Below, piece by piece: positions 1 through 64,000 of a DNA stretch of 64,000 nucleotides. Source of the DNA: Brevundimonas sp. (GTDB taxonomy: Bacteria; Pseudomonadota; Alphaproteobacteria; Caulobacterales; Caulobacteraceae). The notes under the pieces are model-generated. The model ran no database searches. It worked only from the letters and a program-made list of their open reading frames with translations, and was not told the DNA's origin. The translations under genes and the position numbers were made by a program. The first letter of the stretch is position 1; each line of letters opens with the position of its first letter. Where the stretch lies: the NCBI RefSeq assembly GCF_013912065.1, contig NZ_JACESA010000001.1, positions 310,001 through 374,000 of the forward strand, given 5' to 3'.

Positions 1-64
1 TGTCCGGATCGGCGTCCAGGTGGTCGATGACGATCTTGCGAACGCGCTCGAGGGTGTCGGACAT
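1..64 (-). CDS. acpP: Acyl carrier protein, N-terminal part (cut by window edge)
   Basis: The reverse strand from the ATG at 64 reads MSDTLERVRKIVIDHLDADP and runs off the left edge. This is the usual start of bacterial acyl carrier protein, the cytoplasmic carrier of growing acyl chains. The serine that takes 4'-phosphopantetheine lies outside the window. It follows fabG and fabD on the same strand, the common fabD-fabG-acpP order, which supports the call. A purine-rich stretch (AGGCAGAGAGA) precedes the ATG. Confidence 0.9.
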   Translation of the reverse strand, partial: MSDTLERVRKIVIDHLDADPD

Positions 65-149
65 GAGTGTCTCTCTGCCTGTTTAAAATCGCCGTAGAGG
101 CGGGGGTAGCTTCAAAAATCGCCGTCTCACGGCAGCGGCGGCGATGCAA

Positions 150-204
150 GCCCGAAAGCCTGAAACGCCGATGCGTTCCTGCCCTTTAGCACAGGCTTTC
201 GGGC
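150..204. repeat. 13-bp perfect inverted repeat between fabG and acpP
   Basis: GCCCGAAAGCCTG at 150-162 is matched by its reverse complement at 192-204 with a 29-nt loop. It sits in the fabG-acpP spacer. There is no clear U-run on the acpP-proximal side, so it may be an RNA stem in the fab transcript (processing or attenuation) rather than a strong terminator. Function is inferred only from position. Confidence 0.5.
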
Positions 205-236
205 GGGAAATAGTCTGTTGCGTGTCGTGATCGCGA

Positions 237-977
237 TCAGATCATCGCCATGCCGCCGTTCACATGCAGGGTCTGGCCCGTCACATAGGCGGCTTCGTTC
301 GACGAAAGATAGACGGCGGCGGCGGCGATCTCGTCGCCCGTGCCCAGCCGACCGGCCGGAATCCGACCCAGAATCGCCTCGCGCTGCTGGTCGTTCAGCA
401 CATCAGTCATCGGCGAGGCGATGAAGCCCGGCGCGATACAGTTGACCGTGATCCCGCGCGACCCGACCTCCTGCGCCAGCGACTTGGAAAAGCCGATCAT
501 CCCCGCCTTGGACGCCGAATAATTGGTCTGACCGGGGTTGCCGGTCACGCCCACGACCGAGGTCACGCCGATGATTCGCCCCGAACGCCGCTTCATCATC
601 CCCTTCACCGCCGCGCGGGTCAGGCGGAAATAGCTTTCCAGATTGACGGTCAGGACGGACTGGAAGTCCTCGTCCTTCATCCGCATCAGCAGGCCGTCCT
701 TGGTGATGCCCGCGTTGGCCACCAGAATATCCAGCGGCGCCCCCGCCGCCGCCTCGGCCGCAGCGACCAGATTATCGACCGACTCGGGGTCCGACAGGTT
801 CGCCGTGGCGAAATACGCCCGCTCCCCCAGTTCCTTGGCCAGATCCGCCAGCACCGCCTCGCGCGTGCCCGACAGCACCACGGTCGCGCCTTGGGCGTGC
901 AGCGCCCGCGCCACCGCCCCGCCGATCCCGCCCGTCGCGCCGGTCACCAGCGCGGTCTTGCCTGCAAGATTGAACAT
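237..977 (-). CDS. fabG: 3-oxoacyl-[acyl-carrier-protein] reductase FabG
   Basis: A 246-residue short-chain dehydrogenase that reduces 3-oxoacyl-ACP with NADPH in the fatty acid elongation cycle. The nucleotide-binding motif TGATGGIG is near residue 13, NAG near residue 88, and the catalytic YSASK near residue 153. Length is normal for FabG. A purine-rich Shine-Dalgarno (GGAGAGGGA) lies just before the ATG at 977. It sits between fabD and acpP on the same strand, which distinguishes it from the unrelated dehydrogenases in the second half of the window. Confidence 0.95.
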   Translation of the reverse strand: MFNLAGKTALVTGATGGIGGAVARALHAQGATVVLSGTREAVLADLAKELGERAYFATANLSDPESVDNLVAAAEAAAGAPLDILVANAGITKDGLLMRMKDEDFQSVLTVNLESYFRLTRAAVKGMMKRRSGRIIGVTSVVGVTGNPGQTNYSASKAGMIGFSKSLAQEVGSRGITVNCIAPGFIASPMTDVLNDQQREAILGRIPAGRLGTGDEIAAAAVYLSSNEAAYVTGQTLHVNGGMAMI

Positions 978-992
978 CTGTTCCCTCTCCTA

Positions 993-1147
993 TCCTTCTC
1001 CCCTTGCGGGAGAAGGTGGCCCGTAGGGCCGGATGAGGGGTCATGCGGACCCCTCCGGTTAATGGTTATAGGGTCATCCGGCTCCACCGGCGAAACCCCT
1101 CATCCGTCACGCTTCGCGCGCCACCTTCTCCCGCAAGGGGAGAAGGA
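993..1147. repeat. REP-like palindromic intergenic element
   Basis: The spacer between fabD and fabG is nearly filled by two long, imperfect inverted arms of about 50 bp. The left arm (about 993-1041) contains CCTTCTCCCCTTGCGGGAGA and the right arm (about 1095-1147) contains its reverse complement. Each arm also holds a small hairpin of its own (TCTCCC/GGGAGA). Such nested palindromes are typical of dispersed intergenic repeats in alphaproteobacterial genomes. The element abuts the fabD stop codon. Confidence 0.75.
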
Positions 1148-2092
1148 TCAAAGGCTCTTCGCGAAGGCTTCCAGTTCTTCCGGCGTATTCAGCGGCAGGC
1201 TCTCGGCCTCCGGCGCGATCCGCTTGGCCATGCCGGTCAGGACCTTGCCCGAGCCGATCTCGACGAAGCGGGTCGCCCCACCTTCAGTCGCCATCCACTC
1301 CATGCTCTCGCGCCAGCGCACCCGGCCGGTCACCTGTTCGACCAGCAAACGACGAATGACCTCGGGATCGCTCTCGGGCCGCGCCAACACATTGGCCACC
1401 ACGGGCACAGCGGGCGCCAGGATCGTCGCCGCCGCCAGGGCCGCCGCCATCTCGTCCGCCGCCGGCTGCATCAGCGGGCAGTGGAAGGGCGCCGAGACGT
1501 TCAGCGGGATGGCCCGCGCGCCCAGTTCCTTGGCCTTCTCGATGGCCCGGTCCACAGCCGCCTTCTCGCCGGAGATGACGATATTGCCGGCGTTGTTGTC
1601 ATTGGCGACCACGCAGACGCCCACTTCAGCGCCCGCCGCCGCCGCGGCCTCGGCCAGGGCTAGGTCGGTCTTGGGACCGATCAGCGAGGCCATCGCCCCC
1701 TGCCCCACCGGCACGGCGCGCTGCATCGCCTGTCCGCGCAGCTTCAGCAGTCGCGCCGTGTCGGACAGCGAGATCGCGCCCGCCGCCGCCAGGGCCGAAT
1801 ATTCGCCCAGCGAGTGACCGGCCACATAGGCCGCCGTCGTCACATCGAAACCGAACTCGACCTTCAACGCCCGGATCGCCGCCATCGACACCGCCATCAG
1901 GGCGGGTTGGGCGTTCTCGGTCAGGGTCAGCTGATCCTCTGGCCCTTCGCGCATCAGCACCGACAGTTTCTGGCCCAGGGCCTCGTCCACCTCGGCGAAG
2001 ACGTCGCGGGCGGCGGGGAAGGCGTCGGCCAGTTGCGCGCCCATGCCGACGGCCTGGCTGCCCTGTCCCGGAAACAGAAGTGCGAGGGTCAT
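1148..2092 (-). CDS. fabD: Malonyl-CoA:ACP transacylase FabD
   Basis: A 314-residue protein that moves malonyl groups from CoA to acyl carrier protein to feed fatty acid synthesis. It starts with the family signature FPGQGSQ, and GHSLGEY near residue 92 carries the nucleophilic serine. The histidine of NVSAPFHCPLM, near residue 200, completes the usual Ser-His pair. Length is normal. It is first in the fabD-fabG-acpP direction, separated from fabG by a palindromic repeat. Confidence 0.95.
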   Translation of the reverse strand: MTLALLFPGQGSQAVGMGAQLADAFPAARDVFAEVDEALGQKLSVLMREGPEDQLTLTENAQPALMAVSMAAIRALKVEFGFDVTTAAYVAGHSLGEYSALAAAGAISLSDTARLLKLRGQAMQRAVPVGQGAMASLIGPKTDLALAEAAAAAGAEVGVCVVANDNNAGNIVISGEKAAVDRAIEKAKELGARAIPLNVSAPFHCPLMQPAADEMAAALAAATILAPAVPVVANVLARPESDPEVIRRLLVEQVTGRVRWRESMEWMATEGGATRFVEIGSGKVLTGMAKRIAPEAESLPLNTPEELEAFAKSL

Positions 2093-2192
2093 CGACCGCT
2101 CCCTGAATCATTGATCAAGGCGCGGAGCCCTAAGGCCTGTGTTCTGCAAGGGCAAGCGCGACGCCGGGTGGAGAGGCCTTGCTCGGACAATT

Positions 2193-2207
2193 GTTCTTGC
2201 TTTGTTC
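2193..2207 (+). promoter_or_regulatory. Predicted LexA (SOS) box
   Basis: GTTC-TTGCTTT-GTTC matches exactly the alphaproteobacterial LexA operator GTTC-N7-GTTC. It lies 17 bp upstream of the radical SAM gene's ATG at 2224, where a bound repressor would block the promoter or early transcription. This placement also argues against a start codon further upstream. Confidence 0.75.
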
Positions 2208-2223
2208 TTACGTCCATTCCACT

Positions 2224-3297
2224 ATGCCCGACATGCAGACCGCCAAGGGAAGAGGCGCGCGTTCGAATGCCACAGGCCGTTACGAGCCCGAGCAGCAGGT
2301 TGAGTTCGACGACGGCTGGACGCGTGACGACGCCGAGGCCGCGCCGCTGCGCACCACCCTCACGCCCGAACACGCCCGCACCATCATCGCCAAGAACGAC
2401 AGTCCCGACATCGGCTTCGACCGCTCCATCAACCCATACAAAGGTTGCGAACATGGCTGTATCTACTGCTACGCCCGTCCGTCCCATGCCTGGATGGGCC
2501 TATCCCCGGGCCTGGATTTCGAGAGCCGGATCTTCTTCAAGCCCGAGGCCGCGCGTCTGCTGGAACAGGCCTTCCTCGCCCCCCGATACCGGTGCAAGCG
2601 CATCCACATAGGCGGCAACACCGACCCCTATCAGCCGGTCGAGCGCGATCTGAAATCGACGCGGTCGATCCTCGAGGTCATGCAACGATTTAGACATCCG
2701 TTCAGCATCATCACCAAGTCGGTGCTGATCGCGCGGGACGCCGACATCCTGGGTCCCATGGGTCAGGCCGGCCTGGCCTCGGCCTTCGTCTCCATCACCA
2801 CCCTGGACCGGGGCCTGGCGAGAGCGATGGAGCCGCGCGCCTCGACCCCCGCAAAACGTCTGGAGGCCATCAGCCGGCTCGCCGACGCCGGCTGTCCCGT
2901 CGGGGTCGGTTTCGCCCCGGTCATTCCCGGCCTGAACGACCACGAACTGGAGTCCGTTCTGGAGGCGGCGGCCAAGGCCGGGGCGACCCGGGCCATGTAT
3001 GTCACCCTCCGCCTGCCTCTGGAAATCAAGGACCTGTTCCGCGAATGGCTGGCCGACGCCCGCCCGGACCGGGCCGCGCGGGTCATGTCGCTGATCCGCC
3101 AGACGCGGGGCGGCAAGGACTATGACGCCGATTGGTCCCAGCGGATGAAGGGAACCGGCCCCGTCGCCGAACTGATCGGCGCCCGCTTCAAGGCGGCGGT
3201 CAAACGCTACGGCCTCGACACGCCGCTTCGCCCGCTGGACGAGACCCAGTTCCGCGTTCCCGCCGACGCCCGACCGCAACTCGATTTGTTCGGCTAG
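2224..3297 (+). CDS. Radical SAM protein, PA0069/SPL-like family
   Basis: A 357-residue radical S-adenosylmethionine protein. The cluster motif GCEHGCIYCYARP gives the CX3CX2C triad that binds the [4Fe-4S] cluster, and HIGGNTDPYQPVE is typical of the PA0069 family, whose architecture recalls spore photoproduct lyase. The family's substrate is not established. The ATG at 2224 (MPDMQTAKG) is chosen because a perfect LexA box lies at 2193-2207, inside any longer reading frame; the ATG at 2233 is an alternative. The LexA box suggests induction by DNA damage, fitting a nucleic-acid repair or modification role, which is inference. Confidence 0.85.
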   Translation: MPDMQTAKGRGARSNATGRYEPEQQVEFDDGWTRDDAEAAPLRTTLTPEHARTIIAKNDSPDIGFDRSINPYKGCEHGCIYCYARPSHAWMGLSPGLDFESRIFFKPEAARLLEQAFLAPRYRCKRIHIGGNTDPYQPVERDLKSTRSILEVMQRFRHPFSIITKSVLIARDADILGPMGQAGLASAFVSITTLDRGLARAMEPRASTPAKRLEAISRLADAGCPVGVGFAPVIPGLNDHELESVLEAAAKAGATRAMYVTLRLPLEIKDLFREWLADARPDRAARVMSLIRQTRGGKDYDADWSQRMKGTGPVAELIGARFKAAVKRYGLDTPLRPLDETQFRVPADARPQLDLFG

Positions 3298-3502
3298 CCG
3301 GGCATTGCGGACGGAGCGGTCGGCGTGAGAGCGCCAACCCTCCTAATTTCGAAGACGATCCGCCGTCTTTTCAGCAGCTTCAATTCAAAAACCGGCAATC
3401 AACCCGGCGCCCTGCCGTACGGTGTTATGTTCCGGCTCTGGTCTTTGACATCGCGATTGCGCCGACGGAGGATGAGCCGCTTCCACCACCATAGCCGCCG
3501 AA

Positions 3503-3610
3503 ATTGCACTCTCTTGCACAGTGCAATTGAGCCGTCATATTTTTCGTCATAAAAACAATACGGTAACGGCCGATTGTACAGGTTGCACTGGTTTTTCATT
3601 GCAGTGCAAT
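3503..3610. promoter_or_regulatory. Cluster of TTGCA palindromes in a gene-free convergent gap
   Basis: No convincing gene lies between 3298 and 3642, where two convergent genes end. The stretch is AT-rich compared with its surroundings. It contains two perfect odd palindromes, TTGCACAGTGCAA (3514-3526) and ATTGCAGTGCAAT (3598-3610), plus TTGCAC half-sites at 3504-3509 and 3583-3588. An ACAAT...ATTGT pair (about 3555-3577) lies between them. This resembles binding sites for a dimeric regulator, but no promoter-proximal gene faces it. Confidence 0.5.
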
Positions 3611-3642
3611 TCGCAGACAGAGGTAAGCCCCTCGATCAGGGC

Positions 3643-4050
3643 CTAGTCATCGCCGGCCGCCGACGGATCGATCGCCCGCGTCACCAGATCGCGCCAGGTC
3701 GGATCCGTGTCGTCCACCAGATCGACGTCCTCCATCAGGGCGACCGCCCCTTCCCCGTCCGGCAGGATCAGGCCCAGGATCTCCATCTCCTCGCCGTCCG
3801 GCCCCAGATGGGTCTCGGCCTGAACCGCCACGGCCGCCTGTTCGCCGTCGTCGTCCCACCAGATCACCGGCTGGGGCAGGTCCATGACGATCGGGCGCGG
3901 ATCGTCGGTCTCGGCCAGGGCGAAGACGGCCCGGCGCGCCTGGACGTCGTCCAGGGTCGCCACCGCGCCGACGAAGGGCGTCAGCCGGCTCCAGTCGTCC
4001 GCGTCGAAACCGCCGCCGTCCTCGTCGTTCGCATCGTCGCTCATCGTCAT
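3643..4050 (-). CDS. Small acidic protein of unknown function
   Basis: A 135-residue, strongly acidic protein beginning MTMSDDANDEDGGGFDADDW. The start at 4050 is chosen because its ATG overlaps the TGA of the upstream RNA methyltransferase gene by 4 bp, implying translational coupling. A longer frame exists, but its extra residues would lie wholly inside the methyltransferase gene. No signal peptide, membrane segment or recognised domain is visible. Coupling suggests joint expression with the methyltransferase; the function is unknown. Confidence 0.7.
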   Translation of the reverse strand: MTMSDDANDEDGGGFDADDWSRLTPFVGAVATLDDVQARRAVFALAETDDPRPIVMDLPQPVIWWDDDGEQAAVAVQAETHLGPDGEEMEILGLILPDGEGAVALMEDVDLVDDTDPTWRDLVTRAIDPSAAGDD

Positions 4051-5291
4051 CGCCTGAATATTCCCACCAGTTCGACATGGGCCGACCACAGGAACTGGTC
4101 CACCGGCGTGACCCGCTCCAGCCGGAACCCGGCGTCGATCAGCACCCGCGCGTCGCGGGCGAAGGTCTGGGGGTTGCACGACACCCCGACCACCACCCCG
4201 GCCTTGGTCCCGGCGATCTGGGCCGTCTGGTCGATGGCGCCCGCGCGCGGCGGATCGAACACGATGGCGTCGCAGCCCTTCAGATCATAGGGGGTCAGCG
4301 GTCGCCGAAACAGGTCGCGCGCCTCGGCCGTGATCGCCTTCATCCCCTTGGCCGAGCCCACGCCGGCTTTCAGCGCCTCGATCCCGGCCTTTGAGGCGTC
4401 GGCCGCGATCACCGGCGCCACCGTCGCCAGCGGGAAGGTGAAGGTCCCAGCGCCGCAGAACAGGTCGGCGATCTTCTTGCCCCCCTTCACCGCCGCCACG
4501 GCCCGCTCGACCATGGCCGCCTCGGCTTGGGGCACGGCTTGCAGAAAGCCCCCGGCCGGCAGGGACACGATCGCGGGACCGAAGCCGACCTTCGGCTGAC
4601 GCGCCATCACCAGCGCATCCCCCGCCAGGCTCAACCGCGCCAGGTCCGCCCGGTGCGCCGCCGCTATCGCCTGCATCTGGGCGTCGGCCGACAGCCCCCC
4701 GCCCGAGCGCCGCTCGACCCCCGTCACATCGACGTCCAGCCCCGTCAGGGTCCAGGTCACATGCAGGGTCGGCGCCGATTTCGGATGTTCCAGAAAGGCC
4801 GCCGCCACCTCGGCCAGGGCGGGGATGGCCGCCACGATGCGGGGATCGGCCACCGGGCACTGGCGCACCTCGACCAGCCGCCACGACCGCCGCGCCTTGA
4901 AGCCCAGCACCACCCGCCCGTCCTCGGTCCGCCGCGCATGCAGGGCCACCCGCCGCCGCGTCCCCGCCGGCGTCGCCACGGTCGGCTCGATCTCGGTCTC
5001 GATCCGCTCGCGCGACAGGGCCAGCCGCACCTGTTCGCGCTTCCACTCCAGATAGGGTCCGTCCGCCCAGTGCTGCAGCGAACAGCCGCCGCAGTCGCCA
5101 TACTGGGGCGAGACCGGCGCGATCCGGTCGGGGCTGGCGGCGACGATCTCGACCTGCTCCAGCCGCCCGTCGCTGACCTCCCCTCGCACCGTCTCGCCCG
5201 GCAAGGTCAGGCCCGCAAAGATCGGCCCCTCCGGCGTCTCGACGATTCCGTCGCCCTGTCCGCCGACGCGGCTGATGGTGAAAGTCTGCAT
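4047..5291 (-). CDS. Class I SAM-dependent RNA methyltransferase, TrmA/RlmD family
   Basis: A 414-residue enzyme of the family that methylates C5 of uridine in rRNA or tRNA. An N-terminal TRAM-like beta domain precedes YGDCGGCSLQHW (about residues 64-75), which with a later cysteine (VRQCP) is the [4Fe-4S]-binding pattern. LFCGAGTFTFPLA is the SAM-binding motif, and FDPPRAG and VSCNPQTFARD are the hallmark catalytic motifs, the cysteine of SCNP being the nucleophile. Which RNA position it modifies cannot be read from the sequence. It overlaps the downstream acidic protein gene by 4 bp. Confidence 0.88.
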   Translation of the reverse strand: MQTFTISRVGGQGDGIVETPEGPIFAGLTLPGETVRGEVSDGRLEQVEIVAASPDRIAPVSPQYGDCGGCSLQHWADGPYLEWKREQVRLALSRERIETEIEPTVATPAGTRRRVALHARRTEDGRVVLGFKARRSWRLVEVRQCPVADPRIVAAIPALAEVAAAFLEHPKSAPTLHVTWTLTGLDVDVTGVERRSGGGLSADAQMQAIAAAHRADLARLSLAGDALVMARQPKVGFGPAIVSLPAGGFLQAVPQAEAAMVERAVAAVKGGKKIADLFCGAGTFTFPLATVAPVIAADASKAGIEALKAGVGSAKGMKAITAEARDLFRRPLTPYDLKGCDAIVFDPPRAGAIDQTAQIAGTKAGVVVGVSCNPQTFARDARVLIDAGFRLERVTPVDQFLWSAHVELVGIFRR

Positions 5292-5441
5292 CGCCGGCTT
5301 CTAGCCGCGCCGTCCCCAGACGCCAAGCGGCCTGCCAAACCCCTCAGCGAGAAGGCCTGCGCTCCACTCGGGCTCAAGTAGCGCGGTAGCCCCCTCAAGA
5401 ATCCGCTCAAGTCGCGCGTAGCGCGACAGCCCCCAGAAACA

Positions 5442-5457
5442 TGAACGAAGATGAACG
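5442..5457 (+). promoter_or_regulatory. Direct repeat upstream of the glycine-zipper gene
   Basis: ATGAACG occurs twice exactly 10 bp apart (5441-5447 and 5451-5457), and TGAACG recurs at 5537-5542. The spacing of one helical turn is typical of response-regulator sites. The only gene downstream on this strand is the glycine-zipper protein at 5564. The regulator is not identified. Confidence 0.35.
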
Positions 5458-5563
5458 GCCCGCTCAAAAGCCATTCAGCTTCGAAGGCCTAGACCTCCAT
5501 GCAACAGACAGCCGGTCCAGCCGTTCAGCCCATCACTGAACGTCCGACCACAAGGGGTTGAAG

Positions 5564-6214
5564 ATGCGCCTTTCCACCACGTCCCTCGCCGCCGTCGCGG
5601 CCCTGACCCTCGGCGCCGTCGCCGCGCCGATGGCCGCCTCGGCCCAGAGCTATGGCTACAGCCAGAATTACGGGACCGGATCCTACGCCCCCGGCTACGA
5701 CTACAACCGCGGCTATCAGCAGCCCTACGACCCCTGCGCCCGTGAGCGTCAGGGCCGCACCGGGGCCGGAGCGGTGATCGGCGGGGGCGCGGGCGCCGTT
5801 ATCGGCTCGCAGCTGGCCGCGCGTGGTCGCCGCACCGAGGGCAGCATCCTGGGCGGGGTCCTGGGCGCCGTGGTCGGATCGCAGGTCGGCCGCTCCAGCT
5901 CCGACGCCTGCCGCAGCTATCAGGCCCAGTACAGCCAGAACGGCTATTACGACCAGGGCTACGGCCAGCCGAGCTATGGCTATTACGATGACCGTTATAC
6001 CGGCGATCAGGCCTATCGCTACGACGACCGGCGCGACGATTACGCCCAGGACCGCGGCTATTACGACGAGCGCAGCCGCCCGGTCGCCCCCTATCAGAAT
6101 TCCGACGGATGCCGCCTGGCCGAGAGCCAGATCCGTCTGCCCGATGGTCGCACGGACACGCGCTATGTGCGCACCTGCCCCGACCAGTACGGCCGCTATC
6201 GCGTCGTCGACTAA
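5564..6214 (+). CDS. Secreted glycine-zipper 2TM domain protein
   Basis: A 216-residue envelope protein. Residues 1 to about 27 form a signal peptide ending MAASAQ. A Tyr/Gly/Gln-rich stretch follows, then two glycine-zipper hairpin segments (GAVIGGGAGAVIGSQLAARG and ILGGVLGAVVGSQVGR) typical of 2TM-glycine-zipper outer membrane proteins, then a Tyr/Asp-rich tail. The ATG at 5564 is preferred over a TTG at 5558 because AAGGGG at 5552-5557 is correctly spaced for it. A hairpin terminator follows, so it is probably monocistronic. A structural or stress-linked envelope role is inferred. Confidence 0.85.
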   Translation: MRLSTTSLAAVAALTLGAVAAPMAASAQSYGYSQNYGTGSYAPGYDYNRGYQQPYDPCARERQGRTGAGAVIGGGAGAVIGSQLAARGRRTEGSILGGVLGAVVGSQVGRSSSDACRSYQAQYSQNGYYDQGYGQPSYGYYDDRYTGDQAYRYDDRRDDYAQDRGYYDERSRPVAPYQNSDGCRLAESQIRLPDGRTDTRYVRTCPDQYGRYRVVD

Positions 6215-6248
6215 TTCAGCCCCCCTGTCGTCGACGACGTGACGGGAG

Positions 6249-6278
6249 CCGCCGGAGGATCAGTCCTCCGGCGGTTTC
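6249..6278 (+). terminator. Rho-independent terminator after the glycine-zipper gene
   Basis: CCGCCGGAGGA (6249-6259) pairs perfectly with TCCTCCGGCGG (6264-6274) around a TCAG loop, followed by TTTC. It lies 35 bp past the stop codon. Confidence 0.85.
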
Positions 6279-6332
6279 TAATTCCAGGTGGGCTATCGGC
6301 CTTCGGCCTGCTTGAGCCGGCTTTTAGGCGGG

Positions 6333-7052
6333 CTATCGCTTCGCCCAGAGCAGGAACTCGATATTGCCGTCGCCGCCGGTGATGGGGCTTTCAGTCGTCG
6401 CCTGAACGGTCCAGCCCATCGCCTCCAGCCAGTCCTCGACCCGCGCAACAGCGGCCGCGTGAGCCTGCGGGTCCTTGACCACGCCTTTCTTGCCGCCGCC
6501 GGGCCCGTCGGCCTCGAACTGCGGCTTGACCAGGGTGATCAAGTCCGCGTCCGGGGCCCCCAGATTGAGCGCGGCCGGCAACACCTTGATCAGGCTGATG
6601 AAGCTGGCGTCGCAGACGATCAGCGACGGCGCGTCCGGGATCGACTCGGGCGTCAGGTCGCGCGCATCTGTCCGTTCCAGATTGACCACGCGCGGGTCGG
6701 CCGCGACCCGGTCGTGCATCTGGCCGAAGCCGACATCGACCGCGAACACCTTCGCCGCCCCCCGCTCCAGACAGACCTCGGTGAAGCCCCCCGTCGAGGC
6801 GCCGACGTCCAGCACCACCCGGCCCTCGACCGCGACCGGCCACAGGCCCAGGGCGTGATCCAGCTTCAGGGCGCCCCGCCCGACCCAGCGGTGGGCGTCG
6901 GCATAGGCGATCACCGCATCCGTGCCGACCGTCTGGGACGCCCCCTTGGCGGCGATCCCGTCCACGGTCACGCCGCCGGCCTCGATGGCCGCCTTGGCCT
7001 TGGCCCGGCTTTCCGCCAGGCCGCGCGCGACAAGAAGCTGATCCAGCCTCAT
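6333..7052 (-). CDS. tlyA: TlyA-family rRNA 2'-O-methyltransferase
   Basis: A 239-residue two-domain protein. Residues 1 to about 60 form an S4 RNA-binding domain ([20 protein letters not shown]), followed by an FtsJ-like Rossmann methyltransferase with the SAM motif [14 protein letters not shown]. Family members methylate ribose in 16S/23S rRNA and are often annotated as hemolysin A; the rRNA role is the established one in characterised homologues. Its ATG overlaps the valS stop codon by 4 bp, so it is translationally coupled to valyl-tRNA synthetase. Confidence 0.88.
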
Positions 7053-9778
7053 CCGATCTCGCTGAGCCGCGCCAGCGCCGCCTGCAGCCTGGCCTTGCCT
7101 GTCTCGGCTTCGGCCAGCTTGGCCCGCTGTTCGTCGACGACTTCCGGCGCCGCGCGCGACACGAAATTGGGATTGCCCAGCTTCTTGTTCACATGGCCGA
7201 TATCGCTCTCGAAGACGGCGATCTCCCTCTCCAGACGCGCCCGTTCGGCGGTCAGATCGATGATCCCGGCCAGCGACAGGGCCGCCGTCGATCCGCCCGA
7301 CACGAAGGTGACGGCGCCGGTCGGCGCGGCCTCGGCCGACGACAGCTCGGACACGCGACCCAGGGTCAGGATCAGGTCACGGTGACGGGCGATTCGCTCG
7401 GCCGTGACCGTGTCGGGGGCGACGAAGGCCAGCGGCGGCTTGGCCGAGGGCGGCACGTTCATCTCGGCGCGCAGGGCGCGGATCTCGCCGACCAGATCGA
7501 CCAGCCAGCCGATCTCGGCCTCGGCCGAGGCGTCGACGAAATCGTCCGGCAGCACCGGCCATTCGGCGCCGATCAGCAGGGTCTCGCGAGGCGGCCCTTC
7601 CTTGCCCAGTTCGGCCCACAGCTCCTCGGTGATGAAGGGCATGACCGGGTGCAGCAGTTTCAGCGTCTGGTCCAGCGTCCAGGCGGTCATGGCCCGCGTC
7701 TCGGCCTTGGCGGCCTCGTCGGCGCCCTGGAAGACCGGCTTGGCCAGTTCCAGATACCAGTCGCAGAAGACGTTCCAGACGAACCGGTACAGGGCGCCCG
7801 CCGCATCGTCGAACCGTCCGCCCTCGACGGCTTCGGACACGGCGCGCTCGGCCTTGGTCAGTTCGCCCCGGATCCAGCGGTTGATCGTCTGTTCGACAGT
7901 CGCGGGATCGAAGCCCTCGACACGACGCGCCTCGTTCATCTGGCTGAAGCGGGCGGCGTTCCACAGTTTGGTGCCGAAATTCCGATAGCCTTCAATCCGT
8001 TGCTTCGACAGCTTGATGTCGCGCGTGCCCGACAGAATGGCCATGGTGAAGCGCAACGGATCGGCGCCCAGTTCGTCGATGATGCCCAGCGGGTCGATGA
8101 CGTTCCCCTTGGACTTAGACATCTTCTGGCCCTTCTCGTCGCGGACCAGGCCGTTGATGATGACCCGTTTGAACGGAACCTCATCCATGAAGTGGAGCCC
8201 CATCATCATCATCCGGGCGACCCAGAAGAAGATGATGTCCGCCGCCGTCACCAGGTCGCTGGTCGGATAGAACCGCTGCAGATCCTCGGTCTTCTCAGGC
8301 CAGCCCATGGTCGAGAACGGCCATAGGGCCGAGCTGAACCAGGTGTCCAGAACATCCTCGTCCTGGGTCAAGGCGACCTCGGAATCATAGTCCGCCATCG
8401 CCAGTTCGCGGGCGTCTTCCTCGGTCTCGGCGACATAGATCTCGCCGCCCGGCCCATACCAGGCGGGGATGCGGTGTCCCCACCACAGCTGGCGGCTGAT
8501 GCACCAGGGCTCGATGTTGCGCAGCCACTCGAAATAGATCTTCTCGTACGACTTCGGCTCGAACACCGTCTCGCCCTGCTCCACCGCCTTCAGCGCCGGC
8601 TGGGCCAGGACATGGGCGTCGACGTACCACTGGTCCGTCAGCCACGGCTCGATGACCACGCCCGACCGGTCGCCGTGCGGGACGAGGTGTTTGGTCTTCT
8701 CGATCTCGCGCAGCCAGCCCTCTTCCTCGGCGCGGGCGACGATGGCCTTGCGCGCGGCGAACCGGTCGAGACCGACATAGTCGCCGGGCACGTCCGGCGT
8801 ATCCACGTCGGTGATCCGTCCGAAGGCGTCCAGGATGTTCAGCGACGGCAGCCCCGCCCGCTTGCCGACGCCGAAGTCGTTGAAATCGTGCGCCGGCGTG
8901 ATCTTCACCGCGCCCGACCCCTTGGTCGGATCGGCATAGTCGTCGGCGACGATGGGAATGCGACGCCCGACGATGGGCAGGGTCACAAACTGGCCGACCA
9001 GCCCCTTGTACCGCTCGTCCTCGGGATGGACCGCAACGCCGGTGTCGCCCAGCATGGTCTCCGGCCGGGTCGTCGCCACCACGATGAAGTCGCGCGTCTC
9101 CCATTCCGTCGCCTTGCCGTCCTCGTCGAAGGCGACCGGATGCTCATAGGTCACGCCGTCGGCCAGCGGATAGGCGAAATGCCAATAGGCCCCATCGACC
9201 TCGCGCTGCTCGACCTCCAGGTCCGAAATGGCGGTCTGGAAATGCGGATCCCAGTTCACCAGCCGCTTGTCACGATAGATCAGGCCTTCCTTGTGCAACT
9301 GGACGAAGACCTTGCGGACGGCGGCGTTCAGCCCCTCGTCCAGGGTGAACCGTTCGCGGCTCCAGTCGCAGGACGCGCCCAGACGACGCAGCTGCTGCAC
9401 GATGGCCCCGCCCGACTCAGCCTTCCATTCCCAGACCTTGTCGATGAAGGCGTCGCGGCCCATGTCGCGCCGCCCGACGTTTCCGCTCGCCGCCAGCTGG
9501 CGTTCGACCACCATCTGGGTGGCGATGCCGGCATGGTCCGTGCCCGGCAGCCACAGCACCGCCTTGCCCTTCATCCGGTGATAGCGGGCCAGGATGTCCT
9601 GCAGCGTATTGTTCAGCGCATGGCCGACATGCAGGCTGCCCGTGACGTTCGGCGGCGGGATGACGATCGAATAGGCGCCTGCCGCTCCCTCTGTCTTGGG
9701 CGCGAACAGGCCGCTCTCTTCCCACTGGGCGTAGAGGCGGGGTTCGGCGGCCTGGGGTTCGAAGGTCTTCTCGAGCAT
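7049..9778 (-). CDS. valS: Valyl-tRNA synthetase
   Basis: A 909-residue class I aminoacyl-tRNA synthetase charging tRNA-Val. The HIGH-type motif is in [14 protein letters not shown] near residue 45, the KMSKS motif in [14 protein letters not shown], and the C-terminal segment ([20 protein letters not shown]) is the family's coiled coil. The editing domain is present between them. The ATG at 9778 (MLEKTFEPQ) is preferred over one at 9829, because AAAGAAGA lies just upstream and homologues begin there. It is followed by tlyA with a 4-bp overlap. Confidence 0.95.
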
Positions 9779-9824
9779 GGGTCTTCTTTGAGCGTTGGCG
9801 TGCGGCGACGCACGGGCCTCGAAT

Positions 9825-9854
9825 GACAAAGGGCGGCCCCTGCAGGAGCCGCCC
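9825..9854 (-). terminator. Terminator after popZ
   Basis: On the reverse strand a near-perfect hairpin (9854-9831; arms GGGCGGC/GCCGCCC with inner palindrome CCTGCAGG) is followed by TTTGTC. It lies between the popZ stop and the valS start. Confidence 0.7.
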
Positions 9855-9882
9855 CTCGATTAGTCTTCGGTGAAGCGAAGGG

Positions 9883-10515
9883 CTAGGCGCTGCGCGCGAT
9901 GCGTTCGACTTCCTTCTGCACCGCCGCCTGGACGATGCCGGGCAGATTACTGTCCAGCCAGTCCTTCAGAAGCGGACGCAGCATCTCGGCGACCATGGCC
10001 TCGACCGTGTTGCCGCTGACGAAAGGCATCTCGCCGGAGCCGCCGGCCGGCGCGGCTTCGGGCTTCTTGAACGAGGCGGCGAGACCGGCGAAGGCCGAGG
10101 CGGCGCTGGCGGCCGCGCTTTCGCCGACCAGGGAATCATAGGCCGGCGCGGGCTCCGGAGCGGACGTCTCGGCCGGGGCCTCGGGCTCGGGCGCGGTCTC
10201 GACGATATCGAGATCGCCGATGGTCTCCGAAGGCGGTCCTTCATAGAGTTCGGTCAGTTCCAGCACGTCGTCTTCAGCGGCTGCGGGCTCGGGCGCCGGC
10301 TCGGCCGGGGCCGCGAAAATATTCTCGACCGGGGCCGGCTCGGGCTCGGGCGTGGGTTCGGCCGCCGCGACGGGTTCCGGTTCAGGGGCGGGAGCCGGTT
10401 CAGGCGTCGCCGCGGCCGGCGGGGTCTCGGCCGGTGCATCGTCTTCCGAGATGATCCGGCGAATCGACGCCAGGATCTCCTCCATGGTGGGTTCCTGGGC
10501 GGACTGATCGGTCAT
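9883..10515 (-). CDS. popZ: Polar organizing protein PopZ
   Basis: A 210-residue protein with the characteristic PopZ layout. A conserved N-terminal helix (EPTMEEILASIRRIISEDD) is followed by a long Pro/Glu/Ala-rich disordered middle (about residues 25-130) and a C-terminal helical oligomerisation region (VEAMVAEMLRPLLKDWL to the end). In Caulobacter, PopZ forms a polar scaffold that anchors ParB-parS and recruits cell-cycle factors. The middle is acidic and low-complexity, as expected for condensate behaviour. It lies between tolC and valS; its presence is the best taxonomic marker in the window. Confidence 0.93.
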   Translation of the reverse strand: MTDQSAQEPTMEEILASIRRIISEDDAPAETPPAAATPEPAPAPEPEPVAAAEPTPEPEPAPVENIFAAPAEPAPEPAAAEDDVLELTELYEGPPSETIGDLDIVETAPEPEAPAETSAPEPAPAYDSLVGESAAASAASAFAGLAASFKKPEAAPAGGSGEMPFVSGNTVEAMVAEMLRPLLKDWLDSNLPGIVQAAVQKEVERIARSA

Positions 10516-10636
10516 GACTTAACCTTGGGGAGGCCTGGAATGAAACTGGTGCGTCGAGGACGCGCCCCAAACGCCATGCACGGGTCGGGGACCAGAAGAC
10601 GACGTCCTCTCGACCCCACGATAGTGTCGTCGCATC

Positions 10637-10664
10637 AACGCCCGCCAGAATCAACGGGCGTTTT
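10637..10664. terminator. Hairpin after tolC
   Basis: AACGCCCG (10637-10644) pairs with CGGGCGTT (10655-10662). It lies about 25 bp beyond the tolC stop on the reverse strand. The longer T-run is on the forward side and only TT follows on the tolC side, so termination of tolC is plausible but not strong. Confidence 0.5.
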
Positions 10665-10688
10665 GAACGTCTTTCCCCAGGTCCCGTG

Positions 10689-12224
10689 TCAACTGCGAGG
10701 CGCGGTGCGAACGACCTCGCCCTTCAGTTGGGCGTCGATCGGCGCATCGGGCGCGTCGTCGGCGTCGACGACCGGCGGCGCGGCCACGCGATCCAGGGCC
10801 TCGATTACGCCGTCCCACGGCAGACCGCCGCGATTGCGCACGCGGTCATAGTTGGCCTTGGCGTCATAGACGTCGAGGTTGGCGTTCAGATTCTCACCCT
10901 CCAGCTGGCCCATGGCGGATAGCAGCGAGGCGCGGGCCACATATTCGGCGGCCCGAGCGTTCGCCAGCGAGGTCTGCGAGGCGCGCAGGGTCACTTCCTG
11001 GTTCAGCACGTCCAGGGTCGTGCGCAGGCCGACCTGCGCTTCCTGACGCACGCCCTCGGCGGCGACGGAGGCGGCGCGCACGGCTTCTTCGCCGGCCGCG
11101 ACGTTGGCACGGGTCGACAGGACCTGGGCGAAGGCCGAGCTGACATTCTGCAGCACCGTCCGCCGCTCGCCCTCGACGGCGATCTGGGCGGCGTTGGCCT
11201 GCTCCAGCGCCTGGGCGACGCGGGACCGGTTGAGACCGCCGGTGAACAGGGGCACGGACAGGGTGGCGCCGGCGGTGAAGCTGCGGCGGTCGGCCAGCTC
11301 ATCCAGATTGCCCAGATCGGTCGCCGTGCCGCCGTAAGAGGCGGTGGCGCGCACCGAAGGCAGATATTCGGCCCGGGCGGACGCGACGGCGGCCTCGGCG
11401 GCCTGCAGCGAATAACCGGCCGACAGCACACCCGGATTGCGCGCCAGGGCGACTTCCATGGCGGCGTCGAAATCGGTCGGGACGATCGGCAAGGCGGGAG
11501 CCGCCTCCAGGTCGCTGGGCGACTGGCCGACGACGGCGGCATAGGCCGCGCGAGTAGTCGACAACTGGGCCTGGGCGTTGGCCAGATCGGCTTCGGACTG
11601 GGCCAGCGAGGCCTCTGCCTGGGCCACGTCGGTCCGGGTGATCTCACCAACCTCGAAACGCGCGCTGGTCTCGTCGAGCTGACGTTGCAGCACCGCCAGA
11701 TTTTCCTGCCGGATGCGCAGGATTTCCATGTCTCGCGTGACGTTCACATAGGCCTGGATCACCGACAGCATGACCGACTGCTCGATCTCGCGCAGGTTCT
11801 CGCGGCCGGCCATCACATTGGCGCGGGCCCGATCGACCGACAGCGAGGTCCGGCCGGCCGTCCAGATGTTTTGCGACAGGCTGACGCCGACATTGGCCCC
11901 GTCGCTTTCGGACGAGGAACTGGAAATCTGGGTGTCGGGAACGCCGTCGCCGTTGGTGTCCACGAACTGGCTCACGGTCGGAAAATCGCTGCGGGTGTAG
12001 TCTACGCCGGCGGAGGCGCTCAGGGTCGGCCGCAGACCTGACCGCGCCTGGACGACCGTTTCGTCCAGGGCGCGCTGGCTGGCGCGCTGCGCCAGCAGGC
12101 TGGGGTTGGTCTGATAGGCGAGAGCGATCGCTTCCTGCAGCGTCTCGGCCCAGGCGGGAGCGCCCAGGCCGGTCACGAGAGCCATCACTGCGGCCGAGGC
12201 CAGCACACGCGAGCGTTTCAACAT
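10689..12224 (-). CDS. tolC: TolC-family outer membrane efflux protein
   Basis: A 511-residue outer membrane channel of the TolC family, which joins type I secretion or RND efflux pumps across the periplasm. Residues 1-26 form a signal peptide (cleaved after PAWA). The mature part shows the two repeated outer membrane efflux domains rich in coiled-coil helices (LQEAIALAYQTNPSLLAQRA at the start and a second repeat from about residue 250). The C-terminal tail after about residue 450 is divergent and acidic. No partner pump genes are adjacent, so the substrate is open. Confidence 0.9.
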   Translation of the reverse strand: MLKRSRVLASAAVMALVTGLGAPAWAETLQEAIALAYQTNPSLLAQRASQRALDETVVQARSGLRPTLSASAGVDYTRSDFPTVSQFVDTNGDGVPDTQISSSSSESDGANVGVSLSQNIWTAGRTSLSVDRARANVMAGRENLREIEQSVMLSVIQAYVNVTRDMEILRIRQENLAVLQRQLDETSARFEVGEITRTDVAQAEASLAQSEADLANAQAQLSTTRAAYAAVVGQSPSDLEAAPALPIVPTDFDAAMEVALARNPGVLSAGYSLQAAEAAVASARAEYLPSVRATASYGGTATDLGNLDELADRRSFTAGATLSVPLFTGGLNRSRVAQALEQANAAQIAVEGERRTVLQNVSSAFAQVLSTRANVAAGEEAVRAASVAAEGVRQEAQVGLRTTLDVLNQEVTLRASQTSLANARAAEYVARASLLSAMGQLEGENLNANLDVYDAKANYDRVRNRGGLPWDGVIEALDRVAAPPVVDADDAPDAPIDAQLKGEVVRTAPRS

Positions 12225-12348
12225 TGTCCGTCCTTGCCTGACGCCCCCCGGGACGCCCGAATGTCATCAGGCGTAACTGCGGCCTCATTCGACCATACGC
12301 CAGTTAAGTTTTCTTCACGCTACACGGCGCAAGACCTCACGGCCTCCG

Positions 12349-12978
12349 TCAGAGCGCGAAACTGTGGGTGGGCGTCAGTTCGGCGAGCAGGGCCGGCGAC
12401 GAATCGAACAGTTCACGGCGCGACAGCCCCTCGCGACCCTTCACATAGAGAGCCGCCTTGCCGATGGCGCCGCGACGTTCGACCACGACCATCCGGCCGC
12501 CGACGCGCAATGCGCGACCCCAGGCTTCCGGCAAGGCCGCCACGCCGCCTTCGCAGACGATCAGGTCCCATCCCTCGCCGGTCGGCGTGGCCAGGGGCGC
12601 GACGACCGTCTTCACCCCCTCTTCCGCCAGCGCCTCGCCGACCACGTCGAACACGGCCTGGTCCGCTTCCTGGGCCGTGACCGTCAGGCCCATGCGGGCC
12701 AGAACAGCGGCGGCGTAGGGGGCGGCGATGGCGAGCGCCTTCTCCCCCTCCCGCGCATCGGCGGCCTGCAACAGCTTGGACACGTCCCGCGCCGGCATCA
12801 GCCTGCGGTCGCCGGCGATCTCGACCGACGCATCGGAATAGGCGGCGAAGACCCGGTCGGGCGCGCAGTAGCGCTCGCGCGGCGTCTCCATCATGGCCAT
12901 GTGAATCTCATGGCTGGTGACGTCGTTCACGCGAACCTGCGAGTCGACCAGGGCCTTGCGCTCGGCGGTGAAATCCAT
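12349..12978 (-). CDS. Protein-L-isoaspartate methyltransferase-like protein, degenerate SAM motif
   Basis: A 209-residue protein resembling the PCMT (protein-L-isoaspartate O-methyltransferase) family in its N-terminal segment (VDSQVRVNDVTSHEIHMAMMETPRERY) and Rossmann strand order. The glycine-rich SAM loop expected after LMPARDVSKLLQAADAREGEKAL is replaced by AIAAPYAAAVLARMG, with no GxGxG. It may therefore be catalytically weak or inactive. It is upstream of tolC on the same strand with a gap of about 120 bp. The family is fairly sure; the activity is not. Confidence 0.7.
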   Translation of the reverse strand: MDFTAERKALVDSQVRVNDVTSHEIHMAMMETPRERYCAPDRVFAAYSDASVEIAGDRRLMPARDVSKLLQAADAREGEKALAIAAPYAAAVLARMGLTVTAQEADQAVFDVVGEALAEEGVKTVVAPLATPTGEGWDLIVCEGGVAALPEAWGRALRVGGRMVVVERRGAIGKAALYVKGREGLSRRELFDSSPALLAELTPTHSFAL

Positions 12979-13111
12979 CTTTGGGCAGCCTTCAATCGAT
13001 AGTCGGGGAGGAAATCTCGCGCGCTTATAGTTCCGTGCGTTGCAGCGGACAATCCGATCTGATAGCGAACGCCCCTCGCGATGACCGCCCCCGAGAAATC
13101 GGGGATAAAGC

Positions 13112-13185
13112 GGCCTGATGGCGGAGTGGTGACGCAGAGGACTGCAAATCCTTGCACCCGGGTTCGATTCCCGGTCAGGCCTCCA
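13112..13185 (+). tRNA. tRNA-Cys (anticodon GCA)
   Basis: The 7-bp acceptor stem pairs GGCCTGA (13112-13118) with TCAGGCC (13175-13181), followed by T and an encoded CCA. The anticodon stem GAGGA/TCCTT encloses CTGCAAA with anticodon GCA, and the T-loop GGTTCGATTCC is canonical. A terminator follows 15 bp later. Confidence 0.95.
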
Positions 13186-13200
13186 TCGCGACGACCGAAG

Positions 13201-13235
13201 AAAAGGCGCGGATCGCAGGATCCGCGCCTTTTTCG
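13201..13235 (+). terminator. Terminator after tRNA-Cys
   Basis: AAAAGGCGCGGATC (13201-13214) pairs perfectly with GATCCGCGCCTTTT (13219-13232) around a GCAG loop, continuing into TTTCG. Confidence 0.92.
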
Positions 13236-13256
13236 TTTCGGCCAGGCGTCAATGGA

Positions 13257-13370
13257 TCAGATGGGCGCGGTGATCCAGCCGATCAGCCCCGCCGCGCCCA
13301 GACCGACGGCCCCGACCGCGACGAACAAGGCGGCTCGCACGTTCCGGTTCAGGAAATACAGGATGTTCAT
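13257..13370 (-). CDS. 37-residue membrane microprotein
   Basis: A short frame encodes MNILYFLNRNVRAALFVAVG and then a continuing hydrophobic stretch to GWITAPI. It has a short polar N-terminus with two arginines and one clear membrane-spanning helix (about residues 12-33). A GGGGGGA sequence sits 7-8 bp before the ATG at 13370, and the frame lies in a gap otherwise empty between the tRNA-Cys terminator and the SpoU gene. Charge distribution and Shine-Dalgarno support it; there is no family assignment. The function is unknown. Confidence 0.55.
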   Translation of the reverse strand: MNILYFLNRNVRAALFVAVGAVGLGAAGLIGWITAPI

Positions 13371-13443
13371 CGGTCGTCCCCCCAGCCAGCCGATGGTCGC
13401 CATACTTTCGGCCGGCCCGCAAGGTGTACAAAAGCTTAACGGC

Positions 13444-14268
13444 CTAACATCCTGGTGAGCGCGTGGGGCCGACGCTGGCGACCTGGTGCAGGGCCAGGGC
13501 GCTGGTCACGGCGACATTGAGGGAATCGAACCCTCCCGCCATCGGCACCCCGACGGCGCGGCAGCGATCGATCACCGCGCGCGGCAGGCCCGGCCCCTCC
13601 GATCCCACCATCACGGCGACCGGGCCGCCGCGACGATAATCGGCCAGTCTCTGGGTGGCGCTGGGGGTCAGAGCCAGAACCTCGACGCCCGCCGCCTGCA
13701 TCGCCTCCACCAGAGCCTCCGCCGCCTCAGGACGCGCGGACGGCGTCCGCAGCACGGCGCCGACCGACACCCGGATGGCCTTGCGATAAAAGGGATCGCA
13801 GCAGGTCTGGTCCAGCAGGACCGCCCGCGCGCCGAAGGCGGCCGCATTGCGGAACAGGCCGCCCATATTGTCGTGATTGCCTATGCCGCTCGCGATCAGG
13901 AAGACATCGTCGTCGGCGACCGTCTCCAGGATCGTCCCGACCGAAGGCGCGACGGGCTTCTCCCCCAGGGCCAGGATGCCGCGATGAAGGGGAAAGCCGG
14001 CGACCCGGTCCAGGACCGCCTGACCGACGACATAGACCGGGGTCGCCTCTGGCAGGGCGTCTATGACGTCCTTCAGAGCCTCCGCACGCTTCTCCGCCAG
14101 CAGCAGGGCGCGTGGCCGGCACAGGGAGGCGGACGACGCCAGAACCCGCAGCACCACCTCCCCCTCCGCGACGAACAGGCCCTCGCGTCCCGTCAGGTCG
14201 CGTTCGCGGATATCGCGGAAGCCGGCGATCCGGGGGTCTTCGGGGTCAATGATTGAGATCGTGCGCAT
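13444..14268 (-). CDS. SpoU/TrmH-family RNA 2'-O-ribose methyltransferase
   Basis: A 274-residue SPOUT-class enzyme. The N-terminal part (DLTGREGLFVAEGEVVLRVL) is the L30e-like substrate-binding domain. The C-terminal knotted domain carries the three family motifs: GNHDNMGGLFRNAAAFGA, VGSEGPGLPRAVI and SLNVAVTSALALHQV, which form the SAM-binding knot. Family members methylate ribose in tRNA or rRNA; the target position cannot be told from sequence. It reads away from tRNA-Asn. Confidence 0.88.
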   Translation of the reverse strand: MRTISIIDPEDPRIAGFRDIRERDLTGREGLFVAEGEVVLRVLASSASLCRPRALLLAEKRAEALKDVIDALPEATPVYVVGQAVLDRVAGFPLHRGILALGEKPVAPSVGTILETVADDDVFLIASGIGNHDNMGGLFRNAAAFGARAVLLDQTCCDPFYRKAIRVSVGAVLRTPSARPEAAEALVEAMQAAGVEVLALTPSATQRLADYRRGGPVAVMVGSEGPGLPRAVIDRCRAVGVPMAGGFDSLNVAVTSALALHQVASVGPTRSPGC

Positions 14269-14330
14269 TCGTCATTTTTCCCATTGCACGAATCCAAAGG
14301 CCGCTGCTATAGGCCCGCCTCCCGAGCAGT

Positions 14331-14405
14331 TCCGCGGTAGCTCAGTGGTAGAGCAGCCGACTGTTAATCGGCTGGTCGTAGGTTCGAATCCTACCCGCGG
14401 AGCCA
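14331..14405 (+). tRNA. tRNA-Asn (anticodon GTT)
   Basis: The acceptor stem TCCGCGG (14331-14337) pairs with CCGCGGA, followed by G and an encoded CCA. The anticodon stem CCGAC/TCGG encloses CTGTTAA (anticodon GTT), and the T-arm GTAGGTTCGAATCCTAC is perfect. Confidence 0.95.
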
Positions 14406-14638
14406 CTCGGTGAAGCCCTTCAAGCTGGGCAGCCCCACTACATCGACATCACGGCCGCCCAGACGGGCGACGCGCGCCTGCGGTTCGCATCGCATGGAGC
14501 GGGCGCCCACGCTCGTGAGGCCGTCGGATTCTGTAAATATGGAAGACGGCCCGCTTCATCGCGGACCTTTGGCGCAATTGCGAAGGGGCCGCCCGAAAGC
14601 GACCCCTTAATCCGCCATACAACCCAAAAAAGGTCAGA

Positions 14639-14683
14639 TGGTCGGAGCGACAGGATTCGAACCTGCGACCCCTTGACCCCCAG
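14639..14683 (-). other. attL: displaced 3' end of tRNA-Pro(GGG)
   Basis: Read on the reverse strand, these 45 bp are the 3' part of a tRNA. They comprise the anticodon loop TGGGGGT, the 3' anticodon stem GTCAA, the variable loop, T-arm GCAGGTTCGAATCCTGT, acceptor GCTCCG, A and CCA. Similarity to a tRNA ends at the anticodon loop; the upstream sequence (GGCCGC) cannot form the 5' half. A tyrosine integrase gene starts 157 bp away. This is the classical footprint of integration into a tRNA gene. The complete tRNA-Pro should sit at the other end of the element, beyond this window. Confidence 0.85.
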
Positions 14684-14700
14684 CGGCCTCCAATGCCTTT

Positions 14701-14720
14701 TCAGGACTGTTCAGGACTGT
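14701..14720. repeat. Tandem 10-bp repeat, candidate integrase arm sites
   Basis: TCAGGACTGT occurs twice in direct tandem, 18 bp inside the tRNA-Pro fragment and about 120 bp before the integrase start. Short direct repeats next to the crossover site are typical arm-type binding sites for tyrosine integrases. Confidence 0.5.
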
Positions 14721-14839
14721 GCTAGTGCATTGTGTAGACGATAATTTTTGACGCGCCGCATTTCATCGCTATTCTACGAGTTCCTGCATTTTGCTCCCCA
14801 TATGCTCCCCAGAATCGGGGCCTGCGGACGAGGAATTCG

Positions 14840-16243
14840 ATGGCTGCGACAAGACTGACGGACCGGACCGTCGCCGCGCTCAAGACTGCCGAGGGCGGGC
14901 GGCTGGAACTCTGGGACACCGACCTGAGAGGTCTCTATCTACGCGTTTCCGGGCATTCAAAAGTCTGGGGCTATCGCTACCGCCGCCCTGACGGGACCCA
15001 GCCCCGTGTCCGCCTGGGCCGGTATGTGTCGCCGGACCAGGCCGGCGGGGACAAGCAGGCGCTGACCGTTGCCGGCGCTCGCGCCAAGGCTCGGAAGCTT
15101 CAGACGGATGTCGATGCCGGCCGTGATCCGGCGATCGAGATTCAGGTCGTCAAGGCCGAGGCCAAGGAACAGCCGCTCCGGACCTTCGACGATATGGCGC
15201 AGGGCTACTTCCAGGCGACTGAGAGCGGAGAGTATCGTCCGAGCAAGAAGCGCAAGCGACCGCCCACGATCCTCTCGGAGCGGAACCTCTACAAGAAGCA
15301 CCTGCGCCCGCTCGCCTCCCTCCGAATCGAGGCGGTCACCAAGGCCGTCGTGCGCACGCGTCTCCGGGACATCCTGCAGGAGGGCAAGGGCGTGACTTCG
15401 AACCGCGCCCGCAGCCTCATCAGCCAGATCTTCGCCTGGGGCATCACCGAAGACCGTGTTCTCAAGAACCCCGCCCAGCAGTTGGACGATCTCGCAGAGG
15501 AAACGCCGCGCACCCGGGTCCTGAACGACACTGAACTGCGGGCGCTATGGCGCGCGCTCGAGGACACGTCAGGCTATCGACGCCCGCTGCCGAACGGCCG
15601 CGACGAGGCCTTGATGGTCAGCCGGCCGATCCGGATCGCGATCCAGCTGGCGGCGCTCCTGCTCCAGCGGCGCGCAGAGGTCGCCGAGATGAGGGTCGCC
15701 GAACTGGACTTCGCCGAGCGGACCTGGACGATCCCGGCGGGGCGCACCAAGGCCAGCCGCACGACCGTCGTCCCGCTCGGCGAGTTCTCGATCCTGCTGA
15801 TCCGGGAAGCCCTGGCGCTGCGCCCGAAACCTGCCGACGGCGAAAAACCCTCGCCTTTCGTGTTCGTCGGCCGCGGCGAGACGCCCGGCGCGATCCATCC
15901 TTCGGCGATCAGCCACGCCATGCGCGACATTCGGGCGGCGATCGACATCCCCGACATCACGGTCCACGATCTGCGTCGCAGCGGTGCGACCCGGCTCGCC
16001 AAGGCGCGGGTCAGCCCCTTCATCCTGTCCAAGCTGCTCAACCACGCCAACGAGCTCGGCGGCGGCTCTTCGATCACGATGTCGGTCTACGTCCAGCACG
16101 ACTATCTGGAGGAGAAGCGCGAAGCGATCGAATGCCTGGAGCGCCTGATCCTCGCCGCGGTGCGTCCTGGAACCGAGCTTGAGGAGCCCCCTCCCCAGGC
16201 CTTGCCGGCGCCGGCGCGATTGCTCTTCCATGAACCGGCTTAG
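14840..16243 (+). CDS. int: Tyrosine-type site-specific integrase
   Basis: A 467-residue integrase. The N-terminal DUF4102-type arm-binding domain (TDRTVAALKTAEGGRLELWD) is followed by a core-binding SAM-like domain and the catalytic domain. Active-site residues are recognisable: Arg in LLLQRRAEVAEM, His-Arg in VHDLRRSGAT, His in LLNHAN and the nucleophilic Tyr in SVYVQHDYLEEKREAIE (the QHDY tyrosine is the likelier nucleophile). The gene lies next to the tRNA-Pro fragment it presumably recognises. Integrases of this class recombine within tRNA anticodon or T-loops, which agrees with the break in the tRNA. Confidence 0.93.
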   Translation: MAATRLTDRTVAALKTAEGGRLELWDTDLRGLYLRVSGHSKVWGYRYRRPDGTQPRVRLGRYVSPDQAGGDKQALTVAGARAKARKLQTDVDAGRDPAIEIQVVKAEAKEQPLRTFDDMAQGYFQATESGEYRPSKKRKRPPTILSERNLYKKHLRPLASLRIEAVTKAVVRTRLRDILQEGKGVTSNRARSLISQIFAWGITEDRVLKNPAQQLDDLAEETPRTRVLNDTELRALWRALEDTSGYRRPLPNGRDEALMVSRPIRIAIQLAALLLQRRAEVAEMRVAELDFAERTWTIPAGRTKASRTTVVPLGEFSILLIREALALRPKPADGEKPSPFVFVGRGETPGAIHPSAISHAMRDIRAAIDIPDITVHDLRRSGATRLAKARVSPFILSKLLNHANELGGGSSITMSVYVQHDYLEEKREAIECLERLILAAVRPGTELEEPPPQALPAPARLLFHEPA

Positions 16244-16316
16244 TGGCCATGGCGAACCGACCGATCTTGAAACCTCAGTCGGCGAGGATTAAATGATCTC
16301 TCAGGAGAGAACAATT

Positions 16317-16946
16317 ATGTCCGCGACCGACCGGCTCTACACTGTCTCTGAAGCTGCCGCGGTAAGCGGTCTCGGGCTCAAAGCGGTCAACAACTCGATC
16401 GACCGCGGGTTGGTGACTGTGGCCGCCGCGCCGAGGACCGGGCGTCTGAAACCCCGGGTTCTGACGGGCGAGGATTTGGTGCGCCTGCGTCTGGAGCACG
16501 GGCTGGCCGGCAAGCTGCCCATCGAGCGCCGGATCGACCTGTTCCGGAGGCTTTCCGCGACGCCCAAGGCCCGACATCTGTCGGCGGGGGAGTTCCTGAT
16601 GGTCGATGTGGCCGCCGCGCGCCGCGACGTCAGCGCCCGGATCAAGACCCTCGCCGAAGCCGAGGCTGCGATCGCGACCGACAAGGCGGTCATGGCAGGC
16701 GAGCCGGTGTTCAAGGGCACTCGTATCCCTGTCCATGCGGTCGTCGCCATGTTGGACGCAGGGGCAAGCGAAGCCGAGCTCCTGACAGGATATCCCAAGC
16801 TGGACGCCCGGCTGATCGGCCTTGCGAGGGTCTGGGTCGCCGCTCATCCCCGCCGGGGCCGCCCCCGTCGGCTTGAGGCGTCGGGTCTCGCCCCCACGTC
16901 GGTGCGGCGTCTGATCCGCAAGACGCCGGCGATGACGGAGCGGTGA
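16317..16946 (+). CDS. DUF433 antitoxin-like protein with N-terminal HTH
   Basis: A 209-residue protein. The first about 60 residues (LYTVSEAAAVSGLGLKAVNN) form a MerR-type helix-turn-helix. The middle holds a DUF433 domain (VFKGTRIPVHAVVAMLDAGASEAELLTGYPKL), and the tail is Arg-rich. DUF433 proteins are usually antitoxins to DUF5615 proteins, and such a gene follows with a 4-bp GTGA overlap. The ATG at 16317 is preferred over 16293 because CAGGAGAG is well spaced before it. Autoregulation through the HTH is likely by analogy with other antitoxins. Confidence 0.82.
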   Translation: MSATDRLYTVSEAAAVSGLGLKAVNNSIDRGLVTVAAAPRTGRLKPRVLTGEDLVRLRLEHGLAGKLPIERRIDLFRRLSATPKARHLSAGEFLMVDVAAARRDVSARIKTLAEAEAAIATDKAVMAGEPVFKGTRIPVHAVVAMLDAGASEAELLTGYPKLDARLIGLARVWVAAHPRRGRPRRLEASGLAPTSVRRLIRKTPAMTER

Positions 16947-17320
16947 ACTTCCTGTTCGACGAGTGCCTGCACACCTCTCTCGTAGAGGTCGCGAACGCCT
17001 TAGGGCATCAGGGCAGTCACGTGAATTGGCTGGGGCTGAGCGGGACGGCCGATTGGGATCTGATGCCCCGCATAATCGACGGCGACTTCACCTTCGTCAC
17101 CAACAACGCCCAGGACTTCCGGCGGCTGTATCGCGACCAGGCTGCGCACGCGGGCCTTGTTATCTTCATTCCTCAATGCCGCCCTGATCAGCAACGCGAG
17201 CTTCTCGAGGCGGCGATCGAAGCCCTTGCCGATGCCCCGGATCCGCTGATCAACCAGGCGCTCGAGCTCGACTTCGAGGACGACGTCATCACGGTCCGAA
17301 CCTACGATCTCCCGGCCTGA
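16943..17320 (+). CDS. DUF5615 PIN-like toxin
   Basis: A 125-residue protein beginning NFLFDECLHTSLVEVANALG, with TFVTNNAQDFRRLY in the middle. This is the DUF5615 Mut7-C/PIN-like fold with conserved acidic residues (D in FDE, N-N-x-x-D) that suggest a metal-dependent RNase. It uses a GTG start overlapping the stop of the DUF433 gene, so the two are translationally coupled as a type II toxin-antitoxin pair. The toxin activity is inferred from the family and pairing. Confidence 0.8.
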   Translation: MNFLFDECLHTSLVEVANALGHQGSHVNWLGLSGTADWDLMPRIIDGDFTFVTNNAQDFRRLYRDQAAHAGLVIFIPQCRPDQQRELLEAAIEALADAPDPLINQALELDFEDDVITVRTYDLPA

Positions 17321-17321
17321 C

Positions 17322-17346
17322 GGCGTGGGACGAAACACGCCACGCC
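17322..17346 (+). terminator. Hairpin after the toxin-antitoxin pair
   Basis: GGCGTGG (17322-17328) pairs with CCACGCC (17340-17346) directly after the toxin stop. No U-run follows, so termination is uncertain. Confidence 0.4.
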
Positions 17347-17454
17347 CGTCGTGCCGCGCTCCCCCCCCTGAACGATCTGGTCCCCGTGAATATTCTCCGC
17401 TCGCCATCCCGGACGAACCTGCGATCCTCATCGAAAGACCCAAGGAGGTTGGCC

Positions 17455-17994
17455 ATGGATATCTCAAGCGACGATTTTCTCTATCCGGTCAGACGGACGG
17501 GCAAGCGCGGCCGTCCGGCGAATACAGGCCGCAAGGATTTTCACCTTCTCTATGAGATGTGCGCGCGTCTGGCCGCCGATCCGGCCCTTTCGTGGGCCGA
17601 TGCGGCGCGACAGGTCGCGCCGAAATCGGATTACAACGCCTTTGACCGCCTCCCCCGCAAACTGCGGCAATATCCCCGAATGCTGGATCAGGCGAAAGAT
17701 CATCACGAGCGCCAGGTTCAGCGGTTTCTGGCGGAAGCCAAACGGCGAAGGCTCGAAGCCTCCTGGATCGGCCTGAAGTCCAAGGCCTCCGCCATCGCCT
17801 ATCTCCAGATGACCGGATTGATCTCCGCCGACATCTGGAAGGATCCCCGGGTCGTCACCGCCGCAGACGGGTTCTGGCGATACGTTCGCCCCGGGATTGT
17901 CGAGCGCTTGATCGAGGACCATCGCCGGCTGGAGCGGATGATGGGCCAGGTCGACGCCCTTGATCGTCACATGCGCCTATACGCTTCGATCTGA
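17455..17994 (+). CDS. Unknown protein, Arg/Lys-rich, 179 aa
   Basis: A 179-residue soluble protein with a strong Shine-Dalgarno (AAGGAGG) before the ATG at 17455. It is helical and basic, with a Gly/Arg-rich N-terminal patch (RRTGKRGRPANTGRKDF) recalling an AT-hook-like DNA contact. A possible HTH follows (SWADAARQVAPKSDYNAFDRLPRK), and the remainder is predicted mostly helical. I recognise no named family. Its place between a toxin-antitoxin pair and the STAND-nuclease operon suggests a regulator, but that is conjecture. Confidence 0.65.
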   Translation: MDISSDDFLYPVRRTGKRGRPANTGRKDFHLLYEMCARLAADPALSWADAARQVAPKSDYNAFDRLPRKLRQYPRMLDQAKDHHERQVQRFLAEAKRRRLEASWIGLKSKASAIAYLQMTGLISADIWKDPRVVTAADGFWRYVRPGIVERLIEDHRRLERMMGQVDALDRHMRLYASI

Positions 17995-18109
17995 CTTGGA
18001 GATCGACGTCAAACGCGGCCCCCGTCCGTCCGAAACCCGTCCGACGAGGTCTGGCGCGGCGGTTGCGGATTGCTCTAGCTTCGCCCCAACGACCTTGCCG
18101 GGAAATTTG

Positions 18110-18370
18110 ATGATCTTCGATCCGCGATCGCCGCTTCCGCACCGCGTCGCGCCTACGACCGGGACAGATGCGGTCGCGACGCGCGAGGCCGGAGACGTTC
18201 TGGCCCGCATTCAAGCCTTCGCGGGCGGAGAAGCCGAAGCCCTAGCCTGGTATCATGACCAGCCGATTCCGGCCCTCGGCGGGCGAACGGCGGAAACCTT
18301 GGTGAGGATGGGTCAGGGCGCCGCTGTTCGACAGTATCTCGACACCCTCGCGACGGGCGGCTTCGCATGA
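18110..18370 (+). CDS. Short MbcA/ParS/Xre-type (DUF2384) protein without HTH
   Basis: An 86-residue protein whose second half (ALAWYHDQPIPALGGRTAET followed by LVRMGQGAAVRQYLDTLATG) matches the toxin-binding DUF2384 domain of MbcA/ParS antitoxins (W...P.PALGGRT...L...G...V...L..I..G). Such antitoxins normally carry an N-terminal Xre-like HTH and pair with a RES toxin. Here the HTH is absent and no RES gene is near. The next long gene is a STAND-like nuclease, connected through a tiny overlapping ORF. It may act as an inhibitor or accessory of that protein. Confidence 0.7.
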   Translation: MIFDPRSPLPHRVAPTTGTDAVATREAGDVLARIQAFAGGEAEALAWYHDQPIPALGGRTAETLVRMGQGAAVRQYLDTLATGGFA

Positions 18371-18435
18371 ATCGGTCGCGCCTGACCCTTGCGCCAGCGC
18401 CGGCCGAGCCCGGCCGGAGTCTGGAGCGGTCGTGA
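18367..18435 (+). CDS. 22-codon coupling ORF
   Basis: The DUF2384 stop overlaps an ATG (ATGA, 18367-18370). That ATG opens a 22-codon frame whose TGA (18433-18435) overlaps the GTG of the next gene (GTGA). The peptide (MNRSRLTLAPAPAEPGRSLE and two more residues) has no recognisable feature. It may serve only to hand ribosomes from the DUF2384 gene to the STAND gene. Real expression is not proven. Confidence 0.35.
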   Translation: MNRSRLTLAPAPAEPGRSLERS

Positions 18436-21293
18436 CCATCGCCCCTGATCCGCCCAGCCCCCTCGCGGTTCTTGATCCAGCCCAGCTCGGTCGCATCGAG
18501 AACATGCATCGCGGCTTCCTCTATCAGCACCTCTACGCCGTTCAGTGCCTGCTCGCCGCCGCCGCCGCGGGCGCAACTGCCGTCGCCGTCGAAGGCGACG
18601 AAGATGTGGAACTGATCTTTCCCGACCGACGCGCCTATCTCCAGGTCAAGCATCGACTGAACCCTCTCGCCGGCTCCGATGTCGATGAGGCGCTCGAACG
18701 GTTCGCCGCGCTTCGCAAGGCCCATGCGACGGGCAATCGGGACGGATCATCGCAATTCTTCATCGTCTCGACCTCCGCCCCGAACGCTCCCCTCGCCGCT
18801 CGGATGGCCGCGCCGGACTGGCCCGCCGACATCCTCATCCTCTGGCCCGGCTGCGACGTCCAGGGCGACGGCGTCCCGCAACCGCTTCCCTCCCTCCTGG
18901 ACGCCTTCGCGGCCGCCTGCGGACTGGCCGCGACGCTCCCCTTCGCCATGCTGACGTCGGAGACCCTGGTGTGGAAACTGGCCGGCCTCGTCACCCTGGC
19001 CGCGACGGGGCAGGATGAAACCCTGAACCACGTCTTCTACACCTCGACCCTGCCCGCCCTGTTCGAGCAGATGATTCTCCAGCTCCAGGATCTGCCGGCT
19101 CCGCCGTCTCCCTACCGGGTGCAGGCCCAGGAGCCCGACTTGACGAGTGAGGACCGCATTCGGCTGATCGTGGGCCATTCTGGAGCGGGCAAGACCTCCT
19201 GGGTCGCCCAGGCCGCCCAGCATGCGCCAGGCGCCGTCGTCTATCTGGACGTGATCGACACCCCGGCGCCAAATCTGACCAATACGGTCGCTCGCGAAGT
19301 CGCCGGTCGTCTGTTCGGCCGCGGAGGCGGGCGTCTGGGCGAGGTTCTGATTCCCGGAGCCTCGGGTCGGGACATTCTGCTCGGGATCGGCCGGCGCCTC
19401 GCCGAGACGAGGACCCAGGCCGTGCTCGTCCTCGACAATGCGCATGTGGTTGGCGCGGACGCCCTCACCTCGCTGGTCCAGGCGACGGCGCCGATGTCGG
19501 TGGTCCTCCTCTGTCGGCCTGATCCTGACCTGAACCTGGTGGAGGCCCTCACCGGAGCTCGCCGGGAGGTCCTCGGCGGCTGGTCCCCGGACACGATCGC
19601 GGCCGAGGCGCATGATCGGGGTTGTCGCGCGGGCCCGGGGTCGGCTCAGCGTCTTCTCGACCTAACGGGCGGCCTTCCGCTCTACGTCCAGAACGCCATG
19701 ACGATCGCCGCGGCCGACTACGCCGGCTCGGTCGAGGATTTCTGTCGAGATCTGGCCCTCGCCGCCCAGACGGTCGACACCGCTCAGGAGTTGATCCTGG
19801 GGCGTGTCTTCGACGGCTTTGACGCGTCCACTGCCCAGGTCGCCGACCTGCTGTGCCTGAACGATATCCCACTCAAACGCGCGGACCTTCTGGAGTACGT
19901 CGCCCTCGCGGTCGGCCGGGAGGGCCCGGACGTGACCGCCGCCCTGCGCAAGCTTCAGGGTGCGGGTCTGCTGCAAACCTTCTCCGGGGATCGGGTCAAA
20001 ATCCACGACGCCGCCAAGGTGGTCGGCAAGGCGCGGCTCCTCGCCGCCGGGCCCGAGACGATCGGCGCCTACCGTCGCGCGCTTCAGACCGTAATCCTCA
20101 AGACGCTTCGGTCAGACTGGAGTTTCGCCAAGCTGGCGCTGTTCCTGCGCCTGACCGGCGACATCGGCGACTACGAGATCCTCGTGGAAATGGCGGCCGA
20201 CGAGCATTTCCACGAACTCGGCCTGTGGCCCGAAATCGAGGCCTATATCGACAGGGTGGCCGCCGACGTCGCGGTCCCGGCCCGGCAGAGGGTGGTCGCC
20301 CTCGACGGTCTGGTCTTCGCTGACCTGAAGTATGGCCCGCCGGACAAGATCATGACGCGGCTCGACCTGATGGATCGGCTCATCGCCGACCACGATCTGG
20401 GATGGGAGGAAAACCTTCGCGCCGGCATGAAGCGAATGAGCGCCCTGGCGACGTCGACCGACCGGAAAGGGGCCCGGGCCCAGATCGAACGGCTTGAGCG
20501 GGAGATGGCGAAGGCTCCGGAGGACCATCGCCGGATCTTCCGATACAACGCTGCGGTCGCGCGCTTCCAACTCGGCGATCTTGACGCGGCCGAAGACGAG
20601 CTCGCCACGATTGTCGGCGAATACTACCGCCTCGTGGGGCTGACGCCGCAGTTGGTGATGGGGCGCAATTCGGACGCCCTGCGGCCCCTGCTGCGCAAGA
20701 CCGACACCCAGGTCGACGACGTCAAACATCTGGCCGACAGCCTCGACGCACTGGCCAAGGTCAAGGACGCCAAGGGCTCGTTTTCCCCCTTCGTGCGGAT
20801 CCACGCCCTGAAGTTCTACGAACTCGTCCAGTCCGCCGAGTCCCTGCTGAGGGTCGGACAGGACCTGGTCGATTCATACGTCTGGCATCACGACTTCGCC
20901 GGCGCGCGCCAGTTCATGGAATCGACCCTTTTGCCGCAACTCGCCCAGTTCAAACTGGCCGACTACATGGTGACGGTCCGGTCTCACTACGCGGTCGTCC
21001 TCGCCTACTGCCGGGCGTTCGACGAGGCGGATCGCGAAATGGCGCGCCTTCAACCCTATGTCCCCGGCCTGCCGCCCCTGCAGCAGAAGGAGCTGCGCGA
21101 CCAGGCCAGGCTGATCGCCGAACTGCGACGCGACGGTCCGCCGCCCCAACGGCCCATTCCGGCCGGTCTCCCCGACCGCTTCGAGCCGATGCCTGCGCCC
21201 GCCGCCGATCTGGCGCCCCGAAACGAAAAGGTCGGGCGCAACGACCCCTGCCCCTGCGGTTCAGGCCGAAAATTCAAGAAGTGCTGCCTCTAG
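18432..21293 (+). CDS. STAND-like NTPase with N-terminal Cap4/DUF4297-like nuclease and SEC-C tail
   Basis: A 953-residue multidomain protein, probably antiviral. Residues 20 to about 220 look like a Cap4/DUF4297-type PD-(D/E)xK nuclease: GFLYQ near residue 33, VEGDEDVELIF (53-63) and LQVKHR with Q71-x-K73. A P-loop VGHSGAGKT follows at about residue 248, and a Walker B strand VLVLDNAH with D335. The region from about 550 to 900 is helical and TPR-like, as in the sensor of STAND NTPases. The last 17 residues form a SEC-C zinc motif (C940, C942, C951, C952). This order resembles Avs antiphage proteins, but the SEC-C tail is unusual. Start is GTG, coupled to the preceding 22-codon ORF. Confidence 0.8.
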   Translation: MTIAPDPPSPLAVLDPAQLGRIENMHRGFLYQHLYAVQCLLAAAAAGATAVAVEGDEDVELIFPDRRAYLQVKHRLNPLAGSDVDEALERFAALRKAHATGNRDGSSQFFIVSTSAPNAPLAARMAAPDWPADILILWPGCDVQGDGVPQPLPSLLDAFAAACGLAATLPFAMLTSETLVWKLAGLVTLAATGQDETLNHVFYTSTLPALFEQMILQLQDLPAPPSPYRVQAQEPDLTSEDRIRLIVGHSGAGKTSWVAQAAQHAPGAVVYLDVIDTPAPNLTNTVAREVAGRLFGRGGGRLGEVLIPGASGRDILLGIGRRLAETRTQAVLVLDNAHVVGADALTSLVQATAPMSVVLLCRPDPDLNLVEALTGARREVLGGWSPDTIAAEAHDRGCRAGPGSAQRLLDLTGGLPLYVQNAMTIAAADYAGSVEDFCRDLALAAQTVDTAQELILGRVFDGFDASTAQVADLLCLNDIPLKRADLLEYVALAVGREGPDVTAALRKLQGAGLLQTFSGDRVKIHDAAKVVGKARLLAAGPETIGAYRRALQTVILKTLRSDWSFAKLALFLRLTGDIGDYEILVEMAADEHFHELGLWPEIEAYIDRVAADVAVPARQRVVALDGLVFADLKYGPPDKIMTRLDLMDRLIADHDLGWEENLRAGMKRMSALATSTDRKGARAQIERLEREMAKAPEDHRRIFRYNAAVARFQLGDLDAAEDELATIVGEYYRLVGLTPQLVMGRNSDALRPLLRKTDTQVDDVKHLADSLDALAKVKDAKGSFSPFVRIHALKFYELVQSAESLLRVGQDLVDSYVWHHDFAGARQFMESTLLPQLAQFKLADYMVTVRSHYAVVLAYCRAFDEADREMARLQPYVPGLPPLQQKELRDQARLIAELRRDGPPPQRPIPAGLPDRFEPMPAPAADLAPRNEKVGRNDPCPCGSGRKFKKCCL

Positions 21294-21347
21294 TCGCCTG
21301 CGGTCGGCTGCCGAAGGCAAGCCCTCCGACGCGGGCCTGATCACGCG

Positions 21348-23237
21348 TCACGCGCGTCGGCGGCCGGGCTTCGGAGCCATCTCCACGGCCCGCAAGGCGT
21401 CGCGAAGCGTGTGACGATCCACGGTGTAGTCCCAGGGATGCCGACCTTGGCACTGATTGTTCCCGGTGTGCAGAAACCAATCCGCCAGATCTCCGAAACG
21501 CGCCTCCGCCGCCTTCTCCAGCTCGGCCCGAACCTCGGCCGCGAGGTCGTCCAGAGCGGCTTGCGCCTTCAATCGGCGCTCGATCTCCGCGAGATCCCGC
21601 CAGGCGCGGTCGCGCTCGGCCGGCTCCGTCTCCAGCGCGGCCCGGCGCGGCGCCACCCATCGCTCCCCCTCGCGGCTCCCCATCAAATGGACCGCATGCG
21701 CTGCGACCCGGTCGACGAGCTGCAGGCGGGCTTGCCGCTCGGCTTCCGCCTTCTCGGCGGCCGCCGCCGCCTCGCGGGCCTCTCGCCTCTCGACACCACG
21801 CTGGACCGCGCCTTGAAGGGGCAGCCCCAGAAAGGCGTCGCCGCTCCAGCGCCCGCTCCACCCGACGGCGGCCTGCAATCGATCAAGGACATCGTCGAAC
21901 GCATCGAACGCCGCTTCACCGCATAGCCGCTCGAGCGGTCGCCCGAACCCGGGTATTGGCGCGACCTCCCATCGCGCCAGGTCGAAGCCAGCGCGCTCCT
22001 CCTCGGTCGCAGCCGCCAGCAGGCCTTCGAGCCGCCGCCTGGACCGCGCAAGCTGTTCAGCCCGCAGGCGCTCGCGGGCCTGCGCCGCCTTGACCGCTTC
22101 GCCGAAGACCGGCCGACGTTCCCAGCGATCCGGGTCCATCAGGTGAAGCGGCCCCAGCTTCGTCACGGCCTGGAGATATCGCTTCACAAGCGCCTGGGGG
22201 CTGCGGAAGCCCGGGCGGGCGCGAAGGAGCGCCCGATGCGTCTCGACCTCGAGAAGCTCTTTGAATGCGGACCGGACCAGGCCGCTGCGCCGAACCCAGG
22301 TCACCGCCGTCACCAAGGAGAATCCCGGCTTGTAATAGTCGTCGATTTGATCGCCGAGGACGTAGCGATGCGCCAGGACGGCCTGCCATTCCTCGGTGGG
22401 AACCGAGAAGACCGCGTCGTCGCCGACCTGGACGGCGCACAGCCGCCCCTCGCCGATCGCCCGAAGGGCTGTGATGGCCGCGGAGCCCTCGGCGTGGGAG
22501 GGGCGCGCCGGGCCGGCCGCGTCAAGGCCTGAAAGCATCGCCGCCGCCCGGGCGTCCGCCATGGCCTCGGCTTCAGCCTTGAGGACCAGTGTTTCTTGCT
22601 CCTGCCGCGCATTGTAGAGCCAAACCCGGGGCGCCGCGCGCAGCACCGCCTCATGGATCGCCTCAAGGGAGCGATGCTTCCACCGTCCAAGGTCGATCTC
22701 GATGGCGGCGTGCCGTCCTTTCCGAATGCGGGCGATCTTCTCCGGCCCGCAGCCGTGAGTGACCTTGATCTCGACCAGGAGTTCGTGGACCTGGCCCGTG
22801 GCATTCACCTTCCTGAGGACGACATCGGGGGTTAGCCCGTCCATGCGGTATTCGACCTCCACCTCGTCGAAGTTCAGATGGCCCTCCGGAGAGATTTCGC
22901 GTTCCGCTCCGCCGTACTCGGCCACGACCGCCGGTAGGGTCAGGGTCAGGGCGGCGGCGAGGGCCGCCTTGGCCTCATAGTGGGCCGATGTTTCCTGCCA
23001 GGCCCCGCAGATCCGCGCTCCGGGATGGTGAGCGAAATGTTCGACCCGTCCTTTCGGCCCCTTTCGGGCGATCAGGGGCGAACGGCAATCCGGCGCCGGA
23101 CACAGAAGATCTTCGTCGAAACCACTGTCGACCGCGCGGACGTGGACGGTGCGCCCGTCGGATTTGCGAAACGCCCAGACGAGGCTCGCGAACGGCGACC
23201 CGTATTTCGCATGCGCGCCATCTCTTCGTTTCGCCAT
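21348..23237 (-). CDS. CoiA-like nuclease-domain protein
   Basis: A 629-residue protein. An N-terminal zinc-binding segment (C46, C51 with His in VEHFAHHPG near 66-73) is followed by a PD-(D/E)xK nuclease core with D138 in LTPDVVL and E156-x-K158 in LLVEIKVTHG. This combination is typical of CoiA-related proteins. The remaining about 400 residues are helical and Arg/Ala-rich with long coiled-coil potential. Classical CoiA acts in DNA uptake, but here it lies in ICE cargo convergent to the STAND gene, so a defence or DNA-processing role on incoming DNA is more likely. Confidence 0.72.
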   Translation of the reverse strand: MAKRRDGAHAKYGSPFASLVWAFRKSDGRTVHVRAVDSGFDEDLLCPAPDCRSPLIARKGPKGRVEHFAHHPGARICGAWQETSAHYEAKAALAAALTLTLPAVVAEYGGAEREISPEGHLNFDEVEVEYRMDGLTPDVVLRKVNATGQVHELLVEIKVTHGCGPEKIARIRKGRHAAIEIDLGRWKHRSLEAIHEAVLRAAPRVWLYNARQEQETLVLKAEAEAMADARAAAMLSGLDAAGPARPSHAEGSAAITALRAIGEGRLCAVQVGDDAVFSVPTEEWQAVLAHRYVLGDQIDDYYKPGFSLVTAVTWVRRSGLVRSAFKELLEVETHRALLRARPGFRSPQALVKRYLQAVTKLGPLHLMDPDRWERRPVFGEAVKAAQARERLRAEQLARSRRRLEGLLAAATEEERAGFDLARWEVAPIPGFGRPLERLCGEAAFDAFDDVLDRLQAAVGWSGRWSGDAFLGLPLQGAVQRGVERREAREAAAAAEKAEAERQARLQLVDRVAAHAVHLMGSREGERWVAPRRAALETEPAERDRAWRDLAEIERRLKAQAALDDLAAEVRAELEKAAEARFGDLADWFLHTGNNQCQGRHPWDYTVDRHTLRDALRAVEMAPKPGRRRA

Positions 23238-23346
23238 CCTGCCCTCGCGCCGCCGATCCTAGAGCCGACTCGCGCCGGCGGCAGAGGCAAAAGCGCCGGC
23301 CCTGAAGCGCTTACGTCCGTTTCTGACGTCCCCGATCCCGCTGCGG

Positions 23347-23829
23347 TCAGCCCGGGGGCAGCGGGAGCCCCTCGAACCCCTGAACGTTGGCGCGTGTGAG
23401 ATAGACGCGCCATTGCGCTGTCGCCTCGTCGAACACGTCCAGGCTCGTGCGCGCCGTTCCGTCCTCCCCATGGTAGATGAGGACATATTCCTGCGATGTC
23501 CCGGTGAAGCCCGGCGTGTGAACAAGCTCCACTGTTCCGCCCAGCCAGTTCTCATCGCGGTACTCGCCGTGCTTGGCGGTATTGGCGATGTCCCGGAACG
23601 CCGGTTGCATCGGCACCGCAGCGGCGATCGCCTTCCGGTAAGCGCCCGCGTTCAACCCGCTGCGGCGATCCCGCTGGGTGAGAGCCCGGATCGTCCAGTC
23701 TTCCAGCGACTGGGCCGTGATCGCGAAGTCCAGAGCCCCGTAGATGGTGGAGATCAGATCGAACGGCTGAGCCTCACGGGCCGCCTTCAGCCGATTGGCT
23801 TCCCACTGGAGCTTGATCCAGATGTGCAT
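23347..23829 (-). CDS. Unknown 160-aa protein downstream of the ABC-3C operon
   Basis: A 160-residue soluble protein, helical in the first 90 residues. The segment RDIANTAKHGEY resembles the conserved Asn/His helix seen in some HEPN-like or ABC-3C-associated proteins, but the strict HEPN RNase pattern (R-x4-6-H) is not met: the R to H spacing is 7. It follows the ABC-3C ATPase on the same strand after 86 bp and may be the last gene of that operon. Function is unknown. Confidence 0.6.
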   Translation of the reverse strand: MHIWIKLQWEANRLKAAREAQPFDLISTIYGALDFAITAQSLEDWTIRALTQRDRRSGLNAGAYRKAIAAAVPMQPAFRDIANTAKHGEYRDENWLGGTVELVHTPGFTGTSQEYVLIYHGEDGTARTSLDVFDEATAQWRVYLTRANVQGFEGLPLPPG

Positions 23830-23915
23830 CGCCCCGCCCGAAAGGACGAGGAGGCGTTCAGGCGGATTGCCCTTCCCGCCGGAGGATCGGGGTCTGTTCG
23901 CCAGGACGAGCTTCC

Positions 23916-25889
23916 TTAGACCGGCTCGCCGGATGCTGCGCCGGCGTCCGCCTCGTCCGGCCAGTCATCGGGCACGAGGGCCGGCGGCTTGGTCCAGGGC
24001 TGCTCGACCAAGGACCGCTGGAACCAGTCGTCCCGCAGGTTGGCATGCTCCGTCACGATAATCTGGAAGCCCGGCGCATCGGTCTCTCCAAAGCGGCGAA
24101 GCACCTCGAACAGACGACGAACCGCTTCGAGGTCGGCGTCCGTTTCGGTTTTCTCGATGGATCCGCCAGCGGCCGCATAGACGTTCTCTGACGGGAAATA
24201 GACCTGGGTCGGCTGGTCGATGAGAAGAAACCGCGGCAGGGGCTGCTGGGCGCCGACGGCGAACCGATGGAGGGCCAGGAGCGCCGCGAGGTGGTAGGCG
24301 AGATGGTTCTCGCCGCCGCCGGTTCGGGGCATGTAGATCGGCCGGCTGGGCCGGTCGATGACGACGGTCAGATTGTGGAGATCCAGCCTCGCGGGGTACT
24401 GGCCGAACTCGCCGCCGAGATCGGTGATGTAGCGCGACATATGCATGGCGATGTTGTTCAGCGTCGAGGCCAGCCGCTCGCCGGAGTCGTCCGCCCCAAT
24501 CCCGCGTTCGAGGTCGTCCGCCCGGGCCTTGAGGCGGCGCTCTTCGGCGACAAGCCGGGCCATTTCCACCTCGGGAACCAGATTTTCGAGAAACAGGCTG
24601 ACGCGGCCCACCACCCGTGAGGCGGCATTGTTGCGATTGCCCATCTGGGCGATCGCCTCGTTCGAGGCGATGGCGGCCGAGAGCTCGAGCTCCTTGGTCC
24701 GGATCTGATCGCCGACCGACTGCAGATCCGACCGCTGCGCGACGAGGTAGGCGTCCAGCGCCGGGCGTTCGCCGCGCACGGCGTTCATCTCGCCTTCGAG
24801 GGATTCCAGTTCCGCTAACAGGAGGCCGGCGATCGGACTCGACAGGGCGAGGTTGGCCTCGGCGAAGGGCCATTGCCATTCGCCGGTGTCACGATTGGTG
24901 GGTAAGGCTTTAATCGAGGCCAGCCGATCGCGCTGCTCGTTCGCCTCGCTTTGGAACCCTTCGGATCTCTGGGCGAACTGCAGGGCGGCCTCGATCCTGC
25001 GCTGGATTTCGCGCCGTCGCTCGCGCAGGCCGTAGAGCTCCGTCTCAATGGCGGCGACCCTTTGCCCGTCGTCCTCGGGAACCGGGGTCGGGCTCCAGGC
25101 CAGGGCGCTTCGCAGCAGATCGACCACCGGCTCGCCTGCGCCCCGGTCCGAGGCGAAGATGCCGACGCTCCGGGCCTCCGAAAGCAGACCGAGCGCGCGT
25201 TCTTCAGAGGTTTCGACGGCGCCCCTCGCCTGCTCGAGCAGCTTGCCGTTCAGGCGCCGGTCGCGCTGGACGGTCCGGAGCTGCGCTTCGAGCTCGTAGC
25301 GGTTGCGCGACGAAACCCCGAGAAGGATCGGCAGGGTGTCCTTGATCGCCTGCGGCTGGTACGGCTCGTTCTGCCGATAGAAGAGCTGATCCTTGTTGGC
25401 CACGATCGTCTGCTTCTGGAACAGATAGTAGACGGTGTGTTTGATGTTGGCGTCGTAGCTCTCTCGGCTATGTTCGAGCGGAACCGACGTGCTGTTGTCA
25501 GGAATGCCGAGCATGCGCGACAGCAGGGTCTCCACCCCGCTATCGTCGTCGTTGACGAGAAGCTCGTCGAACTCGGGAACATCGATCTCGGAGCCTCGAC
25601 GCACCATAGCCGTGCTGCAACTCGCACGGCCGGCGCCGGGCGACGGTTTGGCGACCAGAACCTGCTCGCCGGGGAACTGGTAGATGACGGCGAACCAGCT
25701 CACCCGATCCCGTATGATGCCCTCCGGGATGTTGAAGCTCGATCGCCCCATGCAGTATTCGATGATCTCGGACAGCGCCGATTTCCCCGTAGAGGAGCGG
25801 CCCGTGATCACATTCAGACCATTGAGATGAAAGGCCAGATCGCGCCGACGGCCATCGTAGCTGTAGAGGTGGATCGACTTGATCTTCAT
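23916..25889 (-). CDS. ABC-3C system ATPase (DUF3732)
   Basis: A 657-residue SMC/RecN-like ABC ATPase. Walker A is GRSSTGKSAL (about residues 31-40). A long coiled-coil middle (about 170-440) separates it from the C-terminal half with signature TGGGENHLAYHLAALLALH and Walker B RFLLIDQPTQVYFPSEN, the hallmark of DUF3732. These ATPases drive three-component ABC conflict systems proposed to sense nucleoprotein and release an effector. Its ATG overlaps the stop of the middle-component gene by 4 bp, and a third component lies before that, so the operon is complete. Confidence 0.88.
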   Translation of the reverse strand: MKIKSIHLYSYDGRRRDLAFHLNGLNVITGRSSTGKSALSEIIEYCMGRSSFNIPEGIIRDRVSWFAVIYQFPGEQVLVAKPSPGAGRASCSTAMVRRGSEIDVPEFDELLVNDDDSGVETLLSRMLGIPDNSTSVPLEHSRESYDANIKHTVYYLFQKQTIVANKDQLFYRQNEPYQPQAIKDTLPILLGVSSRNRYELEAQLRTVQRDRRLNGKLLEQARGAVETSEERALGLLSEARSVGIFASDRGAGEPVVDLLRSALAWSPTPVPEDDGQRVAAIETELYGLRERRREIQRRIEAALQFAQRSEGFQSEANEQRDRLASIKALPTNRDTGEWQWPFAEANLALSSPIAGLLLAELESLEGEMNAVRGERPALDAYLVAQRSDLQSVGDQIRTKELELSAAIASNEAIAQMGNRNNAASRVVGRVSLFLENLVPEVEMARLVAEERRLKARADDLERGIGADDSGERLASTLNNIAMHMSRYITDLGGEFGQYPARLDLHNLTVVIDRPSRPIYMPRTGGGENHLAYHLAALLALHRFAVGAQQPLPRFLLIDQPTQVYFPSENVYAAAGGSIEKTETDADLEAVRRLFEVLRRFGETDAPGFQIIVTEHANLRDDWFQRSLVEQPWTKPPALVPDDWPDEADAGAASGEPV

Positions 25890-26374
25890 GGCCTGATCCC
25901 CAGGGTCGAATAGACGGTCGCCCGATCGCCGATCCGGGCGAACTCGCGACCGAGAAACCGCGCCACCCTCTGGCAGGACACCGTTTCGGGTGTGCCGTCG
26001 ATGGTCTTCTTGACCCCTTCCGGCGTCGTCGTGAGCCGTCCGTCCTCGCTGACGGAGATCACGCCGAGATGCATCAGAAATCCGAGCGCCTCAAAGGCGA
26101 AGGGCAGAAGGTCTGTCGTGCGTTTGGAGAAATCGACGAGCATCTGCGGATTGGCCGCGACGATCTTCAGGAAATAGCTGCGATTGGCTTGGGCGAGCGT
26201 TTCGCGGGCTTCGCGCTGTAGGCAGAGCGGCAAGACCACCAGGCTGAGGGAGAACGGCATCCCGCGCGGGTCCTCCTCCTCGTAGCCCCGCAACGCCCTG
26301 AACAGGATCAGGCCGCAGAAGGCCGGATTGAAGAGATTTCGGATCTCGATGGGGCGCAGGTCCCACCGCTTCAT
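25886..26374 (-). CDS. ABC-3C system middle component
   Basis: A 162-residue protein of the middle-component (DUF6521-type) family. NLFNPAFCGLILFRALRGYE near the start and a wHTH-like helical C-terminus (LGVISVSEDGRLTTTPEG) are characteristic. The middle component is thought to bridge the ABC ATPase and the effector-bearing subunit. It overlaps both neighbours by ATGA, which enforces equal expression of the three parts. Confidence 0.82.
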   Translation of the reverse strand: MKRWDLRPIEIRNLFNPAFCGLILFRALRGYEEEDPRGMPFSLSLVVLPLCLQREARETLAQANRSYFLKIVAANPQMLVDFSKRTTDLLPFAFEALGFLMHLGVISVSEDGRLTTTPEGVKKTIDGTPETVSCQRVARFLGREFARIGDRATVYSTLGIRP

Positions 26375-27582
26375 GCGGCGACCCCGAGCAGCTCGCCCAA
26401 GCGCCGCATGAAGGCGGGGTTCCAGTGCACCCGGGGCGTGGGCCGGGCGTTGGCGAGGATCTGGAAGGCTCCGCGGACGACATAGGGTTCCGTCACCCGT
26501 TCACGGATGCGCAGTTCGCCGGTCTCGAACTCCGCCCATTTGTAGAGCTCGCGACCGGCGGCCTTGAAGGCCGCGTCCTCGCTGGTCTCGGGCAGGGCCT
26601 CGAACACGATGTCCCGATAGCGGCTCCATTCCTCGACCAGACGATCCTCGTACTCCTCCATCTCGCCGGAGATCAGAAGGCTCTCCCTGGCCCAGCTCGA
26701 GCGCTGTTCGAAGGCCCGGTAGTAGTCGATGATCGCGTGCTGGATGCGATTGGTCGACAGGTCCAGATCCCGAAGCTGCTCGACGAACAGTCGCGTGTCG
26801 TTGGCCACGTCGATCTCGCCGTCGGGCAGACGGTTGCGGAAGGTGATCGGGAGGTTGTCGGAACGATATTCCTCGGCGATCGCCGACAGCTTGTCGGAGA
26901 CTTCCTGTCCCCCGACGGCGGTCGCCCGCTCCCCGGACAGCAGCTTGATCATGAGATCCGTCCACCACCCCTCCAGCCGCTCAAACAGGGGCTGGCGGGC
27001 CTCGCGGCGCACCGTCCGGAGATGTCGGTCGAGCACAGCTTGGGGGATTTGCTCCACACGGGGGCTGCCGTCGAAGATGGTGATACGGCGATAAAAGTCG
27101 TCGCGCTCAAGATCCGACATCGGCTCCAGCAAGGCGCGGACCTTGTCCGCCGTCTGCGATTGGCTGCGGCCCAGCAAGGTCGCGGCCGTCTCCGCGCGCC
27201 TAGCCGCCTCTCCGTTTTCGGAGAAGACGACCAGGGCGGTTCCCTCCCCCAATGTCGCCGTCGTGAACAGGACGAAGTCGGCGTTGCAGGCGACCCGGCC
27301 ATTGTCCCCATAATAGGTCAGCCAGACCCGCACCGACTTCCAGAAATCGGCGTCCAGATCGGTCAGGCGATCGCCGGCGGCCTTGTGTTTGAGAGAGGCC
27401 AAGGACTTGCGGCCGCCCACCTCATCGAACTCCAGGTCGTCGCTCTTTTCAATGTGAAGCGAGGCGCTCTCCGGCAGCGACAGGATTTTGAGCAGCGCCA
27501 GACGCGGTTGATAGAGGAACCCGAGGCCGGACTCGGCCGCCGAAAAGATCGACTTCGCCTCCGTCACGCCCTGCCCTCCCAT
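26371..27582 (-). CDS. ABC-3C effector subunit with Cap4-like nuclease domain
   Basis: A 403-residue protein. Residues 15 to about 180 form a Cap4/DUF4297-like nuclease: GLGFLYQPRLALL, then IEKSDDLEF (44-52) and SLKHKA with K65-x-K67 in place of the usual QxK. The C-terminal about 220 residues are the ABC-3C C-terminal domain (DNLPITFRNRLPDGEIDVAN), ending with helical GELLGVAA. It is first in the three-gene operon and presumably degrades DNA when released by the ATPase and middle component. A GTG at 27567 with a strong GGGAGG upstream is an alternative start. Confidence 0.8.
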   Translation of the reverse strand: MGGQGVTEAKSIFSAAESGLGFLYQPRLALLKILSLPESASLHIEKSDDLEFDEVGGRKSLASLKHKAAGDRLTDLDADFWKSVRVWLTYYGDNGRVACNADFVLFTTATLGEGTALVVFSENGEAARRAETAATLLGRSQSQTADKVRALLEPMSDLERDDFYRRITIFDGSPRVEQIPQAVLDRHLRTVRREARQPLFERLEGWWTDLMIKLLSGERATAVGGQEVSDKLSAIAEEYRSDNLPITFRNRLPDGEIDVANDTRLFVEQLRDLDLSTNRIQHAIIDYYRAFEQRSSWARESLLISGEMEEYEDRLVEEWSRYRDIVFEALPETSEDAAFKAAGRELYKWAEFETGELRIRERVTEPYVVRGAFQILANARPTPRVHWNPAFMRRLGELLGVAA

Positions 27583-27708
27583 TCAAAGACTCGCCTGTCG
27601 CACCCGCAAGCTTCGCCGGGATCATGGATGCAACCTTAGCCCGAAACAACAGGGGTTTGCGAGATAGAGCTCACGCGCCTGTCAGATCGACCACCGGGGC
27701 GCCGCTGC

Positions 27709-28860
27709 TCACCGCCAGGACACGGCAGGGTCTCGCGACGGAACGAGACCGCAGCGCCGGATGTCGCGGTTCGATAGCATCAGGTTCATCCCGATGCCGC
27801 GGTGCGCCTGAGGGCCGTCCGCCAGACGTCTGAACACAGCGACAGACCCAGGCGGAGGCGGATGTCCCGCCAGAACATCGCGCACATGACGCATCGCGAA
27901 CCCGGCCAGGAGATCCGCCACCTGGATGCCGGCCAGGCCGCCCGACGGCACAAAGGCCAGATTTCCGGTCTCACCGAACCGGTAGTCGGCCCGCTCGAAG
28001 ACGATCTCTTCGCCTTCGCCCGCCAGGCCTTCGGCCGACGCCTTCGCCGAGGCGAGGATGTCGGCGTAGTAGCGCTGCTCATCGTGAAGAATACGAACGC
28101 CGTCCAGTCGGCTGTTCCTCAAGCGATTGATGCGGGCGTACAGGCTCGTGAAGGCGGACAGATGCGGCAGGACCCATACCGGTTTGCCGGTATGCCCCGG
28201 ATCCGGAAGCGGCAGGAAGCGGCGTTGGACTTCCGGCCGGCGCGGCCCCTCCTTCCGGAAATCCTTGAGGCTGTCGAGCGTGATGAACCGCAGCGCCCCC
28301 GCGGGCGTGTCTCTCGAGATCGACGGCGGTATCCAGTCGAGGATGGCGCGAAACGCGGCCTTGATGGCGGCCTCGGAGGGCTGGCGACAGGCGTCGAGGA
28401 ATGCATCGTACACTGCGGTCGGCGCGGCGTCGTGAAGGCATTCGGCCAGTTGCGCACGAAGCCAATAAGCTTTCGGATTCCTGTCCGACGGTCCGACAGG
28501 CCGCATCACCAGGGTGCTGGTCATCGTGGCGGCCAGGGTGAACCGCTTGTCCATGACCTCCATCAGGATCGTGGCCTTCACCCTTTCCAGGACGTCGAGT
28601 AGATCGGCGACGGCGGCCGGACTGGCGTGACCGGAGGCGGCCTTCAATTCGGCGGCTTGCGGGAACCGCCTTTGGCGGATCGACTCGACGGCTTCGTCGA
28701 GGGCGGCCTCCTCGTCGCACCCGACCGCCGCCAGGACGAAGACCGGCTGGTTGCGAAAGTCCAGGGAGGGACCAGCGGTGGCCAAGTCTCCCCCCTGACC
28801 GCTCTCGTCCATGTAGTAGGTCAATGGCGCGTCTTCGACCAGGTCGTTGGCGCTGATCAT
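27709..28860 (-). CDS. DUF3800 protein
   Basis: A protein of about 383 residues with the DUF3800 hallmarks. The N-terminal YYMDESG supplies acidic residues of an RNase H-like fold, and IQVADLLAGFAMRHV near the C-terminus supplies the last aspartate. DUF3800 proteins are common in defence and mobile DNA and are suspected metal-dependent nucleases; no activity is established. The ATG at 28860 is preferred, with one at 28902 possible. It lies between the ABC-3C operon and the DprA-like operon, all on the same strand, with gaps that suggest its own promoter. Confidence 0.78.
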   Translation of the reverse strand: MISANDLVEDAPLTYYMDESGQGGDLATAGPSLDFRNQPVFVLAAVGCDEEAALDEAVESIRQRRFPQAAELKAASGHASPAAVADLLDVLERVKATILMEVMDKRFTLAATMTSTLVMRPVGPSDRNPKAYWLRAQLAECLHDAAPTAVYDAFLDACRQPSEAAIKAAFRAILDWIPPSISRDTPAGALRFITLDSLKDFRKEGPRRPEVQRRFLPLPDPGHTGKPVWVLPHLSAFTSLYARINRLRNSRLDGVRILHDEQRYYADILASAKASAEGLAGEGEEIVFERADYRFGETGNLAFVPSGGLAGIQVADLLAGFAMRHVRDVLAGHPPPPGSVAVFRRLADGPQAHRGIGMNLMLSNRDIRRCGLVPSRDPAVSWR

Positions 28861-28933
28861 CCTGTGAGACCGGGATACGCCGGGAGGTGCGCTCGCGAGC
28901 ATCGACCGGCGTCGATCTTGGCACGCTTCAACA

Positions 28934-29518
28934 TCAGATTGCGGGAGTCGGAGACGATGTGGCGGCCGAGGGGGCGGCCCGCTCCGCCTCGGCGAGGAAG
29001 GCCGTCATCTCACCACTCAGAGCCTTGATCGTGAACTTCCCCCGGTTCCAGGCCAGGAAACGGCCACGGACGGCGGACATCTCGGCGCGCGCTTGCGCAA
29101 GTATCCGCCCCGCACTGTGGAGGCGACGCCGTCTCTCTGACTTCCTCCGGTCGTCGTCCCTCAGGACTTCATCGATCCGGCTGTTGATGGCGAAGACGGC
29201 GCTGCGAATGATCGCGATTCTTTCGATCCAGTCCGCTGGAATCCTGGACAGCTCCAGCTCCCTGAAAACCTCGATCATCTCGGCGGCGCGGGCGCCCCGC
29301 AAGGCGAACTCGAAAGGTTTGGTGTCGTCAATCAGAGCATCAAGCCGCTCGGTGACGAAATCGAGGGAGTGGCGGGCGAGATGGGCGGCGGCGCGCCCGG
29401 CGGCCCTGGAATCCGCCCAGCGCTGGAATGCGACATAGCCGAAGCCCGCCAGCACCGCGAGAACAGCGGCGCCGGCCTGGATGACATCTACGACGGAGGG
29501 ATCGGGCTCACTGGCCAT
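28934..29518 (-). CDS. Membrane-anchored helical protein of the DprA-like operon
   Basis: A 194-residue protein with one N-terminal transmembrane helix (about residues 10-30, VIQAGAAVLAVLAGFGYVAF) and a cytoplasmic, charged, helical remainder with coiled-coil potential. No catalytic motif is evident. It starts 6 bp after the stop of the 96-residue gene, and so is last in a three-gene operon headed by a DprA-like protein. A membrane effector is one possible role, by analogy with defence operons that pair a sensor with a membrane protein; this is conjecture. Confidence 0.6.
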   Translation of the reverse strand: MASEPDPSVVDVIQAGAAVLAVLAGFGYVAFQRWADSRAAGRAAAHLARHSLDFVTERLDALIDDTKPFEFALRGARAAEMIEVFRELELSRIPADWIERIAIIRSAVFAINSRIDEVLRDDDRRKSERRRRLHSAGRILAQARAEMSAVRGRFLAWNRGKFTIKALSGEMTAFLAEAERAAPSAATSSPTPAI

Positions 29519-29524
29519 ACGGAT

Positions 29525-29815
29525 CTATCCGCCCGAGGCTTCAGGATAGACGTATTCAAGCAATCCATCCGGCGACACCAGCCGAGCCTGAACCGCCTCC
29601 GGACGCCCCTCGACCGCCCGCCGGCACCAGTCCCGCACGCCCTCGATCGGAGCCGGGACGACCTCGTCGATCAGCCTGCCCGTCGCGTCCGTCAGAACAA
29701 TCCCCCACATGGAACAACGGTCGGCCACGAATCGGCCTGGCGTCAACGCCCGATCACGAGCGCGGGATTGGAGGACGGCCCGTCCGGGTCCAATCTGGCT
29801 GAACCGAAGCGTCAC
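29525..29815 (-). CDS. Unknown 96-aa protein of the DprA-like operon
   Basis: A 96-residue protein starting with GTG, overlapping the DprA-like stop by 4 bp (GTGA), so it is translationally coupled. The core MWGIVLTDATGRLIDEVVPA suggests two beta strands followed by a helix, and the C-terminus is again strand-rich. No known domain is recognised. Confidence 0.6.
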   Translation of the reverse strand: MTLRFSQIGPGRAVLQSRARDRALTPGRFVADRCSMWGIVLTDATGRLIDEVVPAPIEGVRDWCRRAVEGRPEAVQARLVSPDGLLEYVYPEASGG

Positions 29816-30735
29816 CCCAGAGCCGACCAGATATCATCCATGCTGCGGACACGGATCGCGCCTTCTGCGGCGAACCGGGCCGGCCAGGTCAGATCGCCGC
29901 GGGTAAAGCAGGAATCGAGAATGAACAGCTTGCGGCCTTGATGCAGGGCGGCGCGCGCCTGTGTCAGGGTGCCGGACGTTTCGCCCGCCTCCACAATGAC
30001 CGTCCCTTCCGTCAGAGCGCTCATCGTTACGTTGCGCTCGGGGAAGAAGAGCCCGTTTTGGATGGGGTTCTGCCTGCTGTACCGCAGGACGGGCGCCTGC
30101 GAGATCAGCAGCTGCTCCGCGGCGATCCGCAGCTGGAGGTCTCGATTGGGCTTCGGATAGAACTGCCCCAAGGGCGTGCCGATGACGGCGATCGTCCGAC
30201 CGCCGCACGCGAAGGCGGCGGTATGGGCGGCCCGATCAATGCCTTCGGCGAGGCCGGACACCACTGTGAAATCACGTTCGACCAGACCCTTGGCGATCTG
30301 CGCCGCCCGCTGCTGGCCCTCTTCGCTCGCCTTGCGACTGCCCACTACGGCGATCGAACGGGTCTCGGTAAGCTCCCAGGCGCCCTGATAGTAGAGCATC
30401 TCGACGGGATGGCGCGCGTCCCTCAGCTTTTTCGGATAGTCGCCGGCGTGATTGATCCGGACCCCGAACTGGTGAACGCCCGACGCCTTCAGCCTGGCCA
30501 GCACCTCGTCCGCCGCCGCCATGGCGGCAGACGGAGACACCAGATCGGAGGGCATGGCCGACGGATCGCGGGCGAAGCGTTCCGCAAGAGTCTTGAAGGT
30601 CGCGCCCTGCTCGAGCCACAAGGCCTCGTAGGCGCCGAGTTCGCGCTTGGGCGATATCGCCGCGATCGCCGGCCCATCCGTCCTGACCGCCAGGTTCACA
30701 GAATCGGATTCTCCATCCCGGTGAGAATGCGCCAA
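29812..30735 (-). CDS. DprA-like (SMF Rossmann) protein
   Basis: A 307-residue protein with the SMF/DprA Rossmann core: IAVVGSRKASEEGQQRAAQI, VVSGLAEGIDRAAH, TIAVIGTPLGQFYP, FFPERNVTMSALTEGTVIVE, then SGTLTQARAALHQGRKLF. Housekeeping DprA loads RecA on incoming single-stranded DNA, but this copy has a divergent N-terminus and lacks a C-terminal winged helix. It heads an operon with two unknown genes in a defence island, so it is more likely a nucleic-acid or nucleotide sensor than the competence factor. Confidence 0.78.
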   Translation of the reverse strand: MAHSHRDGESDSVNLAVRTDGPAIAAISPKRELGAYEALWLEQGATFKTLAERFARDPSAMPSDLVSPSAAMAAADEVLARLKASGVHQFGVRINHAGDYPKKLRDARHPVEMLYYQGAWELTETRSIAVVGSRKASEEGQQRAAQIAKGLVERDFTVVSGLAEGIDRAAHTAAFACGGRTIAVIGTPLGQFYPKPNRDLQLRIAAEQLLISQAPVLRYSRQNPIQNGLFFPERNVTMSALTEGTVIVEAGETSGTLTQARAALHQGRKLFILDSCFTRGDLTWPARFAAEGAIRVRSMDDIWSALG

Positions 30736-30929
30736 GCCTGCAGAGGCATCAACGCGCGATGAGCCCGCAGCATGCTTGGGTCATCCGTCAGAAACGGTCA
30801 TCCCGGATGCGTCGCGCCATGGCTCTGCAGGTTGGCGGTTGATGACGGTTATAGCATGGCGGCCCGCCGCCGACGAACAGGCGGCGGGACTGTCGTCCTG
30901 CGGGCTGACCGTCCGCGTTTGCTCTGCGA

Positions 30930-32051
30930 TCAGTCCGTCTGGCCGAATCTCCCGCCCGCAAGCTGCTCCAGCGCAGCCCACAGCCGCGCCGAGACCTCTG
31001 GATCGTCGGCAGCTTCCGGGATCGCGGCCCACCCAGGCAGGCCGCGCAGCTCCAGAGGCCCATTCGGACCGTAATACCCGCCGGCCGCCGCTTGGGCCGA
31101 GGCCGCCGCATACAGGGTCGGCAGCGCGCCCTGGGCGGCCGTTTGGAACATGAAGGGCATGTACCGGTGGTTTCGCCCCTCGAGGCTGTCCGGACCCGGG
31201 CCGTCCGGGACCAGGTTGGTGCGGGCGATGCCGGGATGGGCCGCAACGGACGAGACGCCCCAGCCTTCAGCGGCGCTGCGCCTCTGCATCTCGAAGGCGA
31301 GCATGAGGATGGCCAGTTTGGAGTTGTCGTAGGCCGCGCCGTAGCTGTAGTCGCGCGTCAGCTGCAGGTCGGCGAGGTTGACCGCGCCCAGCATCGCGCG
31401 ACTGCTCGACACCCAGACGACGCGTGGTGCGCTGCCCTGGCGCAGTAGCGGCAGCAACCGGGCGGTCAGGGCGAAATGACCCAGCACATTGGTGGCGAAC
31501 ACCCGCTCGAACCCGCCGACGCTCACCTCACGGTTTCTCCGCCCCATGACGCCGGCGTTGTTGACGAGAAGATCCAGGTGATCGTGGCCGGCCCGCATCC
31601 GGTCCGCAAAGGCGGCGACCGATCGGAGGTCCGAGAGATCCAGCGTCTCGAAGCGGATCGAGGCGCCGGGAACCAGGGCCCTGATCTGACGGACCGCCTC
31701 CTCGCCCCGGTCCCGCTTCCGGGATGCGATGGTCACGGCCGCCCCGGCGCGGGCGAGTTCGAGCGCGTCATGAAAGCCCAAGCCACTCCGGTCGCCGACA
31801 GGATAGCCGTTGCCGCCCGTCACGACGGCCGTCCGCCCGCGCAGCGAGGGGATGTCCGCCGTCGTCCAGTCGGCGAGCCTGGGCAGGCCCTGCTGACGCG
31901 GCGACAGGGGCGGCCGGTTGGCCATGACCGTGACGCCGCCGGCCACGGCGGCGACGCCCAACCCTGCCGCGCCGTAGCGGATCAGCGACCGTCGCGACAG
32001 CGCCGACGTCCTGGCCTTGGCGGTTCCGTTCTCTCCCGGTTGCTGCGTCAT
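30930..32051 (-). CDS. Tat-exported SDR oxidoreductase with Rossmann-loop insertion
   Basis: A 373-residue short-chain dehydrogenase with a twin-arginine signal (SRRSLIRYGAAGLGVAA, about residues 20-36). The cofactor motif is interrupted: TGGNGYPVGDRSGLG has about seven extra residues compared with TGANSGLG. LVNNAGVMG and the catalytic YDNSK are intact. It resembles retinol-dehydrogenase-like SDRs. Divergent from another SDR gene, it shares a promoter region with two AraC-type 21-bp repeats. Export suggests a periplasmic or membrane-side redox role; the substrate is unknown. Confidence 0.75.
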   Translation of the reverse strand: MTQQPGENGTAKARTSALSRRSLIRYGAAGLGVAAVAGGVTVMANRPPLSPRQQGLPRLADWTTADIPSLRGRTAVVTGGNGYPVGDRSGLGFHDALELARAGAAVTIASRKRDRGEEAVRQIRALVPGASIRFETLDLSDLRSVAAFADRMRAGHDHLDLLVNNAGVMGRRNREVSVGGFERVFATNVLGHFALTARLLPLLRQGSAPRVVWVSSSRAMLGAVNLADLQLTRDYSYGAAYDNSKLAILMLAFEMQRRSAAEGWGVSSVAAHPGIARTNLVPDGPGPDSLEGRNHRYMPFMFQTAAQGALPTLYAAASAQAAAGGYYGPNGPLELRGLPGWAAIPEAADDPEVSARLWAALEQLAGGRFGQTD

Positions 32052-32234
32052 TCAAGATCCCTTGATTGAAGATTGGGCCTGTCCGGCTCCGGGACATCAG
32101 CGGTGCTCCGACGGTCCGATCGGCGCCGATCGCTTCGCCGTGCGACGAAGCCCATCGCCGAGCCCAAGAGGCTGGTGTCCGACCCCAAGACGTCGGTTCA
32201 GGCCGTCAGCATGCCGCACGCCCGTTCCGCGCGC

Positions 32235-32266
32235 GTGCCGAAATCTCGTCCATGTTTGCCCGATCC
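32235..32266 (+). promoter_or_regulatory. Candidate AraC direct-repeat site 1
   Basis: GTGCCGAAATC (32235) and TTGCCCGATCC (32256) are direct half-sites exactly 21 bp apart, 184 bp from the start of the reverse-strand SDR at 32051. A gene-free divergent region of 372 bp (32052-32423) holds this and a second pair. Confidence 0.5.
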
Positions 32267-32314
32267 TCGCTCGGGCAGGCAAAGGGCGCTGCGGAACGAC
32301 ATCGCACACGGCAT

Positions 32315-32346
32315 TTGCCCGATCCCCCGCATTCCTTGCCCGATCC
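32315..32346 (+). promoter_or_regulatory. Candidate AraC direct-repeat site 2
   Basis: Two perfect TTGCCCGATCC half-sites begin at 32315 and 32336, 21 bp apart, the spacing of classical AraC-family operators. They end about 78 bp before the ATG of the forward SDR gene. Confidence 0.65.
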
Positions 32347-32423
32347 GCCGCACCTTCCGGTCCTGCCCTGTCGGGCGTGCGCCGTGCGTGCAAGTTGACA
32401 GCGTCAACCTCGGAGGTACGGAC

Positions 32424-33383
32424 ATGCCCACAGTCTTCATCACCGGCGGACACGGCGGCATCGGCCTCGAATGCGCCAGGCGGCTCGTTGCGCAGGGGAT
32501 CGATCTCATCCTCGCCGGCCGCAGCCCTGAACGCCTCGAACAGGCGGCCGCCGCCCTTCGGTCGGACTCCGGCGTGAAGGTGACCACGGTCGCCCTGGAC
32601 GTGTCGTCCCTGGTATCGGTCCGGGAGGCCGCTGCGGCGTGCCGTCGGATGATCGACGACGGCGAGACGGGCCGGCTCCAGTCCATTCTTTGCAACGCAG
32701 GGGCCACCTTTCGCGGCCCGCCCGCCTACAGCGCGGACGGCTATGAGCTGACCTTCGCGACCAACTACCTCGGCCATTTCCTGCTGGTCCAGCGGCTGCT
32801 CGACAGCCTCGAAGAAGACGGCCGGGTCGTGTTCACCGCCAGCGGGACCCACGACCCCGACACCGCCGACGGTCGCTTCATCGGTCGCGCCGTGAGACCG
32901 GACGCCCTGGCCCTGGCGAGGACGGGACTGGACGGGGGCGAACCCCTCCCCGGCGGCCGTCGCTATACGACGTCGAAACTGTGCGTCGTGCTGCACGCCT
33001 ATGAGCTGGACCGTCGCATGAAGGCGGCCGGCCTCGCCCTGTCCTCCATCGCCTACGATCCGGGCGCCATCGCCGAGACCGGTCTGCTCCGGGACCTGCC
33101 GGGACCGGCGCGGGCGATGATCGGTTCCCCGCCGGTGCGCTGGCTGATGAAACGCATGGGCCTGACGCTCGGCGATCTGGTCCAATCCGGCCGGGCGCTG
33201 GCCGACCTCGCCACCGACCCGACCATCGTCTCGGGCCGCTATTACCAATGGAAGAACGGCGTCCTCAGCCAGAGACGCTCGGCGGAGATGAGCTACGAGC
33301 AGGATCTGGCCCGAGCGCTCTGGAAAGACTCTGAGACCCTGACGCACCTCAGCGCGACCGAGGCGCCGGACCGACTGAAGTGA
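32424..33383 (+). CDS. SDR family oxidoreductase
   Basis: A 319-residue dehydrogenase with TGGHGGIG near residue 8, the NAG motif as CNAGATF, and YTTSK catalytic residues. The family resembles protochlorophyllide/retinol-type SDRs with a longer C-terminus (GRYYQWKNGVLSQRRSAEMS). The ATG at 32424 has GGAGG before it. It overlaps the following TetR gene by 4 bp, so enzyme and repressor form an operon, and it lies behind two AraC-type repeats. Confidence 0.82.
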   Translation: MPTVFITGGHGGIGLECARRLVAQGIDLILAGRSPERLEQAAAALRSDSGVKVTTVALDVSSLVSVREAAAACRRMIDDGETGRLQSILCNAGATFRGPPAYSADGYELTFATNYLGHFLLVQRLLDSLEEDGRVVFTASGTHDPDTADGRFIGRAVRPDALALARTGLDGGEPLPGGRRYTTSKLCVVLHAYELDRRMKAAGLALSSIAYDPGAIAETGLLRDLPGPARAMIGSPPVRWLMKRMGLTLGDLVQSGRALADLATDPTIVSGRYYQWKNGVLSQRRSAEMSYEQDLARALWKDSETLTHLSATEAPDRLK

Positions 33384-33943
33384 CGACCCGCGCCAATCTC
33401 ATCCAGGCTGCATCGACCCTATTGGACCAGGGCGGCGAAGGGGCCGTCACCCTGCGGGCCGTGGGCCAGGCGGCCGGCGTCTCGCACAACGCCCCCTACA
33501 GACATTTCCGCAACCGTGACGCCCTTCTCGCCGATGTCGCCTCGGCCGACCTCGAGACCCTGGGCAGACGCTTCGCGGATATCCGCGGATCAGAGGAGGC
33601 GCCCGCCAACCGTCTGCTGAACGCCCTCGGCGTCCTGATCGCGTTCAGCCGCACGCACCCGGCCCGCTATCGCCTGGTCTTCGGCGCGCCGACCCTTGCC
33701 CGGGACCACCCCGACCTGCAGGTCAGCAGCGCGGCCTGCCTCGCCGAAATCATCACCCTGGTCGATGACTGCAAGGCCGCGAAGGCCCTGGCCGATGCGC
33801 CGACGAAGAGCCTCGCCGCCCTTCTCCTGGCCGCCCTGCACGGCCTCGTGCTTTTGGAAGCCCAGGGCCAGCTGCAAACGGGCAAGGGACTGCCGACCCT
33901 CGAAGAGACCATGGCCCTGATGGTCGATCTGTTTTCTCCGTGA
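33380..33943 (+). CDS. TetR-family transcriptional regulator
   Basis: A 187-residue regulator. The N-terminal helix-turn-helix (LRAVGQAAGVSHNAPYRHFRNRDALLADVA) is typical of TetR, and the C-terminal half is the helical ligand-binding domain. Its GTG start overlaps the SDR stop (GTGA). It probably controls its own operon in response to a small molecule processed by the SDR enzymes. Confidence 0.85.
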   Translation: MTTRANLIQAASTLLDQGGEGAVTLRAVGQAAGVSHNAPYRHFRNRDALLADVASADLETLGRRFADIRGSEEAPANRLLNALGVLIAFSRTHPARYRLVFGAPTLARDHPDLQVSSAACLAEIITLVDDCKAAKALADAPTKSLAALLLAALHGLVLLEAQGQLQTGKGLPTLEETMALMVDLFSP

Positions 33944-34079
33944 CCTCCCAGACCAAGGCTGCCGCCGCCAGGCCTGCAACCCGCCGCATGGACGCTGCGG
34001 GCCCGCCTCGGCGTCACCGGCGATCTGTCGCCCGGAACCGATCCGCAGCATGGCGCACGACATCGCCGAGCTTCGGCCG

Positions 34080-34835
34080 TCACCAGGGAATGACGCCGTG
34101 GGTGGCGTGGGTGAAGGCGCCGGTCGATTCCTCGTCGGCGCGAAGCAGGGCCAGGCGGACGATCTCCGCGGCGCCCTCCTCCACCGTGTCCGTCCCGCTG
34201 AAGCCGGTCAGTCGCGTCCGGGTGTGGCCCGGTGAGACGGCGTTGACCCGGACCCCCTCCGCCTCCAGCTCGATCGCCATGGCCAGGGTCAGACCGTTGA
34301 GCGCCGTCTTGGAGACGGCGTAGCCGGCGTCGAAGACCGCCCTGAACGGTGACGCCGGATCCGAATTGATCGTCAGGGAGCCGACGGCGCTGGAGACGTT
34401 GATGATCCGCGACCCGGGCGTGTCCCGCAGAAGGGGGACCATGGCCTGATAGACGGCGACCACCCCGAACACGTTCGTGTCCCAGATCGTGCGCATGTCC
34501 TGCAGGGGGATCACGCCCGGGCGACCCGCGGCCGCCAGGTCTTCACCCGACTGCGGGCGATCGCTGACACTGGCGATCGCCGCGTTCTGGATCAGGACGT
34601 CGAGACGCCCGTACTCCCGACGCACCCGGTCCGCGGCCGCGGCGATCGAGACCGCATCCGTGACGTCGAGCTGGATCGCGAGCGCCGCCGGCCCGACCTC
34701 CCGGGCCGCAGCCTCGCCCCGCGCCAGGTCGCGCGACCCGATGAGAACCGTGACGCCGGCGGCGGCGAGATCCCTGGCCGCCTGCAAGCCGATGCCCTGG
34801 TTGGCGCCGGTGATCAGTGCGATCGTCTGGGTCAT
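34080..34835 (-). CDS. SDR family oxidoreductase
   Basis: A 251-residue dehydrogenase with TGANQGIG at the N-terminus, QNAAIA in place of NNAG, and YAVSK catalytic residues. ALNGLTLAMAIELEAEGVRV is typical of classical SDRs. It diverges from the Tat-type SDR gene at 35139, and their 303-bp shared region contains an AraC-type repeat at 34945-34976. Confidence 0.82.
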   Translation of the reverse strand: MTQTIALITGANQGIGLQAARDLAAAGVTVLIGSRDLARGEAAAREVGPAALAIQLDVTDAVSIAAAADRVRREYGRLDVLIQNAAIASVSDRPQSGEDLAAAGRPGVIPLQDMRTIWDTNVFGVVAVYQAMVPLLRDTPGSRIINVSSAVGSLTINSDPASPFRAVFDAGYAVSKTALNGLTLAMAIELEAEGVRVNAVSPGHTRTRLTGFSGTDTVEEGAAEIVRLALLRADEESTGAFTHATHGVIPW

Positions 34836-34944
34836 TGTCGGGTCTCCTCATGATCCGCCTTGGCCGCGCGGGTCACGGGCGGGTTGGCCGGTCGCTCACG
34901 CCGGCGCCGGGATCGCCATTCTGTCCGAAGCCTCCCCAACCGCC

Positions 34945-34976
34945 TTGCCGCATCATCCGAAAGGCTTGCCCGAAGC
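34945..34976 (+). promoter_or_regulatory. Candidate AraC direct-repeat site 3
   Basis: TTGCCGCATCA (34945) and TTGCCCGAAGC (34966) begin exactly 21 bp apart in the divergent promoter region between two SDR genes. The half-sites are weaker than those at 32315. Nothing else is evident in the 303-bp gap 34836-35138. Confidence 0.5.
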
Positions 34977-35138
34977 TGCGGACCTCCCCGCGCCGGAGCC
35001 CATCTTCCGTCAGAGGCGCCCCGCTCCTGCAGAGCGCCTCAGGCCCAAATTCGGAAAATCGCGCAAGTCTTCGCTTCTTGTCGGCAACTCCGGCGCCCCG
35101 GTCTCCGCCACCCTGCCGGCACCTTCAAGGAGACCCCG

Positions 35139-35987
35139 ATGTCCAAGACTTCTCGCCGTTCCATCCTGGCCCTCGCCGCCGCAGGCCCCGCCGTCGCGGT
35201 CGCGGGCGCCGCCCGGGCCGCTCCCGCGCTGCGCGCCCGGTCCACACAGACGCGCCCCGGAGAAGGCCGTGTCGCCCTCATCACCGGCTCCTCCCGGGGG
35301 ATCGGCGCCGCGACGGCGAAGCGGCTCGCCGCCGAGGGCTACGCCATCACCGTCAACTATCTCACCAGCCGCGACCTGGCCGAGCAGGTCGCGCGGGACA
35401 TCGAGGCTGGCGGGGGGCGCGCGATCGTCCGTCAGGGCGACGTGGCCGACCCCGGGGCGGTGGCGGCCCTGTTCGACGCCAACGACCAGGCCTTCGGCGG
35501 CGTCGACGTGGTCGTCAACAACGCCGGCATCATGAACGTCGGCGCCTTCGCCCAGATGACCGACGCGGCGTTCGACCGGATGATCGCCACCAATGTGAAG
35601 GGCAGTTTCAACGTCCTGCGGGAGGCCGCGAAACGGACGCGCGACGGAGGCCGCATCATCAGCCTGAGCTCCAGCATCACCCTGCAGCGGCCGCCGGGCG
35701 GCGGCGTCTACGCCGCCACCAAGGCGACCCAGGACTTCTACACCAGCGCCCTGGCCAAGGAGCTGGCGGGCCGCCGGATCTCCGTCAACGCGGTCGCTCC
35801 GGGCGCGGTCGACACGCAGCTCCTGCGCCAGCACGGCGAGGCGGCGCTGGCCCCGATCCCCGGCATGACGCCCTACGGACGGATCGGCCTGCCCAAAGAC
35901 ATCGCCAACACGATCGCCGCCCTCTGCTCCGGCGACTGCGAGTGGATTCACGGCCAGGTCGTCTACTCGAACGGCGGCATCGGCTGA
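35139..35987 (+). CDS. Exported SDR family oxidoreductase (twin-arginine-like signal)
   Basis: A 282-residue protein. MSKTSRRSILALAAAGPAVA is a Tat-like signal followed by an AxA cleavage site. The mature enzyme has TGSSRGIG, NNAGIMN and YAATK. It resembles 3-oxoacyl reductase-type SDRs but with export. This is the second exported SDR in the cluster. Confidence 0.8.
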   Translation: MSKTSRRSILALAAAGPAVAVAGAARAAPALRARSTQTRPGEGRVALITGSSRGIGAATAKRLAAEGYAITVNYLTSRDLAEQVARDIEAGGGRAIVRQGDVADPGAVAALFDANDQAFGGVDVVVNNAGIMNVGAFAQMTDAAFDRMIATNVKGSFNVLREAAKRTRDGGRIISLSSSITLQRPPGGGVYAATKATQDFYTSALAKELAGRRISVNAVAPGAVDTQLLRQHGEAALAPIPGMTPYGRIGLPKDIANTIAALCSGDCEWIHGQVVYSNGGIG

Positions 35988-36061
35988 CGAGGGCCCGATC
36001 CTCCCGAGGGACGGCGCGCCCGACGCCGTCCCGAACCGCCCCGGCGGCCCGTGGCCGCGGC

Positions 36062-36093
36062 CTGCCTGATCGAACGTCTTTATTGCCCGATCC
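36062..36093 (+). promoter_or_regulatory. Candidate AraC direct-repeat site 4 (autoregulation)
   Basis: CTGCCTGATCG (36062) and TTGCCCGATCC (36083) begin exactly 21 bp apart, ending about 70 bp before the araC-type gene at 36163. Confidence 0.55.
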
Positions 36094-36162
36094 TGCGGAG
36101 GCGTTGGCGCGGGCGCGGGCCTTGGCTAGGGTCGTCGCTATCCCGAGCGGAGGCGGTCGAGC

Positions 36163-37101
36163 ATGAAGCTGAACCTGAGCGACAGAATCTCGGCCGTCCT
36201 GGACGCCCAGCTTATCGGCGACGGCCACTATATGACGCCGGTGCCGGGCCTGATCCTGATGCGGTCGTACGGCCGGATGCCCCCCCAGCACATGCTCTAC
36301 CGGCCGACCCTGTGCATCGTCGCCCAGGGCGCGAAGGAGATCATGGTCGCCGACCAGACGCTCCGCTACGGCGACGGACAGACCCTGGTCGTGACCGTCG
36401 AGGCGCCGGTGCTCAGCCAGCTGGTCGAGGCGTCGGCCGCCAATCCTTATATCGGAGCGATCCTCGAGCTCGATCTCGGCGTCATCCGCGATGTGGTGAC
36501 CCGCCTGGGAGATGTGGCGGTGACCGGCCCCTCCGGCTTCGGGTTCGAGGTTCAGGATCTGGATGCGCAGATCACCGGATCGCTTCAGCGGCTGCTCGAC
36601 CTGATCGGCGAGCCCAGGGGCGTCGACATCCTCTATCCTTCGATCATGCGCGAGATCGCCTACTGGCTCGTGCGCAGTCCGGCCGGCCGCAACGTCGCCC
36701 GCATGGTGATCCCCGACGGCCAGCCCCACCGGATCGCCCAGGCCATGTCGCATCTGCGCGACCATTTCGACAGTCCGGTGGATGTCAAGGCGCTCGCCCG
36801 GTCGGTCGGGATGAGCCCCTCGTCCTTTCATCAGCATTTCAGGGCGCTGACGGCGATGTCTCCGCTTCAGTATCAGAAGCATTTCCGCCTGCTGGAGGCC
36901 CGGCGACGCATGGTCAGCGACGGCGACCAGGCCTCCGCCGCAGCGGTCGCGGTGGGCTACGAGAGCGTCTCCCAGTTCAGCCGCGAGTACGCCCGGATGT
37001 TCGGCGCCCCGCCCCGGCGCGAGACGCGCAGGGCGCTGAAGGCCGGTGCCCGTCCCGCCGGGGGCGCAACCTCGTCTGATGGCGCCCGGGCCGCCTTCTG
37101 A
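36163..37101 (+). CDS. AraC-family transcriptional regulator (YqhC-like)
   Basis: A 312-residue regulator. The N-terminal AraC_N domain (MLYRPTLCIVAQGAKEIMVA) precedes two helix-turn-helix motifs (DVKALARSVGMSPSSFHQHF and AAVAVGYESVSQFSREYARMF). This domain arrangement matches YqhC, which senses aldehydes and activates aldehyde reductases in E. coli. Five copies of a 21-bp-phased direct repeat lie in promoters of this cluster and one before this gene, so it is the probable cluster regulator, with autoregulation. The ligand is unknown. Confidence 0.87.
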   Translation: MKLNLSDRISAVLDAQLIGDGHYMTPVPGLILMRSYGRMPPQHMLYRPTLCIVAQGAKEIMVADQTLRYGDGQTLVVTVEAPVLSQLVEASAANPYIGAILELDLGVIRDVVTRLGDVAVTGPSGFGFEVQDLDAQITGSLQRLLDLIGEPRGVDILYPSIMREIAYWLVRSPAGRNVARMVIPDGQPHRIAQAMSHLRDHFDSPVDVKALARSVGMSPSSFHQHFRALTAMSPLQYQKHFRLLEARRRMVSDGDQASAAAVAVGYESVSQFSREYARMFGAPPRRETRRALKAGARPAGGATSSDGARAAF

Positions 37102-37104
37102 CGT

Positions 37105-38019
37105 TCAGACCTCCGTCTCCTCGATCCCCCGCTGCGTCGCCCTGACGGCGGCGATGAAGGCCTTCAGCGGCGCGGGAACGTGCCGTCGCCCCGCATAGTA
37201 GAGGCACAGTCCGGGAAACGGCGGTGACCAGTCGCCCAGAAGGATCTCCAGACGCCCGTCGGCCAGGGCGGCCCGGGCGAAGGTCTCGGGCACGAAGGCT
37301 ATCCCGACCCCCTCCAGGGCGGCCTCGACCGTCAGCCCGCTGTGGTCGAGGCCCAGGGCGCCGTCGACCTCGATCGCGATCGCCGCGTCGCCGCGCTCGA
37401 ACTCCCATCGGTACAGCTTGCCGCTGGGCAGCCGCTGGCGAATGCAGCGGTGTCGATTCAGGTCCTCCGGCGTCGCGGGACGACCGTGGGCCTCGACATA
37501 GGCCGGCGACGCGACGGCGATGAACCGCTGCCGGCCCCCGAACGGCACGGCGATCATGTCCTGCGGCACCGCCTCAACGAGCCGGACCCCGGCGTCGAAC
37601 CCCTCCGCCACGATATCGACCAGCCGGCCTTCGGTGACGAGATCCAGCCTGACGGCGGGGTGCGCACGCACGAAATCGGGCACGACGTGGCGGATCAGCC
37701 AGCGGGCGCCGCCTTCGTTGGCGTTGATCCGCAGCGGGCCGGAAAGCGCGCCGGCGTCGGAGCGCACGGCGTCGAGCATGTCGTCGAGCTCGCCCAGGGC
37801 CGGAGAGAGCCGCTCGAGCAGTCGCGCGCCGGCCTCCGTCAGGGCCACGCTGCGGGTGGTCCGGTGCAGCAGCCGGACGCCGAGCCGGCGCTCGAGGGCG
37901 CGCAGGGCGTGGCTCAGCGACGAACGCGACACCCCGAGCGTATCGGCCGCACCCCGAAAGCTCCGGTGTCTCGCCACCGCGACGAACGCCCTGAGATCCG
38001 TCAGGCTCACCTCGTCCAT
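37105..38019 (-). CDS. LysR-family transcriptional regulator
   Basis: A 304-residue regulator with an N-terminal winged helix (LRAFVAVARHRSFRGAADTLGVSRSSLSHALR) and a C-terminal periplasmic-binding-like effector domain. It is divergent from the SDR gene at 38112. A T-N11-A box between them is a likely operator. Confidence 0.87.
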   Translation of the reverse strand: MDEVSLTDLRAFVAVARHRSFRGAADTLGVSRSSLSHALRALERRLGVRLLHRTTRSVALTEAGARLLERLSPALGELDDMLDAVRSDAGALSGPLRINANEGGARWLIRHVVPDFVRAHPAVRLDLVTEGRLVDIVAEGFDAGVRLVEAVPQDMIAVPFGGRQRFIAVASPAYVEAHGRPATPEDLNRHRCIRQRLPSGKLYRWEFERGDAAIAIEVDGALGLDHSGLTVEAALEGVGIAFVPETFARAALADGRLEILLGDWSPPFPGLCLYYAGRRHVPAPLKAFIAAVRATQRGIEETEV

Positions 38020-38047
38020 TGGTGCGATCTCCTCACCAGCTCATGCG

Positions 38048-38064
38048 GATAGGTCCGTCTTATC
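38048..38064 (+). promoter_or_regulatory. LysR-type T-N11-A box
   Basis: GATA-GGTCCGTCT-TATC is a perfect 4-bp-arm palindrome containing T-N11-A, in the 92-bp divergent space between the LysR gene and an SDR gene. A CTCACCAG direct repeat flanks it (38032, 38064). Confidence 0.5.
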
Positions 38065-38111
38065 TCACCAGTCCGCCGAGCGCATCTTCCGATCAGACAA
38101 GGAGATCTCAC

Positions 38112-38933
38112 ATGAAGACCTGGCTGATCACCGGCGCATCCTCGGGCCTGGGCCTGGCCATGAGCCGCAGGCTGCTGGACCGCGGCGATCGCGTCGTCGC
38201 CGCCGTCCGACGACCCGAACCGCTTTCCGATCTGAAGTCCCGATATCCGGATCGGCTGGAGGTGCGGACCTTCGACCTGACCGACACGGTCGCGCTCCGG
38301 CGTGAGATCGACGCCGCCTTCACCGGCGGACGCATCGACATCGTGGTGAGCAATGCGGGCTACGGGCTGTTCGGCGCCGCCGAGGAAGCGACCGATGCGC
38401 AGATCGACCGGCAGATCGCCACCAATCTGGTCGGCTCCATCCAGCTCATCCGGGCGGTCCTGCCGCACCTGCGCACACAGGGCGGCGGCCTTGTGCAGCA
38501 GGTCTCTTCGGAAGGCGGCCAGGTCGCCTATCCGGCCTTCAGCCTGTATCACGCGACCAAATGGGGCATCGAAGGCTTCGTGGAGTCCGTCGCCCAGGAG
38601 GTCGCGCCCTTCGGCATCCGCTTCACCCTGGTCGAGCCCGGCCCGACTTACACGGGGTTCGGCGCAGGTCTGGACCGGACCGAACCCCTGACCGTCTATG
38701 CGGCCACCCCCGCCGGCGACGTGCGACGCGCCGTCCTCGGCGGCGGCTTCGAGATCAGGGGCGACGCCGACCGCACGGTGGAGGCGATGATCGTCGCCGC
38801 CGACGCGGATGACCCGCCGCGCCGCCTGGCCCTCGGCAGCACGGCCTTCGAGAACATCGAGGCGGCGCTCGTCAGCCGGCTCGCCGAGCTGCGCAACCAG
38901 CGCGACATCGCCCATGGAGCCGACCGGTCATGA
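38112..38933 (+). CDS. SDR family oxidoreductase
   Basis: A 273-residue dehydrogenase with TGASSGLG, SNAGYG and YHATK motifs; VAQEVAPFGIRFTLVEPGPTY follows the active site as in classical SDRs. AAGGAGA lies before the ATG at 38112. It is followed with a 4-bp overlap by a lipoprotein gene and is divergent from a LysR gene that probably controls it. Confidence 0.84.
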   Translation: MKTWLITGASSGLGLAMSRRLLDRGDRVVAAVRRPEPLSDLKSRYPDRLEVRTFDLTDTVALRREIDAAFTGGRIDIVVSNAGYGLFGAAEEATDAQIDRQIATNLVGSIQLIRAVLPHLRTQGGGLVQQVSSEGGQVAYPAFSLYHATKWGIEGFVESVAQEVAPFGIRFTLVEPGPTYTGFGAGLDRTEPLTVYAATPAGDVRRAVLGGGFEIRGDADRTVEAMIVAADADDPPRRLALGSTAFENIEAALVSRLAELRNQRDIAHGADRS

Positions 38934-39442
38934 CCCGCCAGATCGCCCTTTTGATCGTCGCCGGCCTGGCGGCCTGCGCCCCGTCCGACTCCGCGGACCG
39001 CCGCGAGACCGCGCCTCCCAATGCCGTGCTAGGAACCTGGCGGATGACATCCGCCACGATGGAGGCTCCGGACGGCGGCGTCAGCCGGCCTTACGGCGAT
39101 CGCCCCAACGGCCTGCTCGTCTTCACGCCGGACATGAGGTTTATCGAGGTCCTGACCCCGACAGACCACCCGCCCTTCGCCTCCGATGTCCGGGGCGAAG
39201 GCACGGAGGCGGAGAACCGCCGCGCCATGGCGACCAGCATCGGCTTCTTCGGAGTCTATTCGGTCGACGCCGTCGGCGTCTTCGCGGGCAATCGGGTCGA
39301 GGGGTCCACCTTTCCCAACTGGGTCGGTGATGTCCGGACGCGTGAGGATCTGACCCTGGTCGTCGAAGGCGACCGGATGACGGAGCGTTTCACCCGCCCG
39401 GACGGCGGCCGGGTCTCGGCCGAGTTCACACGTGTCCGCTAG
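38930..39442 (+). CDS. Lipocalin-like lipoprotein
   Basis: A 170-residue protein with a lipoprotein signal (LIVAGLAAC, lipidated Cys16) followed by a lipocalin-like domain (NAVLGTWRMTSATMEAPDGG, then PNGLLVFTPDMRFIEVL). Such proteins bind or shield small hydrophobic molecules in the envelope. The ATG overlaps the SDR stop, implying joint function; the ligand might be a substrate of the redox enzymes. Confidence 0.78.
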   Translation: MTRQIALLIVAGLAACAPSDSADRRETAPPNAVLGTWRMTSATMEAPDGGVSRPYGDRPNGLLVFTPDMRFIEVLTPTDHPPFASDVRGEGTEAENRRAMATSIGFFGVYSVDAVGVFAGNRVEGSTFPNWVGDVRTREDLTLVVEGDRMTERFTRPDGGRVSAEFTRVR

Positions 39443-40539
39443 CGCCGGGCGCGCACCGTTGCGCCGCCATAGACGACGCGGCGCCGCATCTCGTCGCTGA
39501 ACAGGCCGTAAAGCATGGGCAGATCCGGACGGGACGCCGCGTCCAGGGCCGCTAGATGGTCTGAGGACAGCTCCAGCGAAACAGCCTTGATGTTGTCCTC
39601 CAGCTGGCCGACCCGGCTGACGCCGATGAGGACCGTGTCCACGGCCGGCCGAGACTGCGCCCAGGCCAGCGCGACCTTGGCCGGAGGCTCGCCCATCTCC
39701 GCGGCGACGGCCTTAAGGGCGTCGACGATGGCCCAGTTGCGCTCGGTGAAGAGACTGTCTCCGAACGGATTGGCGCCGTTCAGCCGGGCGCCGCTCTCGA
39801 CGCCGTCTGTCGACGCCTCCATCGCCAGGCCGCCGGCCCGGGTCGGGGCCGCCTCCACGGTCGCCCGATCGTATTTCCCGGTCAGCAGGCCATAGGCCAG
39901 CGGGCTCCACGGCATGACGCCCAAGCCGGTGTCGAGCGCGAGAGGCACATGCTCTGCCTCGACCTCGCGACTGACCAGGGAATAGAAGTACTGCAGGGCG
40001 ATGGGCCCCGGACGACCCTGCGCCGCCGCAAGCGTGACGATCCGCGCGACATACCAGGCCGGGGTGTTGGACATCCCCCAGTAGCGGATCTTGCCCGACC
40101 TCACGAGGGCCGACATCGTCTCCAGCAACTCCTCAGGCGGCGTCACCGAGTCCCAGACGTGGATCCAGTAGAGGTCGATGTAGTCGGTCTTCAGCCGGCG
40201 CAGCGAGCCTTCCAGGGCCGCGTGGATGTGCTTGGCGCCGTTGCCGCCCGCGCCCGGTCCGTGCCCGGCGGCGAACCCGGCCTTGGTCGCCAGCACCAGC
40301 CGGTCCCGGCTCCGGCGCTCGGCGATCATCTCGCCCAACATCGCCTCCCCGGCGCCGCCCGCATAGACGTCGGCGGTGTCGATCAGATTGCCGCCGGCCC
40401 CTACATAGGCGTCGAACACCGCTTCGGCGTCCGGTCGCTCCATGCCCCAGCGTGCGACGCCGAAGGTCATGGTCCCGAGCGCCAGAGGACTGACGATGAG
40501 GCCCGAGCGGCCGAGAGAACGATAGGCGTCGAGGGTCAT
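39439..40539 (-). CDS. Aldo/keto reductase
   Basis: A 366-residue NADPH-dependent reductase. It shows the catalytic tetrad: D and Y in NLIDTADVYAGGAGEAML, K in LVLATKAGFA and H in YWIHVWD. The start at 40539 gives MTLDAYRSLGRSGLIVSPLA, the usual AKR beginning; the frame is open further upstream but that part has no similarity. It converges on the lipoprotein gene and diverges from a LysR gene. Confidence 0.87.
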   Translation of the reverse strand: MTLDAYRSLGRSGLIVSPLALGTMTFGVARWGMERPDAEAVFDAYVGAGGNLIDTADVYAGGAGEAMLGEMIAERRSRDRLVLATKAGFAAGHGPGAGGNGAKHIHAALEGSLRRLKTDYIDLYWIHVWDSVTPPEELLETMSALVRSGKIRYWGMSNTPAWYVARIVTLAAAQGRPGPIALQYFYSLVSREVEAEHVPLALDTGLGVMPWSPLAYGLLTGKYDRATVEAAPTRAGGLAMEASTDGVESGARLNGANPFGDSLFTERNWAIVDALKAVAAEMGEPPAKVALAWAQSRPAVDTVLIGVSRVGQLEDNIKAVSLELSSDHLAALDAASRPDLPMLYGLFSDEMRRRVVYGGATVRARR

Positions 40540-40619
40540 GGGAGAGATCCGATCTGTTGCAACCGCCAAACTGGACATGACGCTGGTTGAGCGGTAGCGG
40601 CGGTTCATCACAAACCCTC

Positions 40620-40634
40620 TTGAGCTGACCTCAA
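40620..40634 (+). promoter_or_regulatory. Palindrome before LysR start
   Basis: TTGAG-CTGAC-CTCAA is a 5-5-5 palindrome ending 2 bp before the ATG of the LysR gene, covering its ribosome-binding region. It contains a T-N11-A pattern, so autoregulation is plausible. Confidence 0.4.
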
Positions 40635-40636
40635 CA

Positions 40637-41539
40637 ATGGATCGGGACACCTGGAACGACCTCGCCGTCTTCGCCGCCATCGTCGAGGCCGGCGGCTTCA
40701 CCCGCGCCGGCGTCGGTCTGGGGGTTTCGGCCTCGGCGCTGAGCCATCGCATGCGGTTGATGGAGGCCCGAATGGGCGTGCGGTTGCTGAACCGCACCAC
40801 CCGCAGCGTCAAGCCGACCGAGGCCGGCGAACGGCTGCTGGCCAGCCTGCGCCCGGCCATGTCCGAGGTCGAGGCCGCCCTGGTCGCCCTCGACGTCGAT
40901 CGCGCCCGCCCCGCCGGCCGGGTCCGGATCACCGCCCATCGATCGGCCGCCTTCGGTCTCGTCCTGCCGCGCCTCAAGCGGTTCACGGACGACTACCCCG
41001 AGATCACCGTCGAACTGTCCGTCGACGACGGCCTGACCGACATCGTGGGCGGGGGCTTCGACGCCGGCATCCGGCGCCTGCCCTCGCTGGAGCAGGACAT
41101 GGTCTCGGTGAAGCTGGACGACAGCGTGCGTCTGATGATGGTGGGCTCGCCCGCCTACCTCGCCGTGGCCGGCGCCCCGGAACAGCCCGCGGATCTGGAG
41201 CGCCACAGCTGCCTGACCTACCGCCTGCCGACGGCCGGCTCCCTCTATCCCTGGACGTTCGAGCGGGACGGACAGACCACCACGATGGAGGTCAGGGGCG
41301 GCTTCGTGACCAACGACATCGACATGTTGTGCGAAAGCGCCGTCGCCGGGGTCGGCCTTGCCTGCGTGCTGGAGGCCCAGGCCGCGCCGCACATCCGATC
41401 CGGCGCCCTGGTCAGCGTGCTCGACGCCTGGCGGCCGACTCTGCCGCCCAACTACCTCTACTACGCCGGTCGACGGAACCCGCCCCCGGCCCTGCGCGCC
41501 TTCATCGATGCAATGAAGCCCGCCTCCGGGCGACCCTGA
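40637..41539 (+). CDS. LysR-family transcriptional regulator
   Basis: A 300-residue LysR protein with N-terminal HTH (FAAIVEAGGFTRAGVGLGVSASALSHRMRLM) and a typical effector-binding half. It is divergent from the aldo/keto reductase gene, the usual layout for a LysR target. Confidence 0.87.
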   Translation: MDRDTWNDLAVFAAIVEAGGFTRAGVGLGVSASALSHRMRLMEARMGVRLLNRTTRSVKPTEAGERLLASLRPAMSEVEAALVALDVDRARPAGRVRITAHRSAAFGLVLPRLKRFTDDYPEITVELSVDDGLTDIVGGGFDAGIRRLPSLEQDMVSVKLDDSVRLMMVGSPAYLAVAGAPEQPADLERHSCLTYRLPTAGSLYPWTFERDGQTTTMEVRGGFVTNDIDMLCESAVAGVGLACVLEAQAAPHIRSGALVSVLDAWRPTLPPNYLYYAGRRNPPPALRAFIDAMKPASGRP

Positions 41540-41554
41540 TCTCCTGACCGGACC

Positions 41555-41920
41555 TCAGTCCCGCGTGCGCAGCGGCTGAAGGACCGCTTCCAGTAGGGCG
41601 TCCTCCCGCACCGGTCCCGCAGTCTCGGCGTACTCCGGGTCCCGGATCATGCCGACGAAGGCGTTTCGATCAGGATAGCGGACCAGAAGGACCGCGTCCC
41701 ACGCCTGGCCGTCCTCGGCCGACAGGGCCGGGAGGCCGTCTCCGAAATAGACCACCTCGACGCCGAACCGGGCGCCGACCGGCCCCACGGCGGCCAGATA
41801 CTCCGCATAGCGCTCGCGCCCGCCCTCCGGCCTGAAGCGGAGCAGGTTCAACATCACGACGGGCCGCCCGTCGTCGTCGGCGATGAAGTCGGAGAGGGAG
41901 TCGGGAATGATGGCGAGCAT
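41555..41920 (-). CDS. DUF1330 protein
   Basis: A 121-residue protein with the ferredoxin-like DUF1330 signature (VVMLNLLRFRPEGGRERYAEYLAAVG, then VLLVRYPDRNAFVGMIRDPEY). The ATG at 41920 starts MLAIIPDSLSD. DUF1330 folds resemble antibiotic monooxygenase-like dimers; no activity is established. The region behind it holds an AraC-type repeat (42077-42108). Confidence 0.8.
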   Translation of the reverse strand: MLAIIPDSLSDFIADDDGRPVVMLNLLRFRPEGGRERYAEYLAAVGPVGARFGVEVVYFGDGLPALSAEDGQAWDAVLLVRYPDRNAFVGMIRDPEYAETAGPVREDALLEAVLQPLRTRD

Positions 41921-42076
41921 GGAGCGTCCCTGAAGTCTGGAAGGCGGAAACGGGTCGAGCGGTCGGACGGATGAGCAGGGCTGCCGGTGTCGACTCCGGC
42001 CGAGACCTCGATGCTCAAGGACAATCCGAACGGACCTCATTTAACCTTTCGCCCGGCTCGGCGCTCCCCCGATCCC

Positions 42077-42108
42077 TTGCCCGATCCGCCATATGTCTTG
42101 CCTTAAAG
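42077..42108 (+). promoter_or_regulatory. Candidate AraC direct-repeat site 5
   Basis: TTGCCCGATCC (42077) and TTGCCTTAAAG (42098) begin exactly 21 bp apart, 157 bp upstream of the DUF1330 ATG (reverse strand). Confidence 0.5.
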
Positions 42109-42125
42109 ACCAGTCACCCGATCCC

Positions 42126-42998
42126 TCAGGCGGGACCGCCCACGAGTCCGCTGATCGCGCGCGGAACCCAGACGCCCCGGGTGAACAGCCAGGTGGCCAG
42201 CACGACAAAGGCCGTGGCCGCCAGAAGCAGCGCCGCGGCCGCCAGGCGCAGCACGGGGCGGGGTCTCGACCGCCGCACCCGGATGAAGACCTCGGCGACC
42301 AGCAGGTTGGGGACGTAGAAGAAGAACATCATAATCGCGTCGAACCAGCCGGTGAACCCCGCGCCCCGGCCGAGATCGCCGGCCAGGACGGACCAGGCGG
42401 CGTACTCCATCCTGTAGAGCCAGGAGCCGACGGTCAGGGCGAACAGGCGGATGGCCCAGGCGCGATGCCGGTCGTAGCGACCCGCCCGGGCATGACGCCA
42501 GGCCAGGACCGCGCAGAGCACCATGAGAACGCCGTAGCCGCCGAAGCCGACGTCCATCAGCGTGCCGCCGATCGTCCCCGCAAAAAGAATGAAACCCAGT
42601 CCGCCGACACCGGCCAGGGTCGCCGAGATCACATAGATCCGCCCCAGCCAGCGATGGAGCGCCGGCAGGCGCCGTCTCAGTCCGCCGATCAGCTGTATTG
42701 GGCCCAGCAGGAGAAGGACGCCGCCCGCCAGGAAGTGAACGCCGATCGCGATCGTCGCGGCCGGCGCCGCGGCGTCATGCAGGCCCGGGAGGGACTCGTT
42801 CCACCGCTCGGCCGCGCCGCGCAGGGCGACGCCGCCGAAGAAGGCCAGGATATAAATCGCGAAGATCGCCCCGCTGACCCAGGTTGCGCCCACGAGCACG
42901 CGCCCGCTCCACCGCAGGACCGCATCGGACCAGTCCCGGCCCTCTCCGCCCGCCCGGGCGGCGTCGGCGGTTCGCATCTGCGCCTGAGACTTGTTCAT
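42126..42998 (-). CDS. DUF2306 membrane protein
   Basis: A membrane protein of about 290 residues with several hydrophobic spans (e.g. VLVGATWVSGAIFAIYILAF, VHFLAGGVLLLLGPIQLIGG). The LPALHRWLGRIYV and RHRAWAIRLFALT patterns of DUF2306 carry conserved histidines that may bind haem or metal. The ATG at 42998 (MNKSQAQMRT) is chosen; a TTG at 43058 would add 20 residues. It may supply electrons to the redox cluster, but this is inference. Confidence 0.78.
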   Translation of the reverse strand: MNKSQAQMRTADAARAGGEGRDWSDAVLRWSGRVLVGATWVSGAIFAIYILAFFGGVALRGAAERWNESLPGLHDAAAPAATIAIGVHFLAGGVLLLLGPIQLIGGLRRRLPALHRWLGRIYVISATLAGVGGLGFILFAGTIGGTLMDVGFGGYGVLMVLCAVLAWRHARAGRYDRHRAWAIRLFALTVGSWLYRMEYAAWSVLAGDLGRGAGFTGWFDAIMMFFFYVPNLLVAEVFIRVRRSRPRPVLRLAAAALLLAATAFVVLATWLFTRGVWVPRAISGLVGGPA

Positions 42999-43148
42999 GT
43001 CGCGGTCCGCCCGGCGGGTCGAAGCTCCGCGCCCCGACCCTTCATCCGTCACGCCCAAGGGTGATGATCCTCCATCGGAGGTCGATGCCGGAATCTGCGC
43101 GAAACTTGCCTCATTCTTCGCCCCGCAGCCTGACCCGCCTGGCCGGCC

Positions 43149-43574
43149 TCAAAATCCGAAGTCGATCTGATCGGGCGAGGCTCCGGATCTGCCGCGCCCG
43201 CGGCGGGCATTCGCCGGCGAGCTCCCCGCGCCCGCGCCTTGGCCCGTCGGCGCATCGGGGGGCGTCGTCCGGTCGGGCGCCGCGACCGGCGTCGGCATGG
43301 GCCGCGTCATGCCGGGCAACCGGGGCGTCCTCGGCGCCTTCAGGGGCGGCGGCGGCAGCTGTCCGCCGCGCGTCCGCTTCCAGGACGTCAGTTCGCTTTC
43401 CCACCAGCCGACCCGGCCCGGCGACACCCGAACCCGACGGGGGAAGGCGCCGTCGCGCTCCATGCGCCAGGCGGTCGACCGGCTGATGCTGGCGATATGC
43501 TCGACCTGATCCCAGGACAGGAGACGATCTTCCCTGCCCCCGGGCTCGATCGCCTCGTCTTCGATCCCGCTCAT
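43149..43574 (-). CDS. AlpA-like helix-turn-helix regulator
   Basis: A 141-residue protein whose first 65 residues (LLSWDQVEHIASISRSTAWRMERDGAFPRRVRV) form an AlpA/excisionase-type winged HTH, followed by a Pro/Gly-rich disordered tail. AlpA proteins regulate integrase or excision in integrated elements. It ends the conjugation gene block. Confidence 0.78.
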   Translation of the reverse strand: MSGIEDEAIEPGGREDRLLSWDQVEHIASISRSTAWRMERDGAFPRRVRVSPGRVGWWESELTSWKRTRGGQLPPPPLKAPRTPRLPGMTRPMPTPVAAPDRTTPPDAPTGQGAGAGSSPANARRGRGRSGASPDQIDFGF

Positions 43575-43765
43575 GCCCGGTCGCCCAGTGACAGGCGCGC
43601 CTCCGCCGCCAGAACCCGCGCGAGCACTGCGGCGTCATTGGCCGCATCCACCGCATCGCGCGTCCGCCAGGTTCGCAGGACGGTCTTCAGGGCCGAACTG
43701 GCGGCGGGGTCGGCCATCACGGACGCGACCGACGGCGCAGCGCCCAGGGGATTCCGCCTAACCAC
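43571..43765 (-). CDS. Small unknown ICE protein (64 aa)
   Basis: A 64-residue helical protein with a GTG start, overlapping both neighbours (8 bp with the HTH gene, 4 bp ATGA with the AlpA gene). Coupling on both sides supports it as real. The function is unknown. Confidence 0.5.
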   Translation of the reverse strand: MVRRNPLGAAPSVASVMADPAASSALKTVLRTWRTRDAVDAANDAAVLARVLAAEARLSLGDRA

Positions 43766-44033
43766 GACGCCGTCCCCGGGCGGCCGGCGGCGCGCCTGTG
43801 CGCACGTCGGTCATCTGCGCCCGGGCCCAGTCCCGCAGCAGACCGCGCGGATAGTAGGGTCTCGAGCGGATGTGCCGGCACGGCGGACCGTTCGACCCGG
43901 TCGACCAGAGCCTGGCGAGGGTGGCCGGCTTGAGGCGGATGCCGCACTGGGCCAGGAAGGCCGAGGCCTCCGTGCGGGTCAGCAGGTCGTCGTCGGCGCG
44001 GTCATCGCCGGGCTGCAGGTCCTGATCGGTCAC
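43758..44033 (-). CDS. Helix-turn-helix protein in the ICE block
   Basis: A 91-residue protein with a GTG start that overlaps the lytic transglycosylase stop by 4 bp. The sequence LLTRTEASAFLAQCGIRLKP to RLWSTGSNGPPCRHIRSRPYY fits a short excisionase-like HTH. Overlap at both ends supports coding. Confidence 0.65.
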   Translation of the reverse strand: MTDQDLQPGDDRADDDLLTRTEASAFLAQCGIRLKPATLARLWSTGSNGPPCRHIRSRPYYPRGLLRDWARAQMTDVRTGAPPAARGRRRG

Positions 44034-44626
44034 GGCGCGCCTCGCGACCGGCACTGCCGGCTGTTTCGCGGCCCCTGCCCGGCGCTCAGCGCCAGGAAAC
44101 ATTCGATCACGGTCGCAACATAATCCCGGGTTTCGGCGATGTCGGGCACGCGCCCGAGCCTCGCCACGCGCGACGGGCCCGCATTGTACGCGGCCAGGGC
44201 CAGGCGCAGGTCGCCGAAGCGCAGGATCTGGCGCGCCAGATAGTCGGCCCCGCCGCGCAGGTTCTCGATCGGGTCCGACCGGTCCGTCACGCCCAGCTCC
44301 AGGGCCGTCTCCGGCATGAGCTGGGTCAGGCCGACGGCGCCGGCGGGCGATCGCGCATCCGGCCGGTAGGCCGACTCGGTCAGCACCACGGCATGGAGGA
44401 GCTTCTCGTCGAGCCCGTGGGCGGCGGCGGCCCGGGCGATGGCGTCCTGGAAAGGCTGGTCGAGCGAATCCAGCCGGGGCGTGTCGGCGTCCGCGATCCA
44501 CACCGCAGGCTCCGGCTCCGGGCGACCGAACAGGTCCCCGCCGGCGCGCCGCCAGTCGACCGACTGCGCCGCCGCGGGCGCGGCCAGCCCCAGAAGCAGG
44601 CCCGCCAGAAGACCGATCCTCACCAT
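44030..44626 (-). CDS. Lytic transglycosylase of the conjugation system (VirB1-like)
   Basis: A 198-residue periplasmic SLT enzyme. A signal peptide (to about residue 20) precedes the SLT domain with the catalytic glutamate in VVLTESAYRPDARSPAGAVG and LTQLMPETA, then AALAAYNAGPSRV-like spacing (LALAAYNAGP). It opens peptidoglycan for assembly of the transfer channel. It overlaps traF by 7 bp. Confidence 0.87.
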   Translation of the reverse strand: MVRIGLLAGLLLGLAAPAAAQSVDWRRAGGDLFGRPEPEPAVWIADADTPRLDSLDQPFQDAIARAAAAHGLDEKLLHAVVLTESAYRPDARSPAGAVGLTQLMPETALELGVTDRSDPIENLRGGADYLARQILRFGDLRLALAAYNAGPSRVARLGRVPDIAETRDYVATVIECFLALSAGQGPRNSRQCRSRGAP

Positions 44627-45129
44627 GTCAGAACCTCCCGATAGACACCGATCACCTCGGCCGTCCGGACCGGTCCGAAGTAGCGGCTGTCGAAGCTGCC
44701 CGAGGTGTCGCCGACCAGAAAGACCTCATCGGCCGCCAGCCGACGGCAGTCCGACCACTGCGGCAGGACGGCGCCGCGACGATCCTTACGATGCACCGCC
44801 ATGACGCCCCCAGGCGTCACGACCCGTCCGTCCTGCGCGCAGATCCGGTCACCGCCCACGCCCGCCACGCGTTTGATCAGGGCGACCTCCGCCGGCATGC
44901 CGAGCGAGGCGAGGTAGGCGCGCGCCCGCTCGGGCTGGGGAACCGCGACGGTCGAGCCCCGTACGATGTTTCCGGCCGGAACGCGGGCGTAGACGCCCCG
45001 CGTCAGGCTGGGGCTCTCGTTGACCAGGGCGAGCGCAGGCGTCTGGCGCGCGAGGAGCGCGAGGGCTCCGAGCATGAAGACGGCCACGCCGAGGACCGCC
45101 CATCGGTTTCCATTGTCCAGCGGGCTCAT
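44620..45129 (-). CDS. traF: Conjugative transfer signal peptidase TraF
   Basis: A 169-residue S26-type peptidase with one N-terminal membrane helix. The catalytic serine is in NESPSLTRGVY and the lysine in IKRVAGVGGD; VFLVGDTSGSFDSRYFGP is the third family box. TraF cyclises or trims the TrbC pilin. It overlaps trbI by 4 bp. Confidence 0.88.
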   Translation of the reverse strand: MSPLDNGNRWAVLGVAVFMLGALALLARQTPALALVNESPSLTRGVYARVPAGNIVRGSTVAVPQPERARAYLASLGMPAEVALIKRVAGVGGDRICAQDGRVVTPGGVMAVHRKDRRGAVLPQWSDCRRLAADEVFLVGDTSGSFDSRYFGPVRTAEVIGVYREVLTW

Positions 45130-46322
45130 GGCCGATACGGCTCCAGGATCAGATCGCGGGTGATCATCACCCGGACGAGAGCGCCCGCGCGCACCCGGAT
45201 CGAGGGCCGGACCTCCAGCTCGCGGTCGATCAGACGGCCGCCCACCCGCGCGCCCTCGATGGCCGCCGCGTCTCCGGCGTCGCCGAGCAGCCCCCCGGAG
45301 TCTGGGTCATCGTCCCGGGCGATCTGGCCCAGGGTGGTGATGGCGCCCGCAAACAGGGTTCCGACCAGAAGCGGGAACAGTCTGCGGTCCACCGATCCCC
45401 GCACGCCGACGGCGCCCTGCGCATCGACCCCGGGCTCGCCGGTCAGGACGAGGCTCTTGCCGTTCGGCAGGATCAAACGCTCCCAGGTCAGAAAGGCCCG
45501 GCGATCTCCGTAGGCGCTTTCTCCCTCATGGCGCCCGATGAGCCGGGTCCCCTGGGGGATGAGAAGATGACGGCCGCTGACGGTGTCGTAGATGTTCTGG
45601 CTGACCGTCGCGATGACCGGCCCGGCGCGCGCGGTGTCGACGGCGGTCAGCAGGGCCGCGGGGATCATCGCCCCGGCCTTCAGCTCATAGGGCGACAGGG
45701 GCGCGGTCAGGACATGGCCGTTGTAGGTCGCGCCGTAGTCGGCAAGCTGCGCCGGTTCGGCGCGTCCGGCCGATCGCCCGGCCGCCGCCTGTCCTTCCGC
45801 CGAGTGCGCTGCGGCGGTCTGCGACCCCGCGGCCTCGTCGAAAAACAGTCCCGACCGCGCCGCGAGCTCCCTCGGTCCCGGACCTCGAGACGCGGACGCC
45901 GGCGCCGGTCGATAGGCCGGCGGAGACGACCGCGGTCCCGTCGCGACGTCGGACGCCGGCGCCTCCACCGGCCCGGCGGCTTCGCCGCGAGGCTCCGGGA
46001 GCCGGTCGTAGCTCGCCGGCTGGTGCGTCACGGCCTCGGCCGGGCGCACGACGCCCCGCGCCTGATCCTCCCGCGCCTCCGCGGCACGGGCCCGCGCGCC
46101 GTCGCGCAGTTCCGGCTGGACCACGAAGGCCCAGGCCAGGGAGCCGGAGATCAGGACCACGCCGCCGATGACGATGGTCTGGACCACGGAGCGCCTCAGG
46201 CGCACGGCCGTCGGTCGTGGGGCGCGCATCGAAAGCCCCGGAGCGGGCGCTTTCGTATCCGCCACGCCGGGAGCGCTCGCGTGCATCGGCTCGGCGGGTG
46301 GAGAGGTGTCGGCGTCGGTCAT
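45126..46322 (-). CDS. trbI: Type IV secretion protein TrbI (VirB10-like)
   Basis: A 398-residue inner-to-outer membrane linker. It has an N-terminal cytoplasmic tail, one transmembrane helix (about residues 46-66), a Pro/Ala-rich periplasmic stretch, then the conserved VirB10 domain (LKAGAMIPAALLTAVDTARA, then GPVIATVSQNIYDTVSGRHL and LLIPQGTRLIG). It bridges the ATPases to the outer membrane pore. Confidence 0.9.
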   Translation of the reverse strand: MTDADTSPPAEPMHASAPGVADTKAPAPGLSMRAPRPTAVRLRRSVVQTIVIGGVVLISGSLAWAFVVQPELRDGARARAAEAREDQARGVVRPAEAVTHQPASYDRLPEPRGEAAGPVEAPASDVATGPRSSPPAYRPAPASASRGPGPRELAARSGLFFDEAAGSQTAAAHSAEGQAAAGRSAGRAEPAQLADYGATYNGHVLTAPLSPYELKAGAMIPAALLTAVDTARAGPVIATVSQNIYDTVSGRHLLIPQGTRLIGRHEGESAYGDRRAFLTWERLILPNGKSLVLTGEPGVDAQGAVGVRGSVDRRLFPLLVGTLFAGAITTLGQIARDDDPDSGGLLGDAGDAAAIEGARVGGRLIDRELEVRPSIRVRAGALVRVMITRDLILEPYRP

Positions 46323-47341
46323 GGCCTGGCTCCTGGCAGACGATGAATGCGGACGATCTGCGGGCGTCGGTCGCCCAGGCGCAGCTCCGCGCGGTCGAGA
46401 ACCCGGTCGACGATGAAGAGCCCCCCGGCCTGGCGGTAGTTGACCAGCTGGGCCTCGCCGTCCGGGGCGACGACGAACAGGGCGGGCGCCTCGTCGACCT
46501 GAAGCTCGGGCGGAAAGGCGATGAAGGTGCGCAGGCCGTCGTTGAAGACCGCCGTCGGCGTCCAGCGCGGCGCGCGTCCTCGGGGCTCCAGCCGATACCG
46601 GGCGTCCAGCGCGCCCTCCGGGAGGACGACCGGGTCCGGAACGCGGATGTCGCGTTCACTCTCCACCGGATCGCCCACGGCGGGCCTAACCTCGGCCGCC
46701 GGCGCCGCCCAGGCGACCGCCGTATTGAAGGCGGCAGGCGAGCCGCTCTTAAGATCAATGAGATAGACACGCTTGTTCGTCGTCAGGACGAGGTTGGTCT
46801 CAAGTCCTCGCTCCAACGGCTTGAGCAGGACATGCACCCGCTGCGCGGCGCCTTCGCCGGACAGGGCCTCGCCGATCTGCCAGCGCACCGTGTCCCCGGC
46901 CGCCTTGGCGATCAGGGTCTCCCCTTCGCCCAGGGTCAGGGTCGTGACCCGCAGCGGCGCGGTCCAGACCTCGAAGACCCGGCCCGGCGACCAGGCGAAG
47001 ACCTGCATCCCGCCCACGAAGGAGTCGGATCGCGACGGCGTCGCCGCCCTCGCATTGGCCTCGGCGATCGCGGCGCGGCCGACGGCGGGGGGCGGCGCTG
47101 CGGCCGCAGGCTCGATCTCCGCAAGGTAAGGCCGCGCGTCGTCGTCCGGGATCGCCGCCTCGGTGACCTCCGGTTCAGGCTCAAGCGGCTGGAGCGCGGC
47201 GGCGGCCGGCTGCTCCACGACCGCAGCGGCCACGATCGGCAGGTCCGTCGCGACAGGCCCGGGCGCGCCACCTGGGAGCAGCGCGCAGCCGGACAGAAAA
47301 AGACCGGCCGTGGTGATGATCAGGAGGCGTCGGGGGTCCAT
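46319..47341 (-). CDS. trbG: Type IV secretion protein TrbG (VirB9-like)
   Basis: A 340-residue protein. The start at 47341 gives MDPRRLLIITTAGLFLSGCA, a lipoprotein-type signal. The C-terminal half (DARYRLEPRGRAPRWTPTAV and FNDGLRTFIAFPPELQVDEA) is the VirB9 domain that forms the outer membrane pore with VirB10. It overlaps trbF by 22 bp and trbI by 4 bp. Confidence 0.9.
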   Translation of the reverse strand: MDPRRLLIITTAGLFLSGCALLPGGAPGPVATDLPIVAAAVVEQPAAAALQPLEPEPEVTEAAIPDDDARPYLAEIEPAAAAPPPAVGRAAIAEANARAATPSRSDSFVGGMQVFAWSPGRVFEVWTAPLRVTTLTLGEGETLIAKAAGDTVRWQIGEALSGEGAAQRVHVLLKPLERGLETNLVLTTNKRVYLIDLKSGSPAAFNTAVAWAAPAAEVRPAVGDPVESERDIRVPDPVVLPEGALDARYRLEPRGRAPRWTPTAVFNDGLRTFIAFPPELQVDEAPALFVVAPDGEAQLVNYRQAGGLFIVDRVLDRAELRLGDRRPQIVRIHRLPGARP

Positions 47342-48003
47342 GATACGTCCTCGATTTTCAGGCCTAGGGGGTTCTTCATCAGCTCCGCCTCGGTCCGGGG
47401 CGGCTGGGTCGTGGTGGTGATCAGGGCGCGCCAGCGTTCGGTTCCGGCCGATTGGCCGTTGACGAAGCGGGTCTCCCGCCATTGAAGATCAAAAGTCCGC
47501 TCCGTCCGTCTGACAACGTTCAGGATTTCGACATTGACGGCCTCGCGTCCGACGTCCGAAAACGGGTCGTGCGTCTGGGCCCAGGCGTTGAGGAAGGCGG
47601 CGGCCCGGGGCGTCAGCAGGTCATAGGCGCGAAGCCAGTTCTGGCGAATGACGATGGGATCGATCGACTTGGAGCGGACGTCCCGGACCCAGCCCGCCAG
47701 AGCATGACCGACCTGGGCCTCGTTGGGTTCGTAGCGGCCGCCGATGGCGGTGATCCTCTGGGTCTCGCCCCAGTCCGAGACCTCGACCACGAAGGGTTTG
47801 ACCACGGCCCGCTCCGCCTGGACCCACCAGCCCGCGCCGAGGAAGGCCGCCAGCGCCAGATTGGCCAGGGCGATCCGCCGCCAGTTCCGGGCGTGGGCCA
47901 GGGACAGGCCCATCCGGTCGTCCCAGATCTGGCCGGCCCGCTGGTAGGGGGTCGAGGCGGGCGCGGCGGGCATCGGCCGCTTGGGACGAAAGAAGGGATG
48001 CAT
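47320..48003 (-). CDS. trbF: Type IV secretion protein TrbF (VirB8-like)
   Basis: A 227-residue bitopic inner membrane protein. One membrane helix (about residues 46-63) is followed by a VirB8/TrbF NTF2-like periplasmic domain (VKPFVVEVSDWGETQRITAI to YEPNEAQVGHALAGWVRDVR). It starts 1 bp after trbL ends. Confidence 0.9.
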   Translation of the reverse strand: MHPFFRPKRPMPAAPASTPYQRAGQIWDDRMGLSLAHARNWRRIALANLALAAFLGAGWWVQAERAVVKPFVVEVSDWGETQRITAIGGRYEPNEAQVGHALAGWVRDVRSKSIDPIVIRQNWLRAYDLLTPRAAAFLNAWAQTHDPFSDVGREAVNVEILNVVRRTERTFDLQWRETRFVNGQSAGTERWRALITTTTQPPRTEAELMKNPLGLKIEDVSWTPDAS

Positions 48004-48004
48004 C

Positions 48005-49426
48005 TCAGCTCTCCTCGCTTCTCAGATTGGGGGACAGGACGCCGCTGGTTTCACCGGCGGGCATCAGGGTTCGACCGGCATTGGCGACGAAGAAGGCCTG
48101 AAGCGCGGTCGCCCGGCCCTGCGGGCGACCGGATCCGCCGCCCTGCCCGGCCGCGGCGCGGTGAAAGTCCCGTCGCGCCGCCTCGGTCTCCCGCGCCAGG
48201 GTCGCCGCCGGGCGTGCGCCGCCGGGGGCTTCCGTTCCCGCGGCTCCGGCCGAACCGCCGCCTGACGCCCCCTCGGAGGGTTCGTCCGATGGCTCGACCG
48301 GCTGAGAGCGCCAGGCGCGGGCAGGTTCGCCGACGCCTGAGGTCGTCGGACCGGGTCCCGGCGCTCCGGCGCCCCGGCCGCCCGGCCGCGGGCCGGGATT
48401 GTCGTTCGACGGCGGCGGCGCACCCGGGCTGCCACCCCCGCCTCTTCCGCCTCCGGTCGGCGACACTGCGGCGGGCGCCCGACCGGCCCCGGCGCCGGCG
48501 GCCGTCCGCGCCAGTCTCGCCGCTCCGCCGCCCGCCATGGCGCCGGCGCCCGCGATACCGGCGCCGGCGAGGACGCCCGCCCCGCCGACGGCCAAGGCGC
48601 CGGTCAGGGCCGCTCCGGCGCCCAGGGCCGGGCCGCCGGTGACGAGGGCCGAGGCCAGGTTCGGGATGAACATCGCCAGCATGGCCAACAGGAGGGCGGC
48701 GACCAGGATGGTGAGGGCCTCGTAGATGTCCGGGTTGGCCGACGGCTGCAGCTGGTCGAACACGGTCCGCGCCCCCGAGACCACGATGGCCAGGGCCAGG
48801 ACCTTCAGACCGGAGGAGACGACGTAGCCGAGCGGCCGTTCGGCCAGGAAGGCGGACTTCGACCAGATGCCGAACGGCAGGAGGACGAAGCCGCCGAGGG
48901 TGACGATCTTGAACTCCAGCAGGGAGACGATGATCTGCAGCGCCAGGACGGCGAAGGCCAGCAGGATGCCGATCATGGCCAGACCCAGGATCAAGGCGTC
49001 GGCCATATTGCCGACGACGTCGAGGGGATTGTCAACGGGCGCGGGGGTCTCGCCCAGGGCGCGGACGATCTCCCAGCCCTGCTGGAGCACGGCGCCGGGG
49101 TTGAGAAACTCGGCCCTCGACAGGGATCCGCCGCCCGCCGTCAGCCCCAGTTCGAGGAAGCCGACGTAAAGGGTTTCAGAGAGTTGCTGCCAGTCGTTGA
49201 TCAGATACGCAAAGGCGCCGATCAGCAGCACCTTGCCGAAGCCGGCCGCCAGCACCTCCCGGTTGGCCGACAGGGCCCACTGGATGCCGGTCAGGGCGAC
49301 GACCAGCACAATCAGCAGGCCGAACACGCCGTTGACCGCGCCCTGCAGGGCGTTGAACCCGGCCGAGACGGTGTTCGAGAACACCACCATCAGCGCGTTG
49401 GGCGTTTCCATGCTGACCCGGGCCAT
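48005..49426 (-). CDS. trbL: Type IV secretion protein TrbL (VirB6-like)
   Basis: A 473-residue polytopic inner membrane protein with several hydrophobic spans in the first 290 residues (GLLIVLVVALTGIQWAL, ALILGLAMIGILLAFAVLAL). The C-terminal about 180 residues are Gly/Pro/Ala-rich and disordered. VirB6-type proteins form part of the DNA path through the inner membrane. Confidence 0.88.
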   Translation of the reverse strand: MARVSMETPNALMVVFSNTVSAGFNALQGAVNGVFGLLIVLVVALTGIQWALSANREVLAAGFGKVLLIGAFAYLINDWQQLSETLYVGFLELGLTAGGGSLSRAEFLNPGAVLQQGWEIVRALGETPAPVDNPLDVVGNMADALILGLAMIGILLAFAVLALQIIVSLLEFKIVTLGGFVLLPFGIWSKSAFLAERPLGYVVSSGLKVLALAIVVSGARTVFDQLQPSANPDIYEALTILVAALLLAMLAMFIPNLASALVTGGPALGAGAALTGALAVGGAGVLAGAGIAGAGAMAGGGAARLARTAAGAGAGRAPAAVSPTGGGRGGGGSPGAPPPSNDNPGPRPGGRGAGAPGPGPTTSGVGEPARAWRSQPVEPSDEPSEGASGGGSAGAAGTEAPGGARPAATLARETEAARRDFHRAAAGQGGGSGRPQGRATALQAFFVANAGRTLMPAGETSGVLSPNLRSEES

Positions 49427-49431
49427 GGCCG

Positions 49432-50169
49432 TCAGTCCCGGGCGCGCGCGAACGGATCGAAGGCCGGCGGCGAAGGCGTGCTCCCGGTCGTCGCCCAGCG
49501 ACGCCGACGCGTTTCCTCGCCCGCGGCGCGGTCCGCCGCCTCCCGGGCCGTCGCCTCGGCCATCAGACGCGACTGGGCCAGCATGATGGTGCGCAAGGCC
49601 GCCAGATCCTCGGCCAGGACCGCCAGCAGCTGATTGGTCGCCTGGACGGCCGCGGTCTGGCCCTGGGCGGCCTGGCTGGCGTCAAGCGCGCCCGCCACCC
49701 GGTTCGACCGGCTCGCGCCCAGCCGCTCGAGTTCGGCCGCCGTCCGCGCCAGATCCTCGGCGGTGCGGCGGGCGTTGGAGGTCCGGGCCTCGCTCTGTTC
49801 CAGCAGCCGCAGGGCGTCGGCTCCGGTGAGGTCGTCCGGATAGAGGGTCTCGAACTGGCGCTCGATCCCGGCGACGGTCGAGGCCGCGCCGCGCACGCTC
49901 CGCGCCAGTTCGGCCATGTCGCGCAGGGACTGGCTGCTACCGGTCAGGTGGCTGTAGGGCGAGGCGGCCAGGCTGCGCGCCTCATTGGCGAGGCTTTCCA
50001 GTTGGCGGGCGGCCTGCAGCGCATTCTCCAGGTGATTGCGCGGATCGAACACCACCTGCTGGGCGGCGGCCGGCGCCGCGGACGCCGTGAGGACGGCCGC
50101 CAGGACGGCGAGGACGGCCCTATTCGGCCGCGAGCGGACCGGCGAAGGCGTCGAAAACGGAATCCACAT
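49432..50169 (-). CDS. trbJ: Type IV secretion protein TrbJ (VirB5-like)
   Basis: A 245-residue periplasmic or pilus-associated protein. The ATG at 50169 (MWIPFSTPSPVRSRPNRAVL) yields a signal peptide ending SAAPAAAQ. The mature part is helical, with VFDPRNHLENALQAARQLES and repeated Ala/Gln coiled-coil stretches typical of TrbJ. The start lies 50 bp inside the end of trbE. Confidence 0.87.
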   Translation of the reverse strand: MWIPFSTPSPVRSRPNRAVLAVLAAVLTASAAPAAAQQVVFDPRNHLENALQAARQLESLANEARSLAASPYSHLTGSSQSLRDMAELARSVRGAASTVAGIERQFETLYPDDLTGADALRLLEQSEARTSNARRTAEDLARTAAELERLGASRSNRVAGALDASQAAQGQTAAVQATNQLLAVLAEDLAALRTIMLAQSRLMAEATAREAADRAAGEETRRRRWATTGSTPSPPAFDPFARARD

Positions 50170-52543
50170 TCTGCACTCCCTTGGCTTTGAGGAATTCACG
50201 GGCGAAGCCGGCCTCGCCGAACCGGGCGAGAACGTCATCGATGACGGTCTGGTCTTCGGGCGCGCCGGCGCCGCAGAGCGCGAGCGCGACGCCCGTCAGC
50301 CGCAGGTCGAACAGCCGGCGCCCCCGGGGCTGACGCCAGTAGTAGGCGCGCTTGGGCGTGGCGAAGGCGATCAGCTCCAGCTGACGCCGGTTGAGGCCGA
50401 AGCCCTGGTAGAGGCCGGCCGAGGACGGCTCCAGAGCGCGAGGATTCGGCAGGAAGACTTGGGTCGGGCAACTCTCGATCAGGCTGGCGGAGATCGAGGA
50501 AGCCGCCACATCCTCCAGGCTCTGGGTGGCGAAGACCACGGCGACGCGTTTCTTGCGCAGGGTCTTCAGCCACTCCCGGATCTTCGCCGCGAAGGCCGTC
50601 TCGCCGAGGAACAGCCAGGCCTCGTCGAGCACCAGGAGGGTGGGCCGGCCGTCGAACCCCTGCTCGAGCGCGTGAAACAGGGCCGACAGGACCGGCGCGA
50701 TAGCCGAAGGCGTCGCCATCAGGGTCTCCAGCTCGAAGGTGTCGAAGCGGCTGGACGTGAGGCTCGCGCCCTCCCCGTCCAGCAGGGCGCCGTGCGGTCC
50801 CTTGAGGGTCAGGGGTTCGAGCGCGGCCGCCACAGCCTTGTCCTGCACGAGGGCGCAGAAGACGGTCAGCGTCCTCTGGCCGGACGGGGCTTCGCTCAAC
50901 GCGGTCAGGGCGGCCCAGATCTCCTCCCGGACCCGCGGGACCGCCTCCAGCCCCGCCAGCCGAACGGTCTCCGCGATCCACTCCGAGGCCCAGGCCCGTT
51001 CGTCGTCGCGGTCGATCCGCGCCAGCGGCTGCAGCGACAGGTCCGCGCCCGGCTCCATCGCCCGCCAGCGCCCCCCGGCGGCGAGGGTCGCCGCCCGCGC
51101 CGAGCGGCCCTTGTCGAAGAAGACGACCCGGGCGTCGGGATAACGGAACCATTGCAGCGACAGAAAGGCCAGGAGCGCCGACTTGCCCGAGCCGGTCGGC
51201 CCCACGATCATCGCATGACCCACGTCTCCGACGTGCAGGGCGAGGCGAAACGGCGTCGACCCCGTGGTGCGGGCGGTCGCGAGCGGAGGGCCGTCCAGAC
51301 AGGGATCGATCGACGGTCCGGCCCAGACCGCCGAGACCGGCAGGAGGTCCGCCAGGTTCAGGGTCGAGACGAGCGGTCGGCGGATGTCGGCATAGGGTTC
51401 GCCCGGCATCGACCCGAGCCAGGCCTCGACGGCATTGAGATCCTCGATCCGGGCCATCAGTCCCTGGGCGTTCAGCGCCGCCTCAATGGCCCGGGCCTTG
51501 GCCATCGCCCCTTCTTCGGTAGCGTCGAGGATGGAGACAGTGAGGGTCAGATAGCCGAAGGCGCAGACCTCGGCGCCGAGCGCGGCCAGGGCCCCGTCGC
51601 ATTCCTCGGTCTTGGAGGCCGCGTCAGTGTCCAGGAGCGGCACCTCCTCCTTGGTGATCGCCTCGCGCAGAAGGACGCCGACGCCCTTGCGTTTGGCGAA
51701 CCAGCGCTTCCTCAGCTTGACGATCTCACGCTCGGCCTCCGGCTTGTCGACGCCCAGCCAGCGGGCGGTCCAGCGATAGGCGAACGGCAGGGCGCCCAGG
51801 GCGTCCAGCAGACCGGGCCGGGTGACGGACGGCAGTCCCCGCACCGAAACGACCTTCAGCCACAGGTCACCCAGCCGCGGCGCGACCCCGGCGGTCAGGG
51901 CCGCGTCGGCTAGCCAGCCGTCGAGGAACATCGGGGTCTCCGGCGGCCGGACAGCGAAGGGCCGCGGCGAGACGCAGTCGTGCAGCCAGGTCAGCAGGTC
52001 GGCGTCATCCAGCCGCTCGATCTCCAGCAGGCCGTCGGCCAGCAGGTCCTGGGTCGTGGTCGCTTCCCGGCCGAACGTCTCCAGTGCCCGGCGCCAGTCC
52101 TGCCCGCCCTTCTGCAGCCCGTCGAACAGCCAGCGCTCGAGCCGCCGGGTCTCATCGGCCGGCGGCAGCCAGGTCAGGGCCAACCGGAAGTCCGTCTCGA
52201 AGGCCGGGTCGGCGGTCTCGAACCGGCTGCGGCGCTCCGCGTCCAGCAGCCAGGCTGCGTCGATGTCGAACACGCTTTCCGGATAGGATGCGGCGGGACG
52301 ACGGCGCGCCTCCACGTGAAGGCACCAGCCGGAGCCTAGACGCCGCAGCGCATTGTTGAGCCGCGCCCGCACCGCCATCAGCTCGTCCTCGGTCGAGGAT
52401 TCCAGGTCCGGACCGCGGAAGCGGAAGCCGGTCAGGAAGGACCCGTCCTTGTTGAGCACGACACCGGGGGCGACCAAAGCGGCCCAGGGCAGGTGATCCG
52501 CGAGGGCGGCCGGTCGGCGGCGGTGCTCGTCGAGGAACCTCAT
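50120..52543 (-). CDS. trbE: Type IV secretion ATPase TrbE (VirB4-like)
   Basis: An 807-residue ATPase that energises pilus assembly and DNA transfer. Walker A is VGPTGSGKSALLAF (about residue 447), and Walker B is LLVLDEAWLFLGE. The C-terminal FATQSLEDVAASSIS segment is the VirB4 signature. Length matches TrbE. Confidence 0.93.
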   Translation of the reverse strand: MRFLDEHRRRPAALADHLPWAALVAPGVVLNKDGSFLTGFRFRGPDLESSTEDELMAVRARLNNALRRLGSGWCLHVEARRRPAASYPESVFDIDAAWLLDAERRSRFETADPAFETDFRLALTWLPPADETRRLERWLFDGLQKGGQDWRRALETFGREATTTQDLLADGLLEIERLDDADLLTWLHDCVSPRPFAVRPPETPMFLDGWLADAALTAGVAPRLGDLWLKVVSVRGLPSVTRPGLLDALGALPFAYRWTARWLGVDKPEAEREIVKLRKRWFAKRKGVGVLLREAITKEEVPLLDTDAASKTEECDGALAALGAEVCAFGYLTLTVSILDATEEGAMAKARAIEAALNAQGLMARIEDLNAVEAWLGSMPGEPYADIRRPLVSTLNLADLLPVSAVWAGPSIDPCLDGPPLATARTTGSTPFRLALHVGDVGHAMIVGPTGSGKSALLAFLSLQWFRYPDARVVFFDKGRSARAATLAAGGRWRAMEPGADLSLQPLARIDRDDERAWASEWIAETVRLAGLEAVPRVREEIWAALTALSEAPSGQRTLTVFCALVQDKAVAAALEPLTLKGPHGALLDGEGASLTSSRFDTFELETLMATPSAIAPVLSALFHALEQGFDGRPTLLVLDEAWLFLGETAFAAKIREWLKTLRKKRVAVVFATQSLEDVAASSISASLIESCPTQVFLPNPRALEPSSAGLYQGFGLNRRQLELIAFATPKRAYYWRQPRGRRLFDLRLTGVALALCGAGAPEDQTVIDDVLARFGEAGFAREFLKAKGVQNVDSVFDAFAGPLAAE

Positions 52544-52550
52544 CGTCCCC

Positions 52551-52832
52551 TCACGCGTCCAGATGGCCCGGCAGGGCGAGATGCCGGCGCAGGACGTCGA
52601 AGAAGCGCCGGTCCACGCGCGCCGCCCACAGGCCGACGGCGTGGGCGGCCGCCCACCACAGGAGGCCCAGCCACCAGATTCGCAGGGCCAGACCCAGCAC
52701 CAGAGCGATGGTGCCCATGGCGATGGCGTAGCCCCTCGGCATTCCGGCCATCAGGACGGGTTCGGCCAGGGCCTGGGCCACGGGAAGGTCCCAGCCGTCC
52801 GGCCGGGCGTCATGGGTCGAGGCCGCCATCAC
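52551..52832 (-). CDS. trbD: Type IV secretion protein TrbD (VirB3-like)
   Basis: A 93-residue membrane protein with two hydrophobic spans (AMGTIALVLGLALRIWWLGL and adjacent). Its stop is 7 bp before trbE and its start overlaps trbC by 4 bp. Confidence 0.85.
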   Translation of the reverse strand: MMAASTHDARPDGWDLPVAQALAEPVLMAGMPRGYAIAMGTIALVLGLALRIWWLGLLWWAAAHAVGLWAARVDRRFFDVLRRHLALPGHLDA

Positions 52833-53149
52833 CCGATCTCCGCCCCGCCGGCGAAGCCGAAGAAATCAAGAAAGAAGGTGGAGGCGGCGAAGGCGATGCA
52901 CAGGCCGAACATGATCCCCAGGCCCCGACGCATCGACGAGCCGTTCTCGCTCATCGCCACCCCGGCCCCGAAGACCACTACGGCCACCACGGCCGCCGCC
53001 TGGACGACCGGCCCGGTGATCGATTGGACCACCTGCTGAAGCGGCCCCTCCCACGGCATGCCGGAGCCGCCGGCGAGGGCCGGTCCGGCGACCAGCAGGC
53101 CATACGTCATCGCTGCGCCGAACAGGCGGCGCCCAGGGTCTTTTTGCAT
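52829..53149 (-). CDS. trbC: Pilin precursor TrbC (VirB2-like)
   Basis: A 106-residue pilin precursor with a signal peptide to about residue 27 and two hydrophobic helices (VVQAAAVVAVVVFGAGVAM and LGIMFGLCIAFAASTFFLDF). It is processed by TraF. In related operons trbB directly precedes it; here the space upstream is occupied by about 10 kb of unrelated genes. Confidence 0.88.
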   Translation of the reverse strand: MQKDPGRRLFGAAMTYGLLVAGPALAGGSGMPWEGPLQQVVQSITGPVVQAAAVVAVVVFGAGVAMSENGSSMRRGLGIMFGLCIAFAASTFFLDFFGFAGGAEIG

Positions 53150-53643
53150 GTCTGAAGTCCTGTCTGTTCAGGGCGTTTCAAGGCGCCGCGACTCATTGCA
53201 AACGCCATTCCGCTCCCGCCGTCAACAGTATTTTTCGTACGTAATACCAGTAACTTGCGCGCAACTCTTCAACGACTTTGGCCGACTTTTCTCCCGCCAC
53301 AACGGCCATGGCGCGCCGCCTTAGGCGCCTTCGGCGCCGCACTGACTTGCGCCGACGCGTGCAACTCCGCGCCGTGTTTTCTCATCTGATTTTTCGCCCA
53401 TGCCGGCGGGTCGCGCCGTCGATCCGGCACGGCCAAGGGCGCCGATCTGGTGCGACGCCCCGCTCAGGTCGATCCTGCCGGCGCCCCTTACGTCATCACC
53501 GTTCGCCGGCCGGGCGACCGCCGCCTTGCGCCTGTTCGTCTCGGATGCGAGCGGGACGCCGAAGGTCCGCCTGTCGAGGATGGCTGCGAGATAGAGGCAA
53601 GCTCGCACCTGAACGATTGCCGTCCGTCGAATGCAGTCGCCGT
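53150..53643. promoter_or_regulatory. Gene-free region behind trbC
   Basis: No convincing gene lies in these 494 bp. The AT-richest part (53222-53262) contains the palindrome TTGCGCGCAA (53254-53263) and a GTATT/AATAC pair around CGTACG (about 53228-53247). On the reverse strand a TTGACG (-35-like) occurs about 60 bp before trbC. A GGCGCCTTCGGCGCC hairpin (53324-53338) follows. A new promoter for the trbC operon is likely here because trbB is displaced. Confidence 0.45.
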
Positions 53644-55125
53644 CTAGGTTGAGACCATAGCGGCAAGACCAAGTCTGCGGATTGCGTCTCCCGCCTCCAT
53701 CTCGTTCAGACTGGCGAAGCCCAGACGCAGACCACGCTGTTCCGAAGGAGGAACGGCGTAGGAATCCGACGGGGCGAAGCGAAGTCCGACAGAGGGGCCG
53801 TTCTGGTCGATGCGATCCAGCACGTCCAGATCGGGAAACTGCAGCCAAAAGGCTAGGCCGCCGTCCGGCATGTCATAGGTCATCAGCCCGCCCAGCTCGC
53901 GGTCCAGCGCCTCGGCGAAGGCCATGCGACGCGCGCCGTAGATCAGATGGGTCTTGCGGGCATGGCGACGCAGTTCGCCGGCGTCGATCAGTTCAGCCAC
54001 CGCGTCCTCGGTCAGGGCGTTGCCCTGGCGATCCAGGGTCATGATCTGGCTGGCGATGGCGTCGATCACGGCCGTCGGCGCGACGACATAGCCGATGCGC
54101 AGACTGGGCAGGGTCAGCTTGGAGAGCGACCCGATATAGATGACCCGGTTCGGCGCATAGCTGGCCAGGGGCAGCAGCGGTTGGGATTCGAAGTGAAACT
54201 CGTGGTCGTAATCGTCCTCGATCACGGCGAAGGCGAACTGGCGCGCGATTTCCAGCAGGCGCAGACGCCGCTCCGGCCGCAGGGCGACCGTCGTCGGAAA
54301 CTGGTGGTGCGGGGTCAGGAAGACGGCGCGGACCCGGTGTTTGCGGCACGCTCGCTCGACCGCCTCCACGTCGATCCCGTCGGCGTCGACCGGAACGCCG
54401 ATGACCTGAGCACCGGCGGCGCGAAAGGCGGCCGCGGCCGGGGTGTAGGTCAGACTCTCCATGATCACCGTATCCCCCGGCTTCAGCAGGGCGCGAGCCG
54501 CCACGGCGACCGCCATCTGGCTGCCGCGGGTGATACAGATATTGTCGATGCTCGCCTGGAGCCCGCGCTGGGCGTTCAGCATGTCGACGATGCCCTGACG
54601 CAGATAGGGCGAGCCCCGCGGGTCGCCATAGTGCAGCCGGTTCCAGCGTGTGGCGCGGGTGATGGCGTCGCGATAGGCGCGGGCCAGGACGTCGGTTGGA
54701 AACAGACGGCAGTCGGGGGTGCCCTCGTCGAAGGTCAGGGCGTCGCTGCCCGACAGGACGAAGGGCGGGCCGTCGGCGGCGTTGAAGCGGAACTCAGCCG
54801 TGTCGGGCGGACCCGCCCGGGCCTGGCTCTCCACCGGCTGGTCCGGCAGATTGGTGGCGACGCGGGTGCCGCGCGTGCCGTGCGACTGAAGCCAGCCCTG
54901 GGCGATCAGATCATCATAGGCCAGGACAATGGTCTTGCGGTTGACCCCCAGGGTCCGCGCCAGCTCGCGGCTGCTGGGCAGATAGGCGCCCGGCGCCAAG
55001 CGCCCGCGCTGGACCTCGTGGATCAGGGCGTAGACGATCTGCAGATACAGCGGCATGGCGCGCGCGCCATCGATCCGCTCGGACAGGGTGATCTTCCAGG
55101 GTCGCAGCATTGGTCCCATCGACAC
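53644..55125 (-). CDS. MocR/PdxR-type transcriptional regulator (GntR-aminotransferase fusion)
   Basis: A 493-residue fusion. The N-terminal GntR winged helix (LPSSRELARTLGVNRKTIVLAYDDL) is joined to a fold-type I aminotransferase-like domain that binds PLP through the lysine in YIGSLSKLTLPSLRIGY. Such regulators sense PLP adducts or amino compounds. It is transcribed away from trbC's direction and sits beside a PaiB-like gene. A target is not evident; the dyad at 57518-57603 is a candidate. Confidence 0.87.
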   Translation of the reverse strand: MSMGPMLRPWKITLSERIDGARAMPLYLQIVYALIHEVQRGRLAPGAYLPSSRELARTLGVNRKTIVLAYDDLIAQGWLQSHGTRGTRVATNLPDQPVESQARAGPPDTAEFRFNAADGPPFVLSGSDALTFDEGTPDCRLFPTDVLARAYRDAITRATRWNRLHYGDPRGSPYLRQGIVDMLNAQRGLQASIDNICITRGSQMAVAVAARALLKPGDTVIMESLTYTPAAAAFRAAGAQVIGVPVDADGIDVEAVERACRKHRVRAVFLTPHHQFPTTVALRPERRLRLLEIARQFAFAVIEDDYDHEFHFESQPLLPLASYAPNRVIYIGSLSKLTLPSLRIGYVVAPTAVIDAIASQIMTLDRQGNALTEDAVAELIDAGELRRHARKTHLIYGARRMAFAEALDRELGGLMTYDMPDGGLAFWLQFPDLDVLDRIDQNGPSVGLRFAPSDSYAVPPSEQRGLRLGFASLNEMEAGDAIRRLGLAAMVST

Positions 55126-55169
55126 GCGATACTGACCCCACCCTAGGGGCCAGTTGACGCCAGATGCAA

Positions 55170-55751
55170 CTAGAGGCGCGCCTTGCGCATCAGGGCGGCG
55201 ATGGGCGCGTCGCCCAGGGCGTCGAGAATTTCCTCGAACGACTGTTCGCTCTCGTCCTGCCCCAGTTTGAACTTGGCGGCCTGGCGCGTGACCCGGGCGC
55301 GGAAGGCGAGGATGTGGGGCAGCATCCGCTCATAGCGCTCGCCCATCTGCCGCACCGACCAGGCGCCGCCCTCCAGCGCCTCGACCAATTCGACGATGGA
55401 GCGATGGTTCTCCTCGGGCAGGAAGCGGACCTCGACCTCGAACTGGGCCAGGGCGTAGTTCCAGGTCGGCGCCCAACCGGGCTTGGAGATCCAGGCCGGC
55501 GGAATATAGGCATGTGGTCCCTGGTACAGGATCAGGGCGCGCGGATCGGCCTTCAGCGTCTCGATCTGCGGGTTCGACCGGGCGAAATGGCCGAAGAACT
55601 CGGTCACTCCGCCGGCGTCGTCCTCCGTGGGCAGCAGCGGCAGGGGCGTGACGGCGTGGTCGCCGCCGACGCCGCTGACCATCAGGCCCAACACCTGCGC
55701 ACGGACGAGATCGACCACGTCCCCAGGCCGCGCGGGCGTATAGCGCGTCAT
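55170..55751 (-). CDS. PaiB-like flavin-binding regulator family protein
   Basis: A 193-residue protein of the PaiB family (FMN-binding split-barrel). It shows PLPLLPTEDD near the start, HFARSNPQI and ALILYQGPHAYIPPAWISKPG, then TWNYALAQFEVEVRFLP. Such proteins bind FMN or haem and may detoxify or regulate. It lies between an amidohydrolase and the MocR gene, all on the same strand. Confidence 0.82.
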   Translation of the reverse strand: MTRYTPARPGDVVDLVRAQVLGLMVSGVGGDHAVTPLPLLPTEDDAGGVTEFFGHFARSNPQIETLKADPRALILYQGPHAYIPPAWISKPGWAPTWNYALAQFEVEVRFLPEENHRSIVELVEALEGGAWSVRQMGERYERMLPHILAFRARVTRQAAKFKLGQDESEQSFEEILDALGDAPIAALMRKARL

Positions 55752-55781
55752 TCGCCGACCGCCCGGGCGCGTCGATCCCGA

Positions 55782-57458
55782 TCAGGCCGCATGGAGCTCG
55801 CGCCCCCCGACCAGGGTGCGCAGGACCTTGAGCTCGCGCAGGGTCTCGGGATCGATCTTCAGCGGGTTGGCGTCCAGCACCACGATGTCGGCCAGATAGC
55901 CCGGCGCCAGGACGCCCAGCCGGTCCTCCTGGAAGCCGGCGTAGGCGTTGGCCGACGTATAGGCCGTCAGGGCCTGTTCGACAGTGACCTTCTCCTGCGG
56001 CAGCCAGCCGTGCGGATGGGCGCCGTCGATGGTCTCGCGCGTCACGGCGGCGTGGATGCCGATGATCGGGTCCAGCGGCGCCACCGGCCAGTCCGAGCCG
56101 AAGGTCACCCGCGCCCCGCTGGCCATCAGCGAATGGAAGGCATAGGTGCCGTTCAATCGCGCCTCGCCGATCCGCTCGACCGCCCAGCGGCCGTCGTCGA
56201 TGGCGTGGAAGGGCTGGACCGAGGCGATCACATTCTGGCGGGCGAAACGCGGAATGGCCGAAGGGACGACGTGCTGGGCGTGCTCGATGCGGAAACGCCG
56301 GTCGCGCGGTCCGTTGGCCTGAACTGCGGCCTGGAAGACGTCGAGCACGTCGTCATTGGCTTCGTCTCCGATGGCGTGGACGGTGACGTGCAACCCATGG
56401 GCGTCCGCCGCCAGCGTCATCTCACGCAGTTCGTCCAACCCCATGACCCGTGTCCCACGCTGGTCTGGAGCGTCGGTATAGGGGGCGTTGAACAGGGCCG
56501 TGCGCGACCCCAGGGAGCCGTCGGCCAGACCCTTGACCCCGCCCCATCGGATCCAGTCGTCGCCCCTGCCCTCCTCGGCGACATAGGCCGCGATCTTCTC
56601 CCAGTCCTGCAACGGCACGAAGGAGTAGAAACGCATGTCCGGCTGGCCGCGCGTGCGCATCCGCATCAGCGCCTCATGCGTGCCCCAGCTGATCTCGGGC
56701 GCATGGACCTGGGCGACGCCGTGTTTCAGGCCGTGGGCGATCCCGTCGCGCATGGCCTGGTCTGCGTCCTGGTCGGTGGCGGGCGGAACGACGCGGTCGA
56801 TCAGGGCCTTGGCGTTGTCGCGCAATATGCCGGTCGGCTCGCCCGCAGCGTCGCGATCGATCACCCCGCCCGCCGGGTCCGGCGTGTCGCGGCTGATCCC
56901 GGCCAGTCTCAGCGCGACGCTATTGGCCAGATACATGTGCAGGTCGGTGCGCGGGGCTATAAAGGGGGTGTCGGGCGTGACGGCGTCGACCCAGTCGCGG
57001 CTGGGCAGCACGCCGCCCAGCCGCTGTTCGTCCCAGCTTCCGCCCTGCAGCCATTTGCCGGGCCGGATGTGTTGCGCCGCCGCCCCGACGCGACGGGCGA
57101 AGTCGGCGCGGTCGGTCGAGTCCAGCAGCACCGGTTGGGACAGCATGGTCGCGCCCCAAAGGAAGTGGGTGTGATTGTCCATGAAGGCCGGCATGACGAA
57201 GGCCCCGCCCAGGTCGAGGACGCGAGTCCGGGGCGTGATCAGGGCGCGCACGGCCTCTGCGCCCAAGGCCGCGATCCGCTCGCCGGCGACGCCCACCGCG
57301 TCGGTCGCCGGCGCATCCGGACGGCCCGTCCAGGCCACGCAATTGACCAAGGCCAGATCCAGCCCCGTATCGACGGCCCGCGCCCAGGCCCTGACGGCCG
57401 GCCCAGCGAGGGCGGCCGAAGCCAGGCCCAGGCCCAGCATATGGCGACGACTGATCAT
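55782..57458 (-). CDS. YtcJ-like amidohydrolase, exported
   Basis: A 558-residue enzyme starting at 57458 (MISRRHMLGLGLASAALAGP), which carries a Tat-like signal. Metal-binding HxH is in FMDNHTHFLWG, followed by HVTVHAIGDEAN and the late FGSDWPVAPLDP aspartate. YtcJ-type members are binuclear-type amidohydrolases with broad cyclic-amide or hydantoin-like substrates; the substrate here is unknown. An ATG at 57557 is possible but less likely. Divergent from the TonB receptor. Confidence 0.85.
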   Translation of the reverse strand: MISRRHMLGLGLASAALAGPAVRAWARAVDTGLDLALVNCVAWTGRPDAPATDAVGVAGERIAALGAEAVRALITPRTRVLDLGGAFVMPAFMDNHTHFLWGATMLSQPVLLDSTDRADFARRVGAAAQHIRPGKWLQGGSWDEQRLGGVLPSRDWVDAVTPDTPFIAPRTDLHMYLANSVALRLAGISRDTPDPAGGVIDRDAAGEPTGILRDNAKALIDRVVPPATDQDADQAMRDGIAHGLKHGVAQVHAPEISWGTHEALMRMRTRGQPDMRFYSFVPLQDWEKIAAYVAEEGRGDDWIRWGGVKGLADGSLGSRTALFNAPYTDAPDQRGTRVMGLDELREMTLAADAHGLHVTVHAIGDEANDDVLDVFQAAVQANGPRDRRFRIEHAQHVVPSAIPRFARQNVIASVQPFHAIDDGRWAVERIGEARLNGTYAFHSLMASGARVTFGSDWPVAPLDPIIGIHAAVTRETIDGAHPHGWLPQEKVTVEQALTAYTSANAYAGFQEDRLGVLAPGYLADIVVLDANPLKIDPETLRELKVLRTLVGGRELHAA

Positions 57459-57517
57459 TTCGGCGGCTCCCACATCCACGACCTTGCACCATCGCACCGG
57501 ACGCTGGGCCTGTCGAA

Positions 57518-57603
57518 ACATCCAGTTCAGGATTGCCGACGGGTCCAAGCCATTCACGCCACGGGACCAGACTTGGACCCGTCGTCATCGCTGGATTGGA
57601 TGT
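57518..57603. repeat. 86-bp nested dyad in the divergent promoter
   Basis: Two nested inverted repeats share the same centre (57560.5). The inner arms GACGGGTCCAAG (57538-57549) and CTTGGACCCGTC (57572-57583) are perfect. The outer arms ACATCCA (57518-57524) and TGGATGT (57597-57603) match. Of the outer 32 positions of each half, 26 pair. GGGACCAG also occurs at 57563 and 57611. It sits between the amidohydrolase and the TonB receptor. Confidence 0.6.
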
Positions 57604-57699
57604 GTCGGGCGGGACCAGTCGTGACGGAGGGTTCGACCGTGGGCGGACGTTCCCTGGAGGGGTCAAGGGCGTCCGTATCCCACGTCAAAGGGGATGAAC

Positions 57700-59931
57700 A
57701 TGACGATCGCCAAACTTCTCACCAGCACCGCCCTGAGCTCGGCCGCCGCCGTGCTGCTCGCCACCGCCGCCCACGCCCAAGGTCAGGCCCAACAGACGTC
57801 GGACGCCGCCAGCGTGGGCGACATCATCGTCACCGCGACCAAGCGTGACGAAAGCCTGCGCCAGACCGCCCTGTCGATCAGCGCCGTCACCGGCGAACAA
57901 CTGGCCGCCTCCAACGCCAACAGCCTGTCCGACTATATCGTCCGTCTGCCCGGCGTGGCGTTCAACGACTACCAACCCGGCATTTCCGAGGTGGTCATTC
58001 GCGGTGTGGCGGCGACCACCTATCACGAGCAGGGCCAGACCACCGTCGGCTATTATCTGAACGAAATTCCGCTGGTCGAGCCCGGCTTCCCGATCGGCAT
58101 TCCCGACGTCGACACCTTCGACCTGGACCGGGTCGAGGTCCTGCGCGGACCCCAGGGCACCCTGTTCGGTTCGTCCACCCTGGGCGGTTCGGTCAACTAT
58201 ATCGTCAAGACGGCCGACACGGCCGGCTATGACGCCGCCGCCTCGGCCCTGGTCGGGGGAACCAAGAATTCCGACGGCGACGCCAACTACGCCCTGAAGG
58301 CCATGGTCAATCTGCCGATCATCGCCGACACCCTGGCCGTGCGGCTGACGGCGCTGGAGCGGTTCGACGCCGGCTATCTGGACAACCCCGGCACGGGCGT
58401 GAACGGCAGCAATGACTTCACCACCCGCGGCCTGCGCGGCTCGGCGGTCTTCACCCCAACGCCGAGCACCAAGATCACCTACCTCAGCGCCTATCAGGAG
58501 ACCGAGCTCGAGGATCAGACCTATCTGGACCTGAACAATCCCTATGTCCGCGACACGCCCCGCGCCGAGCCGCAGGAGACCAGCTTCTGGCTGAACAGCC
58601 TGCGCCTGGACCAGGATCTGGGCTTCGCAAACCTGACGGTGATCGGCTCGGTGACCGAGAAGGACAATTCGACCGTCTTCTCCTACCCCTACGCCTATGT
58701 GACCGGCGTCACGACCGGCGAGGCCGCCGCCTATTCGCTGGGCGTGGCGGACGCGGAGCTGAAGACCTTCGAAGCGCGCCTGGCCTCGTCCGGAACCGGC
58801 CCGCTGAAATGGCTGGTCGGCGTCAGCTATCTGGAAGCGACAAAGTCCAGCCGCGACCGCATCTACCAGCAGGGCGCCGCCGCCTTCATCGACGCCAACC
58901 CAGCCCTGTATCCAGGCTACACTGGCGCGCAGCTTGCCCCGAACGACGCCATCTACGGCTATTTCTCGGACACGAAGAACGAGGACTTCGGCCTGTTCGG
59001 CGAGGTCTCCTACGCCTTCACGCCGACCGTCGAACTGACCGTGGGCGGCCGCTATTTCGACACCAAGAATTCGGCGACCATCACCAACGCCGCCGGCTCG
59101 CTGGCGCCGGGTTCGGTCAGCCTGGCCTCCAGCTTCGGCGTCGATCAATCCGAAGACGGCTTCACGCCCAAGGTCAGCCTGGCCTGGCGTCCGTCGCGCG
59201 AATTCATGGCCTACGCCACCTATTCGAAGGGCTTCCGCACCGGCGGCCCGAACCCGAACGCGGCCATTCTTCCGGGCGTGCCGGAATCCTATGAGAGCGA
59301 CGAGACGACCAACTACGAGATCGGCGTCCGCAGCACACAGATCGACGGCCGGCTGACCCTTGACGCCACCCTCTTCCATATCGACTGGGAGAACATCCAG
59401 GCGCGCCTCTTCTCCGACGCGCCCGAATATTATTCATACGTCACCAACGCTGGCGGCGCCGATATCGACGGGGTGGAGTTCTCAGGCGCCTTCGCCCTGA
59501 CACCGGAGCTGACGCTGAGCAGCAACATCACCTGGCAGGACGCGCGCCTGTCTGAGCTGTTGCCCGACAGTTTCGCGGTCGGCGGCGGCTATGCGGCCGG
59601 GACCACCCTGCCCGGTTCGTCGGACTGGACCATCGCCAGCAACCTGATCTACGCCCCGGCCATGGACCGCTCGCCGACCTTGGAGGTGGCGCATCGCTAT
59701 CTGTCGGAGGCGCCGGTCGCCTTCGGCAACGACGCAACGCGTGGCGACTTCCACGTCGTCGACTTGCGCGCTTCGGTCGATGTGACCGACACGATCCGCC
59801 TGCTGGCCTTCGTCAACAACGCCTTTGACGAGTTCGGCGTCCTGAACGCACCCTTCACCTCGCAGGCGGTTCCGGCCGGCTCGATCATCCGGCCGCGAAC
59901 TTTCGGCCTGCGACTCGACTGGTCGCTGTAG
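57700..59931 (+). CDS. TonB-dependent outer membrane receptor
   Basis: A 743-residue receptor. The signal peptide ends AHAQ (about residue 27), a TonB-box-like DIIVTATKRDESL follows, then plug (LPGVAFNDYQPGISEVVIRG) and barrel, ending with the usual aromatic residue region (FGLRLDWSL). The ATG at 57700 is preferred as AAAGGGG lies 6 bp upstream; one at 57694 is immediately after it. It imports a substrate for the adjacent hydrolases, by context. The next gene starts 9 bp later. Confidence 0.92.
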   Translation: MTIAKLLTSTALSSAAAVLLATAAHAQGQAQQTSDAASVGDIIVTATKRDESLRQTALSISAVTGEQLAASNANSLSDYIVRLPGVAFNDYQPGISEVVIRGVAATTYHEQGQTTVGYYLNEIPLVEPGFPIGIPDVDTFDLDRVEVLRGPQGTLFGSSTLGGSVNYIVKTADTAGYDAAASALVGGTKNSDGDANYALKAMVNLPIIADTLAVRLTALERFDAGYLDNPGTGVNGSNDFTTRGLRGSAVFTPTPSTKITYLSAYQETELEDQTYLDLNNPYVRDTPRAEPQETSFWLNSLRLDQDLGFANLTVIGSVTEKDNSTVFSYPYAYVTGVTTGEAAAYSLGVADAELKTFEARLASSGTGPLKWLVGVSYLEATKSSRDRIYQQGAAAFIDANPALYPGYTGAQLAPNDAIYGYFSDTKNEDFGLFGEVSYAFTPTVELTVGGRYFDTKNSATITNAAGSLAPGSVSLASSFGVDQSEDGFTPKVSLAWRPSREFMAYATYSKGFRTGGPNPNAAILPGVPESYESDETTNYEIGVRSTQIDGRLTLDATLFHIDWENIQARLFSDAPEYYSYVTNAGGADIDGVEFSGAFALTPELTLSSNITWQDARLSELLPDSFAVGGGYAAGTTLPGSSDWTIASNLIYAPAMDRSPTLEVAHRYLSEAPVAFGNDATRGDFHVVDLRASVDVTDTIRLLAFVNNAFDEFGVLNAPFTSQAVPAGSIIRPRTFGLRLDWSL

Positions 59932-59940
59932 GGTCGAGCC

Positions 59941-62900
59941 ATGCGCTACGCCCTTCTGGTCCTCTCCCTCGTCCTCGCCGGTCCGGCGAACGCCGAGAGC
60001 CCGCCTGATCGCACGCTGGAATTCACCGCGCGGGAAGGCACCTGGATGCACCCGGACGTCTCGCCCGACGGCCGCACCATCCTGTTCGACCTGTTGGGCG
60101 ACATCTACGCCGTGGATGCAGGGGGCGGCGCCGCCCGCCCCCTGCTGACCGGAACCCCGTTCGAAAGCCAACCGGTCTTCTCGCCGGACGGCCGCCACAT
60201 CGCCTTCATCAGCGACCGGTCGGGGACCACCAATCTGTGGATCGCCAAGTCTGACGGCTCCGAGCCTCGGATGCTGTCGCGCGAAACCAGCCTGAACCTC
60301 ATGACCTCGCCCAGCTGGAGCGCGGACGGCGAGACCGTCCATGTCTCGCGCATGGTTCACTCCCTGCTGGTGTTCGAGATCTGGGCCTTCGGCCTGGACG
60401 GGACGCCGGGCGTGCAGCTCACCAAGGCCGGAACCGAGACCTGGGACGAGCGCCACAACGCCGTCGGCCCGGTCGCCTCGCCGGACGGCCGCTATCTCTA
60501 CTATTCGGTCAAACAGGGTCACACCTGGACCGTCGCCGATCCGCCCGTCTGGTCCGTCGTCCGGCGGGATATGAAGTCCGGGACCGAGCAGACGGTCGTC
60601 CAGGGCGCCGGCGGCGCCATGTCGCCCGCCCTGTCCGCCGACGGCCGCATCCTGGCCTACGCCGCCCGCGACGGGCAGAGGACCGTGATCCGGCTGCGGA
60701 CCCTGGACACCGGCGAGGACCGGCGGCTTGCTCCGATCGACCATGACGGCCAGGAGGGGGGCTATTACGCCGGTCTGACGCCGCGTTTCCGCTTTTCGCC
60801 GGACGACGGATCCATGCTGCTCAGTGTGAACGGCGGCCTGGCCCGCATCGCCGTCGAGACCGGCGCCCGCACCGACATCCCCTTCACCGCCGACGTGCGC
60901 CTGACCCTCGGGCCGGACACGCATATGTCCATTCCCGAGGAGACCGGACCGGTTCAGGTTCGCGTCATCCAGTCCCCGCGCCTTTCACCCGACGGCGCCC
61001 GCTTCGCCTTCACCGCCCTGGGCGGCCTCTATGTCCAGGACATGGTGGATGGAATCCCGCACCGCCTGATCGAGGCCGGCGACCTGGCCTTTCAGCCCAG
61101 TTGGTCGCCCGACGGCCGGACCCTGGCCTATATCACCTGGTCGGCCGCGACCGGCGGCGCGATCTGGACCATCCCCGCGAACGGCGGCGCGCCGACCCGG
61201 CTGACGACCGCTCCGGCCTTCTATACCGAGCCGGTCTTTTCGCCCGACGGCGCGATCATCGCCGCCCTGCGCGCCAGCGGCTATGACCGCATCCACGCGC
61301 TCAGCGAGATTTCACCCCAGCGTCTGACCGACGTGATCCGACTGCCGGTCGGCGGCGGGGCCGAGACCCTGGTCGCCCCGGTCTTCGGCGCCCGGTTTCT
61401 GGACGTCACGCCAGACGGCCGGCGTCTGCGCGTCTATACGCCGGCCGGCGTCGCCTCCATCCCGCTGGAAGGCGGCGAGCCCCGGATCGACTTCGCCGCC
61501 GTGGCCCAGTCGCCGTCGCAATATGTCGGCGCGCCCATCGCCGCCGACGAGGTGAGGCTGAATCCGGCCGGTGACAAGGCCCTGGTGCGCCAGGCCTCGC
61601 AGATCTGGCTGGTCGATGTGCCCGCCCCGCAAGGCGATCAGCCGCCGAGCCTCGACCTGACCGCCCCGCCCTCCAACGCCGTGCGCTTGACCCGCGTCGG
61701 CGCCGACTTCATGGGGTGGGCCGACGGCGGCAAGACTATCGCCTGGTCGGTCGGATCGACCCTGCACACGGTTCCCCTCTCCCAGGCGGGCGAGGACGCG
61801 GAGGCCAAGGCCACGACCGTGAAGGCCGTCGTCCCCCTGCCGCGCGACCTCCCCACCGGGGTCGTCGTGCTGCGGGGCGGCACGGCCCTGACCATGCGCG
61901 GCGACGAGGTGATCGAGGACGCGGACATCGTCGTGATCGACAATCGCATCGCCGCCGTCGGCCGGCGCGGCGCGGTGGATATTCCACAAGGCGCTGTCTT
62001 CCACGACGTGCGCGGCAAGGTGCTGACCCCCGGGCTGATCGACGCCCATACCCACTGGTTCGCCATCCGTCGCCCCGTTCACGAAGTGAACCATTGGGAG
62101 TTCCTGGCCAATCTGGCCTTCGGCGTGACCTCGACCCTGGAGGTCCAGCCCTTCACCAGCGACGTGTTCGCCTACCAGGACATGATCGACGCCGGCCGCA
62201 TGCCGGGGCCACGCGCCTGGTCGACCGGCCCCGGCATCTTCCGCAACAGCCCGAACGCGACCGATGCCGACATCGCCGCCGTCCTGTCGCGCTATCGCGA
62301 TCATTACCGCACCCGCAACATCAAGGCCTATATGGTCGGCGACCGCGAGACCCGCCGACGCACGGCGCGGGTCCTGGCCGAACAGGGTCTGATGGCGACC
62401 ACAGAAGGCGCCAGCGACCTGAACCTGAACCTGACCCATTTCCTCGACGGCTTCGCCGGCAACGAGCACGCCCTGCCCGTCACGCCGATCCACGACGACG
62501 TGGTTCGCCTGATGGCCGAGAGCGGAACCAGCTACACCCCGACCCTGTCGGTCCTTTACGGCGGATGGCCGGCCCTGTTCGAGCAGATCATCAAGGAACG
62601 CCCTCAGGACGATCCACGCGTCCAGCGGTTCTTCCCTGCCGAAATGATAGCCGAGAAGCTCCGTGATCGGCACTGGGCGCCGGAAGAACAGCAAACCTAC
62701 GCCCGCTTCGCGGCGGACGCCCTGCGCGTCCAACGCGCCGGCGGCCTGGTCGGCATGGGCAGCCACAGCGAGATCCAGGGCCTGGGCCTGCACTGGGAAA
62801 TGGCCGCCTACGCCACCGGCGGCGCCACGCCGATGGAAGCGCTCTACGCCGCCACCATGGGGTCGGCCAGAACCATAGGCCATTCGGGCGAGGTCGGCAG

Positions 62901-63075
62901 TCTGGAGCCTGGCAAGTTCGCCGATATCCTTGTCCTGGACGCCGATCCCCGCGACGACATTTCCAACAGCCGCAGGATTCACTGGGTCATGAAAAACGGA
63001 CGGCTCTACAATCCAGCCACCCTCCAGGAGGTCAGCGACACGCCGCCTCTGGCGCAAGGCCCCGAGGATCGTTGA
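59941..63075 (+). CDS. Secreted beta-propeller/amidohydrolase fusion
   Basis: A 1,044-residue secreted enzyme. The signal peptide ends PANA. Residues about 30-600 are TolB/WD40-like propeller repeats (WMHPDVSPDGRTILF, SPDGRHIAFISDRSG and so on). From about residue 640 an amidohydrolase follows with GGTALTMRGDEVIEDADIVV, DAHTHW metal ligands and GSHSEIQGLGLHWEM. The propeller probably binds or channels peptides or polymers. It is cotranscribed with the TonB receptor and completes an import-and-degrade module. Confidence 0.88.
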   Translation: MRYALLVLSLVLAGPANAESPPDRTLEFTAREGTWMHPDVSPDGRTILFDLLGDIYAVDAGGGAARPLLTGTPFESQPVFSPDGRHIAFISDRSGTTNLWIAKSDGSEPRMLSRETSLNLMTSPSWSADGETVHVSRMVHSLLVFEIWAFGLDGTPGVQLTKAGTETWDERHNAVGPVASPDGRYLYYSVKQGHTWTVADPPVWSVVRRDMKSGTEQTVVQGAGGAMSPALSADGRILAYAARDGQRTVIRLRTLDTGEDRRLAPIDHDGQEGGYYAGLTPRFRFSPDDGSMLLSVNGGLARIAVETGARTDIPFTADVRLTLGPDTHMSIPEETGPVQVRVIQSPRLSPDGARFAFTALGGLYVQDMVDGIPHRLIEAGDLAFQPSWSPDGRTLAYITWSAATGGAIWTIPANGGAPTRLTTAPAFYTEPVFSPDGAIIAALRASGYDRIHALSEISPQRLTDVIRLPVGGGAETLVAPVFGARFLDVTPDGRRLRVYTPAGVASIPLEGGEPRIDFAAVAQSPSQYVGAPIAADEVRLNPAGDKALVRQASQIWLVDVPAPQGDQPPSLDLTAPPSNAVRLTRVGADFMGWADGGKTIAWSVGSTLHTVPLSQAGEDAEAKATTVKAVVPLPRDLPTGVVVLRGGTALTMRGDEVIEDADIVVIDNRIAAVGRRGAVDIPQGAVFHDVRGKVLTPGLIDAHTHWFAIRRPVHEVNHWEFLANLAFGVTSTLEVQPFTSDVFAYQDMIDAGRMPGPRAWSTGPGIFRNSPNATDADIAAVLSRYRDHYRTRNIKAYMVGDRETRRRTARVLAEQGLMATTEGASDLNLNLTHFLDGFAGNEHALPVTPIHDDVVRLMAESGTSYTPTLSVLYGGWPALFEQIIKERPQDDPRVQRFFPAEMIAEKLRDRHWAPEEQQTYARFAADALRVQRAGGLVGMGSHSEIQGLGLHWEMAAYATGGATPMEALYAATMGSARTIGHSGEVGSLEPGKFADILVLDADPRDDISNSRRIHWVMKNGRLYNPATLQEVSDTPPLAQGPEDR

Positions 63076-63125
63076 ACGCAAGCGGGGCCGCCCCGTGTGG
63101 CCGAGGAGGTCCGGCGTCCGAACTT

Positions 63126-64000
63126 TCAGATCGCCGGACGCGTGGAGATCGCGCCGTCGGGCCCGGCCTCCACCACGAGGATGTCCTCCACGCGTCGCCC
63201 AGACGAGACCCGGCCGATATGCACGATCAGGTCGACGGACTCGGCCACCAGCCGGGTGGGCGTGCGCGCAGCGACCTCGTCGAGCAGGCCCTCGATCCGC
63301 CTTACGACATCGAAGGCGGAGTTGGCGTGGAGGGTGGACAACCCGCCGGGATGGCCTGTGTTCCAGCTTTTGAGGGTTTCCAGCGCCGCCATGCCGTCAC
63401 GCATCTCGCCCACGACGATCCGGTCCGGCCGCATGCGCAGCGCATCCCGCACCAGATCGACCACGCCGATCGGCGGATCGATCCGGGTCAGGACACTGAC
63501 GCTGTCCCAGGCCGAGCATTGGAGTTCAGGCGTATCCTCTATGAGAAAAACCCGGTCTTCGGCGAAGCCCGGTTCGGCGAGGACGGCGTTGGCCAGGGTG
63601 GTCTTGCCCGATCCCGTCCCTCCCGAGATGAGGATGTTCGAGCGTGCGACGACCGCCGCCCTCACCACCTCCGCCTGGGCGGCGCTCATGATCCCCCGCG
63701 CCACATAGTCGTCCAGGCCCCAGATCACGGCCGGTCGCTTGCGGATGGAAAAGGCGGGGGCCGACACGAGCGGCGGCAGAAGCCCCTGGAAACGCTCGCC
63801 CGACCCCGGCAGCACCCCGGACAGCCGCGGCGTCTCACGCGCGACGCTCTCGCCCATATGGTCGGCGATCAGCTTGATGGTCCGCTCGCGGGCCTCCGCC
63901 GATAGAACGGCGCCGCTGTCGCGCCGCCCCTCGCCGCTCCGGTCGATCACGAGTCGGCCATCCGGGTTGGCCAGGATTTCAACGACGTCGTCCGCGAGCA
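63126..64000 (-). CDS. trbB: Conjugative transfer ATPase TrbB (VirB11-like), N-terminus beyond window
   Basis: The reverse strand frame remains open to the right edge, where it reads DDVVEILANPDGRLVIDR as in TrbB proteins. Walker A is ILISGGTGSGKTTL, then EDTPELQC (Asp box) and GLSTLHANSAF (His box) follow, as in VirB11 ATPases. It forms a hexamer that powers pilus assembly. It should directly precede trbC but is separated by 10 kb. At least 290 residues are present. Confidence 0.92.
   Translation of the reverse strand, partial: LADDVVEILANPDGRLVIDRSGEGRRDSGAVLSAEARERTIKLIADHMGESVARETPRLSGVLPGSGERFQGLLPPLVSAPAFSIRKRPAVIWGLDDYVARGIMSAAQAEVVRAAVVARSNILISGGTGSGKTTLANAVLAEPGFAEDRVFLIEDTPELQCSAWDSVSVLTRIDPPIGVVDLVRDALRMRPDRIVVGEMRDGMAALETLKSWNTGHPGGLSTLHANSAFDVVRRIEGLLDEVAARTPTRLVAESVDLIVHIGRVSSGRRVEDILVVEAGPDGAISTRPAI

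Follow-up and report, generated by a model that had tools for sequence, protein, structure and literature searches.

Proteins of the STAND class are closed when they hold ADP, open when they hold ATP and able to assemble, according to the accessible part of one study (PMC6468293). In the Avs1-Avs5 (AVAST) proteins, as set out in the accessible text of PMC12931631, a central STAND NTPase lies between an N-terminal effector and C-terminal helical repeats, and the effectors of Avs1-4 are nucleases that, once a phage protein is bound, cleave the DNA of phage and host alike. Other nucleases are wired differently: AbpA joins its nuclease to a HamA-like region and employs a partner ATPase instead of a STAND switch (PMC10732053, accessible part), and the nuclease of LmuA is joined to other regions and partner ATPases, likewise with no STAND switch. 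The STAND protein PH0952 (6mfv) has a TPR sensor, and no Cap4-type nuclease or SEC-C motif was matched in it. Here we describe a gene in a 64,000-nucleotide stretch of a Brevundimonas contig (the window) for a 953-residue protein that is probably a stand-alone, Avs-like STAND nuclease resembling an immune receptor, one that would cut DNA after sensing infection (Table 1).

Table 1. Coordinates of the features discussed, numbered from the first letter of the window.
Feature	Position	Strand	Details
tRNA-Asn, left island edge	14331..14405	+	DNA common to five genus relatives ends at 14408-14410
Tyrosine integrase of island	14840..16243	+	Pfam Phage_integrase 2.9e-18, Arm-DNA-bind_3 1.2e-14
86-aa DUF2384 gene	18110..18370	+	Pfam PF09722 E 4e-8; ATG inside longer open frame
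22-codon ORF	18367..18435	+	ATG; no Pfam match
953-aa STAND nuclease gene	18432..21293	+	GTG start; Pfam, 86 full-length rows, tree, model, fold matches
Cap4-type nuclease core, residues 16-137	18477..18842	+	
D58	18603-18605	+	Invariant nuclease residue
Q71	18642-18644	+	Invariant nuclease residue
K73	18648-18650	+	Invariant nuclease residue
STAND switch (NOD), residues 243-539	19158..20048	+	P-loop 248-255, Walker B D335, GxP 414-416, winged-helix domain with H525-D526
TPR-like helical region, residues 541-901, presumed sensor	20052..21134	+	
SEC-C motif, residues 936-952	21237..21287	+	Pfam SEC-C 2.6e-9; SecA and YchJ chains matched
Lamassu-like LmuB-LmuC-LmuA, separate genes	23916..27582	-	PADLOC LmuB 2.8e-121, LmuC 4.4e-13, LmuA 6.8e-62

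The initial annotation of this locus had read the long protein as a Cap4-like nuclease followed by a P-loop NTPase core, a helical sensor-like region and a terminal SEC-C zinc motif, and all four parts are borne out. Single-sequence Pfam searches find AAA_22 (E 1.3e-7) and SEC-C, the latter at 37.2 bits against a cut-off of 20.4 and with the CxC...C[CH] zinc motif in place, while Cap4_nuclease (PF14130) is matched below the Pfam cut-off (E 0.0042); PADLOC adds LmuA over residues 27-116 (2.1e-6) together with matches to SEC-C alone. Nuclease and STAND identity are made firmer by family profiles run against PDB sequences, by the predicted model (mean pLDDT 88.3, pTM 0.73), in which the nuclease, the switch and the TPR-like helical region are all recovered, and by fold matches, the E-values of the family nuclease profile against LmuA and AbpA being modest. 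D58, Q71 and K73, which supply the catalytic Asp, Glu/Gln and Lys of Cap4-type nucleases, are invariant in alignments of 60 and 73 rows. The switch has the NBD-HD-winged-helix fold of STAND proteins, with K254, D335, P416 and H525 invariant and G414 present in at least 90% of rows in the family alignments; H525, in the place of the STAND winged-helix His that lies close to the phosphates, aligns to H382 of PH0952 (PMC6468293). Values of pLDDT below 50 fall at residues 914-916 and 918-932 of the model, and the low-confidence linker ahead of SEC-C (914-932) is probably flexible. A SEC-C tail, with CxCxS near the end, is seen in 63 of the 86 full-length rows; the other 23 lack it, so that family members can do without it.

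In its order of effector, STAND NTPase and C-terminal repeats, as given by the model and fold matches, the 953-residue protein follows the Avs proteins, and like Avs1-4 it has a nuclease as effector. No Avs-named model among those of PADLOC or NCBIfam matches it at E <=1, however; EfAvs5 gives a weak fold match (Foldseek 8.5e-4), the fold-match row for Avs3 has an rmsd of 34, and the SEC-C tail is an addition relative to Avs. AbpA and LmuA share the nuclease fold and the D-x12-Q-x-K residues, the spacing of D45/Q58/K60 in AbpA being the same as that of D58/Q71/K73. Searches of PADLOC, NCBIfam and Pfam return no whole-length model, only matches in pieces. In literature searches of largely open-access papers, none of those listed for SEC-C together with phage defence or STAND contained SEC-C, and SEC-C is absent from the accessible parts of PMC7159879, PMC8195603 and PMC13092281. 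The proposal that the protein stands apart from known Avs survives for its architecture, and falls for the supposed DUF2384 partner, with which it is not conserved as a pair (see below). The family is a variant of the STAND/Avs-like nucleases whose whole architecture was not met in the libraries and papers searched; it is apparently unnamed and widespread, and an earlier description of it is possible.

A pattern scan found relatives at 92 or more genome loci, of which 80 were kept, and 86 full-length sequences (84 loci, the window and L004) were aligned, a number that shows the gene to be more than a chance reading frame. In the tree of these rows, the deep parts of which are made unsure by long branches, the protein of the window branches beside a group of 11 alphaproteobacterial rows as its sister (support 100), and the family spans seven phyla. 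Its spread is patchy, and close kin seldom have it. Among 299 genomes of the host's own bacterial family, long matches occur in three, namely the window's own genome, G097 (38%) and G089, where the match is partial and at a contig end; the nuclease profile is found in two of 150 relatives, own genome included. Among 5,426 complete E. coli genomes, 48 carry family members (35 at >=80% coverage), at 50 chromosomal places and one on a plasmid; close to one of these E. coli relatives are two integrases and an antitoxin that is split. The relative in E. coli G3/10 resembles transposon cargo, with TnsA-TnsE of a Tn7-like set and genes for UvrD/ATP-dependent nuclease next to it. At least 80% of the protein is covered by matches in 23 plasmid records. 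A single-protein scan of viral contigs gave no match, and two records in a phage collection did match; one of them, MT836905.1 (L046), is probably a plasmid fragment filed as phage, since an Agrobacterium plasmid encodes the identical STAND protein and has neighbours of the same lengths.

Relatives of the gene are solitary or stand beside varied genes, and their neighbours include matches to type IIG restriction, GajB, LmuA, AriA and DRT models (PADLOC; 106 of 168 chosen proteins, with no control set). In eight of the 11 sister-clade rows a Peptidase_C92 gene lies just upstream. At L033, L047, L048, L049, L052, L054, L055, L056 and L084 the gene directly before the STAND gene is Peptidase_C92 (YiiX-like), about 425 codons long, its identity coming from Pfam for L049 and from BLAST clustering for the other loci. 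It is possible that this is a conserved partner in the sister clade, and some family members may need a partner. It is absent from the window, where tblastn gave no match at E <=1, and as a missing partner of the gene there it is rejected.

The STAND gene sits in an island bounded on the left by tRNA-Asn and carrying an integrase, beside a Lamassu-like set. For the right end we found no attachment repeat, the repeat families listed (20 of 27) being short and imperfect. Both the Lamassu-like set and the STAND gene carry Cap4-type nuclease parts, and a DUF3800 gene follows at 27709-28902. Between the integrase and the DUF2384 gene lie overlapping genes for a DUF433 protein and a DUF5615/PIN-like protein (16293-17320, + strand; short overlap), likely a toxin-antitoxin pair, and an ORF of 202 codons (17386-17994, + strand) with no match in Pfam or the plasmid collection. 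The 629-residue protein encoded at 21348-23237 (- strand) has a weak CoiA_N match (0.0016), and CoiA-like genes are also found near the relatives L042, L043 and L053.

The 86-residue protein encoded upstream carries Xre_MbcA_ParS_C (PF09722), a toxin-binding domain, over residues 37-81 (33.6 bits against a cut-off of 24.5), and is up to 62% identical to annotated antitoxins. Its similarity to relatives begins only near residue 12, the N-terminal part of those relatives being missing here. That it lacks the usual HTH and RES partner, as first proposed, holds true: no HTH family is matched in Pfam at E <=1, no RES frame was found near the gene, and the window's own genome (3.54 Mb, 45 contigs) has no match to PF08808. 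Six relatives directly precede a RES toxin gene. In three of them, annotated plasmid loci, the toxin gene overlaps the antitoxin gene by 4 bp, and at L128, L131 and L134 a RES frame begins in the same 4-bp overlap (L129, L130, L132, L133 and L136 were left out of this count). In the window the antitoxin's conserved end survives, as does an ATGA junction, but no RES frame follows. Compared with RES-Xre modules, then, the PF09722 domain is shared, whereas the HTH and the RES toxin are not. By its sequence, the protein appears to be the part of a RES-Xre-type antitoxin that binds the toxin, with neither HTH nor toxin present, and the gene is a probable decayed remnant of such an antitoxin.

The three ORFs and the ATGA and GTGA overlaps joining them are present as first described, and had been taken to suggest tight stoichiometry. 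However, of the 470 ATGA/GTGA/TTGA sites that the window has on its + strand, 345 begin a frame of at least 22 codons (335 of 490 on the - strand), so that the 22-codon ORF is expected by chance and the overlaps are uninformative on stoichiometry. Nor is there support for the idea that the ORF was once the beginning of a RES gene, as it has no detectable similarity to RES N-termini: 273 of 500 shuffles reach its RES N-terminus score, and the other two frames are also within the range of shuffles. It is probably not a gene.

According to the initial annotation the DUF2384 protein, the 22-residue peptide and the STAND nuclease form an operon; on this reading they would act together, with the DUF2384 protein restraining the nuclease as an antitoxin. 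The close co-directional spacing and the apparently intact toxin-binding domain fit this reading, which we nevertheless regard as highly improbable: in an HMM scan of the flanks a DUF2384 gene adjoins the STAND gene at none of 95 relative loci (four of which have less than 1 kb upstream present), so that the pair is not conserved, and this also disposes of DUF2384 as the STAND partner. Moreover, relatives of the 86-residue protein pair with RES toxins, PF09722 is not among the best 25 of 42 families for 97 small upstream proteins, and the peptide between the two genes is the chance-level feature described above. Three of the 95 loci have a DUF2384 gene 1.8-3.6 kb away: 1.8 kb upstream at L047, with RES and Peptidase_C92 genes between; about 2.2 kb away on the opposite strand at L040; and 3.6 kb away at L036. 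These finds are partly by construction, since sequences from the window, L036, L040 and L047 are themselves among the 12 seeds of the HMM, and phmmer with the 86-residue protein alone finds only L047 in the flanks. In the same 95 loci RES appears in the flanks of L047, and a RES remnant in those of L033. Whole-genome searches place PF09722 somewhere in 29 of 48 host genomes, with no location relative to the STAND gene assigned. An alternative that leaves the STAND gene aside is that the orphan DUF2384 protein is retained as a neutraliser of RES toxins arriving on plasmids or phages (anti-addiction); the kept toxin-binding domain, the missing HTH and toxin and the lack of RES in the genome agree with this, but decay accounts for the same facts and we think retention rather unlikely.

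With the nuclease considered as a stand-alone protein, two other readings of its role bear on how it might work. The best matches of its switch include the regulators AfsR and 8bob, which we take to be MalT, so that it could be a DNA-processing switch that serves the host in stress or regulation and has no part in defence; this seems very unlikely in a protein with an N-terminal nuclease instead of a DNA-binding output domain and with a patchy, mobile and island-borne distribution. The SEC-C motif of SecA docks on the ribosome and SecB. By analogy with the tails of SecA and YchJ, the SEC-C tail might be an aiming part that docks the nuclease on host machinery, be it the ribosome, SecB or some other protein, the receptor watching translation or new proteins and firing when a phage interferes, an idea that we hold to be a long shot.

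The reading that we prefer remains that of a stand-alone, Avs-like receptor nuclease. By analogy with PH0952, MalT and Apaf-1, and with the work on Avs proteins, we infer the following cycle of ADP and ATP, assembly, phage trigger and DNA cutting. At rest the STAND switch would be closed on ADP, with the C-terminal helical region holding it shut. A component of a phage or other invader would bind the helical region and open the switch, ATP would replace ADP, and protomers would assemble. The clustered N-terminal Cap4-type nucleases would then cut DNA, and infection would be stopped by DNA loss or by the death of the cell. The SEC-C tail, on its flexible linker, would be an accessory docking or metal-binding module, and neither the 86-residue DUF2384 protein nor the 22-codon ORF would be needed. 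No phage test or biochemistry on any family member was found in the literature searched.

Correcting the operon spares others from testing a false partner. If SEC-C docking were true, the protein would be a STAND immune receptor that works while docked, something that we know of for none of the Avs proteins. More generally, these proteins form a compact STAND nuclease family (about 950 residues) that reaches across seven phyla and into E. coli, and that the defence and family libraries searched match only in pieces. Because they are small, with a switch close to those of PH0952, MalT and Apaf-1, they could provide a tractable model for receptor closure and for the contribution of SEC-C.
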